Assembly (NCBI GenBank): GCA_030538605.1 | Contig: JAUNTQ010000001.1 | Coordinates: 41,085 to 105,084 of the forward strand | Direction of reading: 5' to 3' | DNA: 64,000 nt | From: Pseudomonadota bacterium | GTDB lineage: Bacteria > Pseudomonadota > Gammaproteobacteria > Burkholderiales > Burkholderiaceae_C | Shown: positions 1 to 64,000 of the stretch, one piece after another | How positions within the stretch are numbered: the first letter of the stretch is position 1 | Layout of the letters: every line of letters starts with the position of its first letter | Translations under genes and position numbers: made by a program | The notes under the pieces: generated by a model | Told to the model about the DNA's origin: nothing | Seen by the model: only the letters and a program-made list of their open reading frames with translations | Database searches by the model: none

Positions 1-507
1 GGCGACTTCGCCTTTGACGACGCCATCCTCATGCCCCCGCACCAGGCGGCGGGCATGGTCTGGCAGGCGGGCCTGATCGGCAAGGACGCGCAGGGCAAGC
101 CCACCGGCTGGGCCGACATCCACCCGCGCCTGTTCCACGCCCGCGAAGACGACCGTGTGTACGTCGTGGGCGACGCGATGGGCCACATCTCCGAGCAGTT
201 CGGCCACTACCCCAAGAGCGCGCACGTGGCGCACGCGGTGGGCAAGATCGTGGCGCGCAACATCGCCGAGCGCATCCAGGGCAAGGACGTCGTGCCCGTG
301 CTGCCCGACAACCTGTGCTACATGATGGTCAACGGCGAGCCGCGCGAAGCCATCTCCGTGCTGTTCGAGTACGAACTGGACGCCACAGGCCGCGTCATCC
401 AGACCCAGGTGGACGTGGACGTGCGCTCGCCCGATCTGGTGAAGGAAGACTTCGACTGGATCAACACCCGCTTCAGCGACTTCCTGGCCGTGGGGCCGGC
501 GGGTTGA
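1..507 (+). CDS. fccB: Sulfide dehydrogenase (flavocytochrome c) flavoprotein subunit, C-terminal part
   Basis: The reading frame is open from the first base of the window, so the N-terminal FAD-binding half lies outside. The visible 168 residues contain a late FAD-contact segment (VYVVGDAMGH, about residue 55) and a C-terminal domain like that of FCSD/SoxF flavoproteins, with NLCYMMVNGEP and a terminal FDWINTRFSDF. In this family the flavoprotein oxidises sulfide in the periplasm and passes electrons to a c-type cytochrome. The gene ends 45 bp before soxY, which supports a role in sulfur oxidation. The family call follows from the domain and neighbours; whether the cognate cytochrome gene lies upstream cannot be seen. 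Confidence 0.75.
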   Translation, partial: GDFAFDDAILMPPHQAAGMVWQAGLIGKDAQGKPTGWADIHPRLFHAREDDRVYVVGDAMGHISEQFGHYPKSAHVAHAVGKIVARNIAERIQGKDVVPVLPDNLCYMMVNGEPREAISVLFEYELDATGRVIQTQVDVDVRSPDLVKEDFDWINTRFSDFLAVGPAG

Positions 508-552
508 AAAGCCTTTGTTTCTGGCGAACCCCCCCCTCTCTTTTTTGAAGAC

Positions 553-1080
553 ATGAACGCACCTCACACCCTGCCTCGTGGCCCATCACCCCTGCGGCGG
601 CGCGCGTGGATGGCCTCTGCCGCCGCCGTGGGCGCAGCCCTTGGCCTGCCTGGCCGCGCACTCGCGCAGCAAGCCGCCCCCAGCGCCGTCGAACAAAACC
701 CCTTGCTCGCACCCAATCCCGCCGAGTTCAAGCGCCTGGTGGCGGAGTTCACCGGCGGCAAGACGCCCGCCGCCAGCGGCCTGAAGCTGGAAATGTCGGC
801 GCTCGCCGACAACCCCAGCGCCGTGCCCGTGAAAGTCAGCATCACCCAGCCCATCACCGAGCAGAGCTGGTGCGAAGAGATCGTGCTGCTGGCCGAGCTG
901 AACCCCTCGCCCCTGGCCTGCCGCCTGCAATTCACGCCACTGGCCGGCGTGGCCGAAGCGGCGGTGCGCATACGCCTGGCCCAATCGCAAACCATCCACG
1001 CCCTGGCCCGCATGAAAGACGGCCAGATCCTGGCCGTGCGCCAGCAAGTCACCGTCGCCGCCAGCGGCTGCGGCATGTGA
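553..1080 (+). CDS. soxY: Thiosulfate-oxidation carrier protein SoxY
   Basis: SoxY carries sulfur intermediates on a C-terminal cysteine arm during periplasmic thiosulfate oxidation, as a heterodimer with SoxZ. The 175-residue protein starts with a Tat-type signal (LRRRAWMASAA, hydrophobic stretch, cleavage likely after ALAQ near residue 39), typical of SoxY. The C-terminus reads AASGCGM. The single cysteine sits three residues from the end, but the usual family ending is GGCGG, so one glycine has become serine and the last glycine methionine. It is followed after 19 bp by soxZ and preceded by fccB, so the three probably form one transcript. The start has no strong Shine-Dalgarno but fits the signal peptide. 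Confidence 0.88.
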   Translation: MNAPHTLPRGPSPLRRRAWMASAAAVGAALGLPGRALAQQAAPSAVEQNPLLAPNPAEFKRLVAEFTGGKTPAASGLKLEMSALADNPSAVPVKVSITQPITEQSWCEEIVLLAELNPSPLACRLQFTPLAGVAEAAVRIRLAQSQTIHALARMKDGQILAVRQQVTVAASGCGM

Positions 1081-1099
1081 GCGGAGGGCCACACAAGCC

Positions 1100-1450
1100 A
1101 TGAGCCAGACCAGAGCACCCCGCCCCCCGCGCGTGTGGGTCAGCAACCCCAAGCCGACAAAAGATGAAGTGCTGCGCGTGCGCGCGCAGATCGAGCACAT
1201 CATGGAAAGCGGCCTGCGCATCGACCCCGACACGGGCAAACCCCGCCCGCGCCACATCGTCACCCGCTTCGAAGCGCGCTTCGGCCCCGAGCGCGCGCTG
1301 CTCTTCGCGTGGCAGCCCGGCATCTCCATCGCCCGCAACCCCTACATCGAATTCACCTTCATCGCCCGCCAAAGCGGCGAGCTGCAACTGCACTGGGAAG
1401 ACGACCAGGGCCGCACCCTGCACGACAAGCGCAGCATCACGGTGGAGTGA
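1100..1450 (+). CDS. soxZ: Thiosulfate-oxidation protein SoxZ
   Basis: SoxZ is the small immunoglobulin-fold partner of SoxY. The 116-residue product has the usual SoxZ length and no signal peptide of its own, since it is exported with SoxY. Segments such as RPRHIVTRFEARF, NPYIEFTF and the C-terminal WEDDQGRTL fit the family. A GGAGGG ribosome-binding sequence lies at 1082-1087. The gene is 19 bp downstream of soxY and is followed by a 78-bp palindrome that may end the transcript. No other sox genes (soxA, B, C, D, X) are visible, so either they lie upstream of the window or this is a partial Sox set. Confidence 0.88.
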   Translation: MSQTRAPRPPRVWVSNPKPTKDEVLRVRAQIEHIMESGLRIDPDTGKPRPRHIVTRFEARFGPERALLFAWQPGISIARNPYIEFTFIARQSGELQLHWEDDQGRTLHDKRSITVE

Positions 1451-1466
1451 GAGTATGATTAAAAGA

Positions 1467-1544
1467 TAGCTGCTTGCGTACGGTTCAAAACGATTTCAGA
1501 TATATTTTTATATGAAATTGTTTTAAAACGTACGCAAACAGCTA
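1467..1544. repeat. 78-bp AT-rich palindromic repeat, copy 1
   Basis: The left arm begins TAGCTGCTTGCGTACG and the right arm ends CGTACGCAAACAGCTA. The pairing continues inward through an AT-rich interior, so the whole element is one long imperfect hairpin of about 39 bp per arm. It lies directly behind soxZ. Six further copies follow in this window, all in the backbone. Confidence 0.95.
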
Positions 1545-1779
1545 CCTTTTTGTTCAATTCGCATGCTCCATGCCCCACCGCTGCCTTTCGCACCCACTGT
1601 CGCCGGGTGCGTGCCGAAAAAAGCAGCCTCCACCACCCATCCCCTTGATATCTCAAGGAATTTTTCGCGCCGCCGCGCACTCTACGTACAATGAACCCGA
1701 GGCTCGCCCAGGTGCCATGCCCAAAGCGGGTACCCCCTCATCCACCCTTTCATTGACTTTCTTTCAGGAGAGCCATTTC

Positions 1780-2457
1780 ATGAGCGACCGCAGCCAAACC
1801 CTTTCATACGAAGAACTCGCCCTTGGCGCGACCACCCTCCAGCAGCGCAACAAGGTGCTGCGCAACACCTACTGGCTGCTCGCCCTCAGCCTCATTCCCA
1901 CCGTGCTGGGCGCGTGGATCGGCGTGTCCACCGGCATCGTGCGCGGCCTGACCGGCGGCCTTGGCCTGGTGGTGTTTCTGGCCGGCGCGTTCGGCTTCAT
2001 GTTCGCCATCGAGAAAACCAAGAACTCCGCCGCCGGCGTGCCCGTGCTGCTGGCCTTCACCTTCTTCATGGGTCTGATGCTCTCGCGCCTCGTCGGCGCG
2101 GTGCTGGGCATGCAAAACGGCTCCAACCTGGTCATGACGGCCATGGGCGGCACCGCTGGCGTGTTCTTCGTCATGGCCAGCCTGGCCAGCGTCATCAAGC
2201 GCGACATCTCCGGCATGGGCAAGTGGCTGTTCGTGGGCGCCATCGTGAACGTGTTCGTCGGCTCCAGCGTGGGCATGCTGGTCATCAGCACGCTGCTGAT
2301 CGGCGTGTTCAGCCTGTACATGCTGTATGACTTGAAGCGCATCATCGACGGCGGCGAAACCAACTACATCAGCGCCACCCTGGCGCTGTACCTGGACATC
2401 TTCAACGTGTTCCAGGGCCTGCTCGCCCTGCTGGGCCTGACCAGCAGCAGCGACTGA
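1780..2457 (+). CDS. Bax inhibitor-1 (BI-1) family inner-membrane protein
   Basis: The 225-residue product has seven hydrophobic segments starting near residue 28 and ends with the C-terminal membrane region typical of the BI-1/YccA/YbhL family. The acidic pair and short loop of the last segments (YLDIFNVFQGLLALLG) are characteristic. Family members are implicated in calcium leak and in modulating membrane-protein turnover by FtsH (YccA); the precise function here is unknown. The start at 1780 is preferred over an open frame reaching back to 1570 because AGGAG stands at about 1766-1770 and the residues upstream look non-coding. A strong terminator follows at 2484. Confidence 0.88.
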   Translation: MSDRSQTLSYEELALGATTLQQRNKVLRNTYWLLALSLIPTVLGAWIGVSTGIVRGLTGGLGLVVFLAGAFGFMFAIEKTKNSAAGVPVLLAFTFFMGLMLSRLVGAVLGMQNGSNLVMTAMGGTAGVFFVMASLASVIKRDISGMGKWLFVGAIVNVFVGSSVGMLVISTLLIGVFSLYMLYDLKRIIDGGETNYISATLALYLDIFNVFQGLLALLGLTSSSD

Positions 2458-2483
2458 CAAGCCTGCATCCCCCAAGCTGACAA

Positions 2484-2507
2484 GGGCCTCGCAAGAGGCC
2501 CTTTTTT
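2484..2507 (+). terminator. Rho-independent terminator after the BI-1 gene
   Basis: A 7-bp GC-rich stem (GGGCCTC/GAGGCCC) with a GCAA tetraloop is followed by six T residues, 26 bp after the stop codon of the BI-1 family gene. Confidence 0.92.
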
Positions 2508-2535
2508 CATCGGCCCAGCCTGTCTTTCAAGCCAC

Positions 2536-3186
2536 ATGCAGACCGACGACCTTTTCGGCGGCCCATCGCCCGGCGAGCGCGAACGCATGGGGCCGTGCGC
2601 GCTGGTGCTGCGCGGCTGGGCGCTGCCGCATGTGGATGCCGTTCTGCCTGCCATCGCGCAGGTTCAGGCGCAGGCACCGTTTCGGCACATGACCACGCCC
2701 GGCGGCTTCACCATGTCGGTGGCCTTGAGCAATTGCGGCTGCTGGGGCTGGGTGAGCGACCGGCGCGGCTACCGCTACAGCCGCGTGGACCCGGTCAGCG
2801 GCCAGCCCTGGCCCGCCATGCCCGCCGCGCTATATCACCTGGCGCGCGAAGCCGCGCAGGCCGCCGGATACCCGGGCTTTGCGCCCGACGCCTGCCTGAT
2901 CAACCGCTATGCGCCTGGCGCGCGCATGTCGCTGCACCAGGACAAGGACGAGCGCGACTTGTCGGCACCCATCGTCTCGGTGTCGCTGGGCATGGGTGCC
3001 ACCTTCCTCTTCGGCGGCCACGCGCGCACTGACAAGGCCGCCAGGCTGGCGCTGCACCACGGTGACGTGGCCGTCTGGGGCGGCGAAGACCGGCTGCGCT
3101 ACCACGGCGTGATGCCGCTCGAAGGCCCGCCGCACCCCTTGCTCGGCAGCCAGCGCATCAACCTCACGTTCCGCCAGGCGGGCTGA
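2536..3186 (+). CDS. alkB: DNA oxidative demethylase AlkB
   Basis: AlkB is an Fe(II)/2-oxoglutarate dioxygenase that removes alkyl lesions such as 1-methyladenine and 3-methylcytosine from DNA. The 216-residue product has the expected length and all diagnostic motifs: the iron ligands HQDKDERD (HxD) near residue 135 and RYHGVMP (third ligand, near 192), plus the RINLTFR motif near the C-terminus, which binds 2-oxoglutarate and closes the site. No Ada regulator is adjacent. The 3' end overlaps the convergent MscS-type gene by 23 bp, so the last codons of both genes are read from the same DNA. Confidence 0.93.
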   Translation: MQTDDLFGGPSPGERERMGPCALVLRGWALPHVDAVLPAIAQVQAQAPFRHMTTPGGFTMSVALSNCGCWGWVSDRRGYRYSRVDPVSGQPWPAMPAALYHLAREAAQAAGYPGFAPDACLINRYAPGARMSLHQDKDERDLSAPIVSVSLGMGATFLFGGHARTDKAARLALHHGDVAVWGGEDRLRYHGVMPLEGPPHPLLGSQRINLTFRQAG

Positions 3187-4282
3187 CCGGCGCGGGCGCG
3201 GGTGTGGCCGGGTCGGCGTCGATGTTGTAGACGGTCTGCGTCGGGAAGGCGAAGCTGGCGCCGTGCTGCGCCACGATATCGCCGATCTTCAGCAGCACGT
3301 CTTCCTGCACCTGCATGAAGCGGCCCCAGTCCGTGGTTTTGGTGAAGCAGTACACCAGCACGTTGAGGGTGGACGCGCCATAGCCGGTCAGGCGCACCAG
3401 CAGCGTCTGGTCTTGCGCAATGTCCGGGTGGGCCTGCAGCATGGCCTGGATGGCCGCGCGCACCGGCGGCACGCGCGCCGCGTCGTCGTAGGACAGCCCC
3501 ACGGTCTGTTCGATGCGAAAGTGCTGCATGCGCGAGACGTTTTCCAGCACGATGGTGTTGAACACCGCGTTGGGCACGTACAGCGGCCGGTCTTCAAAGG
3601 TGCGGATGCGCGTCAGCCGCCAGCCGATGTCTTGCACCGTGCCTTCGATCTGGCGATCGGGCGAGCGCACCCAGTTGCCCACGCTGAAGGGCTTGTCCAG
3701 GTAAATCATCAGCCCGCCGAAGAAGTTGGACAGCATGTCCTTGGCCGCAAAGCCGATGGCGATGCCGCCCACGCCGCCAAAGGCCAGCACGCCCGAGAGC
3801 GAAAAGCCCAGCGTCTCCAGCACCATCAGCGCACCCAGCGTCAACGTGGCGACCTGCGCCAGACGGCCAATGGCCAGGGCCGATTCGGCGTCCAGCGGGC
3901 GGGCGGTGCGCGCCGGGTCGGTCAGGTCGCGCTCCAGCTGCCCGATCAGGCGCATGAAAAACTGCGTGAGGATGAGCGCCGCCAGCACGCGCTGCACCGT
4001 CAGCCAGTGCGCCCAGGCCAGCGCCGGGTGCACCTGCCGCACCAGCGCCAGCGCCACCGACAGCCCGCACAGCCAGATCAGCAGCCGCACAGGCAAGGCG
4101 GCCGCCTCCAGCAATGCGTGCCGCCACACCGAATGGGCCGCGCCATTGCCATGCCGCAAGCGCCGCAGCGCACGCGCGCACAAGAGGTCAAGCACCAGCG
4201 TCAGCAGCAGCACCGCCACCAGTTGCAACAGCCAGATGCGCGGCTCGGCGGAGATCTGAAAATAGGGCGACAAGGCGGACAT
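3164..4282 (-). CDS. MscS-family mechanosensitive ion channel
   Basis: The 372-residue product has about five hydrophobic segments in the N-terminal half, then the MscS pore-lining helix region (SGVLAFGGVGGIAIGFAAKD), the beta domain (FSVGNWVR) and a C-terminal alpha/beta domain (TRIRTFEDRPLYVPNAVF). It is longer than E. coli MscS and resembles the YbdG/YnaI group. Such channels open under hypo-osmotic membrane tension. The start at 4282 was chosen because an upstream in-frame extension to 4333 is basic and unlike the family; no clear Shine-Dalgarno sequence is visible. It converges on and overlaps alkB by 23 bp. Confidence 0.9.
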   Translation of the reverse strand: MSALSPYFQISAEPRIWLLQLVAVLLLTLVLDLLCARALRRLRHGNGAAHSVWRHALLEAAALPVRLLIWLCGLSVALALVRQVHPALAWAHWLTVQRVLAALILTQFFMRLIGQLERDLTDPARTARPLDAESALAIGRLAQVATLTLGALMVLETLGFSLSGVLAFGGVGGIAIGFAAKDMLSNFFGGLMIYLDKPFSVGNWVRSPDRQIEGTVQDIGWRLTRIRTFEDRPLYVPNAVFNTIVLENVSRMQHFRIEQTVGLSYDDAARVPPVRAAIQAMLQAHPDIAQDQTLLVRLTGYGASTLNVLVYCFTKTTDWGRFMQVQEDVLLKIGDIVAQHGASFAFPTQTVYNIDADPATPAPAPVSPPGGT

Positions 4283-4342
4283 GGGCGAAAAAAGGCGGGA
4301 ACGTCGATCGATTCTAGAAGGCGTCAACGTCACCCAAAGGCG

Positions 4343-4372
4343 AAAGAAAGGGGCCGCATGGCCCCTTTCTTT
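4343..4372. terminator. Long hairpin terminator downstream of the exported methyltransferase gene
   Basis: A perfect 13-bp stem (GAAAGAAAGGGGCC-type arm, GCAT loop) with A/T-rich bases on both sides lies 18 bp past the minus-strand methyltransferase stop. The tail is T-rich in both directions, so it can act bidirectionally. Confidence 0.85.
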
Positions 4373-4389
4373 TCAGGCGCGGCACGCCC

Positions 4390-5313
4390 TCAGTCCAGCA
4401 TGTCGATATCGCGCGCCACGCTTCGGCGCTCGGCGGTGAAGGCATCGCTGCGCTGGCCGTCGGTGACGTTGCCTTGCATGCGGTTGCCGCTGATGCGACC
4501 GTCAAAGCGGCGGAACACCCCGTCGGTGCCCGTGAAGCCGAAGCGCACCCGGTCGCCCGCCACGCGCGCGTCGCGCAGCGAGGTTTCCATGCCCTGGAAC
4601 TGCACCATGCCCTCGGGGAACTGGTAGCGCTGGGCGGTCACGTCCACGCGCACGCTGGTGGCACCGTTGCGCTGCGGGTAGGTGAGCTGCCAGTTGCCCG
4701 TGGCATTGGCAGGCACCAGCCAGAGGTAGGCCGTGGCACCGCCCGCGCGCGAGGTTTCATCCGGCTCCCAGCCGCCCATGGTGAAGGCGTGCGTCACCAG
4801 CCGCGTGCCGGGCTTGAGCTGCATCAGCGTGGGCCGCAGCCGGATGTTGAGCGTGGGCAGCAGGTACATGGTGATGACGTCTGCCTTGGAGAGGTCGGTC
4901 TCGAAAATGTCGCCCTGCACCACACTGGCGCGGCCCTGCACGCCAGCGGCTTGCACGCGGCCTGCGGCGTGCGCCACCATTTCGGGGTTGTATTCGATGC
5001 CCACGCCACGCGCGCCGAACTGCTTGGCCGCGGCGATGACGATCTTGCCGTCGCCCGCGCCGAGATCCATCACGAAGTCGTTGGCCGTCACGCCGCCCAG
5101 TTGCAGCATGCGCGTGACCAGCTCGTCCGGCGTGGGCACCCACACCACATCCTTGCCCGCCTGCCCGCGCTGGGGCGTGTAGTCGCCCGCGCCACCCGGG
5201 ATTTGCTGTGCCCAGGCGGGTGCCGCAGCGAAGCCGGCCAGCAGGCTTGCCGCGCCCAGCGCCACGGCAGCGCGGCGGCTCAGGTGTTGAAGGGAAAAAT
5301 GGCGCTCACTCAT
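4390..5313 (-). CDS. Exported class I SAM-dependent methyltransferase
   Basis: The 307-residue protein starts with a twin-arginine-like signal (LSRRAAVALGAAS, cleavage near AWAQQ at about residue 35). A Rossmann-type methyltransferase core follows with the SAM-binding motif VMDLGAGDGKI near residue 80 and an acidic residue in VGIEYNPE. A C-terminal beta-rich domain of about 120 residues with no catalytic motif completes it. AAGGA stands upstream of the ATG at 5313. A periplasmic methyltransferase is unusual because SAM is a cytoplasmic cofactor; the signal could be a lipid or membrane tether instead. The substrate is unknown. It is followed by a strong hairpin at 4343-4372. Confidence 0.75.
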   Translation of the reverse strand: MSERHFSLQHLSRRAAVALGAASLLAGFAAAPAWAQQIPGGAGDYTPQRGQAGKDVVWVPTPDELVTRMLQLGGVTANDFVMDLGAGDGKIVIAAAKQFGARGVGIEYNPEMVAHAAGRVQAAGVQGRASVVQGDIFETDLSKADVITMYLLPTLNIRLRPTLMQLKPGTRLVTHAFTMGGWEPDETSRAGGATAYLWLVPANATGNWQLTYPQRNGATSVRVDVTAQRYQFPEGMVQFQGMETSLRDARVAGDRVRFGFTGTDGVFRRFDGRISGNRMQGNVTDGQRSDAFTAERRSVARDIDMLD

Positions 5314-5440
5314 GCAAATTCCTTTCGAAAGGGGTGGAGGGAAAAACGAACACACGCGACCGGCATCACATCCAGCACCGGCCCGCTGACGCTTGGGTTG
5401 CGTGCCCCCGTTTTTAACCGCCTTCGCGCGCAGGCAGCAC

Positions 5441-5480
5441 AAAAAACAAAACCCCCGCTGCCTACGAAAGGCAGCGGGGG
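5441..5480 (-). terminator. Terminator after tRNA-His
   Basis: A perfect 12-bp GC-rich stem (CCCCCGCTGCCT and its complement, 5-nt loop) is followed, on the minus strand, by a T-rich run. It sits 14 bp beyond the 3' end of tRNA-His and so ends that transcript. Confidence 0.9.
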
Positions 5481-5493
5481 CTTATTCATGCGG

Positions 5494-5569
5494 TGGGGTG
5501 GCTGACGGGACTCGAACCCGCGACGACCAGAATCACAATCTGGGACTCTACCAACTGAGCTACAGCCAC
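5494..5569 (-). tRNA. tRNA-His (anticodon GTG)
   Basis: Read on the minus strand the 76 bases fold into a standard cloverleaf. There is a GTGGCTG acceptor arm, a D-arm with AGCTCAGTTGGTAGAG, the anticodon loop ATTGTGATT with GTG, a T-arm GGGTTCGAACCC, and an encoded 3' CCA at 5494-5496. The extra G at position -1, diagnostic of tRNA-His, is supplied by base 5570. A strong terminator follows. Confidence 0.95.
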
Positions 5570-5600
5570 CGTCGAAAGCCGAAGATTATAGCGCGCGTTC

Positions 5601-7508
5601 TCAAGGTGTGGACACGAGAATCCTGGCCTTGTAACGGGTGCGCAGCAGGTCGTAGTAGCTGCGCGCCTCGGCGGCGGCCCACATGCGCTCGTAGCCCAGC
5701 AGGCTGTCGCTGGCTTCTTCGGCCGTGGGCGCGGGGCGGGTGAGCACTTTTTCCACCTGCGCCACGGCGTAGCCGTCTGCGCCAAGGTCCACACCCAGCA
5801 CGGTGGGCAGCTTGTCGGGGTCGGCGCGCAGCACGGCTTCGACCACCTGCGGGGGCTGGTCATGCGTTTCGTCGCGCGCAAGGGTGATGGCCGCAGGCAG
5901 GCTGGCGGCGTCGGCGGGTTTGGCCGTGAGCGCTTTCAGGCGCGCCTCGCCCTCGGTGCGGGCCATCTCGGCGCCGCGCTGGGCCAGAAAGGCCGTGCGC
6001 ACTTCGCTCTTGACTTCGTCCAGCGGGCGCGCGTGGGCCGGGCTGTGGCTGACGATGCGGCCTGAGGCCAGCTGGCTGGAGCCGATGTCGAGCGCATCGG
6101 TGTTGCGCTTGCGCTCGATGGCGTCGGGGTTGAACAAGGCGGCCAGAAACTTCGGGTTGGCCAGCGCACCCGTGGCACCGGGCGCGGGAAAGCGGGTGAC
6201 GTTGTTGGCCGTGTGCACGGTGAGCTTGAGCTTGTCGGCCACGGGTTGCAGGGTTTCGGCTTGCTCGTACACGCCGTTGCGGAAGTCTTCGGCCATTTCG
6301 ACAAAGCGGCCTTGCGCTTCGCGCGTGCGCAGCTGGTCTTCGAGTTGCGGGCGCAGCTGCTCGAACGGCGGCGCGCTGGCGGGTTTGAGTTCGGTGAGCT
6401 GAACGATGTGGTAGCCGAAGTCGCTTTCCACGATGTCGCTGATGTCGCCGGCCTTGACCAGCGCGTAGGTGGCTTCGGTGATGGCGGGGTCGGGGCCGCG
6501 GTCACGGCGGAAGGTGCCCAGATCGCCGCCACTGGCCGCGCTCACGTCGTCCTGCGACGAGGCGCGGGCCACGTCGGCAAAGCTGGCGGGTGCCTGGCGC
6601 AGCCGGGCGAGGAGTTCGTCGGCGGTGGCGCGGGCTTTTTCGCGCTCTGCTGCGGGGGCGTCCTTGGGTGCCGCGATGAGGATGTGCGCTGCGCGGCGCT
6701 GCTCGGGCTCGCCCAGAGAGGCGGCGTTTTGCTCGTAGTAGGTGCGCAGGTCTTGCTCGCTGACGGTGATGCCTTTCTTGACGCCTTCCAGATCGAGCAC
6801 GAGGTATTCGATGCTGGCGCTTTCGGGCGCCTGGTATTGGGCGATGTGCTGCTCGTAATAGGCTTGCAGATCGGCATCGGTGGGGGTGATCTTGCCGGCG
6901 AAGTCGGTGGGTGCGAAGCGCTGCACGCGTGCCTGGCGCTGCTCCAGAAAAGCGCTCATGGCCACGTTGGCCTGGGCCTGGCTGGCGAAGCTGCTTTGCA
7001 CCACGCCGCCGAGCACCTGGGCCTGGGCCATGTCGGCGCGCACGCGCGCCTCGAAGCCCTCGGGCGTGAGGCCTTGCGCGGCCAGCAGGCGGCGGTAGCC
7101 TTCGGTGTCGAGCGTGCCGTCGGCACGGCGCAGCGAGGCGATGGTGGGGTCTTCCTGCAGGTTGTGGGCCAGGCGCGCGTCGGTGACCATGAGGTGCTCG
7201 TCAGCGGCGGCGACGGCCAGCACGCGGTCGCGCACCAGGCGTTCCAGCGTGGCGTAGCGCACGGCGGGGGTGTCGAGCAGCGCGAGATCGATGTCGGGGT
7301 TGCTCATGCGCAGGCGGTCGACTTCCTGGTTGTGGGCAAAGTCCCATTCCGCCTGCGTGATGGCCTTGCCATCGACCGTGGCCACCTTGGTGGCGGATTC
7401 GTTGAAGCGTGTGTAGCCGTCGATGCCGAACAGCACGAACGAGGGGATGATCAGCACGAACAGCACCACCATCATGAACCGGGTGTGTTTGCGGATGAGA
7501 TCGAACAT
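5601..7508 (-). CDS. ppiD: Periplasmic folding chaperone PpiD (SurA/parvulin family)
   Basis: PpiD is an inner-membrane-anchored periplasmic chaperone at the exit of the SecYEG translocon. The 635-residue product begins MFDLIRKHTRFMM, then has a single membrane segment (residues about 12-32) with FVLFGIDGY as in PpiD. SurA-like N-terminal helices follow, then one parvulin domain at about residues 265-365 (RAAHILIA, GGDLGTF, FGYHIVQL), and a second degenerate region. Length matches the family. It lies between tRNA-His and tRNA-Val, all on the minus strand downstream of hupB, an arrangement that fits the common hupB-ppiD order. Confidence 0.93.
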   Translation of the reverse strand: MFDLIRKHTRFMMVVLFVLIIPSFVLFGIDGYTRFNESATKVATVDGKAITQAEWDFAHNQEVDRLRMSNPDIDLALLDTPAVRYATLERLVRDRVLAVAAADEHLMVTDARLAHNLQEDPTIASLRRADGTLDTEGYRRLLAAQGLTPEGFEARVRADMAQAQVLGGVVQSSFASQAQANVAMSAFLEQRQARVQRFAPTDFAGKITPTDADLQAYYEQHIAQYQAPESASIEYLVLDLEGVKKGITVSEQDLRTYYEQNAASLGEPEQRRAAHILIAAPKDAPAAEREKARATADELLARLRQAPASFADVARASSQDDVSAASGGDLGTFRRDRGPDPAITEATYALVKAGDISDIVESDFGYHIVQLTELKPASAPPFEQLRPQLEDQLRTREAQGRFVEMAEDFRNGVYEQAETLQPVADKLKLTVHTANNVTRFPAPGATGALANPKFLAALFNPDAIERKRNTDALDIGSSQLASGRIVSHSPAHARPLDEVKSEVRTAFLAQRGAEMARTEGEARLKALTAKPADAASLPAAITLARDETHDQPPQVVEAVLRADPDKLPTVLGVDLGADGYAVAQVEKVLTRPAPTAEEASDSLLGYERMWAAAEARSYYDLLRTRYKARILVSTP

Positions 7509-7549
7509 GCGCGAGACTCTCTCGAAGAAAAGCGGGCTGAAGCCGGACA

Positions 7550-7583
7550 GGAAAATGAAAAAGGCGAACCGCAGTTCGCCTTT
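7550..7583 (-). terminator. Terminator after tRNA-Val
   Basis: A 10-bp stem (AAAGGCGAAC/GTTCGCCTTT, 4-nt loop) is followed on the minus strand by CCTTTTTCATTTTC-like T-rich sequence, 11 bp past the 3' end of tRNA-Val. Confidence 0.85.
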
Positions 7584-7594
7584 GCTTCAGCTGG

Positions 7595-7670
7595 TGGTGG
7601 GTGCTGACGGGGTCGAACCGCCGACCTACGCCTTGTAAGGGCGCCGCTCTACCAACTGAGCTAAGCACCC
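7595..7670 (-). tRNA. tRNA-Val (anticodon TAC)
   Basis: On the minus strand the 76 bases form a cloverleaf with acceptor GGGTGCT/AGCACCC, D-arm AGCTCAGTTGGTAGAG, anticodon loop CTTACAA (TAC) and T-arm GGCGGTTCGACCCCG. A 3' ACCA is encoded at 7595-7598. The order hupB, tRNA-Val, ppiD is co-directional. Confidence 0.95.
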
Positions 7671-7692
7671 CACCTGAACTGAACGGAAGCGA

Positions 7693-7965
7693 TCAGTTCA
7701 GCGCGTCTTTCAGCGCCTTGCCGGGACGGAACTTGGGTACCTTGGCGGCCTTGATTTTAATCGTGGCACCGGTGCGCGGATTGCGGCCGGTGCGCGCGGC
7801 GCGTTTGCCCACGGTGAAGGTGCCGAAGCCCACCAGCGACACCGTGCCGCCCTTGCGCAAGGTGGTTTTGATGGCGGCGATGGCCGCTTCCAGCGAGCGC
7901 GTTGCGGCGGCTTTGGAGATGTCGGCGTTTTTGGCGATGCTTTCGATCAGCTCGGTTTTGTTCAC
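7693..7965 (-). CDS. hupB: Nucleoid protein HU (beta-type)
   Basis: HU bends and wraps DNA non-specifically as a homo- or heterodimer. The 90-residue product is full length, with [11 protein letters not shown] at the N-terminus, the VGFGTFTV core and the beta-arm region ([15 protein letters not shown]) carrying the intercalating proline, then [15 protein letters not shown] at the end. AAGGGGCACC-like purine-rich bases precede the ATG. It is the first gene of the minus-strand run hupB - tRNA-Val - ppiD. The 294 bp upstream to the next gene hold no other gene; part of them should carry its promoter, which I could not place firmly. Confidence 0.96.
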
Positions 7966-8259
7966 GAAGGTGCCCCTCTATTCAGAAAGTGTCAGGAATC
8001 CGTACAAAAAGCGAAATGGATTGTTGACGATCTCGCCAACCCCCCTTTGGGCTCGCTGGATATGCGCAAAGCGCGATTGACCGGCGCAGGCGGGCCGCAT
8101 GAGGGGCCGCACCAGCGCCAAGGCAACTCTGCCCGGCGAGCGTTGGATTCTAGACCCAATCGCCACGCTGTCCGCCCCAGATGGGGCGGTGCTTGCGCCC
8201 TCGCAACAAGAATTCACAAAGTCGCGTGTACCTGTGTGCGAAAGGCTACGCCAAGGGTT

Positions 8260-9174
8260 TCACCGGCTTGTGCTCGGCGCGGGCGCGCGCACCACCAGCG
8301 CCACGCCCACAGCGGTGAGGGCCATGCCGGCGAGGGTGAGCGCAGTGATGGGCTCGGCAAACAGCAGCCAGGCGATGACGGCAGTGGTGGGCGGCACGAG
8401 GTACATCAGGCTGGCCACGCTGGCGGCGGCGCCGCGCTGGATGAGCAGGTACAGCAGCGAGCTGCCGCCCAGCGTAAGGCCCAGCACCGACCAGGCCATG
8501 GCGCCGACGACCTGGCCGTTCCACTGGATGGACTCGGCCTCCAGCGCGGCCAGCGGCAGCAGCACGAGGGCCGCGGCAGTCAGTTGCACGGCGCCTGCGC
8601 TGCGCACGTCGCAGGGCTTGACGAAGCGCTTCTGGTACAGCGTGCCGGCGGTGATGGCCAGCAGGCCCAGCACGGCCCAGCCGAGGTTGAGCAGCGTGAC
8701 GTGGTCGCCCGGGCTGCCGTGCGTGAGCTTGCGCCACACCACGAGCAGCAGCCCGACCAGGCCGAGCATGAGGCCCAGCCACTGGCGCTGGCTGACGCGC
8801 TGCCCGCCGATGCCGGTGGCCGCGAGCCAGACGGCGGTGAGCACGGGCTGCAGCCCGGCGATGAGGGCGGTGAGGCCCGCGCCCATGCCGCTTTTGACCG
8901 CCGACCACACGCCGCCCAGGTAGACCGCGTGCAGCAGGATGCCGGTGACGGCCAGGTGGCTCCACTGCGCAGGGGTTTGCGGCCAGCGCACGCGCGCCAG
9001 CCACACCCACAGCACGAAGCAGGCCACCGAGAGCGAAAAGCGCAGCACCAGAAAGCCGAAAGGCGGCGCGTGCGGCATGCCATAGCGCGCGACGATGAAG
9101 CCCGTGGCCCAGATGAGCACGAACACCGCGGGCATGAGGCGGATGAGGGTGTCGGGCGAGGCGGTGGCGCGCAT
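8260..9174 (-). CDS. DMT-superfamily (EamA) permease
   Basis: The 304-residue product has ten hydrophobic segments in two EamA repeats. The N-terminal repeat includes FVLIWATGFIVARYG near residue 15, and the C-terminal repeat includes AMAWSVLGLTLGGSSLLY and ends AGMALTAVGVALVV. Relatives export amino acids or other small metabolites; the substrate cannot be read from sequence. The ATG at 9174 is used; a TTG 24 bp upstream is also in frame. The last residues are basic and serine-rich. It is separated by 46 bp from pgsA upstream on the same strand. Confidence 0.85.
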   Translation of the reverse strand: MRATASPDTLIRLMPAVFVLIWATGFIVARYGMPHAPPFGFLVLRFSLSVACFVLWVWLARVRWPQTPAQWSHLAVTGILLHAVYLGGVWSAVKSGMGAGLTALIAGLQPVLTAVWLAATGIGGQRVSQRQWLGLMLGLVGLLLVVWRKLTHGSPGDHVTLLNLGWAVLGLLAITAGTLYQKRFVKPCDVRSAGAVQLTAAALVLLPLAALEAESIQWNGQVVGAMAWSVLGLTLGGSSLLYLLIQRGAAASVASLMYLVPPTTAVIAWLLFAEPITALTLAGMALTAVGVALVVRAPAPSTSR

Positions 9175-9220
9175 GGCGTGGCGGGGTGCGCGCGGCAAGC
9201 GGCGGCGGCGCGGCTTTTTG

Positions 9221-9787
9221 TCAGCGCACGCGGGTGCGGATTTCGGGCAGGGCTTTTTGCAGGTAATAGACCATGGACCAGACGGTGAGCACCGCCGCCG
9301 CCCAGATCAGCACCTGGCCCCACAGGCGCGTGTCGATGGTACCGAACAGCGTGCCGTCGTAGAGCAGGAAAGGGATGGCGACCATCTGCACCGTGGTCTT
9401 GAGTTTGCCCACCATGTGCACGGCCACGCTTTTGCTGGCGCCGATCTGGGCCATCCACTCGCGCAGGGCGGAGATGGCGATTTCGCGGCCGATGATGATG
9501 AGGGCCACGAAGACGTCGGCGCGTTGCAGGTGCACGAGCACGAGCACCGAGGCGCAGACGAGGAACTTGTCGGCCACGGGGTCGAGGAAAGCGCCGAAGG
9601 CCGAGGTCTGGTTGAGCCGCCGGGCCAGATAGCCATCGAGCCAGTCTGTCCACGCGAAGACGATGAACATGACGGTGGCGATGAGGTTGCGGCTGGCTGG
9701 CTCCAGCGGCAGGTAGAACACGCCGACGATGAGCGGAATCGCGACGATGCGCGTCCAGGTCATCAGGGTGGGCAGCGTGAAAAACAT
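9221..9787 (-). CDS. pgsA: CDP-diacylglycerol-glycerol-3-phosphate 3-phosphatidyltransferase
   Basis: PgsA makes phosphatidylglycerophosphate, the first committed step of phosphatidylglycerol and cardiolipin synthesis, in the inner membrane. The 188-residue protein begins MFFTLPTLMTWTRI, as in the family. It carries the CDP-alcohol phosphatidyltransferase signature DG-x2-AR-x8-G-x3-D-x3-D (DWLDGYLARR to FLDPVADK, about residues 57-80), with four hydrophobic segments. An in-frame extension upstream to 9946 is rejected: it translates the palindromic repeat at 9856-9933 and has no family similarity. Confidence 0.93.
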   Translation of the reverse strand: MFFTLPTLMTWTRIVAIPLIVGVFYLPLEPASRNLIATVMFIVFAWTDWLDGYLARRLNQTSAFGAFLDPVADKFLVCASVLVLVHLQRADVFVALIIIGREIAISALREWMAQIGASKSVAVHMVGKLKTTVQMVAIPFLLYDGTLFGTIDTRLWGQVLIWAAAVLTVWSMVYYLQKALPEIRTRVR

Positions 9788-9855
9788 GGTCGCGATTGTG
9801 TCACGGCACTTGGGTGCCTGCGTTCGGGATGGGAAAAGAAGATGTAAAAATGTAA

Positions 9856-9933
9856 TAGCTGCTTGCGTACGTTTTAAAAGGATTTCAGATGCTTTTATAT
9901 CTGAAATCCCATTAAAACGTATGCAAGCAGCTA
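9856..9933. repeat. 78-bp AT-rich palindromic repeat, copy 2
   Basis: Arms TAGCTGCTTGCGTACG and CGTATGCAAGCAGCTA bound an AT-rich hairpin; inner arms GATTTCAGAT and ATCTGAAATC pair exactly. It lies between pgsA and the CoA-transferase subunit B gene, 20 bp past the latter's stop. Confidence 0.95.
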
Positions 9934-9953
9934 TTAAAAGCTGCAAGGCGTGT

Positions 9954-10595
9954 TTACGCCAGCAGCGGCACGCCGGTCTTGCCCTGGGCTTCTTCCATGC
10001 TCACGCCGTCGGCCAGCTCGACCACCTTCAGCCCTTGGGGCGTGACGTCGAACACGCCCAGGTCGGTGATGATGCGGTCGACCACGCCGACGCCCGTCAG
10101 CGGCAGCGTGCAAGCGGGCAGGATCTTCATGTCGGTGGTGCCGTCCTTCTTCTTGGCGACGTGTTCCATCAGCACGATGACGCGCGCCACGCCGGCCACC
10201 AGGTCCATCGCGCCGCCCATGCCCTTGACCATCTTGCCGGGAATCATCCAGTTGGCCAGGTCGCCCTTGTCGGTGACTTGCATGGCACCCAGGATGCTGA
10301 GGTTGATCTTGCCGCCACGGATCATGGCGAATGAGTCGTGGCTGCCGAAGATGCTGCTGCCCTTGAGGGTGGTGACGGTCTGCTTGCCCGCGTTGATGAG
10401 GTCGGCGTCCACCTCGGCCTCGGTCGGGAAGGGGCCGATGCCGAGCATGCCGTTTTCCGATTGCAGCCACACCTCCTTGTCGGCGGGCACGTGGTTGGCC
10501 ACCAGCGTGGGGATGCCGATGCCAAGGTTGACGTAAAAGCCGTCTTCGAGTTCTTGCGCGGCGCGCGCCGCCATTTGGTCTTGAGTCCAGGCCAT
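9954..10595 (-). CDS. 3-oxoacid/succinyl-CoA CoA-transferase, subunit B
   Basis: The 213-residue product is a CoA-transferase family I beta subunit. It has the [15 protein letters not shown] start region and the catalytic-glutamate motif [10 protein letters not shown] near residue 50, where the glutamate forms the CoA thioester, followed by FAMIRGGKI and GAMDLV. It would transfer CoA from succinyl-CoA to acetoacetate or, given the nearby carboxymuconolactone decarboxylase-like gene, to 3-oxoadipate. Sequence alone does not separate ScoB from PcaJ. It lies 12 bp downstream of the alpha subunit, with GGAG just before its ATG. Confidence 0.88.
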
Positions 10596-10607
10596 GTGCG
10601 TGCTCCT

Positions 10608-11309
10608 TTACTTGCCTTCGCGCAGGGTGCGCTTTTCGATGCGTTTTTCGGGGTTGGGGTTGTGCACGATGCGGTGCACGTAGATGCCGGGCAGGTGAAT
10701 GTCGTCGGGGGCCAGCTCGCCGGTGGCGACGATGCGCTCCACCTCCACGATGCACACCTTGCCCGACATGGCGCAGGCGGGGTTGAAGTTGCGCGCCGTC
10801 AGGTTGAAGCGCAGGTTGCCCGAGCGGTCGGCCACGTCGGCCTTGACCAGCGCCACATCGGCCACGAGCGAGCGCTCCATCACGTAGGTTTGGCCATCAA
10901 ATTCGCGCAGCTCCTTGCCTTCGGCCACCAGCGTGCCCACGCCCGTCTTGGTGAAAAAGGCCGGAATGCCCGCGCCGCCTGCGCGCAGCTTTTCGGCCAG
11001 CGTGCCTTGGGGGGTGAACTCAAGCTCCAGCTCGCCGGCCAGGTATTGGCGCTCGAACTCCTTGTTCTCGCCCACGTAGGAGCTGATCATCTTTTTGATC
11101 TGGCGCGTTTCCAGCAGTTTGCCCAGACCAAAGCCGTCGACACCCGCGTTGTTGCTGATGGCAGTGAGGTTCTTCACGCCCGAGTCGCGCAGCGCCTCGA
11201 TCAGCGCTTCGGGGATGCCGCACAGGCCAAAGCCGCCCACGGCGAGCAGCTGGCCGTCCGCCACGACGCCTTGGAGCGCCTCGGCGGCCGAGGGGTAGAT
11301 CTTGTTCAC
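10608..11309 (-). CDS. 3-oxoacid/succinyl-CoA CoA-transferase, subunit A
   Basis: This is the alpha subunit of the heteromeric CoA-transferase. The 233-residue product contains the glycine-rich GGFGLCGIPEALI segment near residue 24, NNAGVDGFGLG, the GAGIPAFFT loop near 115 and RSGNLRFNLTARNFNP. The start is a GTG at 11309, supported by AGGAGA about eight bases upstream; no ATG in a suitable place exists. It precedes subunit B by 12 bp. The N-terminal motif set is that of ScoA/AtoD-type enzymes. The substrate (acetoacetate or 3-oxoadipate) remains open. Confidence 0.88.
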   Translation of the reverse strand: MNKIYPSAAEALQGVVADGQLLAVGGFGLCGIPEALIEALRDSGVKNLTAISNNAGVDGFGLGKLLETRQIKKMISSYVGENKEFERQYLAGELELEFTPQGTLAEKLRAGGAGIPAFFTKTGVGTLVAEGKELREFDGQTYVMERSLVADVALVKADVADRSGNLRFNLTARNFNPACAMSGKVCIVEVERIVATGELAPDDIHLPGIYVHRIVHNPNPEKRIEKRTLREGK

Positions 11310-11401
11310 GGGGTGTCTCTCCTGTTGATGAAATGTCGGGCCAGCCACGGGCTGAATCACGGCTGAACAGTGGGGCGTAAAGATACACCGGAACGCGCGC
11401 G

Positions 11402-11794
11402 CTACTTCGCGGCGGGCGGCGCGTCCACCACCTCTGCCGCGCTGCGAAACGCCTCCACCGCGCAGGGCACGCCGCAGTAGATGCTGGCGTGCAGCAGCAC
11501 TTCCTGAATCTCCTCGGCGCTGGCGCCGTTGTTGAGCGCGCCGCGCACGTGGCCCTTCAACTCGTGCTGGCGGCCCAGCGCGGTGAGCATGGCCACGGTG
11601 ATGAGGCTGCGCGTTTTCATGTCCAGCCCCGGGCGCTGCCACACGTCGCCCCAGGCGTTGCGGGTGATGTAGTGCTGCATGGGCGCGGTGAACGCGGTGG
11701 TGCCCGCGAGCGCGCGGCTGACGAAGTCGTCGCCCATCACCTGGCGGCGGGTGTTCAGGCCGTTTTGAAAGGCGGGATCGTCGGGCAGGTTCAT
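11402..11794 (-). CDS. Carboxymuconolactone decarboxylase family protein (PcaC-like)
   Basis: The 130-residue product matches the length and core of 4-carboxymuconolactone decarboxylase: TRSLITVAMLTALGRQHELKGHVRGALNNG, which I split here as TRSLITVAMLTALGR and HVRGALNNGASAEEI, followed by ASIYCGVPCAVEAF. In the beta-ketoadipate pathway PcaC converts 4-carboxymuconolactone to 3-oxoadipate enol-lactone. The start at 11794 is preferred over an in-frame extension to 11836 because it gives the family N-terminus. It lies 92 bp upstream of the CoA-transferase genes on the same strand, which hints at aromatic degradation, but no other pca gene is visible. Confidence 0.8.
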   Translation of the reverse strand: MNLPDDPAFQNGLNTRRQVMGDDFVSRALAGTTAFTAPMQHYITRNAWGDVWQRPGLDMKTRSLITVAMLTALGRQHELKGHVRGALNNGASAEEIQEVLLHASIYCGVPCAVEAFRSAAEVVDAPPAAK

Positions 11795-11841
11795 GGGGCG
11801 CTCGCATAATGAAAAAACACATTCTGAAGGAGACATGCTCC

Positions 11842-12438
11842 ATGAGCCGCTACCCGCTTGCCGACATCAACACGCTGCCCGACGACATCAAAGCCAAGGT
11901 GCTTGAAGTGCAGGCCAAGGCGGGCTTCGTGCCCAACGTGTTTCTGGCGCTGGCGCGCCGCCCGGCCGAATGGCGCGCCTTCTTCGCCTACCACGACGCG
12001 CTGATGGAGCCCGAAAGCGCAGGCCGCAGCAGCCACTTGACCAAGGGCGACCGCGAGATGATTGTCACCACCACCAGCGCGGCCAACCAGTGCCTGTATT
12101 GCGTGGTGGCGCATGGCGCGCTGCTGCGCATCTACGAGAAAAAGCCGCTGGTGGCCGACCAGGTGACCGTGAACTACCGCAAAGCCACCGACATCACGCC
12201 GCGCCAGCGCGCCATGCTGGACTTTGCGATGAAGGTGTGCGAGCGCTCCGGTGAAATCAGCGACGACGACTTCGCGCCCCTGCACGCGCACGGCTTTGAC
12301 GACGAAGACATCTGGGACATCGCCGCCATCACGGCCTTTTTCGGCCTGTCTAACCGCATCGCCAGTTTCAGCGGCATGCAGCCCAACGCGGAGTTCTATC
12401 TGATGGGGCGGCTGCCGAGGGAAAAGAAGCCTGCGTGA
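11842..12438 (+). CDS. AhpD-like peroxidase-related (carboxymuconolactone decarboxylase fold) protein
   Basis: The 198-residue product has the alkylhydroperoxidase AhpD-type motif: TTTSAANQCLYCVVAHG near residue 75-90, where the CxxC pair plus a following histidine form the redox/proton relay. It belongs to the group annotated as peroxidase-related enzymes. A strong AAGGAG nine bases before the ATG at 11842 decides the start over an in-frame ATG at 11809. It diverges from the carboxymuconolactone decarboxylase gene, whose start is only 47 bp away, so a short bidirectional promoter region serves both. Confidence 0.85.
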   Translation: MSRYPLADINTLPDDIKAKVLEVQAKAGFVPNVFLALARRPAEWRAFFAYHDALMEPESAGRSSHLTKGDREMIVTTTSAANQCLYCVVAHGALLRIYEKKPLVADQVTVNYRKATDITPRQRAMLDFAMKVCERSGEISDDDFAPLHAHGFDDEDIWDIAAITAFFGLSNRIASFSGMQPNAEFYLMGRLPREKKPA

Positions 12439-12455
12439 CCGGGGTTTTCTCGTGA

Positions 12456-12571
12456 AATTACTCATCGGTAATTTTCATGATAAAAATGCCGTTTTTCAGA
12501 CGATAATTACCTTTCGGTAATTTTCGATTGACCAGAAGGCCATGGGCGCGATAAATTACCCATCGGTAATT
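12456..12571. promoter_or_regulatory. Three evenly spaced 18-bp operators of the hipBA pair
   Basis: Three near-identical palindromes of the form AATTAC-N6-GTAATT lie at 12456-12473, 12505-12522 and 12554-12571. Their start points are exactly 49 bp apart. The last ends 14 bp before the GTG start of the HipB-like gene. HipB proteins repress their own operon by binding spaced palindromes, so these are most likely HipB operators; that link is inferred. Confidence 0.85.
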
Positions 12572-12585
12572 CATCTGCACACGCC

Positions 12586-12849
12586 GTGACCACTCCCTCT
12601 TCCCCACCCGAAGCGCCTGCCTTGCCCGTGCGCCACGCCGCCGATCTGGCCGCTGCCGTGCGGGCCCGCCGCCATGCGCTGGGCCTGCGCCAGATCGACC
12701 TGGCCGGGCTTGGCAACACGGGCAACCGGCTGATCGTCGACATCGAAAAAGGCAAGCCCACCACGCAGCTGCAAAAGGTGCTGGACGTACTTGACCTGCT
12801 GGGGCTTGAGCTGGTGGTGCAGCCCAGGCAAACCGGTGGCGCGCGATGA
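12586..12849 (+). CDS. hipB: HipB-like HTH antitoxin (backbone pair)
   Basis: The 87-residue product is an XRE-type helix-turn-helix protein: LAAAVRARRHALGLRQIDLAGLG (recognition region about residues 20-42), followed by IVDIEKGKPTTQLQKVLDVLDLLGLEL, cited here as two parts of one HTH domain. It starts at GTG 12586, just behind the operators, and overlaps the toxin gene by an ATGA. HipB neutralises HipA and represses the operon with it. The proline-rich first 15 residues are unusual for HipB. Confidence 0.86.
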   Translation: MTTPSSPPEAPALPVRHAADLAAAVRARRHALGLRQIDLAGLGNTGNRLIVDIEKGKPTTQLQKVLDVLDLLGLELVVQPRQTGGAR

Positions 12850-14099
12850 CGGCACCGCGTGCGCTGGAGGTGTATTACGGCAGCGCGCACGTCGGCACCG
12901 TGCACGACAGCCTGCCGCTGGCCTTTCACTATGCGCCCGCGTGGCTGGCGCGCGCCGATGCGTTTGCGCTGGGTGCCATTGGTCTGGCGCGTGGGCGCAT
13001 CGCCACGGGCGAGGTCACGGCGGTGTTCGAAAACCTGTTGCCCGAAGGCGATCAGCGCGTGTTTGCGGCGCGCCAGCACAAGGCCAGCACGCTGTTTTCG
13101 CTGCTGCTGGCGCTGGCGGGTGACACCGCAGGCGCGTTCGTGCTGCTGCCGCCCGGCGAGCGGCCCGCACCGCCCGCCTACCGCGCCACCACCTGGGCCG
13201 CGCTGGCGCACACCATCCGGCAGCAATCGGCCGCGGCCATTCAAGGGCGCGGCGGGCGCACGCGCATTTCGCTGGCAGGGGCGCAAGACAAGGCCTCGAT
13301 CGCCTTGTGGGGCGACGGCGTGCCGCACCTGCCGCTGGGCACCGCGCCGTCCACCCACATCCTCAAGCCCGACATTCGCCGCCTGCCCAAGGTGTACGAG
13401 TCGGCAGCCAACGAGGCCATCGTCATGCGCGCGGCACAGCACTGCGGCCTGAACGTGGCTGCCGTGTTTTACGAGCCGCACACCCGCGCCTGCGTGGTGC
13501 AGCGCTTTGACCGCGTGCGCCTGCCGGGCGGCGAGCTGGCGCGGCTGGTGCAGTACGACTTTTGCCAGTTGCTGGGCCTGGGGTCGGAGCGCAAATACGA
13601 AAAAGAAGGCGGCCCCACGCTGGCCGACTGCGCCGCGCTGGTGCGCCGCTTCAGCGCCAGCCCCGCGCTAGACATGCAGGCGCTGGCGCGCTGGGTGCTG
13701 TTCAACCTCTACACGGGCAACAACGACAGCCACGCCAAGAACCTCTCGCTCTACCACCGCACAGGCGCCGGCGTGCGGCTCACGCCGTTTTACGACCTGA
13801 TGTGTACGCGCCTGTATCCCGGCCTGGCGGACGAATTCGCCTTCAGCCTGGCCGGGCAAAGCCAGCCCGGCCAGTTTGGCCCCGCGCACTTGAACGACCT
13901 GGCGGCGCAGCTGGGCGTGAACGCGCGCTATCTGCGCCTGCTGGCCACCGAGCTGGCCGAGCGCCTGCCCGCGGCCCTGGCGCAAGCCCGCGCCGACGTG
14001 GCCCCCGCGCTTTCGCCCAGCGGCGCGGGCCTGGCCGACAAGCTGGCGCTGAAGATCCGCACGCTCACGCGGCAGAGCGCCGCGCGGTTATTGGGATGA
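12846..14099 (+). CDS. hipA: HipA-type serine/threonine kinase toxin (backbone pair)
   Basis: HipA phosphorylates glutamyl-tRNA synthetase in E. coli, causing growth arrest and persistence. The 417-residue protein has the N-subdomain-1 start (LEVYYGSAHVGTV), the ejectable loop region RISLAGAQDKASI near residue 145, the ATP-binding STHILKPD, and the catalytic loop NNDSHAKNLS near residue 295 with the metal-binding segment PFYDLM near 318. Start and stop overlap with hipB (ATGA). It is complete and looks active. The kinase target in this organism is inferred only from the family. Confidence 0.9.
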   Translation: MTAPRALEVYYGSAHVGTVHDSLPLAFHYAPAWLARADAFALGAIGLARGRIATGEVTAVFENLLPEGDQRVFAARQHKASTLFSLLLALAGDTAGAFVLLPPGERPAPPAYRATTWAALAHTIRQQSAAAIQGRGGRTRISLAGAQDKASIALWGDGVPHLPLGTAPSTHILKPDIRRLPKVYESAANEAIVMRAAQHCGLNVAAVFYEPHTRACVVQRFDRVRLPGGELARLVQYDFCQLLGLGSERKYEKEGGPTLADCAALVRRFSASPALDMQALARWVLFNLYTGNNDSHAKNLSLYHRTGAGVRLTPFYDLMCTRLYPGLADEFAFSLAGQSQPGQFGPAHLNDLAAQLGVNARYLRLLATELAERLPAALAQARADVAPALSPSGAGLADKLALKIRTLTRQSAARLLG

Positions 14100-14118
14100 C
14101 ACAGGGGGAATGAAAAGA

Positions 14119-14196
14119 TAGCTGCTTGCGTACGTTTCAAGACGACTTCAGATATTAAATACCATAAAAATGTTTTAAAACGTACGCAAGCAGCTA
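14119..14196. repeat. 78-bp AT-rich palindromic repeat, copy 3
   Basis: Arms TAGCTGCTTGCGTACG and CGTACGCAAGCAGCTA are exact reverse complements. The element fills the gap between the convergent hipA and coniferyl aldehyde dehydrogenase genes and may terminate both. Confidence 0.95.
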
Positions 14197-14209
14197 CCAA
14201 ATTGCTTGT

Positions 14210-15631
14210 TCAGCGCAGCATCCAGTGCATCAGCCGATCGAAGGTGGTGCCGTAGGGCGGCTTGAGCAGGCCGTTGCCCGCCAGGCGCGACTGGGTGAAC
14301 ACGGGCTTGAAGTGCGAGAAGGTGCGAAAGCCGTCTTCGCCGTGGTAAGCGCCCATGCCGCTGTCGCCCACGCCGCCGAAGGGCAGGTTGTCTTGCGCCA
14401 CGTGCAGCAGGGTGTCGTTCACCGTCACGCCGCCGCTGGTGGTGCATGCCAGCACGTGGTCGATGGTGCTGCGCTCGCGCTCGAAGACGTAGAGCGCCAG
14501 CGGGCGCGGGCGCTGGTTGATGTGGGCGATGGCCGCATCCACGTCGGGCACGCCCAACACGGGCAGCAGGGGGCCGAAGATCTCCTGCTGCATCAGCGTG
14601 ATGTGCGCGGGCGGGTTGATGAGCAGGCGCGGCGTCATGCGGCGCAGGGCTTCGTCGTCGGGGGCGTCGGCCAGTGGCTCGATGCGCGCGCCGGCGCCTT
14701 GCGCTTCAGCCAGCCAGTTGGCCAGGCGCTGGTATTGGCGGGCGTTGATGATGCGGGTGTAGTCGGGGCTGGTGGGCAGATTGGGGTACAGGCGGGTTAC
14801 GGCGTCTTGCGCCAGGCGGGTGAATTCGTCTTCGCGCCCGGCGGGCAGCAGCACGTAGTCGGGCGCGATGCAGGTTTGCCCGGCGTTGAGCAGCTTGCCG
14901 ACCATGATGCGTTCGGCGGCGTGGGCCAGCTCGGCGCCGGGGCCGATGACGACGGGCGACTTGCCGCCCAGCTCCAGCGTGACGGGGGTCAGGTGCTCGC
15001 TGGCGGCGCGCATGACGGCGTGGCCCACGGGCGTGGAGCCGGTGAACAGCAGGTGGTCGAAGGGCAGGGCGGTGAAGGCGCGGGCCACCTCGGCGTCGCC
15101 TTCGATCACGCGCACTTCGTCTGCGGCGAAGGTTTGCGCGACAAGGTGCGCCAGCAGCGCACCGAAGGCGGGTGCGTGTTCGGATGCCTTGACGAGCACG
15201 CGGTTGCCTGCGGCCAGCGCGCCCGTCAGCGGCCCGGCGCTGAGCATGAGCGGGTAGTTCCACGGCACCACCACGCCCACCACGCCCAGCGGCTGGGGCA
15301 ACACGCGGCTGGTGCCGGGCAGCATCCACAGGCCGGTGGCGCGGCGGCGCGGGCGCATCCACGCCTTGCCGTGGCGCAGGGCGTGGTCGATGCCCGCGAG
15401 GGTGGGAAACAGCTCGGCCATTTCGGTTTCTTGCCGGGGGCGCTGGCCGAAGTCGGCGGCGATGGCCCGCGCGATGTCGGTGCGCGCGGCCAGCAGCATG
15501 GCGCGCAGGCGTTTCAGGCGGTCGGCGCGTGCGGGCCAGGCGGGCGCGGGCTGCGCGCGGCTGGCCTGGCGCATGGCGTCGAAGTGCGCGTGCAAGGACG
15601 GGGCGTGGGGTGGGGTGGTGTGTGTGCTCAT
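14210..15631 (-). CDS. Coniferyl aldehyde dehydrogenase
   Basis: The 473-residue NAD(P)-dependent aldehyde dehydrogenase carries PWNYPLML near residue 122, the cofactor motif FTGSTPVG near 195, the general base in LELGGKSPVV near 220 and the catalytic cysteine in NAGQTCIAPDY near 255. The CIAPDY context and overall length fit the CalB/coniferyl aldehyde dehydrogenase group, which oxidises lignin-derived aldehydes to acids. Class membership is firm; the exact substrate is inferred. It reads away from the ABC binding-protein gene on the same strand and ends 13 bp from repeat copy 3. Confidence 0.8.
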   Translation of the reverse strand: MSTHTTPPHAPSLHAHFDAMRQASRAQPAPAWPARADRLKRLRAMLLAARTDIARAIAADFGQRPRQETEMAELFPTLAGIDHALRHGKAWMRPRRRATGLWMLPGTSRVLPQPLGVVGVVVPWNYPLMLSAGPLTGALAAGNRVLVKASEHAPAFGALLAHLVAQTFAADEVRVIEGDAEVARAFTALPFDHLLFTGSTPVGHAVMRAASEHLTPVTLELGGKSPVVIGPGAELAHAAERIMVGKLLNAGQTCIAPDYVLLPAGREDEFTRLAQDAVTRLYPNLPTSPDYTRIINARQYQRLANWLAEAQGAGARIEPLADAPDDEALRRMTPRLLINPPAHITLMQQEIFGPLLPVLGVPDVDAAIAHINQRPRPLALYVFERERSTIDHVLACTTSGGVTVNDTLLHVAQDNLPFGGVGDSGMGAYHGEDGFRTFSHFKPVFTQSRLAGNGLLKPPYGTTFDRLMHWMLR

Positions 15632-15675
15632 GGCTCGGCCATTGTTGCAGGCCGGTGCGCGCCGCGCGGCTCAGC

Positions 15676-16824
15676 TCATCTGACGTATTTGCCGTCGCGC
15701 GTCAGCATCACGATGTCGACGAAGCGCGAGCCGTTGGACTGCGTGGGGCTGAACGCTAGCACGTAGCCGCCCAGGTCCAGCCGCCCCAGCCGCTGCATGC
15801 CCCGCGCCAGCCCGGCGGGGGTGAAATCCCTGCCCGCTGCGCGCAGGCCTTCCAGCAGCACGCGCGCGTTGATGTAGCCGATGAAGTGGTCGTAGTCCAC
15901 CGGCTTGCCGGCGGCTTGCATCAGCGCGTTGTAGCGCTTTGCCAGCGGCGTGCGCGGGTTCCAGGGGTAGGGCGTCACGCGCGAGATGGACAGCCCGCGC
16001 GCCTCGTCACCCAGCGCGCGCACCGTGCTTGCCGCCACGGCCAGCGAAATGGTGTACAGCGGTGCGGCGGTGGCCGCGCGCAGCGCCTTCACGCACGGCA
16101 CCACCACCGGCCCGGCCGCGAGGATGATGACGGCGTTGGGCTCGTCCGCGGCGAGCGCCTTGGCGGCCTGGGCCACGTTGCCGCCGGCCGGCTCCATGCT
16201 GTGGCTGCCCACCAGCGTGGCGCCTGCAGCGGGCAGCGCCTGCTGCAGCACGGGCAGCATGCCGTTGCCGAAGGCATCGTCGCTGTAGATCACGCCCACC
16301 TGCGTCTGCTGCACCGTGACGAGGTGGCGCACCGTGGTGCGCAGCTCGTCGATGTAGCTCGCCTGCGTGGTGAAGTGCAGGGGAAACTTCTCGCCACGCA
16401 GCGAGGGCGAGCCGGTGTACGACGCGATGAGGGGCACGCGCTTGGGACTCAGCCAGCCCAGCGCGGCAGCTGTCTGCTCCGTGCCTACCAAGCCGAAGAT
16501 GCCGATGGCACCTTGCTCCTCTACCAGTGCGCGCACGTTGTCTGCGGTGCGCCTGGGGTCGAACCCGTCGTCAAGCGCGACCAGCTTGAGTGCTCGTCCG
16601 TCGATACCGCCCTGGGCCGCGGCTTCGTCGAGCGCCAGCTGCTGGCCCGCCTGCACGCTGCGGAACATCTGCCCCAACGGCCCGGCGAGCGGGGCGCTCT
16701 GGCCGATCACGATGTCGCCGACTGCCTGTGCAGCCGTCAGGCGCGGTGCCAGCGCGGCCAGGGCCAGGGGGCCAAGTGCACGGCGGCGCAGCAGCCGGGC
16801 GGAAGGGCTTTTCGGGGATGGCAT
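15676..16824 (-). CDS. Periplasmic substrate-binding protein of an ABC (branched-chain amino acid type) transporter
   Basis: The 382-residue product starts with a signal peptide containing LLRRRALGPLALAALAP (possible Tat signal, cleavage near LTAAQA). The Leu/Ile/Val-binding fold follows: DIVIGQSAPLAGPLG near residue 37, VALDDGFDPRRTADNVR, and IGIFGLVGTEQT. AGGAG nine bases before the ATG at 16824 fixes the start. No permease or ATPase genes are adjacent, so this is an orphan receptor, as is common in Burkholderiales. The ligand is unknown; aromatic acids are possible given the neighbouring aldehyde dehydrogenase. Confidence 0.82.
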   Translation of the reverse strand: MPSPKSPSARLLRRRALGPLALAALAPRLTAAQAVGDIVIGQSAPLAGPLGQMFRSVQAGQQLALDEAAAQGGIDGRALKLVALDDGFDPRRTADNVRALVEEQGAIGIFGLVGTEQTAAALGWLSPKRVPLIASYTGSPSLRGEKFPLHFTTQASYIDELRTTVRHLVTVQQTQVGVIYSDDAFGNGMLPVLQQALPAAGATLVGSHSMEPAGGNVAQAAKALAADEPNAVIILAAGPVVVPCVKALRAATAAPLYTISLAVAASTVRALGDEARGLSISRVTPYPWNPRTPLAKRYNALMQAAGKPVDYDHFIGYINARVLLEGLRAAGRDFTPAGLARGMQRLGRLDLGGYVLAFSPTQSNGSRFVDIVMLTRDGKYVR

Positions 16825-16997
16825 GCGAGCAAGTCTCCTGTGGTGCGGCAAACGGCCATGACGGGCTGGCACGTAAGGTATGCCGTCATACATGCTACAA
16901 CATGTTTTGTTACATAACGCGTGCAATATTCACGTTGAAACGGGCCGCTTGGCCTGGCTTGGGTGGTGCGCCGCCTGCGCACGGGGCGCTGGCGCAC

Positions 16998-17591
16998 CTA
17001 CACCCAGCCCAGCATGCCCAGCGCTGCGCCCGCGCCGATCAGCCACAGCAGGTGCAGTCGCGTGCGCCAGACGATGAGGGCGCTGGCCGCGGCCAGCAGC
17101 CACAAGCGCCAGTCGCGCGCGGGCTGCTGGTGCGCCGCCAGCAGCAGCCAGCCGGTGGCCAGCACCAGCGCGATGACCACCGGCGCCAGCCCCGCCTTGA
17201 AGGCGCGCACGCCGCGCAGGTGGCGGTGGCGGGCCGCCCAGCGGGTGGCGGTGTAGGTGAGCACGCTCGAAGGCAGCAGCATGCCGCCCATGCACACGCC
17301 CATGCCCAGCAGGCCCAGGCCCCAGGCGTGCCAGCCGGTGGCGCTGCCCGCGGCGTTCAGCCCCAGCTGCCAGCCAAGCAGGGCCACGAAGAGCACGTTG
17401 GGGCCGGGCGCGGCCTGCGCCAGCGCGATGGAGGCGGTGAACTGCTCGTCCGTCAGCCACTGGCGGCCGCCGACGAGAAAGCGGTGCATCTCCGGCGCGG
17501 TGCTGATGGCGCCGCCCACGGCCAGCAGCGAGATGGAAAGAAAGTGCGTGAGCAGGGCCAGCCAGTCGGCGGCGCTGAGCGGCATGCTCAT
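16998..17591 (-). CDS. Chromate transporter (CHR family), second half-size subunit
   Basis: The 197-residue membrane protein is one half of a split ChrA. It has LTHFLSISLLAVGGAISTAPEMHRF at the N-terminus (cited in part as LLAVGGA), WLTDEQF, and the AQAAPGPNVLFVALLGW motif characteristic of CHR proteins, with about five or six hydrophobic segments. The start overlaps the stop of the other half by an ATGA (17588-17591), so the two are translationally coupled and probably form a heterodimer. CHR proteins expel chromate; some members serve other anions. Confidence 0.87.
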   Translation of the reverse strand: MSMPLSAADWLALLTHFLSISLLAVGGAISTAPEMHRFLVGGRQWLTDEQFTASIALAQAAPGPNVLFVALLGWQLGLNAAGSATGWHAWGLGLLGMGVCMGGMLLPSSVLTYTATRWAARHRHLRGVRAFKAGLAPVVIALVLATGWLLLAAHQQPARDWRLWLLAAASALIVWRTRLHLLWLIGAGAALGMLGWV

Positions 17592-18238
17592 GGCGTGTGG
17601 CCCGAATCGGCGTCGGTGAGCGCGGCGCGCGGCGCGTCGTCGCGTGCGGCAGGTGGGGCCAGGCAGCGCCAGGCCCAGGCCATGCCTGCGCCGCCCACCA
17701 GCAGCAGCACCCAGCCCAGCGGCCAGCGCAGCCAGGCAATGGCCACGAAGGCGGCCGCCGCCAGCAGCGTGCAAGCCGGCACGCCCATGGGGCTGGTGCG
17801 CAGCGCGCCGGCCAGCTTGATGCCCGTGGCCAGCACCAGCCCGGCGGCCACCGCGCCCATGCCGCGCAGCGCGCCCTGCGCCAGCGGGTGCTGCGCCACG
17901 CTGGCATACAGCAGCGCCAGGGCCAGCACCAGCACGGTGGGCAACGCCAGCATGCCGGCCAGCGCCGCCAGCGCGCCGCGCAGGCCGAAGAAGCGGTCGC
18001 CCAGCATCATGCAGAGGTTGACCACATTGGGGCCGGGCATGATCTGCGCCACGGCCCATTCCTCGACGAACTGCTCGCGCGTGAGCCAGCGCTTGCGCTC
18101 CACCAGCTCGCGCTGGGCCACGGCCATCACGCCGCCAAAGCCTTGCAGCGCCAGCCAGGTGAAAGACCAGAACAGATCGGCCAGCGAGCGCGGTGCCAGC
18201 GTGGCGTCAGGCGCGGGGGCAGGGGGTGCGGGGGGCAT
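17588..18238 (-). CDS. Chromate transporter (CHR family), first half-size subunit
   Basis: The 216-residue membrane protein is the upstream half of a split ChrA pair. It shows FTWLALQGFGGVMAVAQREL, WLTREQFVEEWAVAQIMPGPNV (cited as the two CHR hallmarks FGGV and MPGPNV) and about six hydrophobic segments. Its first 18 residues are proline- and alanine-rich and its tail is acidic. It overlaps the downstream half by four bases. Repeat copy 4 lies 31 bp upstream. No chrB or other chromate-response gene is nearby, so chromate resistance is inferred from the family only. Confidence 0.87.
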   Translation of the reverse strand: MPPAPPAPAPDATLAPRSLADLFWSFTWLALQGFGGVMAVAQRELVERKRWLTREQFVEEWAVAQIMPGPNVVNLCMMLGDRFFGLRGALAALAGMLALPTVLVLALALLYASVAQHPLAQGALRGMGAVAAGLVLATGIKLAGALRTSPMGVPACTLLAAAAFVAIAWLRWPLGWVLLLVGGAGMAWAWRCLAPPAARDDAPRAALTDADSGHTP

Positions 18239-18269
18239 GGTCAGGCTGTCTGAAACTTGAATATTATGG

Positions 18270-18347
18270 TAGCTGCTTGCGTATGTTATTAGGTATTTTT
18301 ATATGGTTTTATATATGAAAATGCTTTAAATCATGCGCAAGCAGCTA
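18270..18347. repeat. 78-bp AT-rich palindromic repeat, copy 4
   Basis: Arms TAGCTGCTTGCGTATG and CATGCGCAAGCAGCTA enclose an AT-rich interior. It lies between the divergently oriented chromate transporter and tctB genes, so it is not in a position to terminate either. Confidence 0.93.
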
Positions 18348-18546
18348 TTATTTTATTGTTCTCTGACCCTTGGTGCATGTCGCATCACGCAGGCCAGCGC
18401 GCGGTGTGATACGACTTCGGCATGGGCAAGCGTATAGGGGTTATCCCTTGTGTGGCGGCTACGGGTTTTCCTGCACTTGGCGGCCCGGGGCTTGCACACA
18501 ATCCACTCCTCTCTGGCCAGCGTCTGGCCGTTCGAGGAGAAATCAG

Positions 18547-19035
18547 GTGCAGATCAAAAGTCAGAAGGACTTTTTCGCCGGGCTGGTGTACATGGGCGTG
18601 GGCATCGCGTTTGCGGCCGGGGCCACCAACTACAACATCGGCACCGGCGCGCGCATGGGGCCGGGCTACTTTCCGCTGATGCTGGGCGTGGTGCTGGCCA
18701 TCATCGGCGCCATCGTCGTCTTTCGCGCGCTGGTGGTGGAAACGCCCGATGGCCACCCCATCGGCAAATGGGCCTGGCGGCCGCTGCTGTTCATCATCGC
18801 GGCCAACTTTCTCTTCGGCATCCTGCTGGGCGGCGTGCCCAGCCTGGGCCTTCCGGCAGCAGGCCTGATTGCCGCCATATACGTGCTCACCATCGTCTCG
18901 GCCATGGCGAGCAGCGAGTTCCGCTGGGGCGAAGTGCTGGTGGTGGCCACCTTGCTGGCCGCGGGCAGCTGGGCGGCGTTTGTCTACGGGCTGAACCTGC
19001 AGTTTCAGGTGTGGCCGAGCTTCATCTCTCGCTGA
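18547..19035 (+). CDS. tctB: Tripartite tricarboxylate transporter, small membrane subunit TctB
   Basis: The 162-residue product has four hydrophobic segments and the TctB-type N-terminus (DFFAGLVYMGVGIAF, then GTGARMGPGYFPLML). It is the small permease subunit of a secondary transporter that works with TctA and a periplasmic TctC receptor. The start is a GTG at 18547 with GAGGAGA six bases upstream; the frame continues upstream but has no better start. No TctC gene is visible nearby; Burkholderiales usually encode many unlinked ones, so the substrate is undefined. Confidence 0.9.
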   Translation: MQIKSQKDFFAGLVYMGVGIAFAAGATNYNIGTGARMGPGYFPLMLGVVLAIIGAIVVFRALVVETPDGHPIGKWAWRPLLFIIAANFLFGILLGGVPSLGLPAAGLIAAIYVLTIVSAMASSEFRWGEVLVVATLLAAGSWAAFVYGLNLQFQVWPSFISR

Positions 19036-19053
19036 AGCCAGGGAGCACGCGCC

Positions 19054-20565
19054 ATGGACTTGATCAACAACCTCTCTCTGGGTTTCAGCGTCGCCTTCAC
19101 GATGCAGAACCTGATCTACGCCTTCGTCGGCTGTCTGCTGGGCACGCTGATCGGCGTGCTGCCGGGCGTGGGGCCGGTGGCCACCATCGCCATGCTGCTG
19201 CCGGCCACCTATGCGCTGCCGCCGGTGGCCGCGCTCATCATGCTGGCGGGCATTTATTACGGCGCGCAGTACGGCGGCTCGACCACGGCCATCCTGGTCA
19301 ACCTGCCGGGCGAGTCGTCGTCGGTGGTGACGGTGATCGACGGCTACCAGATGGCGCGCAAGGGCAGGGCGGGGCCGGCGCTGGCGGCGGCGGGCATTGG
19401 CTCGTTCATCGCCGGCTGCTTTGGCACGCTGGTGCTGGCCGGCTTTGCCGTGCCGCTGACGCAGGTGGCCTTTGCCTTTGGCCCGGCCGAGTATTTCTCG
19501 CTGATGGTGCTGGGCCTGATCGGCGCGGTGGTGCTGGCCAGCGGCTCGCTGGTCAAGGCCATCGGCATGATCGTGCTGGGCCTGCTGCTGGGGCTGGTGG
19601 GCACCGACGTGAACTCGGGCGTGGCGCGCTACAGCTTCGACATTCCCGAGCTGACCGACGGCATCGGCTTCATCGTCGTTGCCATGGGCGTGTTCGGTTA
19701 TGGCGAGATCATCGCCAACCTGAGCAGCCCCGAGGAAAAGCGCGAGGTGTTCACCGGCAAGGTGGAAAACATCTACCCCAGCAAGAGAGACTGGCAGCTG
19801 ATGATGCCCGCCATCCTGCGCGGCACGGCGCTCGGCTCGGCCCTGGGCATCCTGCCGGGTGGCGGGGCCATGCTGTCGGCGTTTGCGGCCTACAGCGTCG
19901 AGAAGAAAACCCGGCTCAAACCCGGTGAAGTGCCCTTCGGCAAGGGCAACATCCGCGGCGTGGCCGCGCCCGAGTCGGCCAACAACGCGGGGTCGCAAAC
20001 GTCCTTCATCCCGCTGCTCACGCTGGGCATTCCGCCCAACGCCGTGATGGCGCTGATGGTGGGTGCGATGACCATCCACAACATCCAGCCCGGCCCGCAG
20101 GTGATGACCAGCAACCCCGAGCTGTTCTGGGGCCTGATCGCCAGCATGTGGATCGGCAACGCGATGCTGATCATCCTGAACCTGCCGCTGATCGGGCTGT
20201 GGATCAAGCTGCTGACGGTGCCTTACCGCTGGCTGTTTCCGGCCATCGTGCTGTTCTGCGCGATAGGCGTTTATTCGACCAACAACAACACCTGGGACGT
20301 GTGGATGGTGGGCTGGTTCGGCATCATCGGCTACATGTTCATCAAGCTGGGCATGGAGCCCGCGCCGCTGCTGCTGGGCTTCATCCTGGGGCCGATGATG
20401 GAAGAAAACCTGCGCCGCGCGCTGCTTTTGTCGCGCGGCTCGTGGAGCGTGCTGGTCACGCGGCCCTTGTCGGCGGCGCTGCTGCTGGTGGCGCTGGCGC
20501 TGCTGGTCATCGTGCTCATGCCAGCGGTGAAGTCGCGGCGCGCCGAAGCCTTCGTCGAAGACTGA
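19054..20565 (+). CDS. tctA: Tripartite tricarboxylate transporter, large permease subunit TctA
   Basis: The 503-residue membrane protein has the TctA hallmarks LIGVLPGVGPVATIAMLLP near residue 35 (cited as GVLPGVGP), YYGAQYGGSTTAILVN near 70, and GILPGGGAMLSAFAAY near 270, with about eleven hydrophobic segments. It starts 18 bp behind tctB and forms an operon with it. A clear terminator follows at 20593. The absence of a tctC gene suggests that the pair takes an unlinked receptor. Confidence 0.93.
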   Translation: MDLINNLSLGFSVAFTMQNLIYAFVGCLLGTLIGVLPGVGPVATIAMLLPATYALPPVAALIMLAGIYYGAQYGGSTTAILVNLPGESSSVVTVIDGYQMARKGRAGPALAAAGIGSFIAGCFGTLVLAGFAVPLTQVAFAFGPAEYFSLMVLGLIGAVVLASGSLVKAIGMIVLGLLLGLVGTDVNSGVARYSFDIPELTDGIGFIVVAMGVFGYGEIIANLSSPEEKREVFTGKVENIYPSKRDWQLMMPAILRGTALGSALGILPGGGAMLSAFAAYSVEKKTRLKPGEVPFGKGNIRGVAAPESANNAGSQTSFIPLLTLGIPPNAVMALMVGAMTIHNIQPGPQVMTSNPELFWGLIASMWIGNAMLIILNLPLIGLWIKLLTVPYRWLFPAIVLFCAIGVYSTNNNTWDVWMVGWFGIIGYMFIKLGMEPAPLLLGFILGPMMEENLRRALLLSRGSWSVLVTRPLSAALLLVALALLVIVLMPAVKSRRAEAFVED

Positions 20566-20592
20566 CGGCGGCTGCGCTTGACCTGCATCGGA

Positions 20593-20615
20593 CGGCACCC
20601 GCGCGGTGCCGTTTT
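20593..20615 (+). terminator. Terminator after tctBA
   Basis: A perfect 7-bp stem (CGGCACC/GGTGCCG) with a 5-nt loop is followed by TTTT, 27 bp after the tctA stop. Confidence 0.85.
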
Positions 20616-20968
20616 GACTTGGCGTCGTTCACAATCAAGGGCTTTGCACGCTGCGCACATCCCCCACGATCGCCCAGGCATGTCCCGCACGCTCGCCGGA
20701 TGGCACCGTCGCGTCACGGGGCGTGGGCATGATGCACAGAGGGCCGCGAGCTTGCGTTTCGGCCAGCAAGACATGGATAAAAAGATAGCTGCTGGCGCAT
20801 GTCATGCATCATATTCATAAAGAAAAATCATAAAAACCAGGGATAACATACGCAAGCAGCTATTCATTTTAATTTGATCGTCCCAAAATCTCGGTTCACG
20901 CCCGCTGAAGCAGGCGGCCCATCGCGCGTTTTCACAAGGAGAACGGTTCACCCCGTGCCCACTGCCTC
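20616..20968. other. Intergenic region between tctA and the gamma-glutamyltransferase gene
   Basis: No gene is supported here. It holds repeat copy 5 (20786-20862). Just before the gamma-glutamyltransferase-like gene there is an AAGGAG at about 20936-20941, which is 27 bases from the annotated ATG and therefore poorly spaced for it. Confidence 0.6.
20786..20862. repeat. 77-bp AT-rich palindromic repeat, copy 5 (diverged)
   Basis: Arms TAGCTGCTGGCGCATG and CATACGCAAGCAGCTA enclose an AT-rich interior whose pairing is weaker than in the other copies. This is the most decayed member. Confidence 0.88.
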
Positions 20969-22582
20969 ATGAGCTTTCACTACGCCAACCCCTATCTCTC
21001 CGCCCGCCTGCCGGTCTTTGCGCGCAACGCGGCGGCCACCTCGCACCCGCTGGCGGCGCAAGCGGGCTTGCGCATGCTGCAGCAAGGCGGCAACGCGGTG
21101 GACGCTGCCGTGGCCGCCGCTGCCGCCATGACCGTGTGCGAGCCCGTCAGCAACGGGCTGGGCAGCGATGCTTTCTGCATCCTGTGGGACGGCCAGAAGC
21201 TGCACGGGCTGAACGCATCGGGCCGCGCGCCGGAGGGCTGGAGCGAGGCCTACTTCCGCCAGAAATACGGCGACGCCGCCACCGCGCCCCCCAAGCGCGG
21301 CCCCGACAGCGTGACCGTGCCGGGCGCGGTGTCTGCCTGGGTGCAGCTCAACAAGCGCTTTGGCCGCCTGCCGCTGGGCGACGTGCTGGCACCGGCCATC
21401 GACATCGCCGAGCGCGGCTATCTGGTGCCCGTGGTGGTGCAGCAAAAATGGGCGGCGGCCACGCCCGAGCTGCAAGAGCTGCCCGGCTTTGCCCAGGCCT
21501 TCATGCCCTGGGGTCGCGCGCCCAGGGTGGGCGAGCTGTTCAGGTTTCCGGCGGCGGCGCAGGCCCTGAAGCGCATTGCGCAGTCGCGCGGCGTGGCGTT
21601 TTACGGCGGCGAGATCGCCCACGCCATCGAGCGCTTCATCGCCGCGCAGGGCGGCGTGCTCAAGGCCAGCGATTTCGAGCGCTACCAGCCCGAGTGGGTA
21701 GACCCCATCCAGCACCACTACCGCGGCCACACCGTGCACGAGATCGGCCCCAACGGCCAGGGCATAGCCGCGCTGATGGCGCTGGGCATCCTGCAGAACT
21801 TCGATTTGTCGCAGCTGGGCGTGGACAGCGTCAGCTCGCAGCACATGCAGATCGAAGCCATGAAGCTGGCCTTTGCCGACGTCTACCGCCACGTGGCCGA
21901 GCCCTCGTGGATGGCCGTCAGCCCCGCGCAGATGCTGGACGAGGCTTACCTCAAAAGCCGCGCCAGGCTCATCCGCATGAACCGCGCACAGGACTTCGGC
22001 CCCGGCCTGCAACCCAAGGGCGGCACCATCTACCTCACCGCAGCAGACGAAAGCGGCATGATGGTCAGCTTCATCCAGAGCAACTACATGGGCTTTGGCT
22101 CAGGCCTGGTGGAGCCCACCTTCGGCATCAGCCTGCAGAACCGCGGCCACGGCTTCAGCCTGGACACCGCCAGCCCCAACGTGGTGGCGCCCGGCAAGCG
22201 CCCGTTTCACACCATCATCCCCGCCTTCCTGACCAAGGACGGCCAGCCCGTGATGAGCTTTGGCGTGATGGGTGCCAACATGCAGCCGCAAGGCCACGTG
22301 CAGACCCTGGTGCGCATGCTCGACTACGGGCAAGACCCCCAGACCGCCTGCGACGCGCCGCGCTGGCGCGTCAACCAGGGCCTGTCCATCAACGTCGAAG
22401 CCGCCATGAGCGCCAAGGCCGTGGCCGATCTGCAAGAGCGGGGCCACCAGATCGACGTGATTCAGGACAGCTACCAGGACTTCGGCGCCGGCCAGTTCAT
22501 CTGGCGCCTGGGCGAGCCGGCCGTGGAAGGCTACGTCGCCGCCAGCGACCCGCGCCGCGACGGCCTGGCCGCCGGTTTCTGA
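20969..22582 (+). CDS. Gamma-glutamyltransferase-family N-terminal nucleophile hydrolase
   Basis: The 537-residue product aligns with the gamma-glutamyltransferase fold. It has the HPLAAQAGLRMLQQGGNAVDAAVAAAA region near residue 25 (key GGNAVDAA) and ASGRAPEG, then the autoprocessing site near residue 350 where GGTIYLTAAD places a threonine nucleophile at the start of the small subunit, and SFGVMGANMQPQGHVQ near 425. No signal peptide is evident, so it probably acts in the cytoplasm, unlike E. coli Ggt. Enzymes of this group hydrolyse gamma-glutamyl compounds or cephalosporin-like amides. It is followed after 18 bp by an EamA permease. Confidence 0.85.
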   Translation: MSFHYANPYLSARLPVFARNAAATSHPLAAQAGLRMLQQGGNAVDAAVAAAAAMTVCEPVSNGLGSDAFCILWDGQKLHGLNASGRAPEGWSEAYFRQKYGDAATAPPKRGPDSVTVPGAVSAWVQLNKRFGRLPLGDVLAPAIDIAERGYLVPVVVQQKWAAATPELQELPGFAQAFMPWGRAPRVGELFRFPAAAQALKRIAQSRGVAFYGGEIAHAIERFIAAQGGVLKASDFERYQPEWVDPIQHHYRGHTVHEIGPNGQGIAALMALGILQNFDLSQLGVDSVSSQHMQIEAMKLAFADVYRHVAEPSWMAVSPAQMLDEAYLKSRARLIRMNRAQDFGPGLQPKGGTIYLTAADESGMMVSFIQSNYMGFGSGLVEPTFGISLQNRGHGFSLDTASPNVVAPGKRPFHTIIPAFLTKDGQPVMSFGVMGANMQPQGHVQTLVRMLDYGQDPQTACDAPRWRVNQGLSINVEAAMSAKAVADLQERGHQIDVIQDSYQDFGAGQFIWRLGEPAVEGYVAASDPRRDGLAAGF

Positions 22583-22600
22583 GCACGGGCGCGACCAGGC

Positions 22601-23542
22601 ATGAGCACAGCCACGGAAGATGCGCCAAAGGCGAACGCAGGGCAGGCGGGCAGCGGCGCCAACACGCTCGCCATCGGCATGGCCATGGCCGCGCTGGGGG
22701 CCATTTGCTTCAGCGGCAAGGCCATCATCGTCAAGCTCGCCTACCGCTACGGGGTTGACGCCGTCACCCTCATCATGTGGCGCATGCTGCTGGCGCTGCC
22801 GCTGTTCGTGGGCATGGCCTGGTGGGCCGGGCGCGGCAAGCCGCCGCTGGCGGGGCGCGACTGGCCGGGCGTGCTGGGGCTGGGCTTCATCGGCTACTAC
22901 CTCTCCAGCATGCTCGACTTTGCCGGGCTGCAATACATCACCGCCAGCCTGGAGCGGCTCATCCTCTACCTCGGCCCCACGCTGGTGCTGCTGCTTGGCT
23001 GGCTGCTGCGCGGGCGGCGCATCACCCGCGCGCACCTGCTGGCCACCGCCGTCAGCTACCTCGGCGCGCTGATCGTCTTCGGGCTGGAGCTGCGCGTGGC
23101 CCCCAGCGGCGCCACCGCCTGGGGTGCGCTGCTGGTGTTCATCTCCACCTTCACCTACGCGCTGTATCTTTTCTACAGCGGCGAATACGTGCAGCGCATC
23201 GGCTCGCTGCGCCTGGTGGGCCTGGCCACCGCTTTTGCCTGCATTTGCTGCATCGTGCAGTTTCTGCTGCTCAAGCCCGTGGCCGCAGCCTGGCAAGTGG
23301 CGCCGCAAGTCATCTGGCTGTCGGTGCTCAACGCCACGCTGTGCACGGCAGTGCCCGTGCTGCTGGTGATGATGGCCGTCGAGCGCATCGGCCCCAGCCT
23401 GGCTGCGCAAGTCGGCATGATCGGCCCGCTGTCCACCATCATGATGGGCATCGCCATCCTGGGCGAGCCCTTCACCCCCTGGCTGGCGGCAGGCACGGCG
23501 CTGGTGGTGACGGGCATCTGGATGTTCAGCCGGGCGCGGTAG
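22601..23542 (+). CDS. DMT-superfamily (EamA) permease
   Basis: The 313-residue protein has ten hydrophobic segments in two EamA repeats (GAICFSGKAIIVKLAYRYG near residue 30; the second half ends AAGTALVVTGIWMFSRAR). A short hydrophilic N-terminus of about 20 residues precedes the first segment. It starts 18 bp after the gamma-glutamyltransferase-like gene, so the two are probably co-transcribed and the permease may move a substrate or product of that enzyme. It is not closely similar to the EamA protein at 8260-9174. Confidence 0.86.
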   Translation: MSTATEDAPKANAGQAGSGANTLAIGMAMAALGAICFSGKAIIVKLAYRYGVDAVTLIMWRMLLALPLFVGMAWWAGRGKPPLAGRDWPGVLGLGFIGYYLSSMLDFAGLQYITASLERLILYLGPTLVLLLGWLLRGRRITRAHLLATAVSYLGALIVFGLELRVAPSGATAWGALLVFISTFTYALYLFYSGEYVQRIGSLRLVGLATAFACICCIVQFLLLKPVAAAWQVAPQVIWLSVLNATLCTAVPVLLVMMAVERIGPSLAAQVGMIGPLSTIMMGIAILGEPFTPWLAAGTALVVTGIWMFSRAR

Positions 23543-23579
23543 AAACGCAAGCTATTTACATGTACGAGGAGAGATTTTC

Positions 23580-24227
23580 ATGAAGAAATATTCGGGTATT
23601 GCACTCGCACTGCTGCTGGTTCTGGGTTCGCCGGCAGCATTTGGCGCATCGGACATGCTGACGAAAAGCGTGGATGAATCGCGCTATGTGAACAAGCATT
23701 TTGAGCTGGAGATCACCAAGCCGGACGGATGGTTTTATCAAAGCCCGGAGCAGACGCTGAAAATGTCGCAAAAAGGCGCGGCAATTGCCTCCGGCGATGA
23801 CGCCAATCTGAAGGCCATGATGGCAGAAGCGGCAAAGAGCACATTGCCCTTGTTTGCCTTTTTCTCCTATCCGCCCGGCACGCCGGGGAAACTCAATGCC
23901 AACGTCATTGGCACGGCGGAGAGCACTGAATTGGCACCGGGTGTGAAATCGGGTTGCGATTATTTGCAAAATGTTCGGCAAGTGCTGGAAATGACGCAGA
24001 TGAACATGAAAATGACGAAAGACTGTGGTTCGATGCAAATAGACGGGTCGAAAATGGCCTATCTGGACGCCACCCTGACGTTGGGAAAAATCAATGTGAC
24101 GCAGCGTTATTACGCCTGCCTGAAGGGCAAGCACGCCATTGGCGTGGTGGCAAGCTATTTCGACAAGGCGTCGATGGACGTGACGACGCAGATTGTCAAA
24201 GGCTTGAAACTGAAATGCGCACACTGA
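23580..24227 (+). CDS. Exported protein of unknown function
   Basis: The 215-residue product begins with a clear Sec signal peptide (MKKYSGIALALLLVLG, cleavage near AAFGA at about residue 23). The mature part is about 190 residues with two cysteines (SGCDYL and YYACLKG) plus KDCGS, which could form disulfides, and has no membrane segment. GAGGAG stands eight bases before the ATG. The base composition is visibly more AT-rich than the flanking genes, with codons such as AAA, GAA and ATT frequent, which suggests acquisition. I recognise no family with confidence. Confidence 0.75.
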   Translation: MKKYSGIALALLLVLGSPAAFGASDMLTKSVDESRYVNKHFELEITKPDGWFYQSPEQTLKMSQKGAAIASGDDANLKAMMAEAAKSTLPLFAFFSYPPGTPGKLNANVIGTAESTELAPGVKSGCDYLQNVRQVLEMTQMNMKMTKDCGSMQIDGSKMAYLDATLTLGKINVTQRYYACLKGKHAIGVVASYFDKASMDVTTQIVKGLKLKCAH

Positions 24228-24239
24228 TTGGTAACCACC

Positions 24240-24330
24240 ATGAAACTCGCCGAAGCCCTGCTCACCCGCGCTGATCGGAAGAAGAAAATCCTCTCGCTGT
24301 GCGGCCACATCGCACCGAAGGCGTTGGCCT
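24240..24330 (+). pseudogene. 5' fragment of a second DIP1984-family gene
   Basis: The first 30 codons match the start of the intact gene at 25088 (MKLAEALL, KKKILSL, then ALA), with scattered substitutions. The similarity stops at about 24330, where a different broken gene begins on the other strand. It is a truncated duplicate rather than a functional gene. Confidence 0.75.
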
Positions 24331-24839
24331 ACCCACGCCCCCACTTGCCGTATTGCCACCAGGCCCAGGGCAGGTAGTGGATGTGGGCGTCATCGCCACG
24401 GCGGTGGTGGCTGTGGGCCTTGACCCAGTCTTGCACGCTGCGCCACCAGGGGCCGAATGCCGCGTCGGTCTCTTTGGCCTGGTCAGCGCCCGCGCTGCGC
24501 GGCCAGTAAAGACGGCCCGTGTCGGGGGGCGGGCTTGAAGAACGGGTGCCGCGCGTATTCGATGATGGGTGCGTGAGCCGTGTTGGCGACGCCCGCATCG
24601 TGCGCGCGGGTCTGCACTTCAGGCGTCCTGTCGAACGCCTTGTTCCACAGCGCAAAGCGGCGGCTGAGCATGTCTGTCGTGCGCCGGGGCGGCAATCCAT
24701 CGAGCCTCACCGCATCGGCCGAGGGGCTGTCCAGCGCCAGAATCTGCACATCACCCGTGCCGCGCAGGAACGCGAGAAAGTCGCGCTCGTCGCGCTCGGT
24801 CATCGCCACGGCGATCTGTTTGCCATATCGCTTGTTCAT
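24329..24839 (-). pseudogene. Frameshifted gene of unknown function
   Basis: Two minus-strand frames together make one plausible protein of about 170 residues. The N-terminal part (MNKRYGKQIAVAMTERDERDF) runs from 24839 and the C-terminal part (KETDAAFGPWWRSVQDW, then WAWWQYGKWGRG) ends at 24329. They meet around a run of six G at about 24518-24525, where the shared context KPAP switches frame. The break could be a true mutation, slippage, or a sequencing error. The tryptophan-rich C-terminus is distinctive, but I do not recognise the family. Confidence 0.55.
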
Positions 24840-24903
24840 GGCTGTCGAGTGTAGGCAGCCAGCCTTGTGCGGGCTGCGTCAGCGCGGGATGCACGCAGAT
24901 GTT

Positions 24904-25020
24904 TCAGAACAGGCTGCGAATGCCGTTGAACAGCCCGCGGCCGGCGGCGTCGCCCGCCAGGCCGCCCAGAATGCCACCCACGATGCCAGGATCGTTACCA
25001 TCGGGGTCGTTCCCAGGTCT
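24904..25020 (-). pseudogene. Possible 3' remnant of a glycine-rich-ended protein
   Basis: On the minus strand about 30 codons encode GGILGGLAGDAAGRGLF and end NGIRSLF before a stop. This reads like the C-terminus of a real protein, but the frame upstream runs into the antisense of the DIP1984 gene and has no coding character. If real, it is a decayed end fragment. The stretch 24840-25087 otherwise holds nothing I can support. Confidence 0.25.
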
Positions 25021-25087
25021 CTGGCCGTGCGGCGCAAACCAACGCGCGTTCTGCCAGCACGTTTTTTTGAACCGATAAGCGATTGCC

Positions 25088-25543
25088 ATGAAACTCGCCG
25101 AAGCCCTGCTCATCCGAGCCGACCAGAAAAAGAAAATCCTCTCGCTGCGCGAGCGCATCGCCCGCAATGCGCTGGCGCAAGAGGGCGATGCGCCGCGCGA
25201 GGACGCGGCGAAGCTGATCGCCGAGTGCTTTGCCGTGATGGCCGAGCAGCAGGCGCTGGTGCTCAAGATCGACGCGGCCAACGCCGCCGCCACGCTGCCC
25301 GATGGGCGGGCGCTGGCCGCCGTGCTGGGCGCGCGCGACGTGCTGGCGCAGCAACACGCCTTGCTCAAGACGGCGGTGGAGGCCACGCACAAGGAGGCCG
25401 ACCGCTACAGCCCGCGCGAGATCAAGTGGGTGCCGCAGATCGACGTGGCGGCCACGCAAAAGCAGATGGAAGACTTCAGCCGCAAGATCCGCGAGCTGAA
25501 CGTGCTGATTCAGGAAACCAACTGGCGCGTGGAGATTGGATGA
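25088..25543 (+). CDS. DIP1984-family protein
   Basis: The 151-residue product is predominantly helical and charged. It begins MKLAEALLIRADQKKKI and ends with LIQETNWRVEIG, both typical of the DIP1984 (septicolysin-like, DUF6847) family. The middle contains NAAATLPDGRAL and YSPREIKWV. No enzymatic motif is known and the function is not established. It is the intact copy of the fragment at 24240-24330. Repeat copy 6 follows 21 bp past the stop. Confidence 0.8.
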   Translation: MKLAEALLIRADQKKKILSLRERIARNALAQEGDAPREDAAKLIAECFAVMAEQQALVLKIDAANAAATLPDGRALAAVLGARDVLAQQHALLKTAVEATHKEADRYSPREIKWVPQIDVAATQKQMEDFSRKIRELNVLIQETNWRVEIG

Positions 25544-25564
25544 GCTGTTGATTGAATAAAAAGT

Positions 25565-25642
25565 GAGCTGCTTGCGTACGTTTTAAAACGATTTCATATA
25601 TAAAACAATATAAAAATCAATAATAACGTACGCAAGCAGCTA
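25565..25642. repeat. 78-bp AT-rich palindromic repeat, copy 6
   Basis: Arms GAGCTGCTTGCGTACG and CGTACGCAAGCAGCTA enclose an AT-rich interior. It follows the DIP1984-family gene. The remaining 226 bp to ccdA hold no gene I can support. Confidence 0.94.
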
Positions 25643-25868
25643 TGATTGTTTTGGAGCGCACCGGGCGAGCACAAGACCCCGGCTGGGAGCCAGGGGGTTG
25701 AAAACATACTGGATCCCCAGCAACGGCGCGAAGGGCGGCGCCACACTTGTGACCCAACCCGCCCGCCACCCCTGACACCTGACCCCGCACACTGCACCCT
25801 TCACCACCGTGTGCTGACGGTGCGCTCCACCTTTTTGCATCGCCACCAATAAACTATGCGCATTCACC

Positions 25869-26135
25869 ATGCGCACGCTGCTGATCGCCATGCCACAGGT
25901 TTCTTCCCCCGCCCAGCGCAAGCGCGCCACCAACCTCAGTCTGAGCGAGGACGTGCTGGCCGATGCGCGCGAGTTGAACATCAACCTGTCGCAAGTCTGC
26001 GAGCAGCACTTGCGCACGCTGATCCGCCAGGCGCGCGAACGCCGTTGGCTGGCCGAGCATGCCGACTTCGTGGCCGCCTACAACACCACGGTGGCGCAAG
26101 CCGGGCTGCCGCTGGATGCGTGGAAAACCTTCTGA
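25869..26135 (+). CDS. ccdA: CcdA-type antitoxin
   Basis: The product is up to 88 residues. It has the ribbon-helix-helix part RKRATNLSLSEDVLADARELN and the C-terminal toxin-binding tail AYNTTVAQAGLPLDAWKTF, both cited in part. CcdA binds and reverses CcdB and represses the operon. The start may be 25869 or the in-frame ATG at 25890; neither has a good ribosome-binding site. A palindrome GCGCAT-N5-ATGCGC (25858-25874) covers the first start and could be the operator. The toxin gene begins one base after the stop. Confidence 0.87.
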   Translation: MRTLLIAMPQVSSPAQRKRATNLSLSEDVLADARELNINLSQVCEQHLRTLIRQARERRWLAEHADFVAAYNTTVAQAGLPLDAWKTF

Positions 26136-26136
26136 C

Positions 26137-26454
26137 GTGGCCCGTTTCGACGTTTTCGCCAACAGCGGCCACCACGCCGCCAGCACGCCTTATCTGCTGG
26201 ATGTGCAAACCGATCTGCTCGATGCGCTCGACAGCCGCGTGGTCATTCCGCTGCGCCGCGTATCGCATTTCGCACCCGTCAAACTGCCCGCAGAGCTGAC
26301 GCCGGTGTTCCAGATTGCCGGCGAAAACTGCCTGCTGGAAACCCCCAAGATGGCCGCCGTGCCGCAAAGCCTGCTCAGGCAGCGCGTGGCCACGCTCGCC
26401 GCCGAGCAGCACCGCATCGTCTCGGCGCTCGACTTTCTCTTCAACGGATACTGA
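26137..26454 (+). CDS. ccdB: CcdB-type gyrase-poisoning toxin
   Basis: The 105-residue product begins at GTG 26137, one base after the ccdA stop, with ARFDVFAN as in CcdB. It continues PYLLDVQTDLLD, TRVVIPL-like DSRVVIPLRR, and ends IVSALDFLFNGY, close to the classical CcdB terminus. That C-terminal end carries the residues that contact GyrA. CcdB traps DNA gyrase on cleaved DNA. Chromosomal ccdAB pairs are common and often stabilise the region. It lies 24 bp upstream of guaA. Confidence 0.88.
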   Translation: MARFDVFANSGHHAASTPYLLDVQTDLLDALDSRVVIPLRRVSHFAPVKLPAELTPVFQIAGENCLLETPKMAAVPQSLLRQRVATLAAEQHRIVSALDFLFNGY

Positions 26455-26478
26455 TTCGCTCTTCACCCGCCGCACGCC

Positions 26479-28089
26479 ATGCCACACCACAAAATCCTCA
26501 TCCTCGACTTCGGCAGCCAGGTCACCCAGCTCATCGCTCGCCGCGTGCGCGAGGCGCATGTGTATTGCGAAGTGCACCCCTGCGACGTCACCGACGACTG
26601 GGTGCGCCAGCACGCGGCCGATGGCGCGCTCAAAGGCGTCATCCTTTCCGGCAGCCACGCCAGCGTGTACGAGGTGGATGACCGTGCGCCGCAAGCCGTG
26701 TTCGAGCTGGGCGTGCCCGTGCTGGGCATTTGCTACGGCATGCAGACCATGGCCCAGCAGCTTGGCGGGCAGGTGCAAGGCGGAGACAAGCGCGAGTTCG
26801 GCTACGCCGAAGTGCGCGCACGCGGCCACACCGCGCTCTTGAAAGACATCGCCGACTTCACCACGCCCGAAGGCCACGGCATGCTGAAAGTGTGGATGAG
26901 CCACGGAGACAAGGTCACCGAGCTGCCCCCCGGCTTCAAGCTCATGGCCAGCACCGACAGCTGCCCCATCGCCGGCATGGCCGACGAGGCGCGGCACTTC
27001 TACGGCGTGCAGTTTCATCCCGAAGTCACGCACACCGTGCAAGGCAAGGCCATGCTGGAGCGCTTTGCGCTGGAGATCTGCGGCGCGCGGCCCGACTGGG
27101 TCATGCGCGATCACGTGGAAGAAGCCGTGGCCGCCATCCGCCAGCAGGTGGGTGACGAGGAAGTGATCCTCGGCCTGTCCGGCGGCGTCGATTCATCCGT
27201 GGCCGCCGCGCTCATCCACCGCGCCATTGGCGATCAGCTCACCTGCGTCTTCGTCGACCACGGCCTGCTGCGCCTGCACGAGGGCGACATGGTGATGGAC
27301 ATGTTTGCCGGCAAGCTGCATGCCAAGGTGGTGCGCGTGGACGCCAGCGAGCTTTTTTTGCGCGAGCTTGCCGGCGTGGCCGACCCCGAGCAAAAGCGCA
27401 AGATCATCGGCCGCCTGTTTGTCGACGTGTTCAAGGCCGAAGCCGAAAAACTCAAAGGCAGCGGCCACCGCGGTGCCAAGTGGCTGGCCCAGGGCACCAT
27501 CTACCCCGACGTGATCGAAAGCGGCGGCGCCAAGTCGAAGAAGGCCGTCGTCATCAAAAGCCACCACAACGTCGGCGGCCTGCCCGAGCAGCTCGGCCTG
27601 AAGCTGCTGGAGCCGCTGCGCGATTTGTTCAAGGACGAAGTGCGCGAGCTGGGCGTGGCCCTGGGCCTGCCGCACGACATGGTCTATCGCCACCCCTTCC
27701 CCGGCCCCGGCCTGGGCGTGCGCATCCTGGGCGAAGTGAAAAAGGAATACGCCGACCTGCTGCGCCGTGCCGACGCCATCTTCATCGAAGAACTGCGCTC
27801 CACCATCGAGCCGAATTCGCAGAAGAGCTGGTACGACCTGACGAGTCAGGCCTTCGCCGTCTTCCTGCCCGTCAAAAGCGTCGGCGTCATGGGCGACGGC
27901 CGCACCTATGACTATGTCGTTGCCCTGCGCGCCGTGCAAACCAGCGACTTCATGACCGCCGACTGGGCCGAGCTGCCCTACAGCCTGCTCAAAAAAGTGA
28001 GCAGCCGCATCATCAACGAGGTACGCGGCATCAACCGCGTGACCTACGACGTGTCCAGCAAACCGCCAGCGACGATTGAGTGGGAGTGA
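26479..28089 (+). CDS. guaA: GMP synthase (glutamine-hydrolysing)
   Basis: GuaA aminates XMP to GMP. The 536-residue product contains the glutamine amidotransferase domain with the nucleophile in [10 protein letters not shown] near residue 85 and FHPEVTHT near 175. The ATP-pyrophosphatase domain has [11 protein letters not shown] near 232, and a dimerisation domain ends with IEWE. The final codons form the attachment site of the adjacent island, and integration has kept the gene intact. The normal downstream sequence has been displaced 31.5 kb to the right. Confidence 0.97.
28074..28089 (+). other. Left attachment site (attL) in guaA
   Basis: GATTGAGTGGGAGTGA encodes the last residues IEWE and stop of guaA. 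The same sequence with one synonymous difference occurs at 59567-59582. Confidence 0.88.
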
Positions 28090-28204
28090 ATTTACGTCCT
28101 TCAGGGACTATCGCCAGCTATCCGAAAAACCGTCGTAACGTGTTGATTTAGAAGGAAATACGTCGCGGCAGCTATCGGTGGCTATCGCCGACCAGCAAAA
28201 ACGG

Positions 28205-28365
28205 TTGACGGTAGAGCTGACGGTAAGAACTGAGGCCGAATTAAGACACTCTCGTTCACTATTCAGACTTTTACCGTCTTTGACGGTAAAAGCCTTCTCG
28301 GGAAAGCTTGTTTCATGCGGCTTTCCGGGCATCAGTGGGTCTCCTGGTCCTTGACGGTAAAAGCC
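28205..28365 (+). promoter_or_regulatory. Cluster of direct repeats near attL, probable integrase/excisionase arm sites
   Basis: TTGACGGTAAAAGCC occurs exactly at 28280-28294 and 28351-28365, with shorter matches TTGACGGTA at 28205-28213 and CTGACGGTA at about 28218, and an inverted TACCGTC at about 28272. A near-copy is found inside the right end. The 300 bp between attL and the integrase gene contain no other gene. Confidence 0.65.
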
Positions 28366-28390
28366 GTCGCCAAACAGGAGGAAAACCTCG

Positions 28391-29647
28391 ATGCTGACCG
28401 ACACAGCACTGCGCAATCTGAAGCCTAAGTCATTGACTTATAAGGTTTCTGACCGGGACGGGATGTACGTGACGGTATCGCCCGCAAATACCGTCACCTT
28501 CCGCTACGACTACCGCCTCAACGGTCGCCGTGAGACCTTGACCATCGGCCGCTACGGGGCAGGCGGCATTTCGCTGGCAATGGCGCGTGAACTGCTTCTG
28601 GAGGCGCGCAAGGCCGTTCTCCAGGGCGTATCGCCCGCGCTGGAGAAGCAACGCGACAAACGCCGGGTTCGGGCCATCAAGACCTTCGGCGCGGCGATGG
28701 AGACGTACCTTGCCCATACGAGATGGGCCGACAGCACCCGCGCCGTGCGCAAGCACATCATCGACCGGGACATCCTGCCGGTTTTCCAGAATCGGCTGCT
28801 GACCGAAATCCAGGCCGAAGACCTTCGGATTCTGTGCAACAAGGTCAAGGAGCGCGGGGCACCAGCCACCGCGGTGCAGATCCGGGACATCGTGAAGCAG
28901 GTCTACGTCTACGCCATTGCCCACGGTGAAAAGGTGGTCAACCCGGCCGACAGCGTGGGGCCGTCCTCGATCGCCACCTTCGTGCCGAAGGATCGCGCCC
29001 TGTCGCCGCTGGAAATCCGTTTGATGGTGCAGCAGTTGGAGTCCGTGGCGACCTATCCGACCATCAAGCTGGCGCTGCGCTTGATCCTGCTGACGCTGGT
29101 GCGCAAGAGCGAACTGATCCAGGCCACTTGGGATGAGGTCGATTTCGAGCGCAAGACCTGGACGATTCCGAAGCAGCGGATGAAGGGGCGCAATCCGCAC
29201 GTGGTCTATCTGTCGCGCCAGGCGCTCGACATCTTCGTCACGCTGCACGCCTGCGCGGCTGGCTCAAAGTTCGTTTTCCCTTCTCGCTACGATGCAGAGC
29301 GGTGCATGTCCAATGCGACCTTGAATCGCATCACGATGCTCGTGGCAGAAGGTGCCAAGGCCAACGGTCTGCCGCTACAGCCGTTCACCGTCCACGACCT
29401 GCGCCGCACTGGCTCGACGCTGCTGAACGAAATCGGCTTCAACCGCGACTGGATCGAGAAGTGCCTGGCGCACGAGGAGGGGCGTTCCTCGCGTTCGGTC
29501 TACAACAAGGCCGAATACGCCGAGCAGCGGCGCCACATGCTGCAAGAGTGGGCCAACCTGGTCGATGCCTGGGGTGGCGGACAGACCTACATGCCGAAGC
29601 TGATGCCGGATAACGTGGTCGTGCCGGCGTTGAGCGCGATCGCATAG
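28391..29647 (+). CDS. int: Tyrosine recombinase (P4-type integrase) of the guaA island
   Basis: The 418-residue product starts with a DUF4102-type arm-binding domain (LTDTALRNLKPKS), then a core-binding helix bundle and the catalytic domain. The tetrad is visible: the first Arg in LTLVRKSEL near residue 240, HDLRRTGSTL near 338 and the nucleophilic tyrosine in SSRSVYNKAEY near 376. It catalyses site-specific integration into and excision from guaA. It reads inward from attL. Its length and organisation are those of full-size integrases, so it may be active. Confidence 0.92.
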   Translation: MLTDTALRNLKPKSLTYKVSDRDGMYVTVSPANTVTFRYDYRLNGRRETLTIGRYGAGGISLAMARELLLEARKAVLQGVSPALEKQRDKRRVRAIKTFGAAMETYLAHTRWADSTRAVRKHIIDRDILPVFQNRLLTEIQAEDLRILCNKVKERGAPATAVQIRDIVKQVYVYAIAHGEKVVNPADSVGPSSIATFVPKDRALSPLEIRLMVQQLESVATYPTIKLALRLILLTLVRKSELIQATWDEVDFERKTWTIPKQRMKGRNPHVVYLSRQALDIFVTLHACAAGSKFVFPSRYDAERCMSNATLNRITMLVAEGAKANGLPLQPFTVHDLRRTGSTLLNEIGFNRDWIEKCLAHEEGRSSRSVYNKAEYAEQRRHMLQEWANLVDAWGGGQTYMPKLMPDNVVVPALSAIA

Positions 29648-29791
29648 GAGGGCCGCATCATGGGTTGCCTTGAATCGGTCTTTGCTGGGTTGCGCCAGGT
29701 TTGTTTTTTCGAGGAAGCGATCACTTTGAGTGATCGAAAACGAGGAAATCTGAACTTCTCGCTGGCCGGCGATATGTGGCCTGATCCTGTC

Positions 29792-29836
29792 CCGGCAAGG
29801 TTGTCACTTGACAACCTTGCCGGCCATCCTCATACT
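29792..29836 (+). promoter_or_regulatory. Perfect palindrome overlapping a probable promoter of the HicA-like gene
   Basis: CCGGCAAGGTTGTCA, a 2-nt spacer and its exact complement span 29792-29823. The right arm contains TTGACA (29808-29813), and CATACT follows after 17 bp (29831-29836), giving a sigma-70-like promoter. A repressor bound to the palindrome would cover the -35 element. No T-run follows, so it is not a terminator. Confidence 0.6.
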
Positions 29837-29847
29837 GGAGGTCACTG

Positions 29848-30126
29848 ATGGCTCGTTCCCCTCATCCCAAGAAAGAGGTCGAGGAAGCTCTCAGGCACGC
29901 CGAAGGGCAGGGCTGGCGCGTCGAAGTCGGCGGCAGCCATGCCTGGGGGCGGATTTATTGCCCGTACAACGATGAGGAATGCCGCTGCGGTGAGTTCTGC
30001 ATCACCAGCGTGTGGAGCACGCCGAAAAACCCTGGCAACCACGCTCGCGCCTTGCGGCGCGTCGTGGACAACTGCACCACGCACCGCCAGCAGCGCGAGG
30101 CTGACGATGGTGCCAAGAAGGAGTAG
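29848..30126 (+). CDS. Small HicA-like (dsRNA-binding-fold) protein
   Basis: The 92-residue product has a helix KKEVEEALRHAEGQGWRVEV followed by GGSHAWGRIYCP. The GSH motif with the catalytic-type histidine resembles HicA mRNA interferases, although the usual tail is replaced by a cysteine-rich stretch (ECRCGEFC). A second helix (NHARALRRVVDNC) ends the domain. GGAG lies seven bases before the ATG. The next gene begins four bases after the stop and encodes an HTH protein, an arrangement typical of toxin-antitoxin pairs. The toxin role is inferred. Confidence 0.6.
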   Translation: MARSPHPKKEVEEALRHAEGQGWRVEVGGSHAWGRIYCPYNDEECRCGEFCITSVWSTPKNPGNHARALRRVVDNCTTHRQQREADDGAKKE

Positions 30127-30130
30127 CGCG

Positions 30131-30655
30131 ATGGAATACACCTTCACTCTGAAGTACCAGCTTGCCGACGACGACCGCGACACGGATGCACTGGTGGAGC
30201 GCCTGGGCGAAGTCGGCTGCGACGATGCCTTGGTCGGCATCGGGCAGCCGGGGCGCCTGGCGCTGGAGTTCACGCGCGAGGCGGTCGATGCGGATGAAGC
30301 GGTGCGCAGCGCGCTGGCCGACGTGCGCCGTGCCGCGCCTTCGGCCAGGCTGATCGAGGTGGCACCGGATCTGGTCGGGCTGACCGACGTGGCCGACATA
30401 GTGGGCGTGTCGCGGCAGAACATGCGCAAGCTGATGCTGGCCCATCCGGGCAGCTTCCCGGTGCCGGTGCACGAGGGCAGCGCGTCGATCTGGCATCTGG
30501 CGGACGTGCTGGCCTGGTTGCAGGCCAAGGGCAGCTATGCGCTGGCCAAGGACGTGCTGGAGGTGGCGCGGGTGGCCTTGCAGGTCAACGTGGCGAAAGA
30601 GGGGCGGCGGCTGCCGCGCTCGGCGTCCAAGGAACTGCAAGCCTTGGTTGGTTGA
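30131..30655 (+). CDS. HTH DNA-binding protein paired with the HicA-like gene
   Basis: The 174-residue product has an N-terminal alpha/beta domain (about residues 1-75, starting EYTFTLKYQLADDD), then an excisionase-like helix-turn-helix (LVGLTDVADIVGVSRQNMRKL, about residues 80-100) with FPVPVHEGSASIWHLADVLAWL as its wing. This is the arrangement of MerR/AlpA-like binders. It lies four bases after the HicA-like gene and is likely its antitoxin and autorepressor. The N-terminal half resembles HicB-type partner domains only in general shape. Confidence 0.6.
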   Translation: MEYTFTLKYQLADDDRDTDALVERLGEVGCDDALVGIGQPGRLALEFTREAVDADEAVRSALADVRRAAPSARLIEVAPDLVGLTDVADIVGVSRQNMRKLMLAHPGSFPVPVHEGSASIWHLADVLAWLQAKGSYALAKDVLEVARVALQVNVAKEGRRLPRSASKELQALVG

Positions 30656-30671
30656 AAGCTGCTGTTCGGTC

Positions 30672-31052
30672 TCATGCCTCGCTCGAACCCGCCCGGACAG
30701 GGCGGGTTTTTCGTAGGTGGACATCCGGCTTCAAGGTACCGCCGCGAGGGGCTTGCTTTCGTTCTTCGATCCACGCTTCCACTTCGGCCAAGTCCCACAC
30801 CACGCAGCGCGGCGTCAGATTGAAGCGACGCGGAAACTCGCCGCGGTGCTCCATTTCGTAGATCGTCGTTTCGGCCAGGGGGACGATCAGCCGCAGTTCA
30901 TGGCGGCGGATGGTGCGCCGGAAGGGAAGGGGGCTGCGCTTCGGAAATTGGGGCAGCGCCTCGTAGGCTTCCGTGCCCGGCAAGGGAAGCGCATTGGATG
31001 TTTGCGATAGCTGTTCCACCTCGGACCCCATGAGTACGTTGCATGGAGACAT
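30672..31052 (-). CDS. AlpA-family phage/island regulatory protein
   Basis: The product is up to 126 residues and ends in an AlpA-type winged helix: RLIVPLAETTIYEMEHRGEFPRR with VVWDLAEVEAWIEERK (each cited in part). AlpA proteins activate integrase or act as excisionases in P4-like islands. The N-terminal 40 residues are poorly conserved, so the start may lie further in, for example the ATG at 31031. It converges on the HTH gene at 30131-30655 with 16 bp between the stops. Confidence 0.75.
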   Translation of the reverse strand: MSPCNVLMGSEVEQLSQTSNALPLPGTEAYEALPQFPKRSPLPFRRTIRRHELRLIVPLAETTIYEMEHRGEFPRRFNLTPRCVVWDLAEVEAWIEERKQAPRGGTLKPDVHLRKTRPVRAGSSEA

Positions 31053-31228
31053 GGTGAAGTTCAGTACCTATCGGGACAACTTGCCAGGGCGAGTTGAGGA
31101 AGACTCCAGCGGATGTGGTGCTGATTTCGATAGTAAGCCGACGAATTTGTCGCGACAGTGTCACGACAATCGACCTCTACGGCGGCAGCCGGTCCGACGA
31201 ACCGCGACTGGACTCGTTTCGCCACAAG

Positions 31229-31978
31229 CTACCCGAGCAGCGCCCGCAGGTTGTCGCGGATAAGCTTGGCCACGTCGCTCGCAGGCAGCCCATGCAAGCG
31301 GCCCAGCGCTTCCACTGCGCCCGCTACATCGGCCGGCTGCGAAGGCCGGTCGCCGGCGCGGGTGAAGGGGCCGTCGGTCTCCGTCAGCATCCGATCCAAG
31401 GGGATGGCCTGCACCATCGGTGCATGCTTCTCATTGCCCAGCATCGCCGCGTTGATCGAGAAGTAGCAGCCCAACTCCAGCGCACGCTTCGCGTCGCTCT
31501 TTGTTCCGGTGAACCAGTGGAGAACGATCTTTCCGCGCTCGGACGGCAGATGCGTCTCGACGAGATCAAGCACAGCCTTGGCTGACCTGATGCTGTGGAC
31601 CGTGATGATCTTGTCGCCGGCTTGTGCGCAGCGCTGCAACACATGCTGGAACACGCGCTTCTGTGCATCGAGCGACTTGAAAAATCGGGGGCCGGCGTCC
31701 AACCCGACCTCACCGACATAGCGTGTCTCCGCAAGGTGCCGGTCCCATAGCTCGATTTCGTTTTCACGCTCCGCGACCAACTGCGGGTGCAGCCCTAACG
31801 CTGCCCGAACATGCTTTGTACGCTGCGCGAGTTCGTGATTGCGAGGCCATGCGCGTGGCGTCGTCGTCACCGCCAGTGTGAACACGCCAGCCGCGTCCGC
31901 GTCCCGAACCGCGGCGGCATGGTCCGGGTAGAGATCAAGGTGGCAGTGGAAGTCCACGAGGCCGGCGGTGGTGGTCAT
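31229..31978 (-). CDS. qatD: QatD, TatD-like nuclease of the Qat defence system
   Basis: The 249-residue TIM-barrel metal hydrolase has the first metal ligands in DFHCHLDLY near residue 9, GLHPQLV near 63, GEVGLDAGP near 90 and the last ligand in LTETDGPFT near 200. The family is TatD; the place directly after qatC identifies it as the fourth gene of the QatABCD anti-phage system, in which it supplies a DNase-like activity. The start at 31978 lies 13 bp after the qatC stop and gives the canonical N-terminus. It is the last gene of a seven-gene minus-strand block. Confidence 0.92.
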   Translation of the reverse strand: MTTTAGLVDFHCHLDLYPDHAAAVRDADAAGVFTLAVTTTPRAWPRNHELAQRTKHVRAALGLHPQLVAERENEIELWDRHLAETRYVGEVGLDAGPRFFKSLDAQKRVFQHVLQRCAQAGDKIITVHSIRSAKAVLDLVETHLPSERGKIVLHWFTGTKSDAKRALELGCYFSINAAMLGNEKHAPMVQAIPLDRMLTETDGPFTRAGDRPSQPADVAGAVEALGRLHGLPASDVAKLIRDNLRALLG

Positions 31979-31991
31979 GAGCGCACCTTCG

Positions 31992-33359
31992 TTAGCCCGG
32001 TGTCGTCTTAGCGCCGTTGATGAGCCGTGCGACTTCACCGAGGCCGCGCCTGTAGACATCGGCAAGCTGGTCCAGATGCGCGGCTTCATCCGCAAGCGAA
32101 CCGGGTTTGTGAATCAAGAGGTTCGCGAGCTGCGGCTTCCCTTTCAAACGCTCGATCGCGTACTGAAATGACCGGACCTGCACTCCAGTTGCTTGCCGCG
32201 TGTCCAACGGCTGCGCGTGAAGGTCTGGCACGGTGTACGTCGTCGGGTCATTCCCCGTACCCCATGCTGCCGTCAACGCTGCGCGGCGGATCAGGCATGG
32301 CAGGCAATAGCCACAGTGCTCGATGCCATGCCCCAGCCAACGGGCCTTGGCAGGGGAGGAGCACGACAAGGAATCTGTCGCCAGTTTCTTCAAGAGGGCT
32401 GGGTTATGGCAGGCTGCTGCCATCTCGCCCTTCGTCTTGTCCCAGTACGGATTTTGGACCTCACCGTCGATGCCGAGTGTGCCGAGCAGGTCATTCCACC
32501 GTGCCATGTAGTAAGGATGAGTTGTCCGAGTGCTGTTCGAGCCCAGCCGCAGAGGGTCCAAAGGCACATTCAGAGCGATTAGCCCATTCTCGGGAACGCG
32601 CAGTACGAAACGGCGACCCAACCCAGTGCCCGCGAACACGCCGAGCGCGAAGAACAGGAACGATCTGCCGCGCGTGCTGTCTTCCGAGCCAACGTCTGCC
32701 ACGAGTCCTTTCTTGAAGGTCATGCCGACACGCAACCGCTCGAAAGACGAGTTGGCGTAGTTCTTCTTCAGACCCGTGAACAGCTTGCCCTGCGCGTCGC
32801 TGATCGAACCTTCGCCGAAGTGGCTGACTAGCAATGGCGTAGCACCATCCTCCAGCAGGTCGATGGCACCAATCAGGCTGTCCAGTCCCCCCGAGAACAG
32901 GCTGAGGGAATCGAAGGGCGGAGCGATCAAGCTTGGAGGTGCCGCCTGAGCGATCGTCGCGAACCGGGTCGGACGTGCCCTGAATCCGATCATCCAGCGG
33001 TCGCCCGTCAAGAAGTCCAGAGATTTCTTGAGTGTCGGAGCTGATGCGCCCCAGCGAGCTGGATCGCTGACCGGCACTACGAGCCGTATCTCGCGTGTCC
33101 ACGAGTCCTGTGACTGCTCGGCACGAGAGACGCGCGTGTCCGCCGCATGAACATGCGCGGCCAGCACCAGCAGGTCGATGCCGATCTCCGACGGAAACAC
33201 GCCAATCTTCTTCAGACTGGTGAGCGCACCACCGATGCCGTGATCCAAGGACTTTTCGCCGACGACGAATTGCAGATAAGTTCTCTGTTCATCGGCACCC
33301 GCCGTCACATCAAAGTTGTCATCGGGGCCGAAGCGGCCTGCCAGGAGTTGTCGCTTCAT
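31992..33359 (-). CDS. qatC: QatC, QueC-like ATP-pyrophosphatase of the Qat system
   Basis: The 455-residue product has a central PP-loop motif SLFSGGLDSLIGA near residue 155 and a zinc-type cluster HCGYCLPCLIRRAAL near 355, as in QueC enzymes of 7-deazaguanine synthesis. QatC is required for Qat anti-phage defence; the family suggests that it modifies a nucleobase or a protein terminus. The N-terminal 150 residues have no counterpart in QueC. It overlaps qatB by four bases and precedes qatD by 13. Confidence 0.93.
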   Translation of the reverse strand: MKRQLLAGRFGPDDNFDVTAGADEQRTYLQFVVGEKSLDHGIGGALTSLKKIGVFPSEIGIDLLVLAAHVHAADTRVSRAEQSQDSWTREIRLVVPVSDPARWGASAPTLKKSLDFLTGDRWMIGFRARPTRFATIAQAAPPSLIAPPFDSLSLFSGGLDSLIGAIDLLEDGATPLLVSHFGEGSISDAQGKLFTGLKKNYANSSFERLRVGMTFKKGLVADVGSEDSTRGRSFLFFALGVFAGTGLGRRFVLRVPENGLIALNVPLDPLRLGSNSTRTTHPYYMARWNDLLGTLGIDGEVQNPYWDKTKGEMAAACHNPALLKKLATDSLSCSSPAKARWLGHGIEHCGYCLPCLIRRAALTAAWGTGNDPTTYTVPDLHAQPLDTRQATGVQVRSFQYAIERLKGKPQLANLLIHKPGSLADEAAHLDQLADVYRRGLGEVARLINGAKTTPG

Positions 33360-34237
33360 TGGTCGGCCTCCGCATCGCCCAAGGTCTGCAAGATCGCGAA
33401 TGCTGACTCGTACACGGCGTCCACGAAGCCTTGAATTCGCTCTGGCGTGAGATTGGGTGTCTCTGCCCTGGCACGAGTGAGCGCGTCGCTTACCCCGCCT
33501 CGGATGAAGTCGCGCAACTGCTGCTCGACGCGGTGTGCAGCCTGCGCGTCCGCTGGCATGGTCACGGCCTTGGTGCCGATGTCGTTGCAGATGCGCGCCT
33601 CGATCGCATGGGTGGCATACAACTCGAAAACCGTCTGCATCTGGTCCGGGGTGAACGTGGCAAGGTCGGTGAGACCTTCACTCGCCAGTTCAACGATGGT
33701 TTCGATGTAGGCCTCGCGGGCGATGCCTTCGTCAACCGTTCCCGCGCCCGGACAGATGTAGTCGGCCAGGCCCACGAAAATTTCAGTGATCGGGCGACCT
33801 GCCAACGATTCCAGGTCCAGGGCACGCAGCGCCTCGCGCACACCCCGAGTTTGCGCATCGGCCAAGAAGCCGAGGAGTCGTGCGCCGGCCCCCCGAGAGG
33901 CGCCCATGCGTTGTGCAGCCTGGCGCGCGCCTCCAGCGGACGTTGAGACGTACCTTGAGACAGCGCGGCCCATGTTGGCCCGATCACCACCGCCCGAACC
34001 AGCAAATCGCGTGAAGCTGTTGCGAGCGCCGGAGAAGCGTTGCGGATCTGCTGTCCTGGGAATGGGCGGGCGGTTCGGCGGCACAGGCGGCGCAGCGCCA
34101 TCCGCGGGTGGTTGGCCATCCGGCCCTACGCCATCGCCTGGAGCGGAAGCAGGGGCGTCACCGCCGTCGCCCAACCATGATGGAACAAGCGGCGTTCCAC
34201 CGCCAGGGCCGCCGTAAGCTGTCGAGGTTCCCATCAA
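33356..34237 (-). CDS. qatB: QatB
   Basis: The 293-residue product has a low-complexity N-terminus rich in glycine and proline (first 70 residues), then a basic stretch (NSFTRFAGSGGGDRA) and an alpha-helical C-terminal domain without membrane segments or catalytic motifs. This organisation is that of QatB, a partner required for Qat defence whose biochemical role has been unclear. In some related systems a small protein like this is a substrate for the QueC-like enzyme. It overlaps both qatA and qatC by ATGA-type four-base junctions. Confidence 0.88.
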   Translation of the reverse strand: MMGTSTAYGGPGGGTPLVPSWLGDGGDAPASAPGDGVGPDGQPPADGAAPPVPPNRPPIPRTADPQRFSGARNSFTRFAGSGGGDRANMGRAVSRYVSTSAGGARQAAQRMGASRGAGARLLGFLADAQTRGVREALRALDLESLAGRPITEIFVGLADYICPGAGTVDEGIAREAYIETIVELASEGLTDLATFTPDQMQTVFELYATHAIEARICNDIGTKAVTMPADAQAAHRVEQQLRDFIRGGVSDALTRARAETPNLTPERIQGFVDAVYESAFAILQTLGDAEADQ

Positions 34238-36168
34238 CGCCCTCCCTTCGTATCCTTGAGCGCCGCTTCGGCGCTGGCTTTGAGACCGGGGTTATTGGTG
34301 ACTTTGCTCCAGTCACCCAGCAGCTTTGTCAGGCGAGCAGCGCATTCGGTGTCTTTGATGACACCCTGCCAGCCGCTTACAGCCCATGGCCCGCACTTGC
34401 TGCTTGGCAGTGCCTCTAGGAAGTCCATCAACTGGCCCTGGAGGCCGGGCTGCGCCTTCACAAGGACGACGAAGCCATCAACACCCGCCGGCTTGGTGTC
34501 AAAGGTACCCGTGCTCATGATCTTGCTGCGCACGGCCTCGAACACCTTTTCGGCTTCGGGCTGCACGAGTTGCTTCAGCTCGGCTTCGTAGCCTTGGACG
34601 GTCATCTTGCCGCCGAACAGCTTCTCGACCACGCCAGCCAGATGACCCAGCACTGACACTGGGCCGAAGTAGTCCTTCTTGTCCTTTGTCACGAACAAAT
34701 AGGGGCGCAGGTCAAGCCCTGAGAGCTTTGGCGAGAGGCGAGCCCAGTCGCGCACCGACTCCGACGACTTCCATTCGGTCAACACGACGTTGTCGGGCGC
34801 AGGTGTAGGCTCGGCGGCCTTCTGCCCTTTCGGCTCACCATCTTTGCTGTCAGCCGCAGCCAGACTCTTCTCAAGCGTTTCAAGGTCTTCGTACAGCCCC
34901 TGTGGATGGACCGCCGCGACGAACGCAATCTGCTCGAACAATCTTGGGATGAAGCGCTCCGCGAGCATGAGCTTCGCAAGCACGGGGAGCGTGATGTCGT
35001 CGCCGAAGCCGCGCGCGGTCGCGGTGCGCTCGCGCAACAGCAGCGTGTTGAGGAAGCGCTTGATCTGACGCGGGTTGCCCTTCGTGCCGCTTGCCAGGAT
35101 GGGGCCGATTTGGTCGCTGAGGGCAAGCGCATTGTTCGCCTTCTCGGCCTGCTTGCCGAGCGTCGTCTTGACCGTCGTGGCGTCCAGACCCCCGCTGGTC
35201 CAAGGTCGTTTCAGCTTCTCCCGCGCGACCGCGATCAGCTTCGCGTAGTCCTCATCGTTCTCTCCGATCTCGGCGCCGGCCAACAACAACGTGACGTAAA
35301 TCCGCGTCTCAGCTTCGCCGAGGGCCGGAATGCGGAACGGGACCTGGATGAGCTTTTCGAGATAGTTGCGAGCGTAGTCGCGCGGTCCGGTGCTGTCGGG
35401 CAGATCTGGAAAGTGCTTGCGCACCGCGTACTCGATCATTGCCTCGTCGGCCGCGACAACGAATGCCGTCCGCGCGGTGAACACGAACAACCGGATAGCT
35501 TCGAGCGTTTCAATGGCCGTGTCAGGTAGGCAGCGGTCGAGGTCGTCGATCAGGACAACGAGTTGCTTGATGCCCGCGTCTTTAAGGAGTTTGTCGAACG
35601 CCTTGCGGAACGCCTCGACTTCCTCCGGTATGTTCTTGGACTCGCCAGGCTTCAGCACGGCCTTCGCCTCGTCGATGGCCGTCGAGATGTTTTCTTTCGT
35701 CACGATCTTGGCAGGGTCCGCTACTAGCGCTTCGAATGAGCCGACGATGGCTCCGATTTGTTCGGGCGTCGGAATACCTGTGAATGCGGTCCAAGCCAGA
35801 CCACCGGCCCTTTTCGCGATCTTCAACCAGTCGATGCGGCGGAAGACATCTTTGACGGCCACAGCCGCTTTGTTCAATGCCGGACGCTTTTCGACCAAGC
35901 CAGTGACGATCCCCTCGATCAGGGCGATCTTTGCGTCCTCGAAGCCCTGAAAGCGCCATCCATTGAACTTGAGGCACAGAACATCGTCCTTGTCCGCGAA
36001 GCCCGCCTCGATCATTTCGAGCACGCTGGACTTGCCGGCACCCCAGTCGCCATGCACACCGATCGTCACTGGATGGTCGGGCTTTGCGCGAAGCAATCCG
36101 ATGATCGTTGAGGCAATCGCCTCGTTGTTCAGCAGATCAACTTTGGTTTCGTTGTCAGTCAGGATCAT
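34234..36168 (-). CDS. qatA: QatA, KAP-family P-loop NTPase
   Basis: The 644-residue NTPase carries Walker A GDWGAGKSS near residue 40 and Walker B LVVLIDDLDRCLPD near residue 210, with the KAP-family arrangement of an insertion between them. KAP NTPases are usually membrane-associated; a weakly hydrophobic stretch occurs at about residues 125-140. QatA is the first gene of the Qat set. Here it begins only 15 bp after the caspase-helicase gene, so it cannot have a normal promoter of its own and is probably co-transcribed with the three genes before it. Confidence 0.93.
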   Translation of the reverse strand: MILTDNETKVDLLNNEAIASTIIGLLRAKPDHPVTIGVHGDWGAGKSSVLEMIEAGFADKDDVLCLKFNGWRFQGFEDAKIALIEGIVTGLVEKRPALNKAAVAVKDVFRRIDWLKIAKRAGGLAWTAFTGIPTPEQIGAIVGSFEALVADPAKIVTKENISTAIDEAKAVLKPGESKNIPEEVEAFRKAFDKLLKDAGIKQLVVLIDDLDRCLPDTAIETLEAIRLFVFTARTAFVVAADEAMIEYAVRKHFPDLPDSTGPRDYARNYLEKLIQVPFRIPALGEAETRIYVTLLLAGAEIGENDEDYAKLIAVAREKLKRPWTSGGLDATTVKTTLGKQAEKANNALALSDQIGPILASGTKGNPRQIKRFLNTLLLRERTATARGFGDDITLPVLAKLMLAERFIPRLFEQIAFVAAVHPQGLYEDLETLEKSLAAADSKDGEPKGQKAAEPTPAPDNVVLTEWKSSESVRDWARLSPKLSGLDLRPYLFVTKDKKDYFGPVSVLGHLAGVVEKLFGGKMTVQGYEAELKQLVQPEAEKVFEAVRSKIMSTGTFDTKPAGVDGFVVLVKAQPGLQGQLMDFLEALPSSKCGPWAVSGWQGVIKDTECAARLTKLLGDWSKVTNNPGLKASAEAALKDTKGGR

Positions 36169-36183
36169 TTATCTCCTCCCTGT

Positions 36184-39100
36184 TTATTCAGCGTCGCCGG
36201 CAGCATCAGGCTTTGGGCGCAACAGCGCGGCCGTGCCTGCTCCCACGCAATGGCGCAGCCGGTCCTCGTCCAGGTTCTTCAGGTCATCGGCGCTGCGGAT
36301 ACCGATGGAAAACAGTGCCAGGCATTGGCCGCGCGTCAGCCGTACCGAGATTTCCGTGAGGGGCAGGGCGGCAGAGGGTAGTCCGAATTCGAGCCGCTGA
36401 AGTATCTCGTCCAGGCCTTTGAGGAAGTCGGGTTGATCGGGGAAGAGAGTTGCCAGAATCTGATGGGCGGAGCGCAGATGAAAGCGGGTCGCGTCGGCAA
36501 TGCCGATGATGTTGCCGTACCCGATGGCACCGCCGAAGGGCGTCGTGGAGTACCGCTTCTCCAACACATCGACAGGCGTTCCGTCGATCCAGTCATGTAG
36601 CAACACAGCGCGTTTGCAGCGAGCCCAAAACTCGACTTGGTCGCGGCAGTACCGTTGCAGCATTTGAGGAATCTGGCTTCCGAAGCGCTGCGCCGCCTCG
36701 CCGGCGCGGACGCTCTCGGAGCGCCCCTTCTTCATGACCGGCGTATAGATGGCGTCCAGTTCATCCAGCACCTGAACCATCGCCAGCATGTGACCTGGCG
36801 GTGTCTGGGCGACATTCAGGCGCCCCATCAACTCGACCAAGCGCAAGCTCGACTCGAACGACAAGGACGAGGAGCCGCAAGCGCGCCCGAGCAGCGTCAG
36901 GTGTATGAGATCGCCTTCCCGTTCGGCCAGTCCTGCCTGTAGGAGACGAGCGACCAAGGCAGTCACATCGCGCTCTACCAGTGCGATCCATTGAGGGTTT
37001 GCACGAGATGCCGAATACCCCCCGAACGTGTTGACCAGCAGCCCCGGAATCTCGTCGGCACGAACGCCACGCACCTGGCTCAGCAAGCGCAGCGTCCATG
37101 TGGGCAGATCACGTTGCTGGAAGGACGACTTCACATCTTCGGGTACGCCCAGAACGTAGCGTTGGAAGAGCTGTGCACGCTCCATCGGCGTGTCCGCCAG
37201 GATGATCGCCTTGCCGATCTCGTTGAAACCGAGTCGGCCGGCACGGCCGGCCATGTTCTTGTACTCGGCCACGGTGAATTGCCGACCGTCCTCGCCGACG
37301 AATTCATTCTCCGCGAGCACGACCGTCGAGGCAGGCGTGTTGATGCCGGCGGCAAGCGTCGTAGTCGCAACCAAGGCATGAATGCCGCCGTTGGCGCTCC
37401 GATACCCTCTTTCGACGGCCTCTCTTTCGGCTCGCAGCAGGTTGGTGTTGTGAAACGCCGTGCCTCCGGCCAGGCACTCCCGTAGGTCTTGCGATGCTCC
37501 GGTCAAGTCTTGCGTGGGCAACACGTCGAGAACCGCAGTGGCCGGCGGAAGCCCCAGTTCCTTTGCCAGATACTTGCCACACCCCTGCGCAGGTCCGCGC
37601 ATGTTGCGGAACACCAGCAGCTTCTCCCCCTGCGGGACCAGTTGCTGTGCCAGAGGCACGATCACGTCCTGCAAGCTTGGCTTATCACGTCGCTGCACGA
37701 TGCGGTGTGAAGGCAGCAGGGCCTGGGTTTTCGTCGTCCCATCGGCATCGACGTACTGAAACGTTCCGCGCCGGTTGAGCACGCCTTCGATCAGCGGCAC
37801 GGGGCGCTCGCGCGATATCAGGAGCGGGACGCCGAGCCAGCGGTCGAAGCTGTTCAGGTTGCCGATGACAGCCGACAGGATCACGAGCTGCGGTTCGATG
37901 CCGCGCTGACGTGCTCGCAGGAGCAGCGAGAAAATCAGTTCAACCGTGATGCCGCGTTGTGGGTCGGTGATGAACTGCCCCTCGTCCAGCACGACGAGGC
38001 CGAGTTGATTCAGAAGGCGAGGCGAGCCGAGTGCGAGGTTGAGGAAGGTTTCGTAGGTGAAAAAACCCAAGTCGTAGCGTCCGGCCAGGACGGGTCCGAT
38101 GCCGTCGGTAGCATCCCCGCTGCAACGCGCCACACGCAAACCGGCGGCCGCATAGCGCGCGGTGAACTCCTCGAACTTCTCGTTGACTAGCGCACGGTAC
38201 GGCAACAGGAACGCCGCCTTCTTGCCGGCGGTGACCGCCTGAATCGCCGCCACTTCGCCGATCAAAGTCTTGCCGGAGCTTGTGGGCGCGACAACCAGCA
38301 CGGAGTTGCCGCTGAGCACGCCGAACTCGTTGACCGCCTTGAGTTGCAGTGAGTTGAGGCCATGTGGGAAGTCCGCCGCCCACTTTTCGACGATCTCGGG
38401 CGGAAAGCCGTGAACGGAGAACTCCTCGAACGCACCCGACATCTGCCGCACTGCTTTCGCGGGAAAGGCCGCAGCGTAGTTGTCACCTCGCTTGAGCACC
38501 GGAAATGTCAGACCGCCTTGCACACTACCCAGGAAGACAGGGGTTTGCGTGACGCTGATGCGCTCGGCTTCGACACGCGCCAGCCGGATGATCTCTCCGG
38601 CAATCTCGGGGAAGCTGACCGATTCGCCTGCGGCGCCAGTCAAGGCCTCGATCACCGCATGGGTGAGCAGCCCGTGACCGGTGCCTGGTTGCTCCCATGC
38701 GGATTCGTTGGTTGCACAGGCGGCCAGGAGAATTCGCCCCTCTCCATAGATACCGGCGAGGGCGAACGCATTGCGCGGACGCGCTGCCGTCTCAAGCACT
38801 CGTGCTGGCGCCTGGCCGCTGAAGCAGCAGTCAAGGATGCACAAGACTGCGCGGGCCTTCGTCGCCTTGAAGGCGTCCGCCAAGCCCGTCATCGACAGGG
38901 CCGTCCCGGCAAGATCGGCCGCGCTCGTGTCGAAAAGCACCAAGTTGCCATCGGGAGAACCGTGCCCCGCGAAAGCGATGACGATCACATCGTCAGCATT
39001 CGCGCTAGCCAAGGTGCCGAGCATCGCCCCCGACACGTCCCCGTGGGTTGCGGCCTCGTCCACCAGCAGCCGGGCGCTCAGACCTTCAACCGTATCGGTG

Positions 39101-39204
39101 AACAGCGCCCACAACGCCGTGGCGTCGCGCCGTGCTCCGCTCAACTCGGGAATAGACGGGTCGAGATGCTTGTTGATGCCGACGAAGATTGCTTTGACCG
39201 CCAC
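36184..39204 (-). CDS. Caspase-like protease fused to a Ski2-type superfamily 2 helicase
   Basis: The 1006-residue protein has an N-terminal caspase/peptidase C14 domain (about residues 1-230) with the catalytic histidine in AFAGHGSPDG (His81) and the cysteine in CILDCCFSGQ (Cys126/127). A helicase follows with Walker A APTSSGKT (306-313), a DEGQ box (407-410) and motif VI AGRAGRLGF near 670, then Ski2/Hel308-like winged-helix and ratchet regions and a helix-hairpin-helix-like end (FSIGIRSADDLKNLDEDRL). Catalytic residues of both modules are intact. It lies 9 bp after the nucleotidyltransferase and 15 bp before qatA. A nucleic-acid-triggered protease is a reasonable inference. Confidence 0.88.
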   Translation of the reverse strand: MAVKAIFVGINKHLDPSIPELSGARRDATALWALFTDTVEGLSARLLVDEAATHGDVSGAMLGTLASANADDVIVIAFAGHGSPDGNLVLFDTSAADLAGTALSMTGLADAFKATKARAVLCILDCCFSGQAPARVLETAARPRNAFALAGIYGEGRILLAACATNESAWEQPGTGHGLLTHAVIEALTGAAGESVSFPEIAGEIIRLARVEAERISVTQTPVFLGSVQGGLTFPVLKRGDNYAAAFPAKAVRQMSGAFEEFSVHGFPPEIVEKWAADFPHGLNSLQLKAVNEFGVLSGNSVLVVAPTSSGKTLIGEVAAIQAVTAGKKAAFLLPYRALVNEKFEEFTARYAAAGLRVARCSGDATDGIGPVLAGRYDLGFFTYETFLNLALGSPRLLNQLGLVVLDEGQFITDPQRGITVELIFSLLLRARQRGIEPQLVILSAVIGNLNSFDRWLGVPLLISRERPVPLIEGVLNRRGTFQYVDADGTTKTQALLPSHRIVQRRDKPSLQDVIVPLAQQLVPQGEKLLVFRNMRGPAQGCGKYLAKELGLPPATAVLDVLPTQDLTGASQDLRECLAGGTAFHNTNLLRAEREAVERGYRSANGGIHALVATTTLAAGINTPASTVVLAENEFVGEDGRQFTVAEYKNMAGRAGRLGFNEIGKAIILADTPMERAQLFQRYVLGVPEDVKSSFQQRDLPTWTLRLLSQVRGVRADEIPGLLVNTFGGYSASRANPQWIALVERDVTALVARLLQAGLAEREGDLIHLTLLGRACGSSSLSFESSLRLVELMGRLNVAQTPPGHMLAMVQVLDELDAIYTPVMKKGRSESVRAGEAAQRFGSQIPQMLQRYCRDQVEFWARCKRAVLLHDWIDGTPVDVLEKRYSTTPFGGAIGYGNIIGIADATRFHLRSAHQILATLFPDQPDFLKGLDEILQRLEFGLPSAALPLTEISVRLTRGQCLALFSIGIRSADDLKNLDEDRLRHCVGAGTAALLRPKPDAAGDAE

Positions 39205-39213
39205 GCGCGCTCC

Positions 39214-40110
39214 TTATCCGAGTCGAACTAGGAGCTGTTCGATCGCATCGCTGGCCTGCCGTTGCCGCAAAGCTCGCGCTTCGCGCCGCTCCGGCTCATC
39301 GCCTTCACCCAGCTCGAACTTTGCGACCGATACCGAACCATCCTTGCGATAGCCCTCGGTCTTCTCGTCGCTTGCGAAACGGCTGCGCAGGATCGCCAGC
39401 GAGGCCTCGATGACGGCGTCGTGCTTGCCTCCTCGCTCGTTGCGGAAGGCTTCGGCCACGGCGTCCATGCCCTCGGGCGCGTGCTCAATGCAATAGATCA
39501 GGTCATGCGCGTCCTTGCGCTCGAAGCGCTGGTCGAACGCGAAGGCCTTTAGGCAGGTGAAGCTGACGAGATTGGCGTGCTTGATCTTCTCGGTGGCGAC
39601 GCCGTTGCCGCCCAGCAGTTCCACCTGGATTTCGGTGACTTGGTGCAGGTCGAAAACGATCGACGAGTGCGGGATGTTCAGGGCCGAGATCGTGCCTTCT
39701 GTTGGAAGCGGCTGCACCTTGCCGCCAGCGAGGTCCGGTGCGTCGGCCAGCAGTTCCAGCACCATCAGCGCACCATGTTCGGTGCGGGTCTGCCAACGCC
39801 ACGAGAGTTTCTTTCCGGCTTCGTTCTCGGCGCGCTCGAAGCCCATCTTCTTGAGGTTGTCCTCCAGCGTGTGATACGCCTCGGTGTCAGCCAGGATTTG
39901 CAAGTCGATCACGATGTCCACGTCCAGCGTACCGGCGTGCGCCGGAACGGCGGGCGGCCGTGCGGCGACGAGATAACGTGGCGTGAGCCCTCCGACCAGG
40001 TAGATCGAGTCCTTCCACGGTCCGAGACCGCGCAGCAGCGTTACGAGGACACGTTCGCAGTCCACCGTGTACTGGTCGCTGTAGCCGTCGAACGTTGCTG
40101 GCTTGGCCAT
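39214..40110 (-). CDS. Nucleotidyltransferase-fold protein in the caspase-helicase/qat block
   Basis: The 298-residue product shows IYLVGGLTPRYLV near residue 37 and LDVDIVIDL near 67. This is the GG then D-x-D pattern of minimal nucleotidyltransferases. A later segment FDLHQVTEIQVELL and KAFAFDQRFERKDAHDLIY recall AbiEii-type enzymes, in which a late K/D/R-D motif follows. The start codon overlaps the stop of the AbiEi-type gene by one base. Its target is unknown; by analogy it could modify tRNA or another nucleic acid, or synthesise a nucleotide signal. Confidence 0.72.
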   Translation of the reverse strand: MAKPATFDGYSDQYTVDCERVLVTLLRGLGPWKDSIYLVGGLTPRYLVAARPPAVPAHAGTLDVDIVIDLQILADTEAYHTLEDNLKKMGFERAENEAGKKLSWRWQTRTEHGALMVLELLADAPDLAGGKVQPLPTEGTISALNIPHSSIVFDLHQVTEIQVELLGGNGVATEKIKHANLVSFTCLKAFAFDQRFERKDAHDLIYCIEHAPEGMDAVAEAFRNERGGKHDAVIEASLAILRSRFASDEKTEGYRKDGSVSVAKFELGEGDEPERREARALRQRQASDAIEQLLVRLG

Positions 40111-41204
40111 CAGAAGCCGATCCTTTCTTTGCGGAAGTGCTCCGCCATTTCCTTGGAGCGGCCCTCGCCGCGCAACAGGTCGAGATAGATCTGGATCGGG
40201 CTGGCCAGCCACAGGCCATCGACCCGCTCACGGAACAGCAGTTCGCCCGGCGACTTGGCCTCGATGACGCCCAAGTTGGCACCTTCGTTAACCACGCGCG
40301 CGTCCAGGTCGCCGATCGCCGCATCCGCGTTGGGGCCGATCAGCACGTGCATGCGCACCTGGGAGACATTGGAGAGGAATGGCGCGTAGTGCTGCGCGGC
40401 GGCTTCGTGGCTGACCGCGTACTGGGCGTCGTGTGTGTCAAAGACTTGGCCTATCCGCGCCGCCAGCGTGTCGGCCTTCGTGCCCGGCACGTAGTACCGG
40501 CGCAAGGTCGGCGGGCGGATGGTGGCGAGCTGCCGGGCCCATGCGTCCAGCAAGGCCGCCGGCTCGCGCAGGTGGCGCTCCTTGCTCGGGCCCTGCCCAC
40601 GCGCCACCAACCAGTCGAAGCGCTCCAACTCGGTCAGCACCTGCGAAGCGGTGGCGGGCGACACCATCGCCTGCTGTGCCAGTTCCGTGACGCCGAACCA
40701 GTTCTGGTGCTCCACCAACAGGGCGTGAAGCACTTGAGCGCGTCGTCCAGTAAACAGGGCGCGTACCGATTTCGCAAGGGCCTTGGGCGGCGGTTTGTCG
40801 ATGTAGAGGTACGCACCGGGCGCAGGGAGGTACAGGCTGCCGCCGCTGTCGTAGTAGCCGACGCGCTCGCTTCTGAGCAGCTCCTTCGCGCCGGGGGAGA
40901 GAGATTCGGCGACGAGGAGCGGCATGGGCGTTTGTCCTTGCCCGGCAGGTCGTCCTTGACTGGCTTCCCGGAGTTGCCAGATCACTTGACGGACGTCTCG
41001 GGGAAAGACGGCTTTCTTGGCTTCAATCAGCAAGACGAAGGACTTGCCGGCGACGTGCAGATCGACCTGGGCGTCGTATCCGCGGTCGCCGTGGGCCACG
41101 GGGGGCTCCCACTGGTCGAGGTCGGCCTCCACTTCCGGAAGCTCCCGTAGGGCCTCCACGAAGCGGGTAATCAACTGTCGTTCAGTCAGGGTGGACTCAA
41201 GCAT
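40110..41204 (-). CDS. AbiEi-type regulator with PD-(D/E)xK-like N-terminal domain
   Basis: The 364-residue product begins with a restriction-endonuclease-like region (AQVDLHV then LLIEAKKA, about residues 44-65, a D...ExK arrangement). It continues with a beta-rich linker (YYDSGGSLYLPAPGAYLYID) and a winged helix (LLVEHQNWFGVTELAQQAM, about residues 158-195), and ends in a domain with VIEAKSPGELLF. Such proteins are often annotated as AbiEi-family antitoxins because they precede nucleotidyltransferases, as here (one-base overlap). It is the first gene of the seven-gene block and the likely repressor acting at the palindromes at 41223-41292. Confidence 0.68.
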   Translation of the reverse strand: MLESTLTERQLITRFVEALRELPEVEADLDQWEPPVAHGDRGYDAQVDLHVAGKSFVLLIEAKKAVFPRDVRQVIWQLREASQGRPAGQGQTPMPLLVAESLSPGAKELLRSERVGYYDSGGSLYLPAPGAYLYIDKPPPKALAKSVRALFTGRRAQVLHALLVEHQNWFGVTELAQQAMVSPATASQVLTELERFDWLVARGQGPSKERHLREPAALLDAWARQLATIRPPTLRRYYVPGTKADTLAARIGQVFDTHDAQYAVSHEAAAQHYAPFLSNVSQVRMHVLIGPNADAAIGDLDARVVNEGANLGVIEAKSPGELLFRERVDGLWLASPIQIYLDLLRGEGRSKEMAEHFRKERIGF

Positions 41205-41222
41205 GGGTCACCGGGAGCATCG

Positions 41223-41292
41223 TTTACTGTTCAGTAAATATGCTCATTCTAGCGAAAATTCGGTCAAATCGCAATTTTTACTGTGCAGCGAA
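41223..41292 (-). promoter_or_regulatory. Promoter of the seven-gene block, flanked by two palindromes
   Basis: On the minus strand TTGCGA (41274-41269), 17 bp and TAGAAT (41251-41246) form a sigma-70-type promoter. A perfect palindrome TTTACTG-TT-CAGTAAA lies at 41223-41238, over the expected transcription start, and a related one (TTTACTG-TG-CAGCGAA) at 41277-41292, just upstream of the -35 element. The two centres are 54 bp apart. Confidence 0.72.
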
Positions 41293-41640
41293 TGAGGGAA
41301 GGTCCGCTGCGGCCTAGGTCGGGCGCCCCGTTGGGCGTCCCGGCGTCCCGCCGTCAGGCTCGCGGGCTGCGCCCCGCGCCTCGTGTCGAGTCGCGGCCAT
41401 CCGGCTTTGATCCCTGACGCCTTCGGCCCTCGCGGGCCTGCGCGCTCCCGCTTGCTAAGGGGCAGGGCAGAGGGACGGTCTTGCTGTTCCCTTCATCGTG
41501 CCACGGCGTTCTCGCCGTCAAGGGCTGCGCGCCGATGGCGCTTGCGTCCTGGCGGCCGTTGTTGACCCCTGATTGCTTGCGCTGCGCCGTGCCCCGGAAG
41601 GGGCGGGCAATTCCGCCCGGCAACCTTTCAGGAGTTCACC
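41293..41640. other. Intergenic region upstream of the DUF2958 gene
   Basis: No gene is supported. The region is very GC-rich with short inverted repeats (for example GGGCGG...CCGCCC around 41605). It ends with CAGGAG before the DUF2958 gene. It looks like the leader region that accompanies that gene in integrative elements. Confidence 0.5.
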
Positions 41641-41991
41641 ATGAACAACGTACTCATCACCGACGAGCAGCGCGTCGTGCTGCTGGCCAACGGCCGCGAA
41701 TCCTTGGAGAACCCGGACTTCGATCCGGCACCCGTAGTCAAGCTGTTCACGCCGGACGCCGGCGCGACCTGGCTGCTGACCGAGATTGATCCCGACGATC
41801 ACGACCACGCCTTTGGTCTTTGCGACCTGGGCCTGGGGGCGCCGGAAATCGGCTGGGTCAGCCTGGGCGAGCTGGCGACGGTGCGCGGCGGGTTGGGCCT
41901 GCCGATCGAGCGTGATCTGTCGTTCCGCGCCAAGAAGTGGCTGAGCGCCTACGCGCGTGATGCGCGGCTGGTCGGGCGGGTCGTTGTCTGA
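41641..41991 (+). CDS. DUF2958 family protein
   Basis: The 116-residue acidic product matches DUF2958: VKLFTPDAGATWLLTEIDPDD, DHAFGLCDLGLGAPEIG and LPIERDLSFRAKKWLSAY, each cited in part and all typical of the family. DUF2958 genes belong to the conserved backbone of integrative and conjugative elements and plasmids; the function is unknown. CAGGAG stands about five bases before the start. Its presence shows that part of the island derives from such an element although no transfer genes remain. Confidence 0.88.
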   Translation: MNNVLITDEQRVVLLANGRESLENPDFDPAPVVKLFTPDAGATWLLTEIDPDDHDHAFGLCDLGLGAPEIGWVSLGELATVRGGLGLPIERDLSFRAKKWLSAYARDARLVGRVVV

Positions 41992-42090
41992 TCTTGCCGG
42001 GGCGTCGCAAGGCGCCCCGTTTCTTCTCTCGATGCCCGCCGGGACTGGATCGCCTACAGTCTCGTTGGTGCTGACCACGGGAGTAGAGCC

Positions 42091-42561
42091 ATGACCCATT
42101 CGACGGGTCGCCGCGATGCGGCATCCAGACGCATCAAGGCATTGCCCTCGGCGATCTACGATGCCTTCGTGGCACGCGAGGCCGTGGCACAGCGGCTACC
42201 GCCGGACGGCGCGACGATGGAGATCCAGGTCTTCGAGCCGCGCGTCGGCGGGCGGTTTCGGATGACGCTCACCTTCGCTTCGGCCCCCGGCAAGTTCACG
42301 TCTAACACGGATGTCGTCGCCGGACACTTCGTTGAGCTGGTGCCGCAGCAGCGCATCGTCCAGGCGTTCGAGTTCGATTCGCCCGATCCTGCTTTCGCTG
42401 GGACGATGACGATGCGCTGGGTGCTGGAGGTCGTAGAGGGCGGTACGGTCGTCACCGTCGTTGCCGACAACGTGCCGCGTGGCATTTCGCAGGCAGACCA
42501 TGAGATCGGCATGAACTCATCACTGGCCCACCTCGCCGCCTACGTCGAATCTCGTGGCTGA
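42091..42561 (+). CDS. SRPBCC (AHSA1/START-like) family protein
   Basis: The 156-residue product has the AHSA1-type fold: SRRIKALPSAIYDAFVAREAV (helix-strand start), EIQVFEPRVGGRFRMTLTF, and the C-terminal helix GMNSSLAHLAAYVE, cited in part. These proteins bind hydrophobic ligands in a cavity; the function here is unknown. The 99 bp from the DUF2958 gene contain no other gene. It is followed directly by the decayed parB segment, so this part of the island is a patchwork of accessory genes. Confidence 0.8.
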   Translation: MTHSTGRRDAASRRIKALPSAIYDAFVAREAVAQRLPPDGATMEIQVFEPRVGGRFRMTLTFASAPGKFTSNTDVVAGHFVELVPQQRIVQAFEFDSPDPAFAGTMTMRWVLEVVEGGTVVTVVADNVPRGISQADHEIGMNSSLAHLAAYVESRG

Positions 42562-42601
42562 GTATGGGCGTCCCCGGCCACCTGGGAGATGGCCGGTCGC
42601 G

Positions 42602-43546
42602 CTGTCGTGCTTCGCATCGAACCCCCTGCGGGGTTTCACCGAGCGCGAGATTGACGCCTACCGGCATCCGCTGGTGCGCTTCGTCGGGCTGGACAGCTAC
42701 GAAGCCGCAGGCGGCGGCATCCGCCGCGACCTGTTCGCCGAAGATGACGCAGGTGTGTATCTGACCGATGCCGCGCTGCTGGAACGGCTGGCGCAAGACA
42801 AGCTGGCAGGCATCGCCGCCACTGTCCGCGCCGAGGGTTGGGCATGGGTGGATGCCACGCCGGGCGTGACTCATGCCGATCTGCACGCTTTCCAACGCGC
42901 ACCGAAGGAGCGCCGCGAGCCGAACAAGCGCGAAGCCGCACGCATTGAGAAGCTGCAAACCAAGATGCACGAACTGGCCGAAGCCGTGGATGCCGCGCTG
43001 GACGCCGACGACGAGGAAAAGGCCGACGCCTTGCAGGAGGAAGGCGAAACCCTGGGCGAGCAGTTGCAGGCGCTGGAAGATGGCTTGCAGGACTACGGCG
43101 CGAACGTGAAGGCCGCAGCCGGTGCCATCGTCACCATCGACCGCAACGGCGAAGCCGTCATTCATCGCGGCCTGATGCGCGAGGCCAAGGCGCTGCGCAC
43201 GCTGGAACGGCTGCGCCAAGGTTTCGGCGGCGCGGAAGCCGAGAACGACGACGACAGCGAGGACGGAGACAGCGAAGGGCAACCCAAGACCGCCGCCATG
43301 TCCGACAAGCTGGCGCAGCGGTTGAGCGCCCACCGCACCGCCGCGCTGCAAATCGAAGTCGCCCGGCATCCGCAAGTGGCGCTGGCCGCGCTGGTGCATG
43401 GCATGGTGCAGACCGTCTTGCAGGGTAGCCACTACGGCCACGACTTGCCGCTGGGCGTGAGCCTGAAAGTGCAAGACCGGCTGGAAGGCATCGCCCCGGA
43501 CATACCGGATTCGCCCGCTGCCGTGGCGCTGCGCGAGTTGCAGCAG
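42602..43546 (+). pseudogene. Remnant of an element-type ParB partition protein
   Basis: An open frame of about 315 codons encodes the central and C-terminal part of a large ParB/RepB-like protein: NPLRGFTEREIDAYRHPLV, then coiled-coil-like EAARIEKLQTKMHEL, an acidic segment and ALAALVHGMVQTVLQG. The N-terminal nuclease-like and HTH parts, about half the usual protein, are missing. At 43547 the coding character passes abruptly into a transporter fragment in another frame, so both ends are truncated. It is a relic of the ancestral element's partition region and is unlikely to function. Confidence 0.75.
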
Positions 43547-43547
43547 G

Positions 43548-43790
43548 TACGGCTTCGTCGTGGGGTCGCTGCTGATCACCTTCGGCAATGTCGGGGATCG
43601 CTATGGGCGCCTGAAGCTGATCATGGTCGGGGCCATCATCTTCGGCCTGGGATCGCTGGGCGTGGCGTACTCGACCACGCCCGAGGCCTTGATCGCGTTC
43701 CGCGCGCTCATGGGCCTGGGCGGCGCCACGCCGCTGCCCTCGGGGCCGGCCATCGTCAGCGCCTTGTTTCCCGAGACGACAAGCAACCGT
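43548..43790 (+). pseudogene. Fragment of an MFS transporter
   Basis: About 80 codons encode YGFVVGSLLITFGNVGDRYG, then FRALMGLGGATPLPSGPAIV, which are the loop 2-3 motif A and helices 2-5 of a drug:proton antiporter of the EmrB type. No start or remaining helices are present. It abuts the parB remnant at 43546/43548 without a gap and ends just before the AbiE promoter. It therefore marks a recombination scar. Confidence 0.75.
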
Positions 43791-43840
43791 CTTTCCGCGC
43801 GGCTGTCCCAAGGGGTTGATTTTTGAATATGTTGATATTG

Positions 43841-43922
43841 TCGTATCTAAACTACGATTGGGTGCGCCATATCAAATTGACTTTCGATTGGAAAAGTTGT
43901 AAAAATCGTAGTATGGCTACGA
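43841..43922 (+). promoter_or_regulatory. Promoter of abiEi/abiEii bracketed by two inverted repeats
   Basis: TTGACT (43877-43882), 17 bp and TAAAAA (43900-43905) form the promoter. Inverted repeats TCGTA-N7-TACGA (43841-43857) and TCGTAG-N5-CTACGA (43906-43922) flank it, the second covering the ATG at 43913. AbiEi is known to repress its operon by binding two such repeats. No Shine-Dalgarno is present, so the mRNA may be almost leaderless. Confidence 0.75.
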
Positions 43923-44650
43923 CAAGTTCAAGTAAGCTAAACGCGCTCTACACCCGGCTGGCACCGGGAAAGCCGCTGACCTCGGAGGACTTGGTGACGC
44001 TGGGCATCTCTGCCGACCTGGCCGTTCACTACGTCCGGGAAGGGTGGCTCACGCGTCTGGCGCGGGGAGTGTTCTGCCGTCCGAACGACGTCCCGGCGCT
44101 CCATCCCAGCCTGCTGCTGTTGCAGCGCCAAGTCGAGGGGCTGCACGTCGGCGGCAAGTCGGCGCTGGACTGGTACGGTGTGCGCCAGTACGTGTCGCAG
44201 CAGCCGGTGCTGCACCTGTATGGCTGGAAGGCAGCGCGCTTGCCGGAATGGTTCACTGAACGCTTCCCGGCCGAGTACCACCGCAAGCGCCTGTTCGATG
44301 AGCAGCCGGACGCCATGCTGCACGTTGGCCCGTTCGAGAAGCGCAGCGGGGCGCCGCAAGTGTCGGCGCCGGAGCGCGCCTTGCTGGAACTGTTGAGCGA
44401 AGTCGGTGTGCGTCAGCCCTTGCAGGAAGCCCGCGAACTGGTCGAAAGCGCCTACAGCCTGCGCGCCGATCTGCTGCGCGAGTTGTTGCTGCACTGCGCG
44501 AGCGTCAAGACCGTGCGGCTGTGCCTGCAACTCGGCCGCGAGGCGTCATTGCCCTGGGCGGCCAAGCTCGACCCGGCCTCGCTGCCGACGGGCAGTGACC
44601 GGCCTTGGGTGTCCCGCTCGGCTGATGGCCTGCTGGTGCTCAAGCCATGA
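43913..44650 (+). CDS. abiEi: AbiEi, type IV toxin-antitoxin antitoxin
   Basis: The 245-residue product has an N-terminal winged helix (LNALYTRLAPGKPLTSEDLV, about residues 8-28, with VREGWLTRLARGVFCRP as the wing) and a C-terminal antitoxin domain (GGKSALDWYGVRQYV, then APERALLELLSEVG), each cited in part. In the AbiE system AbiEi counteracts the AbiEii nucleotidyltransferase without direct binding and represses the operon. It overlaps abiEii by ATGA. The start at 43913 lies inside an operator; an open frame extends upstream but is AT-rich and non-conserved. Confidence 0.88.
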   Translation: MATTSSSKLNALYTRLAPGKPLTSEDLVTLGISADLAVHYVREGWLTRLARGVFCRPNDVPALHPSLLLLQRQVEGLHVGGKSALDWYGVRQYVSQQPVLHLYGWKAARLPEWFTERFPAEYHRKRLFDEQPDAMLHVGPFEKRSGAPQVSAPERALLELLSEVGVRQPLQEARELVESAYSLRADLLRELLLHCASVKTVRLCLQLGREASLPWAAKLDPASLPTGSDRPWVSRSADGLLVLKP

Positions 44651-45453
44651 ATCAGACCTATCTCGATACCGCGCGCCAGCTGACGCAGGTGGCGCCGTTG
44701 GTGTTCGTGGATGACACCTTTGCCCTGAAGGGCGGCACGGCGATCAATCTGTTCGTGCGCGACATGCCGCGTCTGTCGGTCGATCTCGATCTGGTGTTTC
44801 CCGAACACACGCTGCCGCGGGACGAGGCGTTGGCGCGCATCAACGAGGCCGTTCGGCAAGCTGCCGAGCGGCTGAAGAAGCGAGGGTTCCAGACGCACGC
44901 ACCAGCGGCGGCAGCAGGGGAGACAAAGCTGCTTGTGCGGCGCGGTTCGATTCAGGTCAAGGTCGAAGTCAACTTCGTCATGCGCGGCACGGTGCAGCCG
45001 GTGCGCCGCGCTTCGCTCACGCCGCTTGCCCGCGACGTGTTGATGGCCGATCTGGAGATTCCGGTGGTATCGCTGGAAGACGTGTACGGCGGCAAGCTGG
45101 TGGCGGCACTGGATCGGCAGCACCCGCGCGACCTGTTCGACGTGATGCAGCTCTTTGCGCACGAGGGCATCACGCCCGGCATCCGGCGTGCCGTCGTGGT
45201 CTATTTGGCCAGCAGCAATCGGCCGATCCACGAAGTGTTGTTCACGCCGTTGCGGGACATCCGGCATGACTACGCGCACAACTTCCAAGGCATGACGGCC
45301 GAGACGGTGCCGCTCGATGCGCTGCTCGCCGCGCGAGAACGCATGGTGCGCGAAGTCCAGCAGGGCTTGGACGACGACGAGCGGCGCTTCCTGCTGTCGC
45401 TGGCCGCCGGTACGCGTCCGCGGAAGATGAAGTGCCGGGCGGATGGTGTTTGA
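44647..45453 (+). CDS. abiEii: AbiEii, nucleotidyltransferase toxin
   Basis: The 268-residue product carries the nucleotidyltransferase motif KGGTAINLF...SVDLDL near residues 28-47 and a later essential motif KLVAALDRQHPRDLFDV near 150. AbiEii-type toxins arrest growth reversibly, some by adding nucleotides to tRNA ends, and abort phage infection. The catalytic motifs are intact and it is coupled to abiEi by a four-base overlap, so the pair looks functional. Confidence 0.9.
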   Translation: MNQTYLDTARQLTQVAPLVFVDDTFALKGGTAINLFVRDMPRLSVDLDLVFPEHTLPRDEALARINEAVRQAAERLKKRGFQTHAPAAAAGETKLLVRRGSIQVKVEVNFVMRGTVQPVRRASLTPLARDVLMADLEIPVVSLEDVYGGKLVAALDRQHPRDLFDVMQLFAHEGITPGIRRAVVVYLASSNRPIHEVLFTPLRDIRHDYAHNFQGMTAETVPLDALLAARERMVREVQQGLDDDERRFLLSLAAGTRPRKMKCRADGV

Positions 45454-45496
45454 GGCCTCTCAGCCGCAGTTCAAGATATCTCGCGGATCGAGGTTG

Positions 45497-45582
45497 TTTG
45501 TCCGAAATGGACCACAGTTTTCGGACAAAATGCTTGCCTGAGGTCCGTAAAACAGCTACAAACATCGGACAACCATGTCCGA
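45497..45582 (+). promoter_or_regulatory. Promoter of the DUF6088 operon bracketed by two inverted repeats
   Basis: A perfect palindrome with 11-bp arms (TTTGTCCGAAA, 11-nt spacer, TTTCGGACAAA) spans 45497-45529. A second, TCGGACA-N4-TGTCCGA (45565-45582... arms ending at 45582), covers the ATG at 45575 and shares the same half-site. Between them TTGCCT (45534-45539), 17 bp and TACAAA (45557-45562) suggest the promoter. Confidence 0.75.
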
Positions 45583-46288
45583 CCTCAAATCAGCTGTACT
45601 GTCCCTCGTCGACGCCGGCGGGGTGAGCCATGTCTGGGTGCCGACCGACTTCGCTGCTTTCGGCAGTCGTGATGCCGTCGACAAGACTTTGCAGCGCCTG
45701 GTCCGCGACGGTGAGCTGCGGCGCATCGACAGGGGCTTGTACGACAGGCCGACGATGAACGGCCTCACGAACCGCCCTAGCAGCCCAGACTACCGGGCCG
45801 TGGTGGATGCCATCGCGCGTCGCGATCAGCTCCGGCTGCTGGTGGATGGCATGACGGCAGCGAACGACCTTGGCCTGACCGATGCAGTCCCCGCCCGCGT
45901 GACGATCCACACCGACGCCAGACGCCGGTCCGTGAAACTGGAAAACCTCGTCATCGAATTCAAGCAGACGGCACCCAGCCGCCTGTATTGGGCCGGGCGG
46001 CCCGCCATGCGTGTGGTGCAGGCCCTGCACTGGCTCAGGGACACGCTGGCCACCGATCGGCCGCAGGTCCTGGGCAGGCTGGGCACGCTGCTCGAGAACC
46101 CGGTCCACGGTGATGCCGTGCGCAAGGATTTGCTGGAAGGCTTCGGCACGTTGCCGACCTGGATGCAGGGCGTCGTGCGCGAGCTGCCGGGATGCGATCC
46201 CAAGGTTGCGACCGCCACACTGCTCAAGCGACCCAGATCCACGCCAAGACGGCCTCGGCCGAGGAACACCTTGGGAGTGGCTGCTTGA
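45575..46288 (+). CDS. DUF6088 (AbiEi-like) antitoxin/regulator
   Basis: The 237-residue product has a winged-helix N-terminus (WVPTDFAAFGSRDAVDKTL, then LVRDGELRRIDRGLYDRP, about residues 20-60) and a C-terminal domain of the AbiEi type (VDGMTAANDLGLTDAVPAR, IEFKQTAPSRLYWAGRP). DUF6088 proteins usually precede an AbiEii nucleotidyltransferase toxin. Here the next gene is a short unknown protein that overlaps its stop codon (TTGA), so the usual toxin is missing or replaced. Confidence 0.82.
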   Translation: MSDLKSAVLSLVDAGGVSHVWVPTDFAAFGSRDAVDKTLQRLVRDGELRRIDRGLYDRPTMNGLTNRPSSPDYRAVVDAIARRDQLRLLVDGMTAANDLGLTDAVPARVTIHTDARRRSVKLENLVIEFKQTAPSRLYWAGRPAMRVVQALHWLRDTLATDRPQVLGRLGTLLENPVHGDAVRKDLLEGFGTLPTWMQGVVRELPGCDPKVATATLLKRPRSTPRRPRPRNTLGVAA

Positions 46289-46647
46289 ACGCCGACTGCC
46301 AGACCGTGATCAAGGCCGCCAGCTTCGAGCTGTGGGTGTTTGTTCTTGACGCCGTGGCGCGCGCGGGCATCGCCGTCGGGAGCGTTCTGGAGGACTTCCG
46401 GGGCTGTCGGATGCCTAACGGGCCCTTCTGCGTCCTGTCCGCTGTCAGGAGGCGACTACGATGCAAGGGCGGCCTGTCGCAGTCGAAAGCATTGGGGCGC
46501 CTCGACCGGGCCGCCGAAGCCATGTTCGCAAGGGCTTTCGGCGATGTTCCTCGCTTGGGCACGGTGCAGCCTGTCGCCCCGCGGCTGCAAGAGGCGGTCG
46601 GCGTCGCAGCCCTGTGGCAAGCACTAGGAAGAGGGGGGGCCGCATGA
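46285..46647 (+). CDS. Small protein of unknown function between DUF6088 and the AbiJ-like gene
   Basis: The frame of 120 codons begins with TTG 46285, which overlaps the DUF6088 stop (TTGA), or possibly with GTG 46306. Its TGA overlaps the ATG of the next gene (ATGA). Overlaps at both ends argue that it is a real coupled gene. The product has a helix FELWVFVLDAVARAGIAVGS, a basic middle (SAVRRRLRCKGGLSQSK) and a helical tail (LQEAVGVAALWQALG). I recognise no family. It could be a toxin, an immunity factor or a domain split from a larger gene. Confidence 0.55.
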   Translation: MNADCQTVIKAASFELWVFVLDAVARAGIAVGSVLEDFRGCRMPNGPFCVLSAVRRRLRCKGGLSQSKALGRLDRAAEAMFARAFGDVPRLGTVQPVAPRLQEAVGVAALWQALGRGGAA

Positions 46648-47555
46648 TCGACTACTTCAGCGATCGCGAACACGGACCTGTCGCCCGCACCGAGGAAGCC
46701 ATCGCGCCAGCCGTCTGGGCGGCCATGGTCGCCACCGTCCAGGGCCTGATCAACAGCGGCGCGTTCGGTCAGCGCTTCCCTGAGCGCTGCGCGGATGGGC
46801 AGGCGGTGTGTGGATGCGACGAAGCCGCCTTCGGTGCGGCGGTCGTCGGCGAGATCCGCGGTTTGGACTGGCCGCTGCAAACCACCAAAAGCGTGGAAGA
46901 GGGCTTCAGGTCGAGGCAGGAACCCTTTGCTCCGGATACCCTCGTTGTCCTGGACTTCGTGACATTCGTTCACGCCATGGTGGCCAAGCCCATCCAGCGC
47001 GAATACCACAAGTTCATGCGCCACGACCATCTGGCATTCGACCAGGAAGCCGGTCAGGCGGATTTCCGCGCGACGATCAATCGCTATTTCGCGCGCAACG
47101 GCCTGGCCTTTGAAATGCAGCCGACAGGCCGCGTCGTTCGCCTGCTTCCTCCCGTCGTCGACCAGGCGCTGCAACGCACCACGTTCAATACCGGCGAGCG
47201 CACCCTGGATCTCTTGCTCGAGGAAGCACGTACTAAGTTTTCAGATCCGAATCCGCTGATCCGGCGCGAAGCGCTGGAGCGGCTGTGGGATGCATGGGAG
47301 CGCCTCAAATCCTTGGCGGACCCATCCAATAAGAAGCACTCGGTTCATCTGATTCTGAGTGCGGTCACGACGGAACCGACGCTCTATGCAAGGCTGAATG
47401 CCGAAGCGGCCGAGTTGACGTCGATAGGCAACGACCACCTCATCCGGCATTACGAGGTCAATCAAAAGCCTGTGATCGACGCCGATCACGTTGATTATTT
47501 GTTCCATCGCCTGTTCGCGATGATTCAGGTAATGCTCAGGAAGAAGGCACCCTGA
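46644..47555 (+). CDS. AbiJ-like/HEPN-containing protein
   Basis: The 303-residue product begins MIDYFSDREHGPVART, a start I associate with AbiJ-type N-terminal domains. The C-terminal 100 residues are helical with RLNAEAAELTSIGNDHLIRHYE and ADHVDYLFHRLFAMIQVML, compatible with a HEPN RNase fold. AbiJ proteins act in abortive infection. It is translationally coupled to the preceding small gene. The canonical HEPN R-x4-6-H motif is not clearly seen; LIRHYE gives only R-H. The call is therefore moderate. Confidence 0.55.
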   Translation: MIDYFSDREHGPVARTEEAIAPAVWAAMVATVQGLINSGAFGQRFPERCADGQAVCGCDEAAFGAAVVGEIRGLDWPLQTTKSVEEGFRSRQEPFAPDTLVVLDFVTFVHAMVAKPIQREYHKFMRHDHLAFDQEAGQADFRATINRYFARNGLAFEMQPTGRVVRLLPPVVDQALQRTTFNTGERTLDLLLEEARTKFSDPNPLIRREALERLWDAWERLKSLADPSNKKHSVHLILSAVTTEPTLYARLNAEAAELTSIGNDHLIRHYEVNQKPVIDADHVDYLFHRLFAMIQVMLRKKAP

Positions 47556-47747
47556 GCATGCGGCTGCGAATTTTCAAGGCGACAGCAGCGTCTTTCCTGC
47601 GCATCCCGATAGGCTGGGATCAGCTGAATGTTTTAATACTATGAATACCGATAACTACTGCGTTTCCCGTGGTCGTGCCACCAGGGAAAAGACGATCAAG
47701 CGCCAGACGGCCCGGTTTGGCGAAAACAATCAAGTGCGGGGGACGCT

Positions 47748-48656
47748 ATGAGGAATACCATGGATCGATTTTCAGGCCACGAATCGTTCGTGTGCCGCTA
47801 TGGATGGCTGCCCAAGGTCCATGCGGCGGTAACGGCTGACGCGACGTTGCTGCGCAACGAAGAAAACGCCATGAATGTCCTGGGCATTGGGCGGAACATG
47901 GTGAAGTCGCTCCAGTTCTGGGCCGAGGCCACCGGCGTTCTGAAGCCGGCTGAGGGCGGCGGTCACGAAGCCGGGCCGGTCGGGGCCAAGCTGTTTGGCG
48001 GCCAGGACGCCTGGGATCCGTATCTGGAGTCGCTCGAGTCCTTGTGGCTGATCCACTGGCAGCTGTGCAGCGAGGGGGGACTGGCGGCATGGAACGAGGT
48101 CTTCGGCGAAGGCAAACTCATCCGTTTCGAGCGTAAGCAACTGATCGCCGCGCTGGCTCGCCGCGGCGAGGGGGCGGCCCGCCCGCTGGCCGCAAGCACG
48201 CTCGAGCAGCACTCGTCGATCTTCATCCAGTCCTATTACCAGGAAGAGCGGGGTAGCGACGATACGTCGTGGTCGCCGCTGCAAGACCTGGGGCTGCTGA
48301 GGGCAGTCAAGGGGGAGGACGGAAGAACCATCTTCAGCAGTGAACCGCGGGCGCCGATGGGGCTCTCGCTGCGTGTGTTCGCCATGGCGTTGATCGATTT
48401 CATCGCCGACGAAGCGCGCAGCGAAACGTCGGTCGATTTCGTCAGCCTGCTCAAGGGGGTCTACAGCCCCGGCGTCGTGTTCCGACTGGATGAACAGCAG
48501 CTGCGGGTCTTCGTCGAAGCCCTTTGCGCCGGTCCGCTCAAAGGCGCGCTCCGCTTCGTCGATACGGCCGACACCCAAAGCCTCGTGTTGAACATCAAGA
48601 AACTGGACCCGCAGTACCAACTGCGGCAGGCAGAGGAGGCCGACGCGCATGTCTGA
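47748..48656 (+). CDS. DUF4007 family protein, first gene of the five-gene operon
   Basis: The 302-residue product contains the DUF4007 start region RFSGHESFVCRYGWLPK (residues about 6-22), then LGIGRNMVKSLQFWAEATG near residue 45. Winged-helix-like segments and a domain ending ADTQSLVLNIKKLDPQY follow. DUF4007 proteins are typically found beside PAPS-reductase-like genes of DNA-sulfur-modification-like loci, and may bind DNA. GGGGGA stands six bases before the ATG at 47748; an ATG at 47760 is equally possible. The gene overlaps the ATPase by eight bases. The 192 bp before it hold no gene and should carry the operon promoter. Confidence 0.85.
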   Translation: MRNTMDRFSGHESFVCRYGWLPKVHAAVTADATLLRNEENAMNVLGIGRNMVKSLQFWAEATGVLKPAEGGGHEAGPVGAKLFGGQDAWDPYLESLESLWLIHWQLCSEGGLAAWNEVFGEGKLIRFERKQLIAALARRGEGAARPLAASTLEQHSSIFIQSYYQEERGSDDTSWSPLQDLGLLRAVKGEDGRTIFSSEPRAPMGLSLRVFAMALIDFIADEARSETSVDFVSLLKGVYSPGVVFRLDEQQLRVFVEALCAGPLKGALRFVDTADTQSLVLNIKKLDPQYQLRQAEEADAHV

Positions 48657-51600
48657 TCGCATTCTGCAAGCTATCGAGCTGGGCGGTGGCCACACGCGAT
48701 CCATCGCGCTCGACAGGGATCTGAACGACGGATCTGCCGTCAAGAAGTATTTGTTGACGCCGGCGGCCACGAGCGCCCTCAAGCAGGTCGGCCAAGGCCT
48801 GATCGACAACCAAGCGCAGCGTGCCTGGAAGATCATGGGCCCCTATGGCAGCGGAAAGTCCGCGCTGGGCGTCATGTTGGCCCAGCTCCTGAGTGGTCGC
48901 AAGGCCCATCCCGCCGCCTCGCTGGCAATCACCAAGAGCGCGCCGCAACTGCTGCCGCTGTTCAAGACGGCCAACCGCTTCCCCTTGGCAATTGTTGGTG
49001 CCCGCGTGTCCATCGGCGCAGCGCTGGCGCACGCCATCGGCGAGGCACTGGGCCGTCTGGGCAAAGGCAAGGCGGCGTCGGCGTTGAAAAAGCAGTTGGA
49101 CCTGGACGCGCTGACGTACAAGGGCATGCCGGTGAACGCGGTGGCCGGCACTTTGGCCGCGGACTTTGCGCAGGCCACGGTTTCGGAAGGGTTCGATGGC
49201 GTCCTGCTGCTCATCGACGAGGTCGGCAAGTTCGTGGAGCATGCCGCTTTGCATCCCGACGTGGGCGACCTGATCGCGCTGCAGCAGATCGCCGAACACG
49301 CCTGCCAGCCCGAAGACGCCAAGCTGGCTGTCGTCGCCATGTTGCACCAGCACTTCGCTAGCTACGCCGCAGGGGTCGGCCGGTCGCTTGGCGACGAGTG
49401 GCAGAAGGTGGCGTCCCGGTTTGACGAGATTGCCTTCGACGAACCGGTCGAGCGCTACGCGCACTTCGTGGCCCACGCCATCGGCGCCAAGCCCGCGATC
49501 CACTCGAATCCCGAAGTAATGCGTGAAGCGCAGGCACTGTATGCATCGGCCAAGAAGCTGGGAGTCCTGCGCGCTCTGACGGCAGCCGACCATTTGCTGT
49601 TCGACCATGCGCAAGTGTTGTACCCCTTGCATCCGTTCAGCGTCGCAGCCCTCGCCGTCGTGGCCAAACGGTATGGGCAGAGCGAGCGCTCATTCCACGC
49701 TTTCCTGCGCGGAAACGAACCACTCGGACTGCGAGACTTCGCCGATCGGCACAACGTCGATCCCGCTGTCTGGTTCAGACTGCCCGAGGTGTTCGACTAC
49801 CTCGCCAGTGGCCATGGCCTGCGTTTCCGGGACCTAGGTGCCGAGCGTCGCTGGGCTTTCGCGCTGGCTGCGATGGAGCGGGAAACCTTCGATAAGCAGG
49901 CCCTGCGGGTGCTCAAAAGCATCGCGGTGCTGGAACTGGTCTCAGCCGGCCTGGGGGGCGCCGTCACTGCCGAGACGATCGCATTCGCCCTTGGAAATGC
50001 GACCAGGGCCTCGGTGGCGAAGCTCTGCGACGGCCTGGTCGAGCAAGGGCTACTCGTGCGCCGCCGAGCGAAGGCGGAATACGCCTTCGCGGTGTCGGAA
50101 GCGGTCAACATCGAAGCCGTCTACGAGAAGGCAGCACGAGGCGGCGAAGACGAGCTGGTCATCACCGGGGTCTCGCACGCCCTGTCGCAACGGCTCATCG
50201 TAGCGAACAAGCACTACGACCGATCCGGCACGGTCCGCACCGTCGGCGTTCTTGTCGGCTCACCCGCGCATTGGCCGAAGCCCCCGGCGTTCAAGTCCGA
50301 CGAGGCGCGTCCCGATGGCTGGATCAGGTTGGTCCTGGTCATGGCAGGCTCCGATGACGAGGCCCTGGCGCTGCAACGCCTGAAGCAGGAGGCCGATCCT
50401 TTCAGCGTCTGCGGCAGATTGTCGCTCACGCCGGAGAGCCGTGCGGCGCTGGCGGAGTACTCCATCTGGCTGGCAGTGCAGCGCGAGGTCACCAGCAAAC
50501 GCCTGGACCCCTGGACCAGCCAGTACGTGGCCGGCCGTTTGCACGACGTTTCGGAACAAGTTAGCCAGTTGGTGCTGTGCCAGCTGATGCCCGTTCCCGG
50601 CAACCCGGGGCCCGAGTATTGGCACAACGGCCGCCTCATCGCCAACAGCCGGCACATGAACGCCAGCCAGCTCGCCTCCTGGCTGTTCGATTCGGTGTAC
50701 AGCGAGACGCCGAGGATCGTCAACGAACTCATCAACAAGGACAAGCCGCCATCTGCCATCGTGCTGGCGCGCCAGCGGATGTTCGAGTTCATCCTCGGCG
50801 CAGACCCGGCGGGCCAGCTGTGCGGTGCCAGCGAGTTCCCGCCGGAGCGGCTCATCCACAACACCCTGCTGCGGCAGACCGGCATCTGGCGCGAGGACAA
50901 CGGTCGCTGGAGCCTGGCCGAGCCCACTACGGACGCGGCGATCGACATCTCGAAGGTGTGGGCCGCGATCTCGCAGGCGCTACGCGCCTCCGAAGCCCCG
51001 ACCTTTGCGGGTGTCCTGGCGGCACTCGCGGCGCCGCCATTGGGCGTCAGGGCGGGGCCCGCAGGCATCTGGATTGTCCTGTACCTGATGATCCATCGCA
51101 GCCAGTGCGCGATCTTCGAGCGGGGCACGCTGATCCTCGAACTGACGAACGAGCACCTGCAGCGGATGTACAAGAACCCGCAGACGTTCGAACTGCGTGA
51201 ACTCGCCAATGGAACGGACAGCAGGAAGTTGTTGCACGAGTACCAGACCGCTTTTGCTGCGATCGGCTGCGCGGTCCGTGGCGAGCTGACCTACCTTGAG
51301 CTCGCACGCAGCCTGTACCGCTGGTACGCGCGGCTTCCGGAGTTCAGCTTGCAGACCGCGCGCATCGGCAAGGATGCGAGCTTGGTGCGATCGGTCCTCA
51401 AGAAGGCGCAGGATCCCATCAAGCTGCTCACCTCAAGCCTGCCGGAGACGTATGCACAGGCCCACGTGAAAGTGCCGTTCGGCGAATGGCTGACGGCGAC
51501 GCTGTCGGACCTGGGAATGGCGCATCGCCGGCTGCAGGAAGCCATGTCCGTGGAGATCAGCCAGGCCTTTGCCATCGCCGGTCCGCTGAGCCGCGTGCGC

Positions 51601-52104
51601 AACCAGCTCCAGGCGGAATGTGCGGGCACCGCTTCCGACCTGGCAGACATCCGGCTGAAGAGCTTCATCCTGCGATGCACCGACCTGTCGCTCACGGATG
51701 AGAAATGGCTGGATTCCATTGGAAGCCTGGTGGTCCAAAGACCGCTCGACGCCTGGGCCGATGAGACCATCGGCAAGTTCGCGCAGGAGCTCACCGAGTC
51801 GTGCGGCCGGTACCGACGCTGGATGCGCATGGTCACGGAGCGCGGCTTGGCGCCGCGGGCCTCCGAGCGTTTTGTGGGCCTCACGCTGACCCTGCCAGGC
51901 GGTCAGGAATCGTCGTTGTTCGTGGCGACCTCCGACGCATCCACTGCGGTCGCACGCAGCGTCATGGCGCTGATCACCGAGGAAACCGGAGGGAACGCTC
52001 AGCTCGCCGCGTCGGCTCTCGCGCAGGCTCTGCTCGAACTGCAAACCCCCGTCACATCCGCTTCGCAAGAGGAGAGCGCCGATGGCAACCGAAAAGCAAG
52101 TTAG
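48649..52104 (+). CDS. Large P-loop ATPase, second gene of the five-gene operon
   Basis: The 1151-residue protein has Walker A MGPYGSGKSALG near residues 64-74 and Walker B GVLLLIDEVGKFVEH near 183-197, the pattern of BrxC/DUF499-like AAA+ ATPases of defence systems. A winged helix (RRRAKAEYAFAVSEAVN) lies near residue 470 and the rest is long and helical. There is no signal or membrane segment. It overlaps DUF4007 by eight bases and the PAPS-reductase-like gene by 23. By analogy it could be a DNA-tracking or assembly motor, but this is an inference. Confidence 0.85.
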   Translation: MSDRILQAIELGGGHTRSIALDRDLNDGSAVKKYLLTPAATSALKQVGQGLIDNQAQRAWKIMGPYGSGKSALGVMLAQLLSGRKAHPAASLAITKSAPQLLPLFKTANRFPLAIVGARVSIGAALAHAIGEALGRLGKGKAASALKKQLDLDALTYKGMPVNAVAGTLAADFAQATVSEGFDGVLLLIDEVGKFVEHAALHPDVGDLIALQQIAEHACQPEDAKLAVVAMLHQHFASYAAGVGRSLGDEWQKVASRFDEIAFDEPVERYAHFVAHAIGAKPAIHSNPEVMREAQALYASAKKLGVLRALTAADHLLFDHAQVLYPLHPFSVAALAVVAKRYGQSERSFHAFLRGNEPLGLRDFADRHNVDPAVWFRLPEVFDYLASGHGLRFRDLGAERRWAFALAAMERETFDKQALRVLKSIAVLELVSAGLGGAVTAETIAFALGNATRASVAKLCDGLVEQGLLVRRRAKAEYAFAVSEAVNIEAVYEKAARGGEDELVITGVSHALSQRLIVANKHYDRSGTVRTVGVLVGSPAHWPKPPAFKSDEARPDGWIRLVLVMAGSDDEALALQRLKQEADPFSVCGRLSLTPESRAALAEYSIWLAVQREVTSKRLDPWTSQYVAGRLHDVSEQVSQLVLCQLMPVPGNPGPEYWHNGRLIANSRHMNASQLASWLFDSVYSETPRIVNELINKDKPPSAIVLARQRMFEFILGADPAGQLCGASEFPPERLIHNTLLRQTGIWREDNGRWSLAEPTTDAAIDISKVWAAISQALRASEAPTFAGVLAALAAPPLGVRAGPAGIWIVLYLMIHRSQCAIFERGTLILELTNEHLQRMYKNPQTFELRELANGTDSRKLLHEYQTAFAAIGCAVRGELTYLELARSLYRWYARLPEFSLQTARIGKDASLVRSVLKKAQDPIKLLTSSLPETYAQAHVKVPFGEWLTATLSDLGMAHRRLQEAMSVEISQAFAIAGPLSRVRNQLQAECAGTASDLADIRLKSFILRCTDLSLTDEKWLDSIGSLVVQRPLDAWADETIGKFAQELTESCGRYRRWMRMVTERGLAPRASERFVGLTLTLPGGQESSLFVATSDASTAVARSVMALITEETGGNAQLAASALAQALLELQTPVTSASQEESADGNRKAS

Positions 52105-52909
52105 GCACATCCTGAGCCTCTCCGGTGGCAAGGACAGCGCGGCACTCGCGCTGTACATGCGCGATCGGGTCCCGACCATGGAATACATCTTCAGCGACAC
52201 ACGCAAGGAGTTGCCGGAGACGTACGAGTACCTGGAGCGGATTTCCAGCTACCTGGGCAAGGAGGTCGTCCGGCTGAACGCAGATGTCGGATTCGACCAT
52301 TGGTACGACATGTACGGCGGCATGATTCCGTCCAATCACCGGCGCTGGTGCACGCGGGCGCTCAAGCTCAAGCCTTTCGAGCAGCATTGCGGCGACGACG
52401 AGGTGATCAACTACGTCGGCCTGCGCGCCGACGAGGAGCGCAGTGGATACATCAGCCACAAGCCGAACATCAAGGCCGTCTACCCGTTCAAGGAAGACGG
52501 CTTGATTCTTCGCGACATCGAGGACATTCTCAAGACCTCCGGCGTCGGCATGCCGCCCTATACGAAGTGGGGTCGGACCAGGTCGGGCTGCTATTTCTGC
52601 TTCTACCAGCAAAAGATCGAGTGGGTACGTCTCAAGGAGACCCATCCCGATCTCTACGACAAGGCCAAGGCCTATGAAAAGCCCTTCGAGCCCACCGGCA
52701 ACTTCTTCACGTGGAGCCAGGGAGAGAGCCTGGAGGAACTGGAGAAGCCTGCCCGGATGGAACAGATCAAGCGGGAGCATGTCATCCGGATCGACCGATT
52801 GAAAGCCCGCAAGGCCAACGCAACCCTGCTGGAGGTCTTTGCGGCCGAAGACCAAGTCGAGGAGCCGGACGATGACGATGAGCAAGGTTGCCTGGTCTGC
52901 CAGCTCTGA
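52082..52909 (+). CDS. DndC-like PAPS-reductase-family protein, third gene of the five-gene operon
   Basis: The 275-residue product has the PP-loop SLSGGKDSAALAL near residue 12, the second loop AMET-like YIFSDTRKELPETYEYLE near 36, a cysteine in RRWCTRALKL near 96 and a CYFC pair in RSGCYFCFYQQ near 168. Enzymes of this family include PAPS reductase and DndC/SspD, which activate DNA for phosphorothioate modification. The cysteines could hold an iron-sulfur cluster. The start lies 23 bp inside the ATPase gene. No cysteine desulfurase accompanies it. Confidence 0.85.
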   Translation: MATEKQVRHILSLSGGKDSAALALYMRDRVPTMEYIFSDTRKELPETYEYLERISSYLGKEVVRLNADVGFDHWYDMYGGMIPSNHRRWCTRALKLKPFEQHCGDDEVINYVGLRADEERSGYISHKPNIKAVYPFKEDGLILRDIEDILKTSGVGMPPYTKWGRTRSGCYFCFYQQKIEWVRLKETHPDLYDKAKAYEKPFEPTGNFFTWSQGESLEELEKPARMEQIKREHVIRIDRLKARKANATLLEVFAAEDQVEEPDDDDEQGCLVCQL

Positions 52910-52983
52910 TCCGCATGCCGTGCCTCATCTGCGTCACCCGGCCACCACCACGCCAATGAAGCCTCCTCACCGGACCTACCTGC

Positions 52984-55407
52984 ATGTCTTTTAAGTTCAA
53001 AGCGCGCGTCCTCTTGGAGCTGGGCGCGGAGCTGATCAGCTCTGACGCCGTGGCCTTGTACGAGCTCATCAAGAACGCGCTGGATGCAGGCTCTAAGGAA
53101 GTCGAGATCCGCATCCGTATCGCGATGCAGCATTCGGCCTACACGCAGCTGCGCACCCTGTTGCTGCAGCACGTCCGGGAAGCGCGCACGCGCCGGTCGG
53201 CTGCCGCGACGTTCGACAGCGCCGAATTCCACGCGATGGTGCTCCAGCAGCTGGAGGATCAAGCGAGTTCCGCCACGCGTGAGCGATTCACCGACGCGTA
53301 TGGGGAGCCGGCCACGCCGCAGGCGGCCCTCGAGGCACTGGACCGCGCCTATTTGCGGGGAAACTATCTGCTCGTGAGAGATGGCGGCTGCGGCATGTCG
53401 CCGCAGAGCCTGGAGGAGAGTTATCTCACCGTCGGCACGCCCACGCGGCTGCTGGAGAAGAACGCGGCCATCGCCAACGCCACCTCCGAAGTCTCCCGAC
53501 TGCAGAATCCGAAGGCGGAAACTGGCCTGCCATTGGGCGAGAAAGGCATTGGCCGACTCTCCGCCATGCGACTGGGGCACTTCGTCCGGGTGAAGACCAA
53601 GACGAAGGGGGCAGACTTCTGGAGCCTGCTCGACCTGGACTGGCGACCCGCGTTCAGTGACCCGACGCTCGATGCATCAGCCTTGGACTTTCCCGTCGAG
53701 ACGGAGGCCTGCGAAGCCAAGGATGTGGCGCACCAGGGGACGTCGATCTACATCCGCGACCTGCAAAGCGACTGGTCTGAAAGCAAGGTGCGCCGGATCG
53801 CTGCAGCGGACCTGGCCAAACTGGCGGATCCGTTTGCGCGGCTGCGCGCGAACAAGTTCATGGTGGTCAAGTTCCAGGAACTCGACATCAGTGTGCCGAT
53901 TCTCGACCGGGAGCCGCTGCGCGCCGCCGACGCGATCTGCTCGGCCAAGTTCAGCTACGACGAATCCAACGAGCCCCAACTCGCATTGCACGTCGACTAC
54001 AAGACCTTCACCAGAGAGCGAACGGACCACCTGAGCGAGGAGCATCTCAGGGCCTGCGTCCGAGAGGAACCAGGCACGAAGAAAAAGCGCTCGCTGCTGC
54101 TGGATGCCGAGATCGTCGCGCGCGCCTTGAAGCATGTCGGCCCGTGGGAGTTGAAGTTCTACTGGTTCAACCGCGGGCGCATCATGCGCAAGACGCCTGA
54201 GTTGTGGAACGACTCGATCCGCGATTTCCTCGCGCAATGGGGGGGTGGCTTCCTGGTCTACCGGGACGGGTACCGCGTGTACCCCTACGGCGAGCGTTCA
54301 GACGATTGGCTTGACCTGGACCGCAAGGCCTTGGCTGCGAGCGCCTACAAACTCAACCGCGCGCAGATGGTGGGGCGGCTGGAGATTACCTCCATCGGCA
54401 ACCCGTCCCTGCTGGACCAAACGAATCGTGAAGGCTTCCGGGACTCATATGACCGGGAGGCGCTGATCCGGTTGCTGCGCTACGTCATCCTGGGGTTCTG
54501 CCGCCCGTTTCTGGAGCAGGTCGAGCGCGAAGTCGAGCCGCCCATCGCCGAAGTCGTGGAGGAAGTCCAGGAGCGCCTGAGCACGTCGCGCGACATTGCC
54601 GTCTCCAGCCTGAAGAGCATGCAGGGCCGGCTGCCCGACGAGAGCGCGAACATCGGCAAGGTGATGCACCACCTGGAGGAGGTGAGCGAGGCCTGGGAAA
54701 GAGCCAAGCTGCGCATCGCCGGGTTCGAGGAGACCATCGAAAGCTTCGTTCACCTGGCGGGTGTCGGCCTGATGCTGGAATTCATCGCGCATGAACTGTC
54801 GCGCGTGACCCAGGACTCGCTGCGCGCCGTCGCCTCGGGGAAGTTTTCTCCGCAGGTGGTCGAGGCCCAACTGAAGACGCTCGAAAAACGCGTGCGCATC
54901 CTCGACGAACTCAGCATTCCTGGCCGTCAGATCCGCAAGGAGTCCAACCTCTTGGAGTTGGTGGAGCTGCTGTGCGAGTTCCACGAAGCCAAGAGTGTGC
55001 GCCACAACATCAAGATTTCCGTGAAGTCGCGATCGAAGGCGAAGTTCGTCGAGACCCTGGAGCGTGGCCAGTTTCTCCAGATCCTCGACAACCTGTTCAG
55101 CAACTCCTTCTACTGGTTGATGAATCGGTTCGATGCATCGGTCGAAGGTCAGATTTCCATTGAGCTGGATGCGGGCGCGCGCACCCTGCATTTCACCGAC
55201 AACGGCCCCGGCATCCCTGCCGAGCGCAGCGAGGCGGTCTTCGATCAGTTCGTGACGACCAAGCCACCGCGCGAGGGTCGGGGCCTAGGTCTGTACATCG
55301 CCCGGCGCCTGGCCACGGAAAACGGTGCACGCCTGTACCTTGGCCCCGCCGGCGATGATGGGATGCATCGGACCTTTGTCCTTAATTTCAATAAAGAACT
55401 GCCATAG
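52984..55407 (+). CDS. Protein with two GHKL ATPase modules, fourth gene of the five-gene operon
   Basis: The 807-residue product starts with a MutL/Hsp90/MORC-type GHKL module: N-box ALYELIKNALDAG near residue 30, DGGCGMS near 133 and GEKGIGRLSAMRLG near 185. At the C-terminus is a second, histidine-kinase-type module: an H-box-like FIAHELSRV with His603, N-box LDNLFSNSF near 701, TDNGPGIP near 738 and GRGLGLYIARRLA near 766. A helical linker with coiled-coil character (VEEVQERLSTSRD) joins them. It is 18 bp before the receiver-like gene. Two ATPase modules of different type in one chain are unusual. Confidence 0.85.
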   Translation: MSFKFKARVLLELGAELISSDAVALYELIKNALDAGSKEVEIRIRIAMQHSAYTQLRTLLLQHVREARTRRSAAATFDSAEFHAMVLQQLEDQASSATRERFTDAYGEPATPQAALEALDRAYLRGNYLLVRDGGCGMSPQSLEESYLTVGTPTRLLEKNAAIANATSEVSRLQNPKAETGLPLGEKGIGRLSAMRLGHFVRVKTKTKGADFWSLLDLDWRPAFSDPTLDASALDFPVETEACEAKDVAHQGTSIYIRDLQSDWSESKVRRIAAADLAKLADPFARLRANKFMVVKFQELDISVPILDREPLRAADAICSAKFSYDESNEPQLALHVDYKTFTRERTDHLSEEHLRACVREEPGTKKKRSLLLDAEIVARALKHVGPWELKFYWFNRGRIMRKTPELWNDSIRDFLAQWGGGFLVYRDGYRVYPYGERSDDWLDLDRKALAASAYKLNRAQMVGRLEITSIGNPSLLDQTNREGFRDSYDREALIRLLRYVILGFCRPFLEQVEREVEPPIAEVVEEVQERLSTSRDIAVSSLKSMQGRLPDESANIGKVMHHLEEVSEAWERAKLRIAGFEETIESFVHLAGVGLMLEFIAHELSRVTQDSLRAVASGKFSPQVVEAQLKTLEKRVRILDELSIPGRQIRKESNLLELVELLCEFHEAKSVRHNIKISVKSRSKAKFVETLERGQFLQILDNLFSNSFYWLMNRFDASVEGQISIELDAGARTLHFTDNGPGIPAERSEAVFDQFVTTKPPREGRGLGLYIARRLATENGARLYLGPAGDDGMHRTFVLNFNKELP

Positions 55408-55425
55408 CAGCGGGAGCAAGAACAG

Positions 55426-57399
55426 ATGTGGGGAATTACGACAGCGGTCGTGGTGGACGACGCCCTGGGCCCGCCCGGCCAGGGCTCGCTCCATGCCGAT
55501 GACAAGGACGCATGGATCGACTTTGTGAGTGCAGATGCGCCGGCGCAGGCCTTGCTGCTGGCCACGTTCGCAGCCACCGGCCTCAGTGATCTCGATGAAT
55601 TGCTCAGCGAGCTCACCAGTCACCCGGACCACATCGCTGCCCTGTGGGTTCACTACAACGACAACACCCTGGCTGCCGCCGGGTTGGACCGATTGTTCAG
55701 GACGTTTGCGTTGGACTGGACGGGTAAGGCCGAAAAGCCCCTGGCGGTATGCGCGGCGCTCGCCAACTTCGTGGGTGCGCAGGCGGTCAAGAAGTACTGG
55801 CGGATGGAGGACGCGGCCGCAGCCGTGGCCCAGGCCGACGTCGCATTCATCGATTTCTTCCTTGACGACAACGAGGTAGTTTCCGACGCACTACAGAGAA
55901 TTCGTAATCACAAGACCGAGCTTAGTGGAGCGAAACTCCTCTTCATCATGTCGTACAGGGCGGCCATCGAAACGCAGCAGCAGGTGCGTCAGATCGTGGG
56001 GTCGCGAACGGCATTCTTCGAGGTGATGGCGAAGACCGACGTGGAGACCGCCTGGGTCATCGAGAAGATCAAGTCCAAGAGTTCTTCCTACTTGGGAAAC
56101 AAGGCGCTGGAGAACGTGGCGCGCGAGCTGGTTGCGGCCACGCACGATGCCGCCAAGGAGTTCAAGGCGCAGTGCGACGACCTGGAGATTCACGACCTGC
56201 GGCTCTTTGACCTGGCGCGGCTGGTGAACGAGGGCGAGTCGATCGCGGCCTACTTGACATGGTTGTCCTCGGAATCCATTGCCGCCAAGATTCGACGGAT
56301 CAGCTCGACGAAGATCAAGAACACGGCCATCGATGCGGGTGCCATCGGCTTCACGGGCCAGATCAAGCAGGGCAAGGTGCTGTTCGATCTGTTCTCGGAG
56401 GTGGTGTTCGGACCGGGTCACCCGCCAGGGGAGCCTCTCCATTTCGGGGAGGTGCTGGTCACCAAGCCGTACCGCAGGCGGCCGTCACGAACCCTGGCGC
56501 TCAGTGCGCAACGAACGTCGGCGCGCAGCGGCAGTCCGATGAAGCCCACATCGCCCATGCGAGCGGCGCTGTCCGCCAAGAGCGCGTTTGCTCAGCGGCG
56601 CATCGAGCAACGGAGAGTCCAAACTCTCAGGGCCCTCGCGCCGGTCGCCCAGCAATCGTATGAGCCCCCACGGTACCTGCTTGTCTTGACGCCGGCGTGT
56701 GACTTGGCGCGTTGCTCGCCGTCGAAGATGGTTCTGTGCGTGGAGGGAACGGCCCAGGACATGAGTGACGTCAAGGTGCAGGCGCGAGAGAAGCTGTACG
56801 GCAAGCACTCTCAGGGGCTGCGCCACCTCTTGATGCTCGATGACCCGGGTGCGCCCGTGCTGATCACATGGCACAAGAATCAGAGCCTGATGCTTTCCGT
56901 GCGCGACATCATGGGCGGGAATTTCAAGCGTTTGGCGCAAATGAACGAGCTCTACGCGCAGGAGGTCAAGGAGGAAGTGCTGCGCGAACTGGGCCGCGTC
57001 GGCACCCAGATCGACCCGCCCCCTGCCTTCGCTTTGCACGCGACCCTGAAGTGGAAGGTCGGGGCGAATGCCCATGAAGCCGCGACGGACGATGACAGTT
57101 TTTTCTCAGCGATTCTTTCCTACTCGGAACAGTCCGACGACAAGTCGCCCACCGTCATCCTGTCCGATGAGTTCAAGAAGTGGGCAGCGGCCAAGGTACA
57201 GGACAGCCTGAATGGCCAGCCCGCCCATGCCAAACTGCAAAACAGCCTGAATGTGCTCACGCAGTCCGCGCAGTTCATCCTCAAGGGCGACCTCACGTTC
57301 CGCAAGCACGACTTGCTTGTTCGCGTGCTCGATGACGCGAATTCGAAGAATCAAGGCGGCGTGGTACTCGAACTCGTCCTCAGCTCGGATCTCCGTTGA
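55426..57399 (+). CDS. Receiver-like protein with long C-terminal extension, fifth gene of the five-gene operon
   Basis: The 657-residue product opens with a receiver-like fold: acidic pair VVVDDALG (Asp11-12), candidate phosphoacceptor FIDFFLDDN (Asp143), SYRA (Ser176) and Lys203 in VMAKTDV. It has an insertion of about 90 residues between strands 1 and 3 compared with ordinary receivers. The remaining 440 residues are unlike known output domains, with a basic linker (YRRRPSRTLALSAQR) and a YLLVLTPACDLAR segment that could bind a metal or ligand. It follows the GHKL gene by 18 bp and is probably its phosphotransfer or binding partner. Confidence 0.75.
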   Translation: MWGITTAVVVDDALGPPGQGSLHADDKDAWIDFVSADAPAQALLLATFAATGLSDLDELLSELTSHPDHIAALWVHYNDNTLAAAGLDRLFRTFALDWTGKAEKPLAVCAALANFVGAQAVKKYWRMEDAAAAVAQADVAFIDFFLDDNEVVSDALQRIRNHKTELSGAKLLFIMSYRAAIETQQQVRQIVGSRTAFFEVMAKTDVETAWVIEKIKSKSSSYLGNKALENVARELVAATHDAAKEFKAQCDDLEIHDLRLFDLARLVNEGESIAAYLTWLSSESIAAKIRRISSTKIKNTAIDAGAIGFTGQIKQGKVLFDLFSEVVFGPGHPPGEPLHFGEVLVTKPYRRRPSRTLALSAQRTSARSGSPMKPTSPMRAALSAKSAFAQRRIEQRRVQTLRALAPVAQQSYEPPRYLLVLTPACDLARCSPSKMVLCVEGTAQDMSDVKVQAREKLYGKHSQGLRHLLMLDDPGAPVLITWHKNQSLMLSVRDIMGGNFKRLAQMNELYAQEVKEEVLRELGRVGTQIDPPPAFALHATLKWKVGANAHEAATDDDSFFSAILSYSEQSDDKSPTVILSDEFKKWAAAKVQDSLNGQPAHAKLQNSLNVLTQSAQFILKGDLTFRKHDLLVRVLDDANSKNQGGVVLELVLSSDLR

Positions 57400-57694
57400 G
57401 GCGAACCAGGCCGTTCCAGCGTCTTGCCGTCCGATCCAGGCCAGGCCAGGCCGGGCCAAGCCATGCCCGACGCTGCCGCCTTGCTGCGCCAAGGATGGAT
57501 ACCCTGACGGCAGAAAAATAAAAGGCCGGTGCATCGCACCGGCAAAACACCATCGACCGAAACCCAAGCAGAAATCGGTGAGTCCACAGAAGGAAGGAAA
57601 ATGGAGCGCCCGGATTGGCCTTAAGCCGCTTAGGTGAAGCTTGACTGCGGACGCTGGGGCGCAGCCAGAGCCCACGTAGTTGAATTTCAGGTAT
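57400..57694. other. Intergenic region between the five-gene operon and the island hipBA
   Basis: No gene is supported. It contains GC-rich tandem-like GGCCAGGCCAGGCCGGGCC-type sequence at about 57438-57458 and a perfect hairpin at 57525-57543. Confidence 0.55.
57525..57543. terminator. Hairpin (GCCGGTGC/GCACCGGC) after the five-gene operon
   Basis: A perfect 8-bp stem with a 3-nt loop is flanked by A-rich sequence on both sides. The T-run follows it on the minus strand, so it would terminate minus-strand transcription best. Its function for the plus-strand operon is uncertain. Confidence 0.55.
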
Positions 57695-57748
57695 TTGACG
57701 AATATCTGTTTTTCAGATATATTGCGTTTATCTGAATCTCAGGTATTC
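57695..57748 (+). promoter_or_regulatory. Promoter and operators of the island hipBA
   Basis: TTGACG (57695-57700), 17 bp and TATATT (57718-57723) make a strong promoter. A perfect palindrome ATATCTG-N5-CAGATAT (57702-57720) lies between the two elements. A second, looser repeat GAAT-N7-ATTC (57734-57748) ends just before the ATG at 57752. A HipB-type repressor is the likely ligand. Confidence 0.75.
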
Positions 57749-57751
57749 GCC

Positions 57752-58012
57752 ATGCCGCCGACGTCACATCCACTGGTCACTACCGGCCAACTCGGCTCGA
57801 TGCTGCAGGCCGCGCGCAAGGCCCAAGGGCTGACCCAGTCGGCGCTGGCTGCCCGTATCGGTTTGAGCCAATCCCGTGTCTCTCATCTCGAACTCCACGC
57901 TCACGAACTGAGCGTGGAGCAACTCCTTGCATGGTGTGCGACGCTGGGCCTGGAGTTGGCATTGGAGGCGCGGGGCAGGGCGGTGGTGTCGGCGCCGACC
58001 ACGGATTGGTGA
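57752..58012 (+). CDS. HipB-like HTH antitoxin (island pair)
   Basis: The 86-residue product is an XRE-type HTH protein with AARKAQGLTQSALAARIGLSQSRVSHLE (cited in part: LTQSALAARIG and QSRVSHLE, about residues 27-48), followed by SVEQLLAWCATLGLELALE. It is followed one base after its stop by the HipA gene and preceded by a palindromic operator. Sequence identity with the backbone HipB at 12586 is low, so the two pairs are not recent duplicates. Confidence 0.86.
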   Translation: MPPTSHPLVTTGQLGSMLQAARKAQGLTQSALAARIGLSQSRVSHLELHAHELSVEQLLAWCATLGLELALEARGRAVVSAPTTDW

Positions 58013-58013
58013 C

Positions 58014-59363
58014 ATGGGACGTCGATCACACAGCCGCAGCCTGTCCATCTGGACCAATGGTGTTCGAGTCGGCCAATGGACGATTCCCGCTCGCGGAGAG
58101 ATGGAGCTGCAGTACGACGCGGATTGGCTTGCTGCCGACATGGGCCGGCCGTTGTCCTTGTCGCTGCCGTTCAATCTGCAGAACCTGCCGGTCAAGGGCG
58201 AGAAGGTCGCCAACTACTTCGACAACCTGCTGCCGGACAGCGACGCGATTCGTCGCCGCGTGGCCGAGCGATTCAGGACGGGTTCGACCGAGCCGTTTGA
58301 CTTGCTGAAGGCCATCGGGCGCGATTGCGTGGGCGCCGTCCAGATCCTGGATGAGGACGAGGTGCCCGCCGACTTCGATCGTATCGAGGGCGTGCCCCTG
58401 TCCGAGGAGGGTATCGAGCGACACCTGATCGAAACCGTTTCGCCACAGGCCTTCGCTGCGGGTCGGGATCCGGATGCGGACTTCCGCATCTCGCTGGCCG
58501 GTGCGCAGGAGAAGACGGCCTTCCTGTGGTGGGGCGGGCAATGGCTCGCGCCGCGTGGCGCCACGCCGACGAGTCACATCTTCAAGCTTCCGCTCGGCCT
58601 GATGGGGGGGCGGCGGGCGGACTTCAGCACGTCCGTCGACAACGAATGGCTGTGCTTGCGGTTGCTTAAGGCCTACGGACTGCCCGTGGCTGACGTCCGC
58701 ATCGCGACCTTCGGCCGACAGCGTGTGTTGGTGGTGGAGCGCTTCGACCGGCGCATCGCACCCAATGGGCAGTGGCTTATGCGTCTGCCACAGGAAGACT
58801 TCTGCCAAGTCGAGGGCTGCTCGCCATTGCGCAAGTACGAGAACGAGGGCGGTCCAGGCCTCAAGGCCCTGTTCGGCACGCTGCGGCAATCGGTGAATGC
58901 CGAGGCCGACATGAAGACGCTGATGGCGGCGCAGGTGCTGTTCTGGTTGCTGCGGGCGCCCGACGGCCATGCGAAGAACTTCAGCATCCAGCTTCTGGCA
59001 CGCGGTCGTTTCCAGTTGACCCCGCTGTATGACGTGATGTCGGTCTACCCGGTGTTGGGCGAAGGGCCCAACCAGTGGTCGCCGTATGAGATCAAGTTGG
59101 CCATGGCCCTGCTCGGCAAGAACCGGCACTGCGAGGTGCACGGGATCCAACGCAGACACTTCAACAGCACCGCGCAGAAAGTTGGCTACGCATCAACCGC
59201 CGAGCCGATCATCGAAGAACTGCTTGCTCGTACGCCAGCGGCCATTGCCGAGGTGCAAGCCGAATTGCCACAGGACTTCTCACCGCGTGTCCGCGATGCC
59301 ATCCTGGGCGGGCTTGAGCAGGCGGCCAGAACACTCGGTGGGATGCCGCCGTCAGCAGGCTGA
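58014..59363 (+). CDS. HipA-type kinase toxin (island pair)
   Basis: The 449-residue product has the N-terminal HipA domain (LSIWTNGVRVGQW), the phosphate-binding FRISLAGAQEKTAF near residue 160, SHIFKLPLG near 190, the catalytic loop PDGHAKNFSIQ near 320 and the metal-binding PLYDVMSVYP near 340. It is longer than the backbone HipA and of a different subgroup. The HTH gene precedes it directly. Kinase residues appear intact. HipA-type toxins phosphorylate translation factors; the target here is unknown. It is the last gene of the island. Confidence 0.88.
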   Translation: MGRRSHSRSLSIWTNGVRVGQWTIPARGEMELQYDADWLAADMGRPLSLSLPFNLQNLPVKGEKVANYFDNLLPDSDAIRRRVAERFRTGSTEPFDLLKAIGRDCVGAVQILDEDEVPADFDRIEGVPLSEEGIERHLIETVSPQAFAAGRDPDADFRISLAGAQEKTAFLWWGGQWLAPRGATPTSHIFKLPLGLMGGRRADFSTSVDNEWLCLRLLKAYGLPVADVRIATFGRQRVLVVERFDRRIAPNGQWLMRLPQEDFCQVEGCSPLRKYENEGGPGLKALFGTLRQSVNAEADMKTLMAAQVLFWLLRAPDGHAKNFSIQLLARGRFQLTPLYDVMSVYPVLGEGPNQWSPYEIKLAMALLGKNRHCEVHGIQRRHFNSTAQKVGYASTAEPIIEELLARTPAAIAEVQAELPQDFSPRVRDAILGGLEQAARTLGGMPPSAG

Positions 59364-59485
59364 AGAGCAGGGCGTTCCAGGGCAAGTTCGAGCGCGCTAA
59401 GATGCAATCTGATCGACGATAAGGCCGAAAGTGTCGACGCCGCGCAAATCGCTCCATCTCCCGCGCCAGCAAAAGATGAGCTTTC

Positions 59486-59500
59486 TTGACGGTAAATGCC
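59486..59500 (+). promoter_or_regulatory. Arm-type repeat near attR
   Basis: TTGACGGTAAATGCC differs by one base from the repeat found twice near attL. It lies 67 bp inside the right attachment site. The rest of 59364-59625 holds no gene. Confidence 0.6.
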
Positions 59501-59566
59501 GACGATAAAACTCACGACGATCATCGCAAACCCCGTTAACCACGCGGGCTTGCGAGACCTGTTGAT

Positions 59567-59582
59567 GATCGAGTGGGAGTGA
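59567..59582 (+). other. Right attachment site (attR)
   Basis: GATCGAGTGGGAGTGA repeats the end of guaA with one synonymous change (ATC for ATT), still encoding IEWE and stop. Confidence 0.88.
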
Positions 59583-59625
59583 GTCCCGCGCGCCTTGCGT
59601 GGTGTCGCGTCAATAGAATCCCCGC

Positions 59626-60618
59626 ATGACCACACCCGCCAAGCCCCGCATCCTCATCGCCCGCGCCATTTTTCCCGACGTGGTGGAGGCGCTCTCGCAG
59701 CACTTCGACGTGCAGGCCAACCAGGACGATGCGCCCTGGTCGCGCGCTGAACTCCTGGCGCAGTTGCAAGGCATGCAAGGCGTTTTCACCACCGGCAGCG
59801 AGCGCATCGACGCTGCGCTGCTGGCCCAGTGCCCCGAGTTGAAGATCTGCGCCAACATGGCCGTGGGCTACAACAATTTCGACGTGCCCGCCATGACCGC
59901 CGCTGGCGTGCTGGCCACCAACGCGCCGGGCGTGCTGACCGAAACCACTGCCGACATGGGCTTTGCGCTGCTGATGGCTGCGGCCCGCCGCGTGACCGAG
60001 GGCGAGCACTATCTGCGCGCAGGCCAGTGGGACCGCTGGGCCTATGACATGCTGATCGGCCAGGACGTGCATGGCAGCACGCTGGGCATCATCGGCATGG
60101 GCCGCATCGGCCAGGCCATTGCGCGGCGCGGTGCCTTGGGCTTTGGCATGCAGGTCATCTATCACAACCGCTCGCGACTGCCTGAAGGCGACGAGGCCGC
60201 CGTCAAGGCCCGCTACGTCAGCAAAGAAGAACTATTGAAAACCGCCGACCATGTGGTGCTGGTCGTGCCCTATGCAAAAGAGTCGCACCACACCATCGGC
60301 GCGGCAGAGCTGGCGCTGATGAAGTCCAGCGCCACGCTCACCAACATCGCGCGCGGCGGCATCGTGGATGACGTGGCGCTGGCCGCCGCCTTGCGCGAAG
60401 GCCGCATCGCCGCGGCGGGGCTGGACGTGTTCGAGGGCGAGCCGAAAGTCCACCCTGACCTGCTGGCGCGCCAGAACGTGGTGCTCACCCCCCACATCGG
60501 CAGCGCCACGGTGCCCACGCGCCGCGCCATGGCCAAACTGGCCGCCGACAACCTGATCGGTTACCTGACGAAGGGTGAGCCGGTGACGCCGCTCAACCCC
60601 GAAGTGCTGCGGGCCTGA
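59626..60618 (+). CDS. D-2-hydroxyacid dehydrogenase (glyoxylate/hydroxypyruvate reductase type)
   Basis: The 330-residue NAD(P)-dependent enzyme has the dinucleotide motif LGIIGMGRIGQAIARR near residue 150, the substrate arginine region LTNIARGGIVDD near 233, the glutamate in DVFEGEP near 268 and the catalytic histidine in LTPHIGSAT near 285. It fits the GhrB/GyaR group, reducing glyoxylate or hydroxypyruvate. It was the original downstream neighbour of guaA before the island arrived. The end of the gene is 58 bp before rmuC. Confidence 0.88.
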   Translation: MTTPAKPRILIARAIFPDVVEALSQHFDVQANQDDAPWSRAELLAQLQGMQGVFTTGSERIDAALLAQCPELKICANMAVGYNNFDVPAMTAAGVLATNAPGVLTETTADMGFALLMAAARRVTEGEHYLRAGQWDRWAYDMLIGQDVHGSTLGIIGMGRIGQAIARRGALGFGMQVIYHNRSRLPEGDEAAVKARYVSKEELLKTADHVVLVVPYAKESHHTIGAAELALMKSSATLTNIARGGIVDDVALAAALREGRIAAAGLDVFEGEPKVHPDLLARQNVVLTPHIGSATVPTRRAMAKLAADNLIGYLTKGEPVTPLNPEVLRA

Positions 60619-60676
60619 ACCGCCTGTCGGCTTCTTTTCCTGTGGCCGGCGCACGGCCACTGAACCCGAGACATTG

Positions 60677-62050
60677 ATGCATTCCGAACTGCCCGTGTGG
60701 CTGCCTTGGCTCGCGCTGGCGGCGCTGCTCATCAACCTGGTGCTGCTGGCCGTGCTGCTGCTGCGCCGCCCGCGCAGGGCGCAAGACGTGGCCTCGCGCG
60801 GCGAGGTGCAGCAGCTTGTGGGGCAGGTGGTGGGCCAGTCCAGCGAGCGGCTGGAGCGCGAGCTGCGCCACGAGATTGGCGGCAGCGCGCGCGAGGGGCG
60901 GCAGGAGCTGATGCAGACGCTGGGCACGTTTCAGCACGTGCTGACGCAGCAAGGTGCCGAAGCCACGCGCACGCAGAACGCGCAGATCGACGCCTTTGGC
61001 CAGCAACTGGCGCTGCTGCAAAAGACGCTGGTCGACACGCTGGCCACGCAGTTGCAGGCGGTGGGCGAGGGCAATGCGCGCCGCATGCAGGAAGTGCGCG
61101 CCACGCTGGAGCAGCAGATCACCAGCTTGCAGGCCAGCAACAGCGCCAAGCTGGACGAGATGCGCCGCACCGTGGACGAGAAGCTGCACGCCACGCTGGA
61201 GCAGCGCCTGGGCGAGAGCTTTCGGCAAGTGGCCGAGCGGCTGGAGCAGGTACACAAGGGCCTGGGCGAGATGCAGACGCTGGCGCAGGGCGTGGGCGAC
61301 TTGAAGCACCTGCTGGCCAACGTGAAAACGCGCGGCACCTTTGGCGAGGCGCAACTGGGGCAGTTGCTGGAGCAGGTGTTCACGCCCGAGCAATACGCCG
61401 CGCAGGTGGCCACGCGTCCGGGCAGCAAGCATCTGGTGGACTTCGCCATTCGCCTGCCGGGCAGCAGCGACGAAGGGCCGCTGTGGCTGCCGATTGATGC
61501 GAAGTTTCCGACCGAAGACTACGAGCGCCTGCAAGACGCGCAGCAGCGCGCCGACGCCCCCGCCGCCGAGGCCGCCGCCCGCGCGCTGGAGCAACGCATT
61601 CGGCTGGAGGCACGCAGCATGGCCGAGAAATACGTGGCACCGCCGCACACCACCGAATACGCCTTCCTGTTCTTGCCCACCGAGGGGCTTTATGCCGAGG
61701 TGCTGCGCCGCCCGGGCCTGATGCAGGCGCTGCAGCGCGAACACCGCGTGGTGCTGGCCGGCCCGACCACGCTGCTGGCCATGCTCAGCAGCTTGCAAAT
61801 GGGCTTCAGAACGCTGGCGCTGGAAAAGCGCAGCAGCGAGGTGTGGCAGGTGCTGGGCGCGGTGAAGACCGAATTCGGCAAATTCGGCGAGTTTGTCAAC
61901 AAGGTGCGCAGCCAGGCCGAGACGGTGGTCAAGACGCTCGATCAGGCGCAAACGCGCACCAACATGATGAACCGCGCGCTGAAGAAGGTGGAGTCGCTGC
62001 CCGATGAGCAAGCGCAGGCGCTGCTGCCGGATGAAGGTGAAAAGACATAA
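60677..62050 (+). CDS. rmuC: DNA recombination protein RmuC
   Basis: RmuC limits inversions and other recombination between short repeats in E. coli. The 457-residue product has one N-terminal membrane helix (LPWLALAALLINLVLLAVLLL), a long coiled coil (residues about 50-200, rich in Q, E and L) and the RmuC nuclease-like domain (VKTRGTFGEAQLGQLLEQV near residue 215; LPIDAKFPTEDYERL near 272; PHTTEYAFLFLPTEGLY near 322), each cited in part. The ATG at 60677 is preferred to the overlapping TTG at 60674. Repeat copy 7 begins six bases after the stop. Confidence 0.93.
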   Translation: MHSELPVWLPWLALAALLINLVLLAVLLLRRPRRAQDVASRGEVQQLVGQVVGQSSERLERELRHEIGGSAREGRQELMQTLGTFQHVLTQQGAEATRTQNAQIDAFGQQLALLQKTLVDTLATQLQAVGEGNARRMQEVRATLEQQITSLQASNSAKLDEMRRTVDEKLHATLEQRLGESFRQVAERLEQVHKGLGEMQTLAQGVGDLKHLLANVKTRGTFGEAQLGQLLEQVFTPEQYAAQVATRPGSKHLVDFAIRLPGSSDEGPLWLPIDAKFPTEDYERLQDAQQRADAPAAEAAARALEQRIRLEARSMAEKYVAPPHTTEYAFLFLPTEGLYAEVLRRPGLMQALQREHRVVLAGPTTLLAMLSSLQMGFRTLALEKRSSEVWQVLGAVKTEFGKFGEFVNKVRSQAETVVKTLDQAQTRTNMMNRALKKVESLPDEQAQALLPDEGEKT

Positions 62051-62056
62051 AAAGTG

Positions 62057-62134
62057 AGCTGCTTGCGTACGATATAAAAGGATTTTATATATGTTTATAT
62101 ATGAATATGTTTTATATCGTACGCAAGCAGCTCA
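62057..62134. repeat. 78-bp AT-rich palindromic repeat, copy 7 (most symmetrical)
   Basis: Arms GAGCTGCTTGCGTACG and CGTACGCAAGCAGCTC are exact complements, and the symmetry extends outward through AAAAAGT and ACTTTTT (62050-62141). The interior uses GATATAAAA where other copies have GTTTTAAAA, with the matching change on the opposite arm. It probably also terminates rmuC. Confidence 0.95.
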
Positions 62135-62219
62135 CTTTTTATCTTTCCATCGACATCGCCGCGACATGCACCTTCTATACTGCCCCCACATCCTGAACCT
62201 TCATTGGGCTGAGCATCAC

Positions 62220-63020
62220 ATGATCCGAAAAATCACCACCGCGCTGCTGGGTGCCACCTTGTCCTGGGGCGCATGGGCGCTGGAGCTGGCCGCGCATCCG
62301 CAGGTCTTCAGTGGCCCCGAAGGGCTGCAAGTCACGCTGGCACCCAGTGCCGACGGGCAGCAGGCGCTGCTGCGCGTGGGCGGGGTCAACCACCCCGTCG
62401 ACCAGGTGGTGTTTCTCGGCAAGCTGCAAAAGCGCGGCGGCGGGACCGAGGTGTATGTCACCACGCTTGATGGTCGCGACTGGACGCCCGTGCAGCGACA
62501 GCAGCGTTATGGGAGCGAGCAATTCGTGGCCTACGTCCCCGGCCGCGCGCAGCCGCAACACCTGTATTACGAAGCGGACAAGAGCCGGGCGCTGAACACG
62601 GGCGAGCTGCTTGCCGTGTACCAGCAACAGCGCCAGGCGGGCGTGCAGGACAAGCTGGCCCGTTTTGATCGCCCCAAGCGCGTGGCCACCTTGCAAGAGG
62701 CGCTGCAAGACACCGACCGCCGCGCCACCCAGGCCTGCGGCAGCCCCGTGGCCACCACGGTGAGCTGGCAGGCACTGACGGACGACCAGCTCCAGCGCTT
62801 GTCCATCAACGGTTACTGCGGCGAGGTGGCCGCGCAGATGGGCAGCATGTGTGCCGAGCAGCCCGCCTTCAAGCCGCAAGCGGCGCGCCTGGGTACGATT
62901 GAGTGCCGCTTTGGCGATGCGCTCAGGCTGCGCGCCGAGGGCAAGGGCCTGGTGTTCACCACCCGCGAAGGCGCGCCCAACCAGAAAGACTTCGTGCACC
63001 AGTTCCTGCGCAACCAGTGA
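62220..63020 (+). CDS. Exported protein of unknown function
   Basis: The 266-residue product starts with a Sec signal (MIRKITTALLGATLSWGAWA, cleavage near residue 20). The mature part begins LELAAHPQVF and includes a beta-rich segment (QVVFLGKLQKRGGGTEVYV), a charged helix (GELLAVYQQQRQAGVQDKL) and four cysteines (TQACGSP, NGYCGEV, SMCAEQP, IECRFG), which may form two disulfides in the periplasm. The upstream in-frame extension runs through the palindromic repeat and is rejected. I do not recognise the family. Confidence 0.78.
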   Translation: MIRKITTALLGATLSWGAWALELAAHPQVFSGPEGLQVTLAPSADGQQALLRVGGVNHPVDQVVFLGKLQKRGGGTEVYVTTLDGRDWTPVQRQQRYGSEQFVAYVPGRAQPQHLYYEADKSRALNTGELLAVYQQQRQAGVQDKLARFDRPKRVATLQEALQDTDRRATQACGSPVATTVSWQALTDDQLQRLSINGYCGEVAAQMGSMCAEQPAFKPQAARLGTIECRFGDALRLRAEGKGLVFTTREGAPNQKDFVHQFLRNQ

Positions 63021-63084
63021 GCGCGCAAAGGGCTGCGAAGCAAGCCCTTTCAAGTGGCCGCAGAGCAGGCCATTCCAGAACGCC

Positions 63085-63156
63085 GTGCTCGGGGTCCCCC
63101 CCGAGCACCAGCGTTGTCCCCCCTCAGGGGGAAGGCGCCGAAGGCGACTTGAGGGG
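63085..63156. repeat. Intergenic hairpins of a Burkholderiales-type repeat
   Basis: A hairpin with arms GTGCTCGGGG and CCCCGAGCAC (63085-63108) is followed by a second with outer arms CCCCTCA (63120-63126) and TGAGGGG (63150-63156) around GGCGCCGAAGGCG. The second unit is a form commonly seen between genes in this order. It lies between two convergent genes and may act as a terminator. Confidence 0.7.
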
Positions 63157-63161
63157 AGCTG

Positions 63162-64000
63162 TCACGCCCCGAAGAAGCTCTTGAGCCGGTCGGTCCAGCT
63201 TTCGGCGCTGGGCGAGTGCTTGGCGCCGCCTTTCTTGAGCGAGGCGTCGAACTCTTTCAGCAGCTTGCGCTGGTGCTCGGTGAGCTTGACGGGTGTCTCC
63301 AGGCTGATGTGGCAGTACAGGTCGCCGGGGTAGGACGAGCGCACGCCCTTGATGCCTTTGCCGCGCAGGCGAAACTGCTTGCCGGCCTGGGTGCCTTCGG
63401 GAATGTCGATGGCGGCCTTGCCGCCCAGCGTGGGCACTTCGATTTCGCCGCCGAGCGCAGCTTCGGCAAAGCCGATGGGCACCACGCAGTGCAGGTCGTC
63501 GCCGTCGCGTTCGAAGATGTCGTGTTTGCCGATGCGGATTTCAATGAACAGATCGCCCGGCGGGCCGCCATTGGTGCCCGGCTCGCCATTGCCGGCCGAG
63601 CGGATGCGCATGCCGTCGTCGATGCCGGGGGGAATTTTCACTTCCAGCGTTTTCTGGCTCTTGACCTTGCCCTGCCCGTGGCAGCTGCCGCAGGGGTCGG
63701 CAATCAGCTTGCCGGTGCCGCGGCAGTGCGGGCAGGTTTGCTGCACGCTGAAAAAACCCTGGCGCATCTGCACCACGCCCTGGCCGTGGCAGGTGCCGCA
63801 GGTGGTGGCGCTGGTGCCGGGCTTGGCGCCGCTGCCGCCGCAGGTGACGCAGTCGTCCCAGTGGGGGATGCGGATTTGCGCATCCTTGCCGGCGGCGGCT
63901 TCTTCCAGGGTGATCTCCATGGCGTAGCTGAGGTCGGTGCCCTTGTACATCTGCCGCCCACCCCGCGCGCCGCGCTGCTGGCCGAAGATGTCGCCGAAGA
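63162..64000 (-). CDS. dnaJ: Chaperone DnaJ, C-terminal part
   Basis: The frame is open at the right edge, so the J-domain lies outside the window. The visible 279 residues start in the glycine-rich linker ([12 protein letters not shown]) and contain the four zinc-binding repeats [24 protein letters not shown] and CGSCHGQG. The two C-terminal peptide-binding domains ([29 protein letters not shown]) and a C-terminal tail follow. DnaJ delivers unfolded proteins to DnaK and stimulates its ATPase. All cysteines are present. Confidence 0.96.

Follow-up and report, generated by a model that had tools for sequence, protein, structure and literature searches.

What role does a sensor kinase and receiver pair play at the end of an operon for DNA sulfur chemistry? 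Within the window (the whole 64,000-nucleotide stretch of DNA analyzed), five genes at 47748..57399, all on the plus strand, were confirmed as real and form the one operon-like run described in an earlier note. Genes 1 through 3 are a known core, and genes 4 and 5 are the new part. We propose that the pair is likely a third restriction partner of sspBCD.

The Ssp core and the two genes that follow it

The first three genes lie adjacent in operon-like order, match the PADLOC models for SspB, SspC, and SspD near full length (E ≤ 1e-117 each), and are, judged by sequence, the Ssp DNA-phosphorothioation genes, whose products likely place sulfur marks on the cell’s own DNA. SspB (PADLOC E 2.6e-118; Pfam DUF4007, 193 bits) has SspB 6juf as its closest solved chain by sequence (E 1.6e-20). 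SspC (PADLOC E 0) scores 1654 bits compared with 268 for the best BrxC model, with a Walker A motif, GPYGSGKS, at residue 64 and LLLIDE at 186. SspD (PADLOC E 6e-118) scores 392 bits compared with 15 for DndC; it contains the SGGKDS loop, and Cys 90, 170, 173, 270, and 273 are invariant in a 25-row alignment. The DNA sulfur chemistry suspected in the earlier note is therefore upheld, while its module of unnamed chemistry turns out to be the described Ssp core. That note had also counted a desulfurase among the parts that known Dnd/Ssp loci carry and that are missing here. No SspA was found among the neighbors scanned, but a desulfurase is not needed at this locus because IscS can stand in for SspA (PMC8092258); the genome encodes two IscS proteins (703 and 704 bits; TIGR02006 cutoff, 643).

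The operon is surrounded by AbiE genes, an AbiJ_NTD4 gene, and HipA, in line with the anticipated defense setting; ten neighboring genes were scanned. The upstream AbiE-type and AbiJ_NTD4 genes were considered as parts of the system and set aside, as fewer than three of the other stretches hold a relative of either. Neither SspE nor SspH was found in the assembly, which is 92% complete: a single GmrSD_N protein on another contig does not match the SspE model, and one SspH-like query gave just a 264-residue FtsK-domain match.

Table 1. Coordinates of genes, domains, and predicted catalytic residues in the window
Feature	Position	Strand	Basis
sspB (DUF4007), 302 aa; triple winged-helix DNA-binding/nicking subunit by family	47748..48656	+	PADLOC, Pfam
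sspC, 1151 aa; ORC/Cdc6-type P-loop ATPase	48649..52104	+	PADLOC, motifs
sspD, 275 aa; PAPS-reductase-family sulfur-transfer ATP pyrophosphatase	52082..52909	+	PADLOC, 25-row alignment
Kinase of the pair, 807 aa; N-terminal MORC/MutL-like GHKL ATPase and C-terminal histidine kinase	52984..55407	+	Pfam HATPase_c_3, HATPase_c
N-terminal GHKL module, best HATPase_c_3 stretch, residues 128-212	53365..53619	+	Pfam
Predicted phosphorylated His603, H-box FIAHELSR	54790..54792	+	alignment
Kinase catalytic domain HATPase_c, residues 697-798; N, G1, F, G2 boxes	55072..55377	+	Pfam, alignment
Receiver/output gene of the pair, 657 aa	55426..57399	+	
Receiver domain, residues 3-225; Asp11, Asp12, Asp143, Ser176, Lys203	55432..56100	+	
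Predicted phospho-acceptor Asp143	55852..55854	+	alignments
Predicted MazF-like SH3 barrel, output domain, residues 335-524	56428..56997	+	predicted structure
Invariant Cys425-Asp426 of the output domain	56698..56703	+	alignments

In the kinase, an ELIKNALDA motif precedes the best HATPase_c_3 stretch, and BbrUII/HgiDII is among the best named models for the N-terminal GHKL module. The motif residues of both ATP sites, together with His603, are invariant in 24/24 alignment rows (excluding L016, which falls below 700 aa, and L076). Across these 24 kinase and 29 receiver rows, the His box, the kinase boxes, and the receiver Asp/Asp/Asp/Ser-Thr/Lys set are invariant or at least 90% conserved. The kinase and receiver are a predicted phosphotransfer pair, in agreement with the sensing and phosphotransfer roles first suggested for them; the motifs are intact at each GHKL site, at the His, and in the receiver residue set. 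Asp143 is present in all 29 rows and in 46 of the 47 rows of a wider alignment (A1), the remaining row having Asn.

The C-terminal half of the receiver has a predicted MazF-like fold, interrupted by a low-confidence insert (residues ∼348-410) that is absent from most relatives shown. Foldseek’s best matches, to which the fold comparisons are restricted, have E values of 0.06 for the whole receiver model and 0.44 for the C-terminal model; a profile–profile comparison with 21 MazF rows (19 distinct) was not significant. The catalytic residues of MazF are Arg and Thr/Ser; the matching positions vary in A1 as judged by eye, without a structure-based residue table. Cys425-Asp426 is invariant in all 29 rows and in 47/47 rows of A1, and an xCD motif stands at a like place in the receivers adjoining three distant kinases (L076, L112, and L113). 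Searches of gene 5 against Pfam, PADLOC, and NCBIfam gave no result, and Pfam across the 47 members of A1 returned just a weak Response_reg_2 match in three (best E 0.0012). The best PDB match of the A2 profile, a cellulose synthase subunit (E 0.25), was rejected.

Recurrence of the pair beside sspBCD

SspD is found at 180 bits or more in 12 of 399 genomes sampled evenly from the order. Omitting G752 (no SspB or SspC) and G533 (at the end of a 4.9-kb contig), 10 SspBCD loci can be evaluated, and 5 of them carry the pair; counting G533, on whose short contig no kinase is seen, makes this 5 of 11. Kinase relatives (E ≤ 1e-25) occur in eight of the 399 genomes, and five of these adjoin SspBCD; the expected overlap is 0.22 genomes (P = 3e-7). 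Among 72,556 plasmid records, 16 hold a kinase relative (E ≤ 1e-30), and in 15 of the 16 SspD lies within about 12 kb (expected, 0.02); 13 of the 16 hits were read, the near-duplicates H65, H74, and H75 being left out. Most plasmid SspD records (64/79, including A. baumannii CP035931) are without a kinase at E ≤ 1e-30; 7 of the 64 were read. Two further matches, L006 (3.4-kb contig) and G181 (27 bits over 39 positions; no Ssp gene seen at L021), were not counted as pairs. Because basic ORF calling overlooked sspB and sspD of the window, as well as certain core genes elsewhere, the core was scored by its SspC.

The receiver family is sparse, being found in 2/398 genomes of the phylum, 6/399 of the order, and 1/326 of the class (the window’s own counted in each). 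The window receiver (P0005) has no plasmid match at E 1e-5; its distant plasmid relatives were reached via the kinase.

The link between the pair and SspBCD spans two phyla and takes the form of no fewer than five gene orders; in L067 the pair sits between sspC and sspD. Kinase and receiver identities correlate at 0.96 over 21 loci, consistent with the pair being one unit, and the SspC–kinase correlation of 0.45, above 2000 shuffles, indicates that this unit is partly re-paired with SspBCD lineages. The five families thus recur elsewhere, in genomes of the order and on plasmids, when checked for co-occurrence as had been advised. Otherwise, the families in at least three of 31 stretches are SspFGH-like, desulfurase, gyrB, integrase, plasmid, and regulator genes, with one hypothetical family (four loci) and a few small unnamed ones. 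A family of 586-839 aa common to L005, L016, L019, and L061 proved to be gyrB, a chromosomal flank.

Likely role of the pair in the restriction slot

Four sister sspBCD cassettes differ past sspD, where they carry the pair, SspE, SspE with SspH, or another set; DNA homology spans sspB to the end of sspD and then stops, with different modules beyond. Because the sister cassettes swap modules at this point, the pair appears to fill the restriction slot. Two of them, L019 and L061, also have the next flank, gyrB, in common, so that the pair stands where another set stands at one chromosomal site. Published counts leave 2,211 of 2,678 sspBCD loci with no known restriction partner (PMC8092258). The earlier proposal of a modification module controlled by a two-component pair therefore likely has the relation reversed, as the pair occupies the place of SspE or of SspE with SspH. 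An FtsK-type SspH-like gene is also present in 10/21 pair-bearing loci, so the pair is not always the sole candidate effector; among the other 11, any further candidate effector family is found in four at most. The PADLOC scans covered chosen open frames, and SspE in another locus may have escaped.

Based on these observations, we consider it probable that the pair is a restriction or effector partner of SspBCD. SspBCD with IscS would mark DNA in this organism; the MORC-like clamp of the kinase would sense DNA without the sulfur mark, and the kinase would then phosphorylate the receiver. The phosphorylated receiver would switch on the predicted MazF-fold output domain, which likely stops phage, presumably by acting on nucleic acid. 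Given an effector role, action on nucleic acid is a little better than an even bet, and unmarked rather than marked DNA as the trigger is evenly poised. The partnership together with at least one of these trigger and output details is put forward tentatively. More speculative still is a wider reading in which the phosphorelay is a restriction arm, an interchangeable MORC clamp-kinase and Cys-Asp MazF-fold receiver that serves varied self-marks and fires on unmarked DNA; the marks would be phosphorothioate via SspBCD here and 5-methylcytosine in published methylase-linked pairs.

The direction of the trigger can be assessed where the core marker is lost. Two loci, L016 and L005, have a receiver without SspC, and the kinase is broken in both, while it is intact in 21/21 loci with SspC (Fisher P = 0.004). 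Loss of the kinase where SspC is missing would be expected were an active pair harmful to unmarked cells, an effect reported for SspFGH (PMC8092258). Two loci are few, and decay alone could explain both. L076, L112, and L113, whose receivers do not match the receiver model, are omitted from this comparison; L112, which has an intact distant kinase but no Ssp gene, and in which a simple check for motif strings revealed no methylase, may be an exception to the pattern.

Two-component pairs usually regulate, and it is conceivable, if unlikely, that this one senses infection or mark density and tunes SspBCD and nearby restriction modules while attacking nothing itself. An SspH-like gene is also present in 10/21 loci, and control of restriction–modification (R-M) has been suggested for a related methylase-linked pair (PMC8011034). 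Against such tuning, the Pfam matches (E ≤ 1) of 47 receiver family members include no DNA-binding output domain, the remaining 11 loci have no widely common rival effector, sister loci place SspE or SspE with SspH where the pair stands, and the two loci without SspC each have a broken kinase.

Somewhat less likely again is an effector with the opposite trigger, for which marked host DNA is the license and a phage cue fires the response. SspE, which has the same SspBCD core as its partner, is mark-dependent in just this manner (PMC8092258, PMC13251355) and occupies the same slot of sister cassettes. A mark-dependent pair would, however, be harmless without SspBCD, leaving the broken kinases of L005 and L016 unexplained, few as these two loci are.

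That the pair is an independent defense unit merely sharing islands with Ssp is improbable. Defense genes do cluster, as around this operon, and the pair is absent from 6/11 SspBCD loci of the order and from the 64 plasmid SspD records above; yet SspBCD accompanies 15/16 plasmid and 5/8 chromosomal kinases, the link is kept through the varied gene orders (L067 included), and few other families are common to the stretches, mostly SspFGH-like, flank, plasmid, and regulator genes. New nucleotide- or base-sulfur chemistry is very improbable, since all three core genes match the Ssp models as described above, although SspC varies widely among loci (19 to 57% identity to that of the window).

The restriction-partner reading offers Ssp loci without a known partner a concrete, recurrent candidate. 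If it is true, a two-component phosphorelay, a device that ordinarily regulates genes, would be the “restriction” half of self-marking immunity. The reading can be tested directly: the genes number five, the catalytic residues form a fixed list, and SspE and SspFGH, with the same SspBCD, provide two internal controls.

Comparison with known systems

SspABCD-SspE and SspABCD-SspFGH (PMC8092258) have the same SspB, SspC, and SspD core, with effector genes adjoining sspBCD; the window has the kinase–receiver pair instead of a detectable SspE or SspH. Type 4 BREX, or phosphorothioate BREX, likewise has DUF4007, a BrxC/SspC-like ATPase, and a PAPS reductase (PMC12839542). PglZ and BrxL, which almost every type 4 BREX locus retains (PMC12839542), are not among the ten neighbors scanned, and neither the five genes nor these neighbors match DndD or DndE of Dnd systems.

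In L070, the one A. baumannii record read for this pair, a similar kinase and receiver lie convergent with SspBCD; these proteins are distant (27% and 11% identity to those of the window; receiver, 57 bits). Through L070 there is a likeness to, and not an equation with, the Ssp island of A. baumannii global clone 2 (PMC12421847), a species in which sspE is reported missing from 5,518/5,530 Ssp genomes; one speculative sentence in the excerpted text of that 2025 paper hints at such a pair.

A related published design is that of the HEF_HK/Response_reg_2 “TCS-like” pairs (PMC8011034), in which a kinase with HATPase_c_3, His box, and HATPase_c also stands beside a receiver; the three distant receivers share an xCD motif with that of the window. 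These pairs are associated with C5-cytosine methylases and type II R-M, and their suggested control of R-M systems is raised in the Discussion; no output domain is described in the excerpts, and the words Ssp, phosphorothioate, PAPS, and DUF4007 do not occur in the text. HEF_HK does not match the window kinase (P0004), and the L007 kinase reaches 22.8 against 24.1 bits. The partner in the window is sspBCD and not a methylase, no C5-cytosine methylase or other R-M gene being found among the ten neighbors. The paraMORC proteins of R-M systems and GHKL-Shedu (PMC2292703, PMC12137116) have an N-terminal GHKL ATPase of the same kind as the window kinase, whose output is a histidine kinase rather than a fused nuclease.

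The Ssp core and surroundings of the operon

The five plus-strand open reading frames described in the earlier note lie at the positions it gave; successive genes overlap by 8 and 23 bp and are then separated by gaps of 74 and 18 bp. PADLOC assigns gene 1 to SspB (E 2.6e-118; SspB 6juf is also the nearest solved structure by sequence search), gene 2 to SspC (1654 bits) and gene 3 to SspD (E 5.5e-118). Because the best BrxC model scores only 268 bits on gene 2 and the DndC model 15 bits on gene 3, the "BrxC-like" and "DndC-like" proteins of that note are more precisely the Ssp versions of these families. SspC has intact Walker motifs, and SspD retains its PP-loop (SGGKDS) and its cysteines. No SspA was found among the scanned neighbors of the operon; the genome carries two IscS genes above the curated cut-off, and IscS can serve as the Ssp desulfurase, according to passages of PMC8092258. 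The first half of the operon, SspBCD, is an already known core.

The two IscS genes are very similar and lie on separate contigs (L022, where an IscR gene adjoins, and L023), reflecting either a duplicate operon or a strain mixture in the assembly. A GmrSD_N protein from the same genome is related to the PADLOC candidates PDC-M55C and HEC-05 and is not SspE.

Features of the window and of stretches (L-handles) from its own genome or from other genomes and plasmids; gene names in L114-L120 are as annotated
Stretch	Coordinates	Content
Window	43823-47555	AbiEi/AbiEii pair, second AbiEi-like DUF6088 gene and AbiJ_NTD4 (PDC-S32) gene, immediately upstream of operon
Window	47748-57399	sspB, sspC, sspD, kinase, receiver
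Window	57927-59363	HipA, downstream of operon
L089 (own genome)	448-2271	607-aa GmrSD_N protein
L019		Beyond sspD: kinase-receiver
L061	10696-17768	Beyond sspD: kinase/GmrSD/GHKL/helicase set
L062		Beyond sspD: SspE
L063		Beyond sspD: SspE and SspH
L114, L115		After sspD: two hypothetical genes and FtsK protein
L116		After sspD: DUF262 and FtsK proteins
L117	9903-14290	After sspD: helicase/ATPase/PLD set
L118		After sspD: DUF262
L119		After sspD: restriction endonuclease
L120	3684-16678	After sspD: BREX-like genes; sspBCD-like genes beside second DUF4007 gene, PglZ, BrxL
L060	3-9229	sspBCD adjoining 1282-aa DndH/SspH-like protein and 1500-aa protein with weak SspC similarity

Recurrence of the kinase-receiver pair beside SspBCD

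One pattern scan with the receiver alignment across 84,980 species genomes returned six loci, four of which hold SspB, SspC, SspD, kinase and receiver (a Pseudomonas MAG, L002; Rugamonas, L003; P. flexibilis, L004; Methylocaldum, L007); of the others, one (L005) carries remnants and one lies on too short a contig. In the order sample (399 genomes) the receiver occurs in six genomes, with SspBCD adjoining in five, and SspD matches of at least 180 bits occur in 12. Among the 10 evaluable SspBCD loci of this sample, the pair is present in five (the window and L017-L020), SspE in two (L062 and L063, PADLOC ∼1,500 bits; the other loci were scanned in chosen frames) and an SspH-like gene, by protein cluster, in four (L018, L020, L065 and L063, the last confirmed at 2,612 bits); L060 shows a partial match. 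Wider samples contain few members of the receiver family: 2/398 genomes of the phylum, the second of these by a weak and partial match, and 1/326 genomes of the class.

The kinase was detected at E ≤ 1e-30 in 16 of 72,556 plasmid records, 15 of them among the 79 with SspD and with kinase and SspD within ∼12 kb; the remaining 64 SspD records, one from A. baumannii, lack the kinase at this threshold. Instead of SspBCD, the sixteenth record, L076 from Rhizobium BT03, carries genes for a cytosine methylase and Vsr. The plasmid pair stretches read come from Chloroflexota (L067), alphaproteobacteria (L068, L069, L072-L075, L077-L079), betaproteobacteria (L071) and a gammaproteobacterium (A. baumannii, L070). 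SspC, kinase and receiver occur together in 21 of 31 scored stretches, which is no frequency because most stretches were chosen through kinase or receiver matches. A 250-406-aa hypothetical protein is common to four pair-bearing loci (L068, L072, L073, L079), adjoined in L072 and L073 by an annotated SAM-dependent methyltransferase.

The position after sspD and exchange of modules

Sister sspBCD cassettes in L019, L061, L062 and L063 are 75-86% identical in DNA from about the sspB start (∼30-60 bp inside sspB in alignments involving L062) to a point less than 20 bp from where sspD ends, and homology stops there (five pairs compared, all but L062 versus L063). From the contents of these cassettes and of seven SspD-bearing plasmid records that lack the kinase and served as controls (L114-L120), the position after sspD is a site for restriction modules, with the pair one occupant among several. 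The L061 and L117 sets, in which a GHKL or ATP-binding protein and a helicase are accompanied by a gene of the PLD family or a GmrSD_N gene, are possibly a further such module. L120, a Thermomicrobium roseum plasmid, shows an Ssp/BREX neighbor or hybrid.

Beyond these modules, homology between L019 and L061 resumes with 81% identity at a gene identified by its similarity as gyrB; the same chromosomal site therefore carries the pair in one and another set in the other. Including L005 and L016, whose remnants of the pair are also near gyrB-like genes, four Ssp or pair loci (two decayed) share this vicinity, perhaps a defense hot spot.

At least five gene orders occur across 21 pair-bearing loci: BCD-kinase-receiver; kinase-receiver convergent with DCB; BC-kinase-receiver-D; kinase-receiver with a desulfurase gene and then BCD behind it; and SspBCD with the pair set apart from it. 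Pairwise identities correlate at 0.96 for kinase and receiver and at 0.93 for SspC and SspD (19 loci), versus only 0.45 for SspC and kinase, yet this exceeds all 2000 shuffles; by these correlations, SspBCD and kinase-receiver behave as two stable modules, re-paired in part but still linked. An SspC tree (26 rows), whose long branches limit finer reading, implies at least four changes of the pair, with clustering no stronger than in shuffles (131/500 as low), a distribution that fits exchange.

Proposed direction of action and relation to known systems

If the pair attacks unmarked cells, SspBCD loss would select for a dead pair. In both loci with a receiver and without SspC the kinase is broken: in L016, from a genome (G627) without any SspD match over 45 bits, the MORC part (residues 1-198) is missing, and in L005 the kinase is reduced to a stretch matching residues 570-672, beside an SspB remnant. 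The kinase is intact in 21/21 loci with SspC versus 0/2 without (P 0.004), which is suggestive, from two cases, of a pair that harms unmarked cells. Such harm is reported for SspFGH, and the opposite for SspE, in passages of PMC8092258. Given the broken kinases and this SspFGH-like behavior, we take unmarked DNA as the trigger. From the observed anatomy and linkage we infer every step of a scheme in which the MORC-like clamp would meet unmarked DNA, the kinase would then fire, receiver Asp143 would become phosphorylated and the predicted output domain would be released.

A 2021 paper (PMC8011034) described a related pair, HEF_HK/Response_reg_2, in association with C5-cytosine methylases. The window kinase and receiver fall below the cut-offs of these models; the available text of that paper contains no occurrence of Ssp, phosphorothioate, PAPS, DUF4007 or MazF and names no output domain. 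The xCD motif (around Cys425-Asp426) has a like place in the final region of three distant receivers beside distant kinases, one with an annotated cytosine methylase (L076), one with a methylase-like gene by motif (L113) and one with no methylase recognized (L112). An output domain common to these and the window family is a guess, since profile comparison does not join them. Among the papers retrieved by text searches of the open-licence literature, a scope outside which most subscription papers and preprints fall, no title or abstract opening presents the pair as an Ssp partner. The five-gene finding is real and worth following: relative to known Ssp systems, the SspBCD core is established and, within the reach of these searches, its kinase-receiver partner is new.
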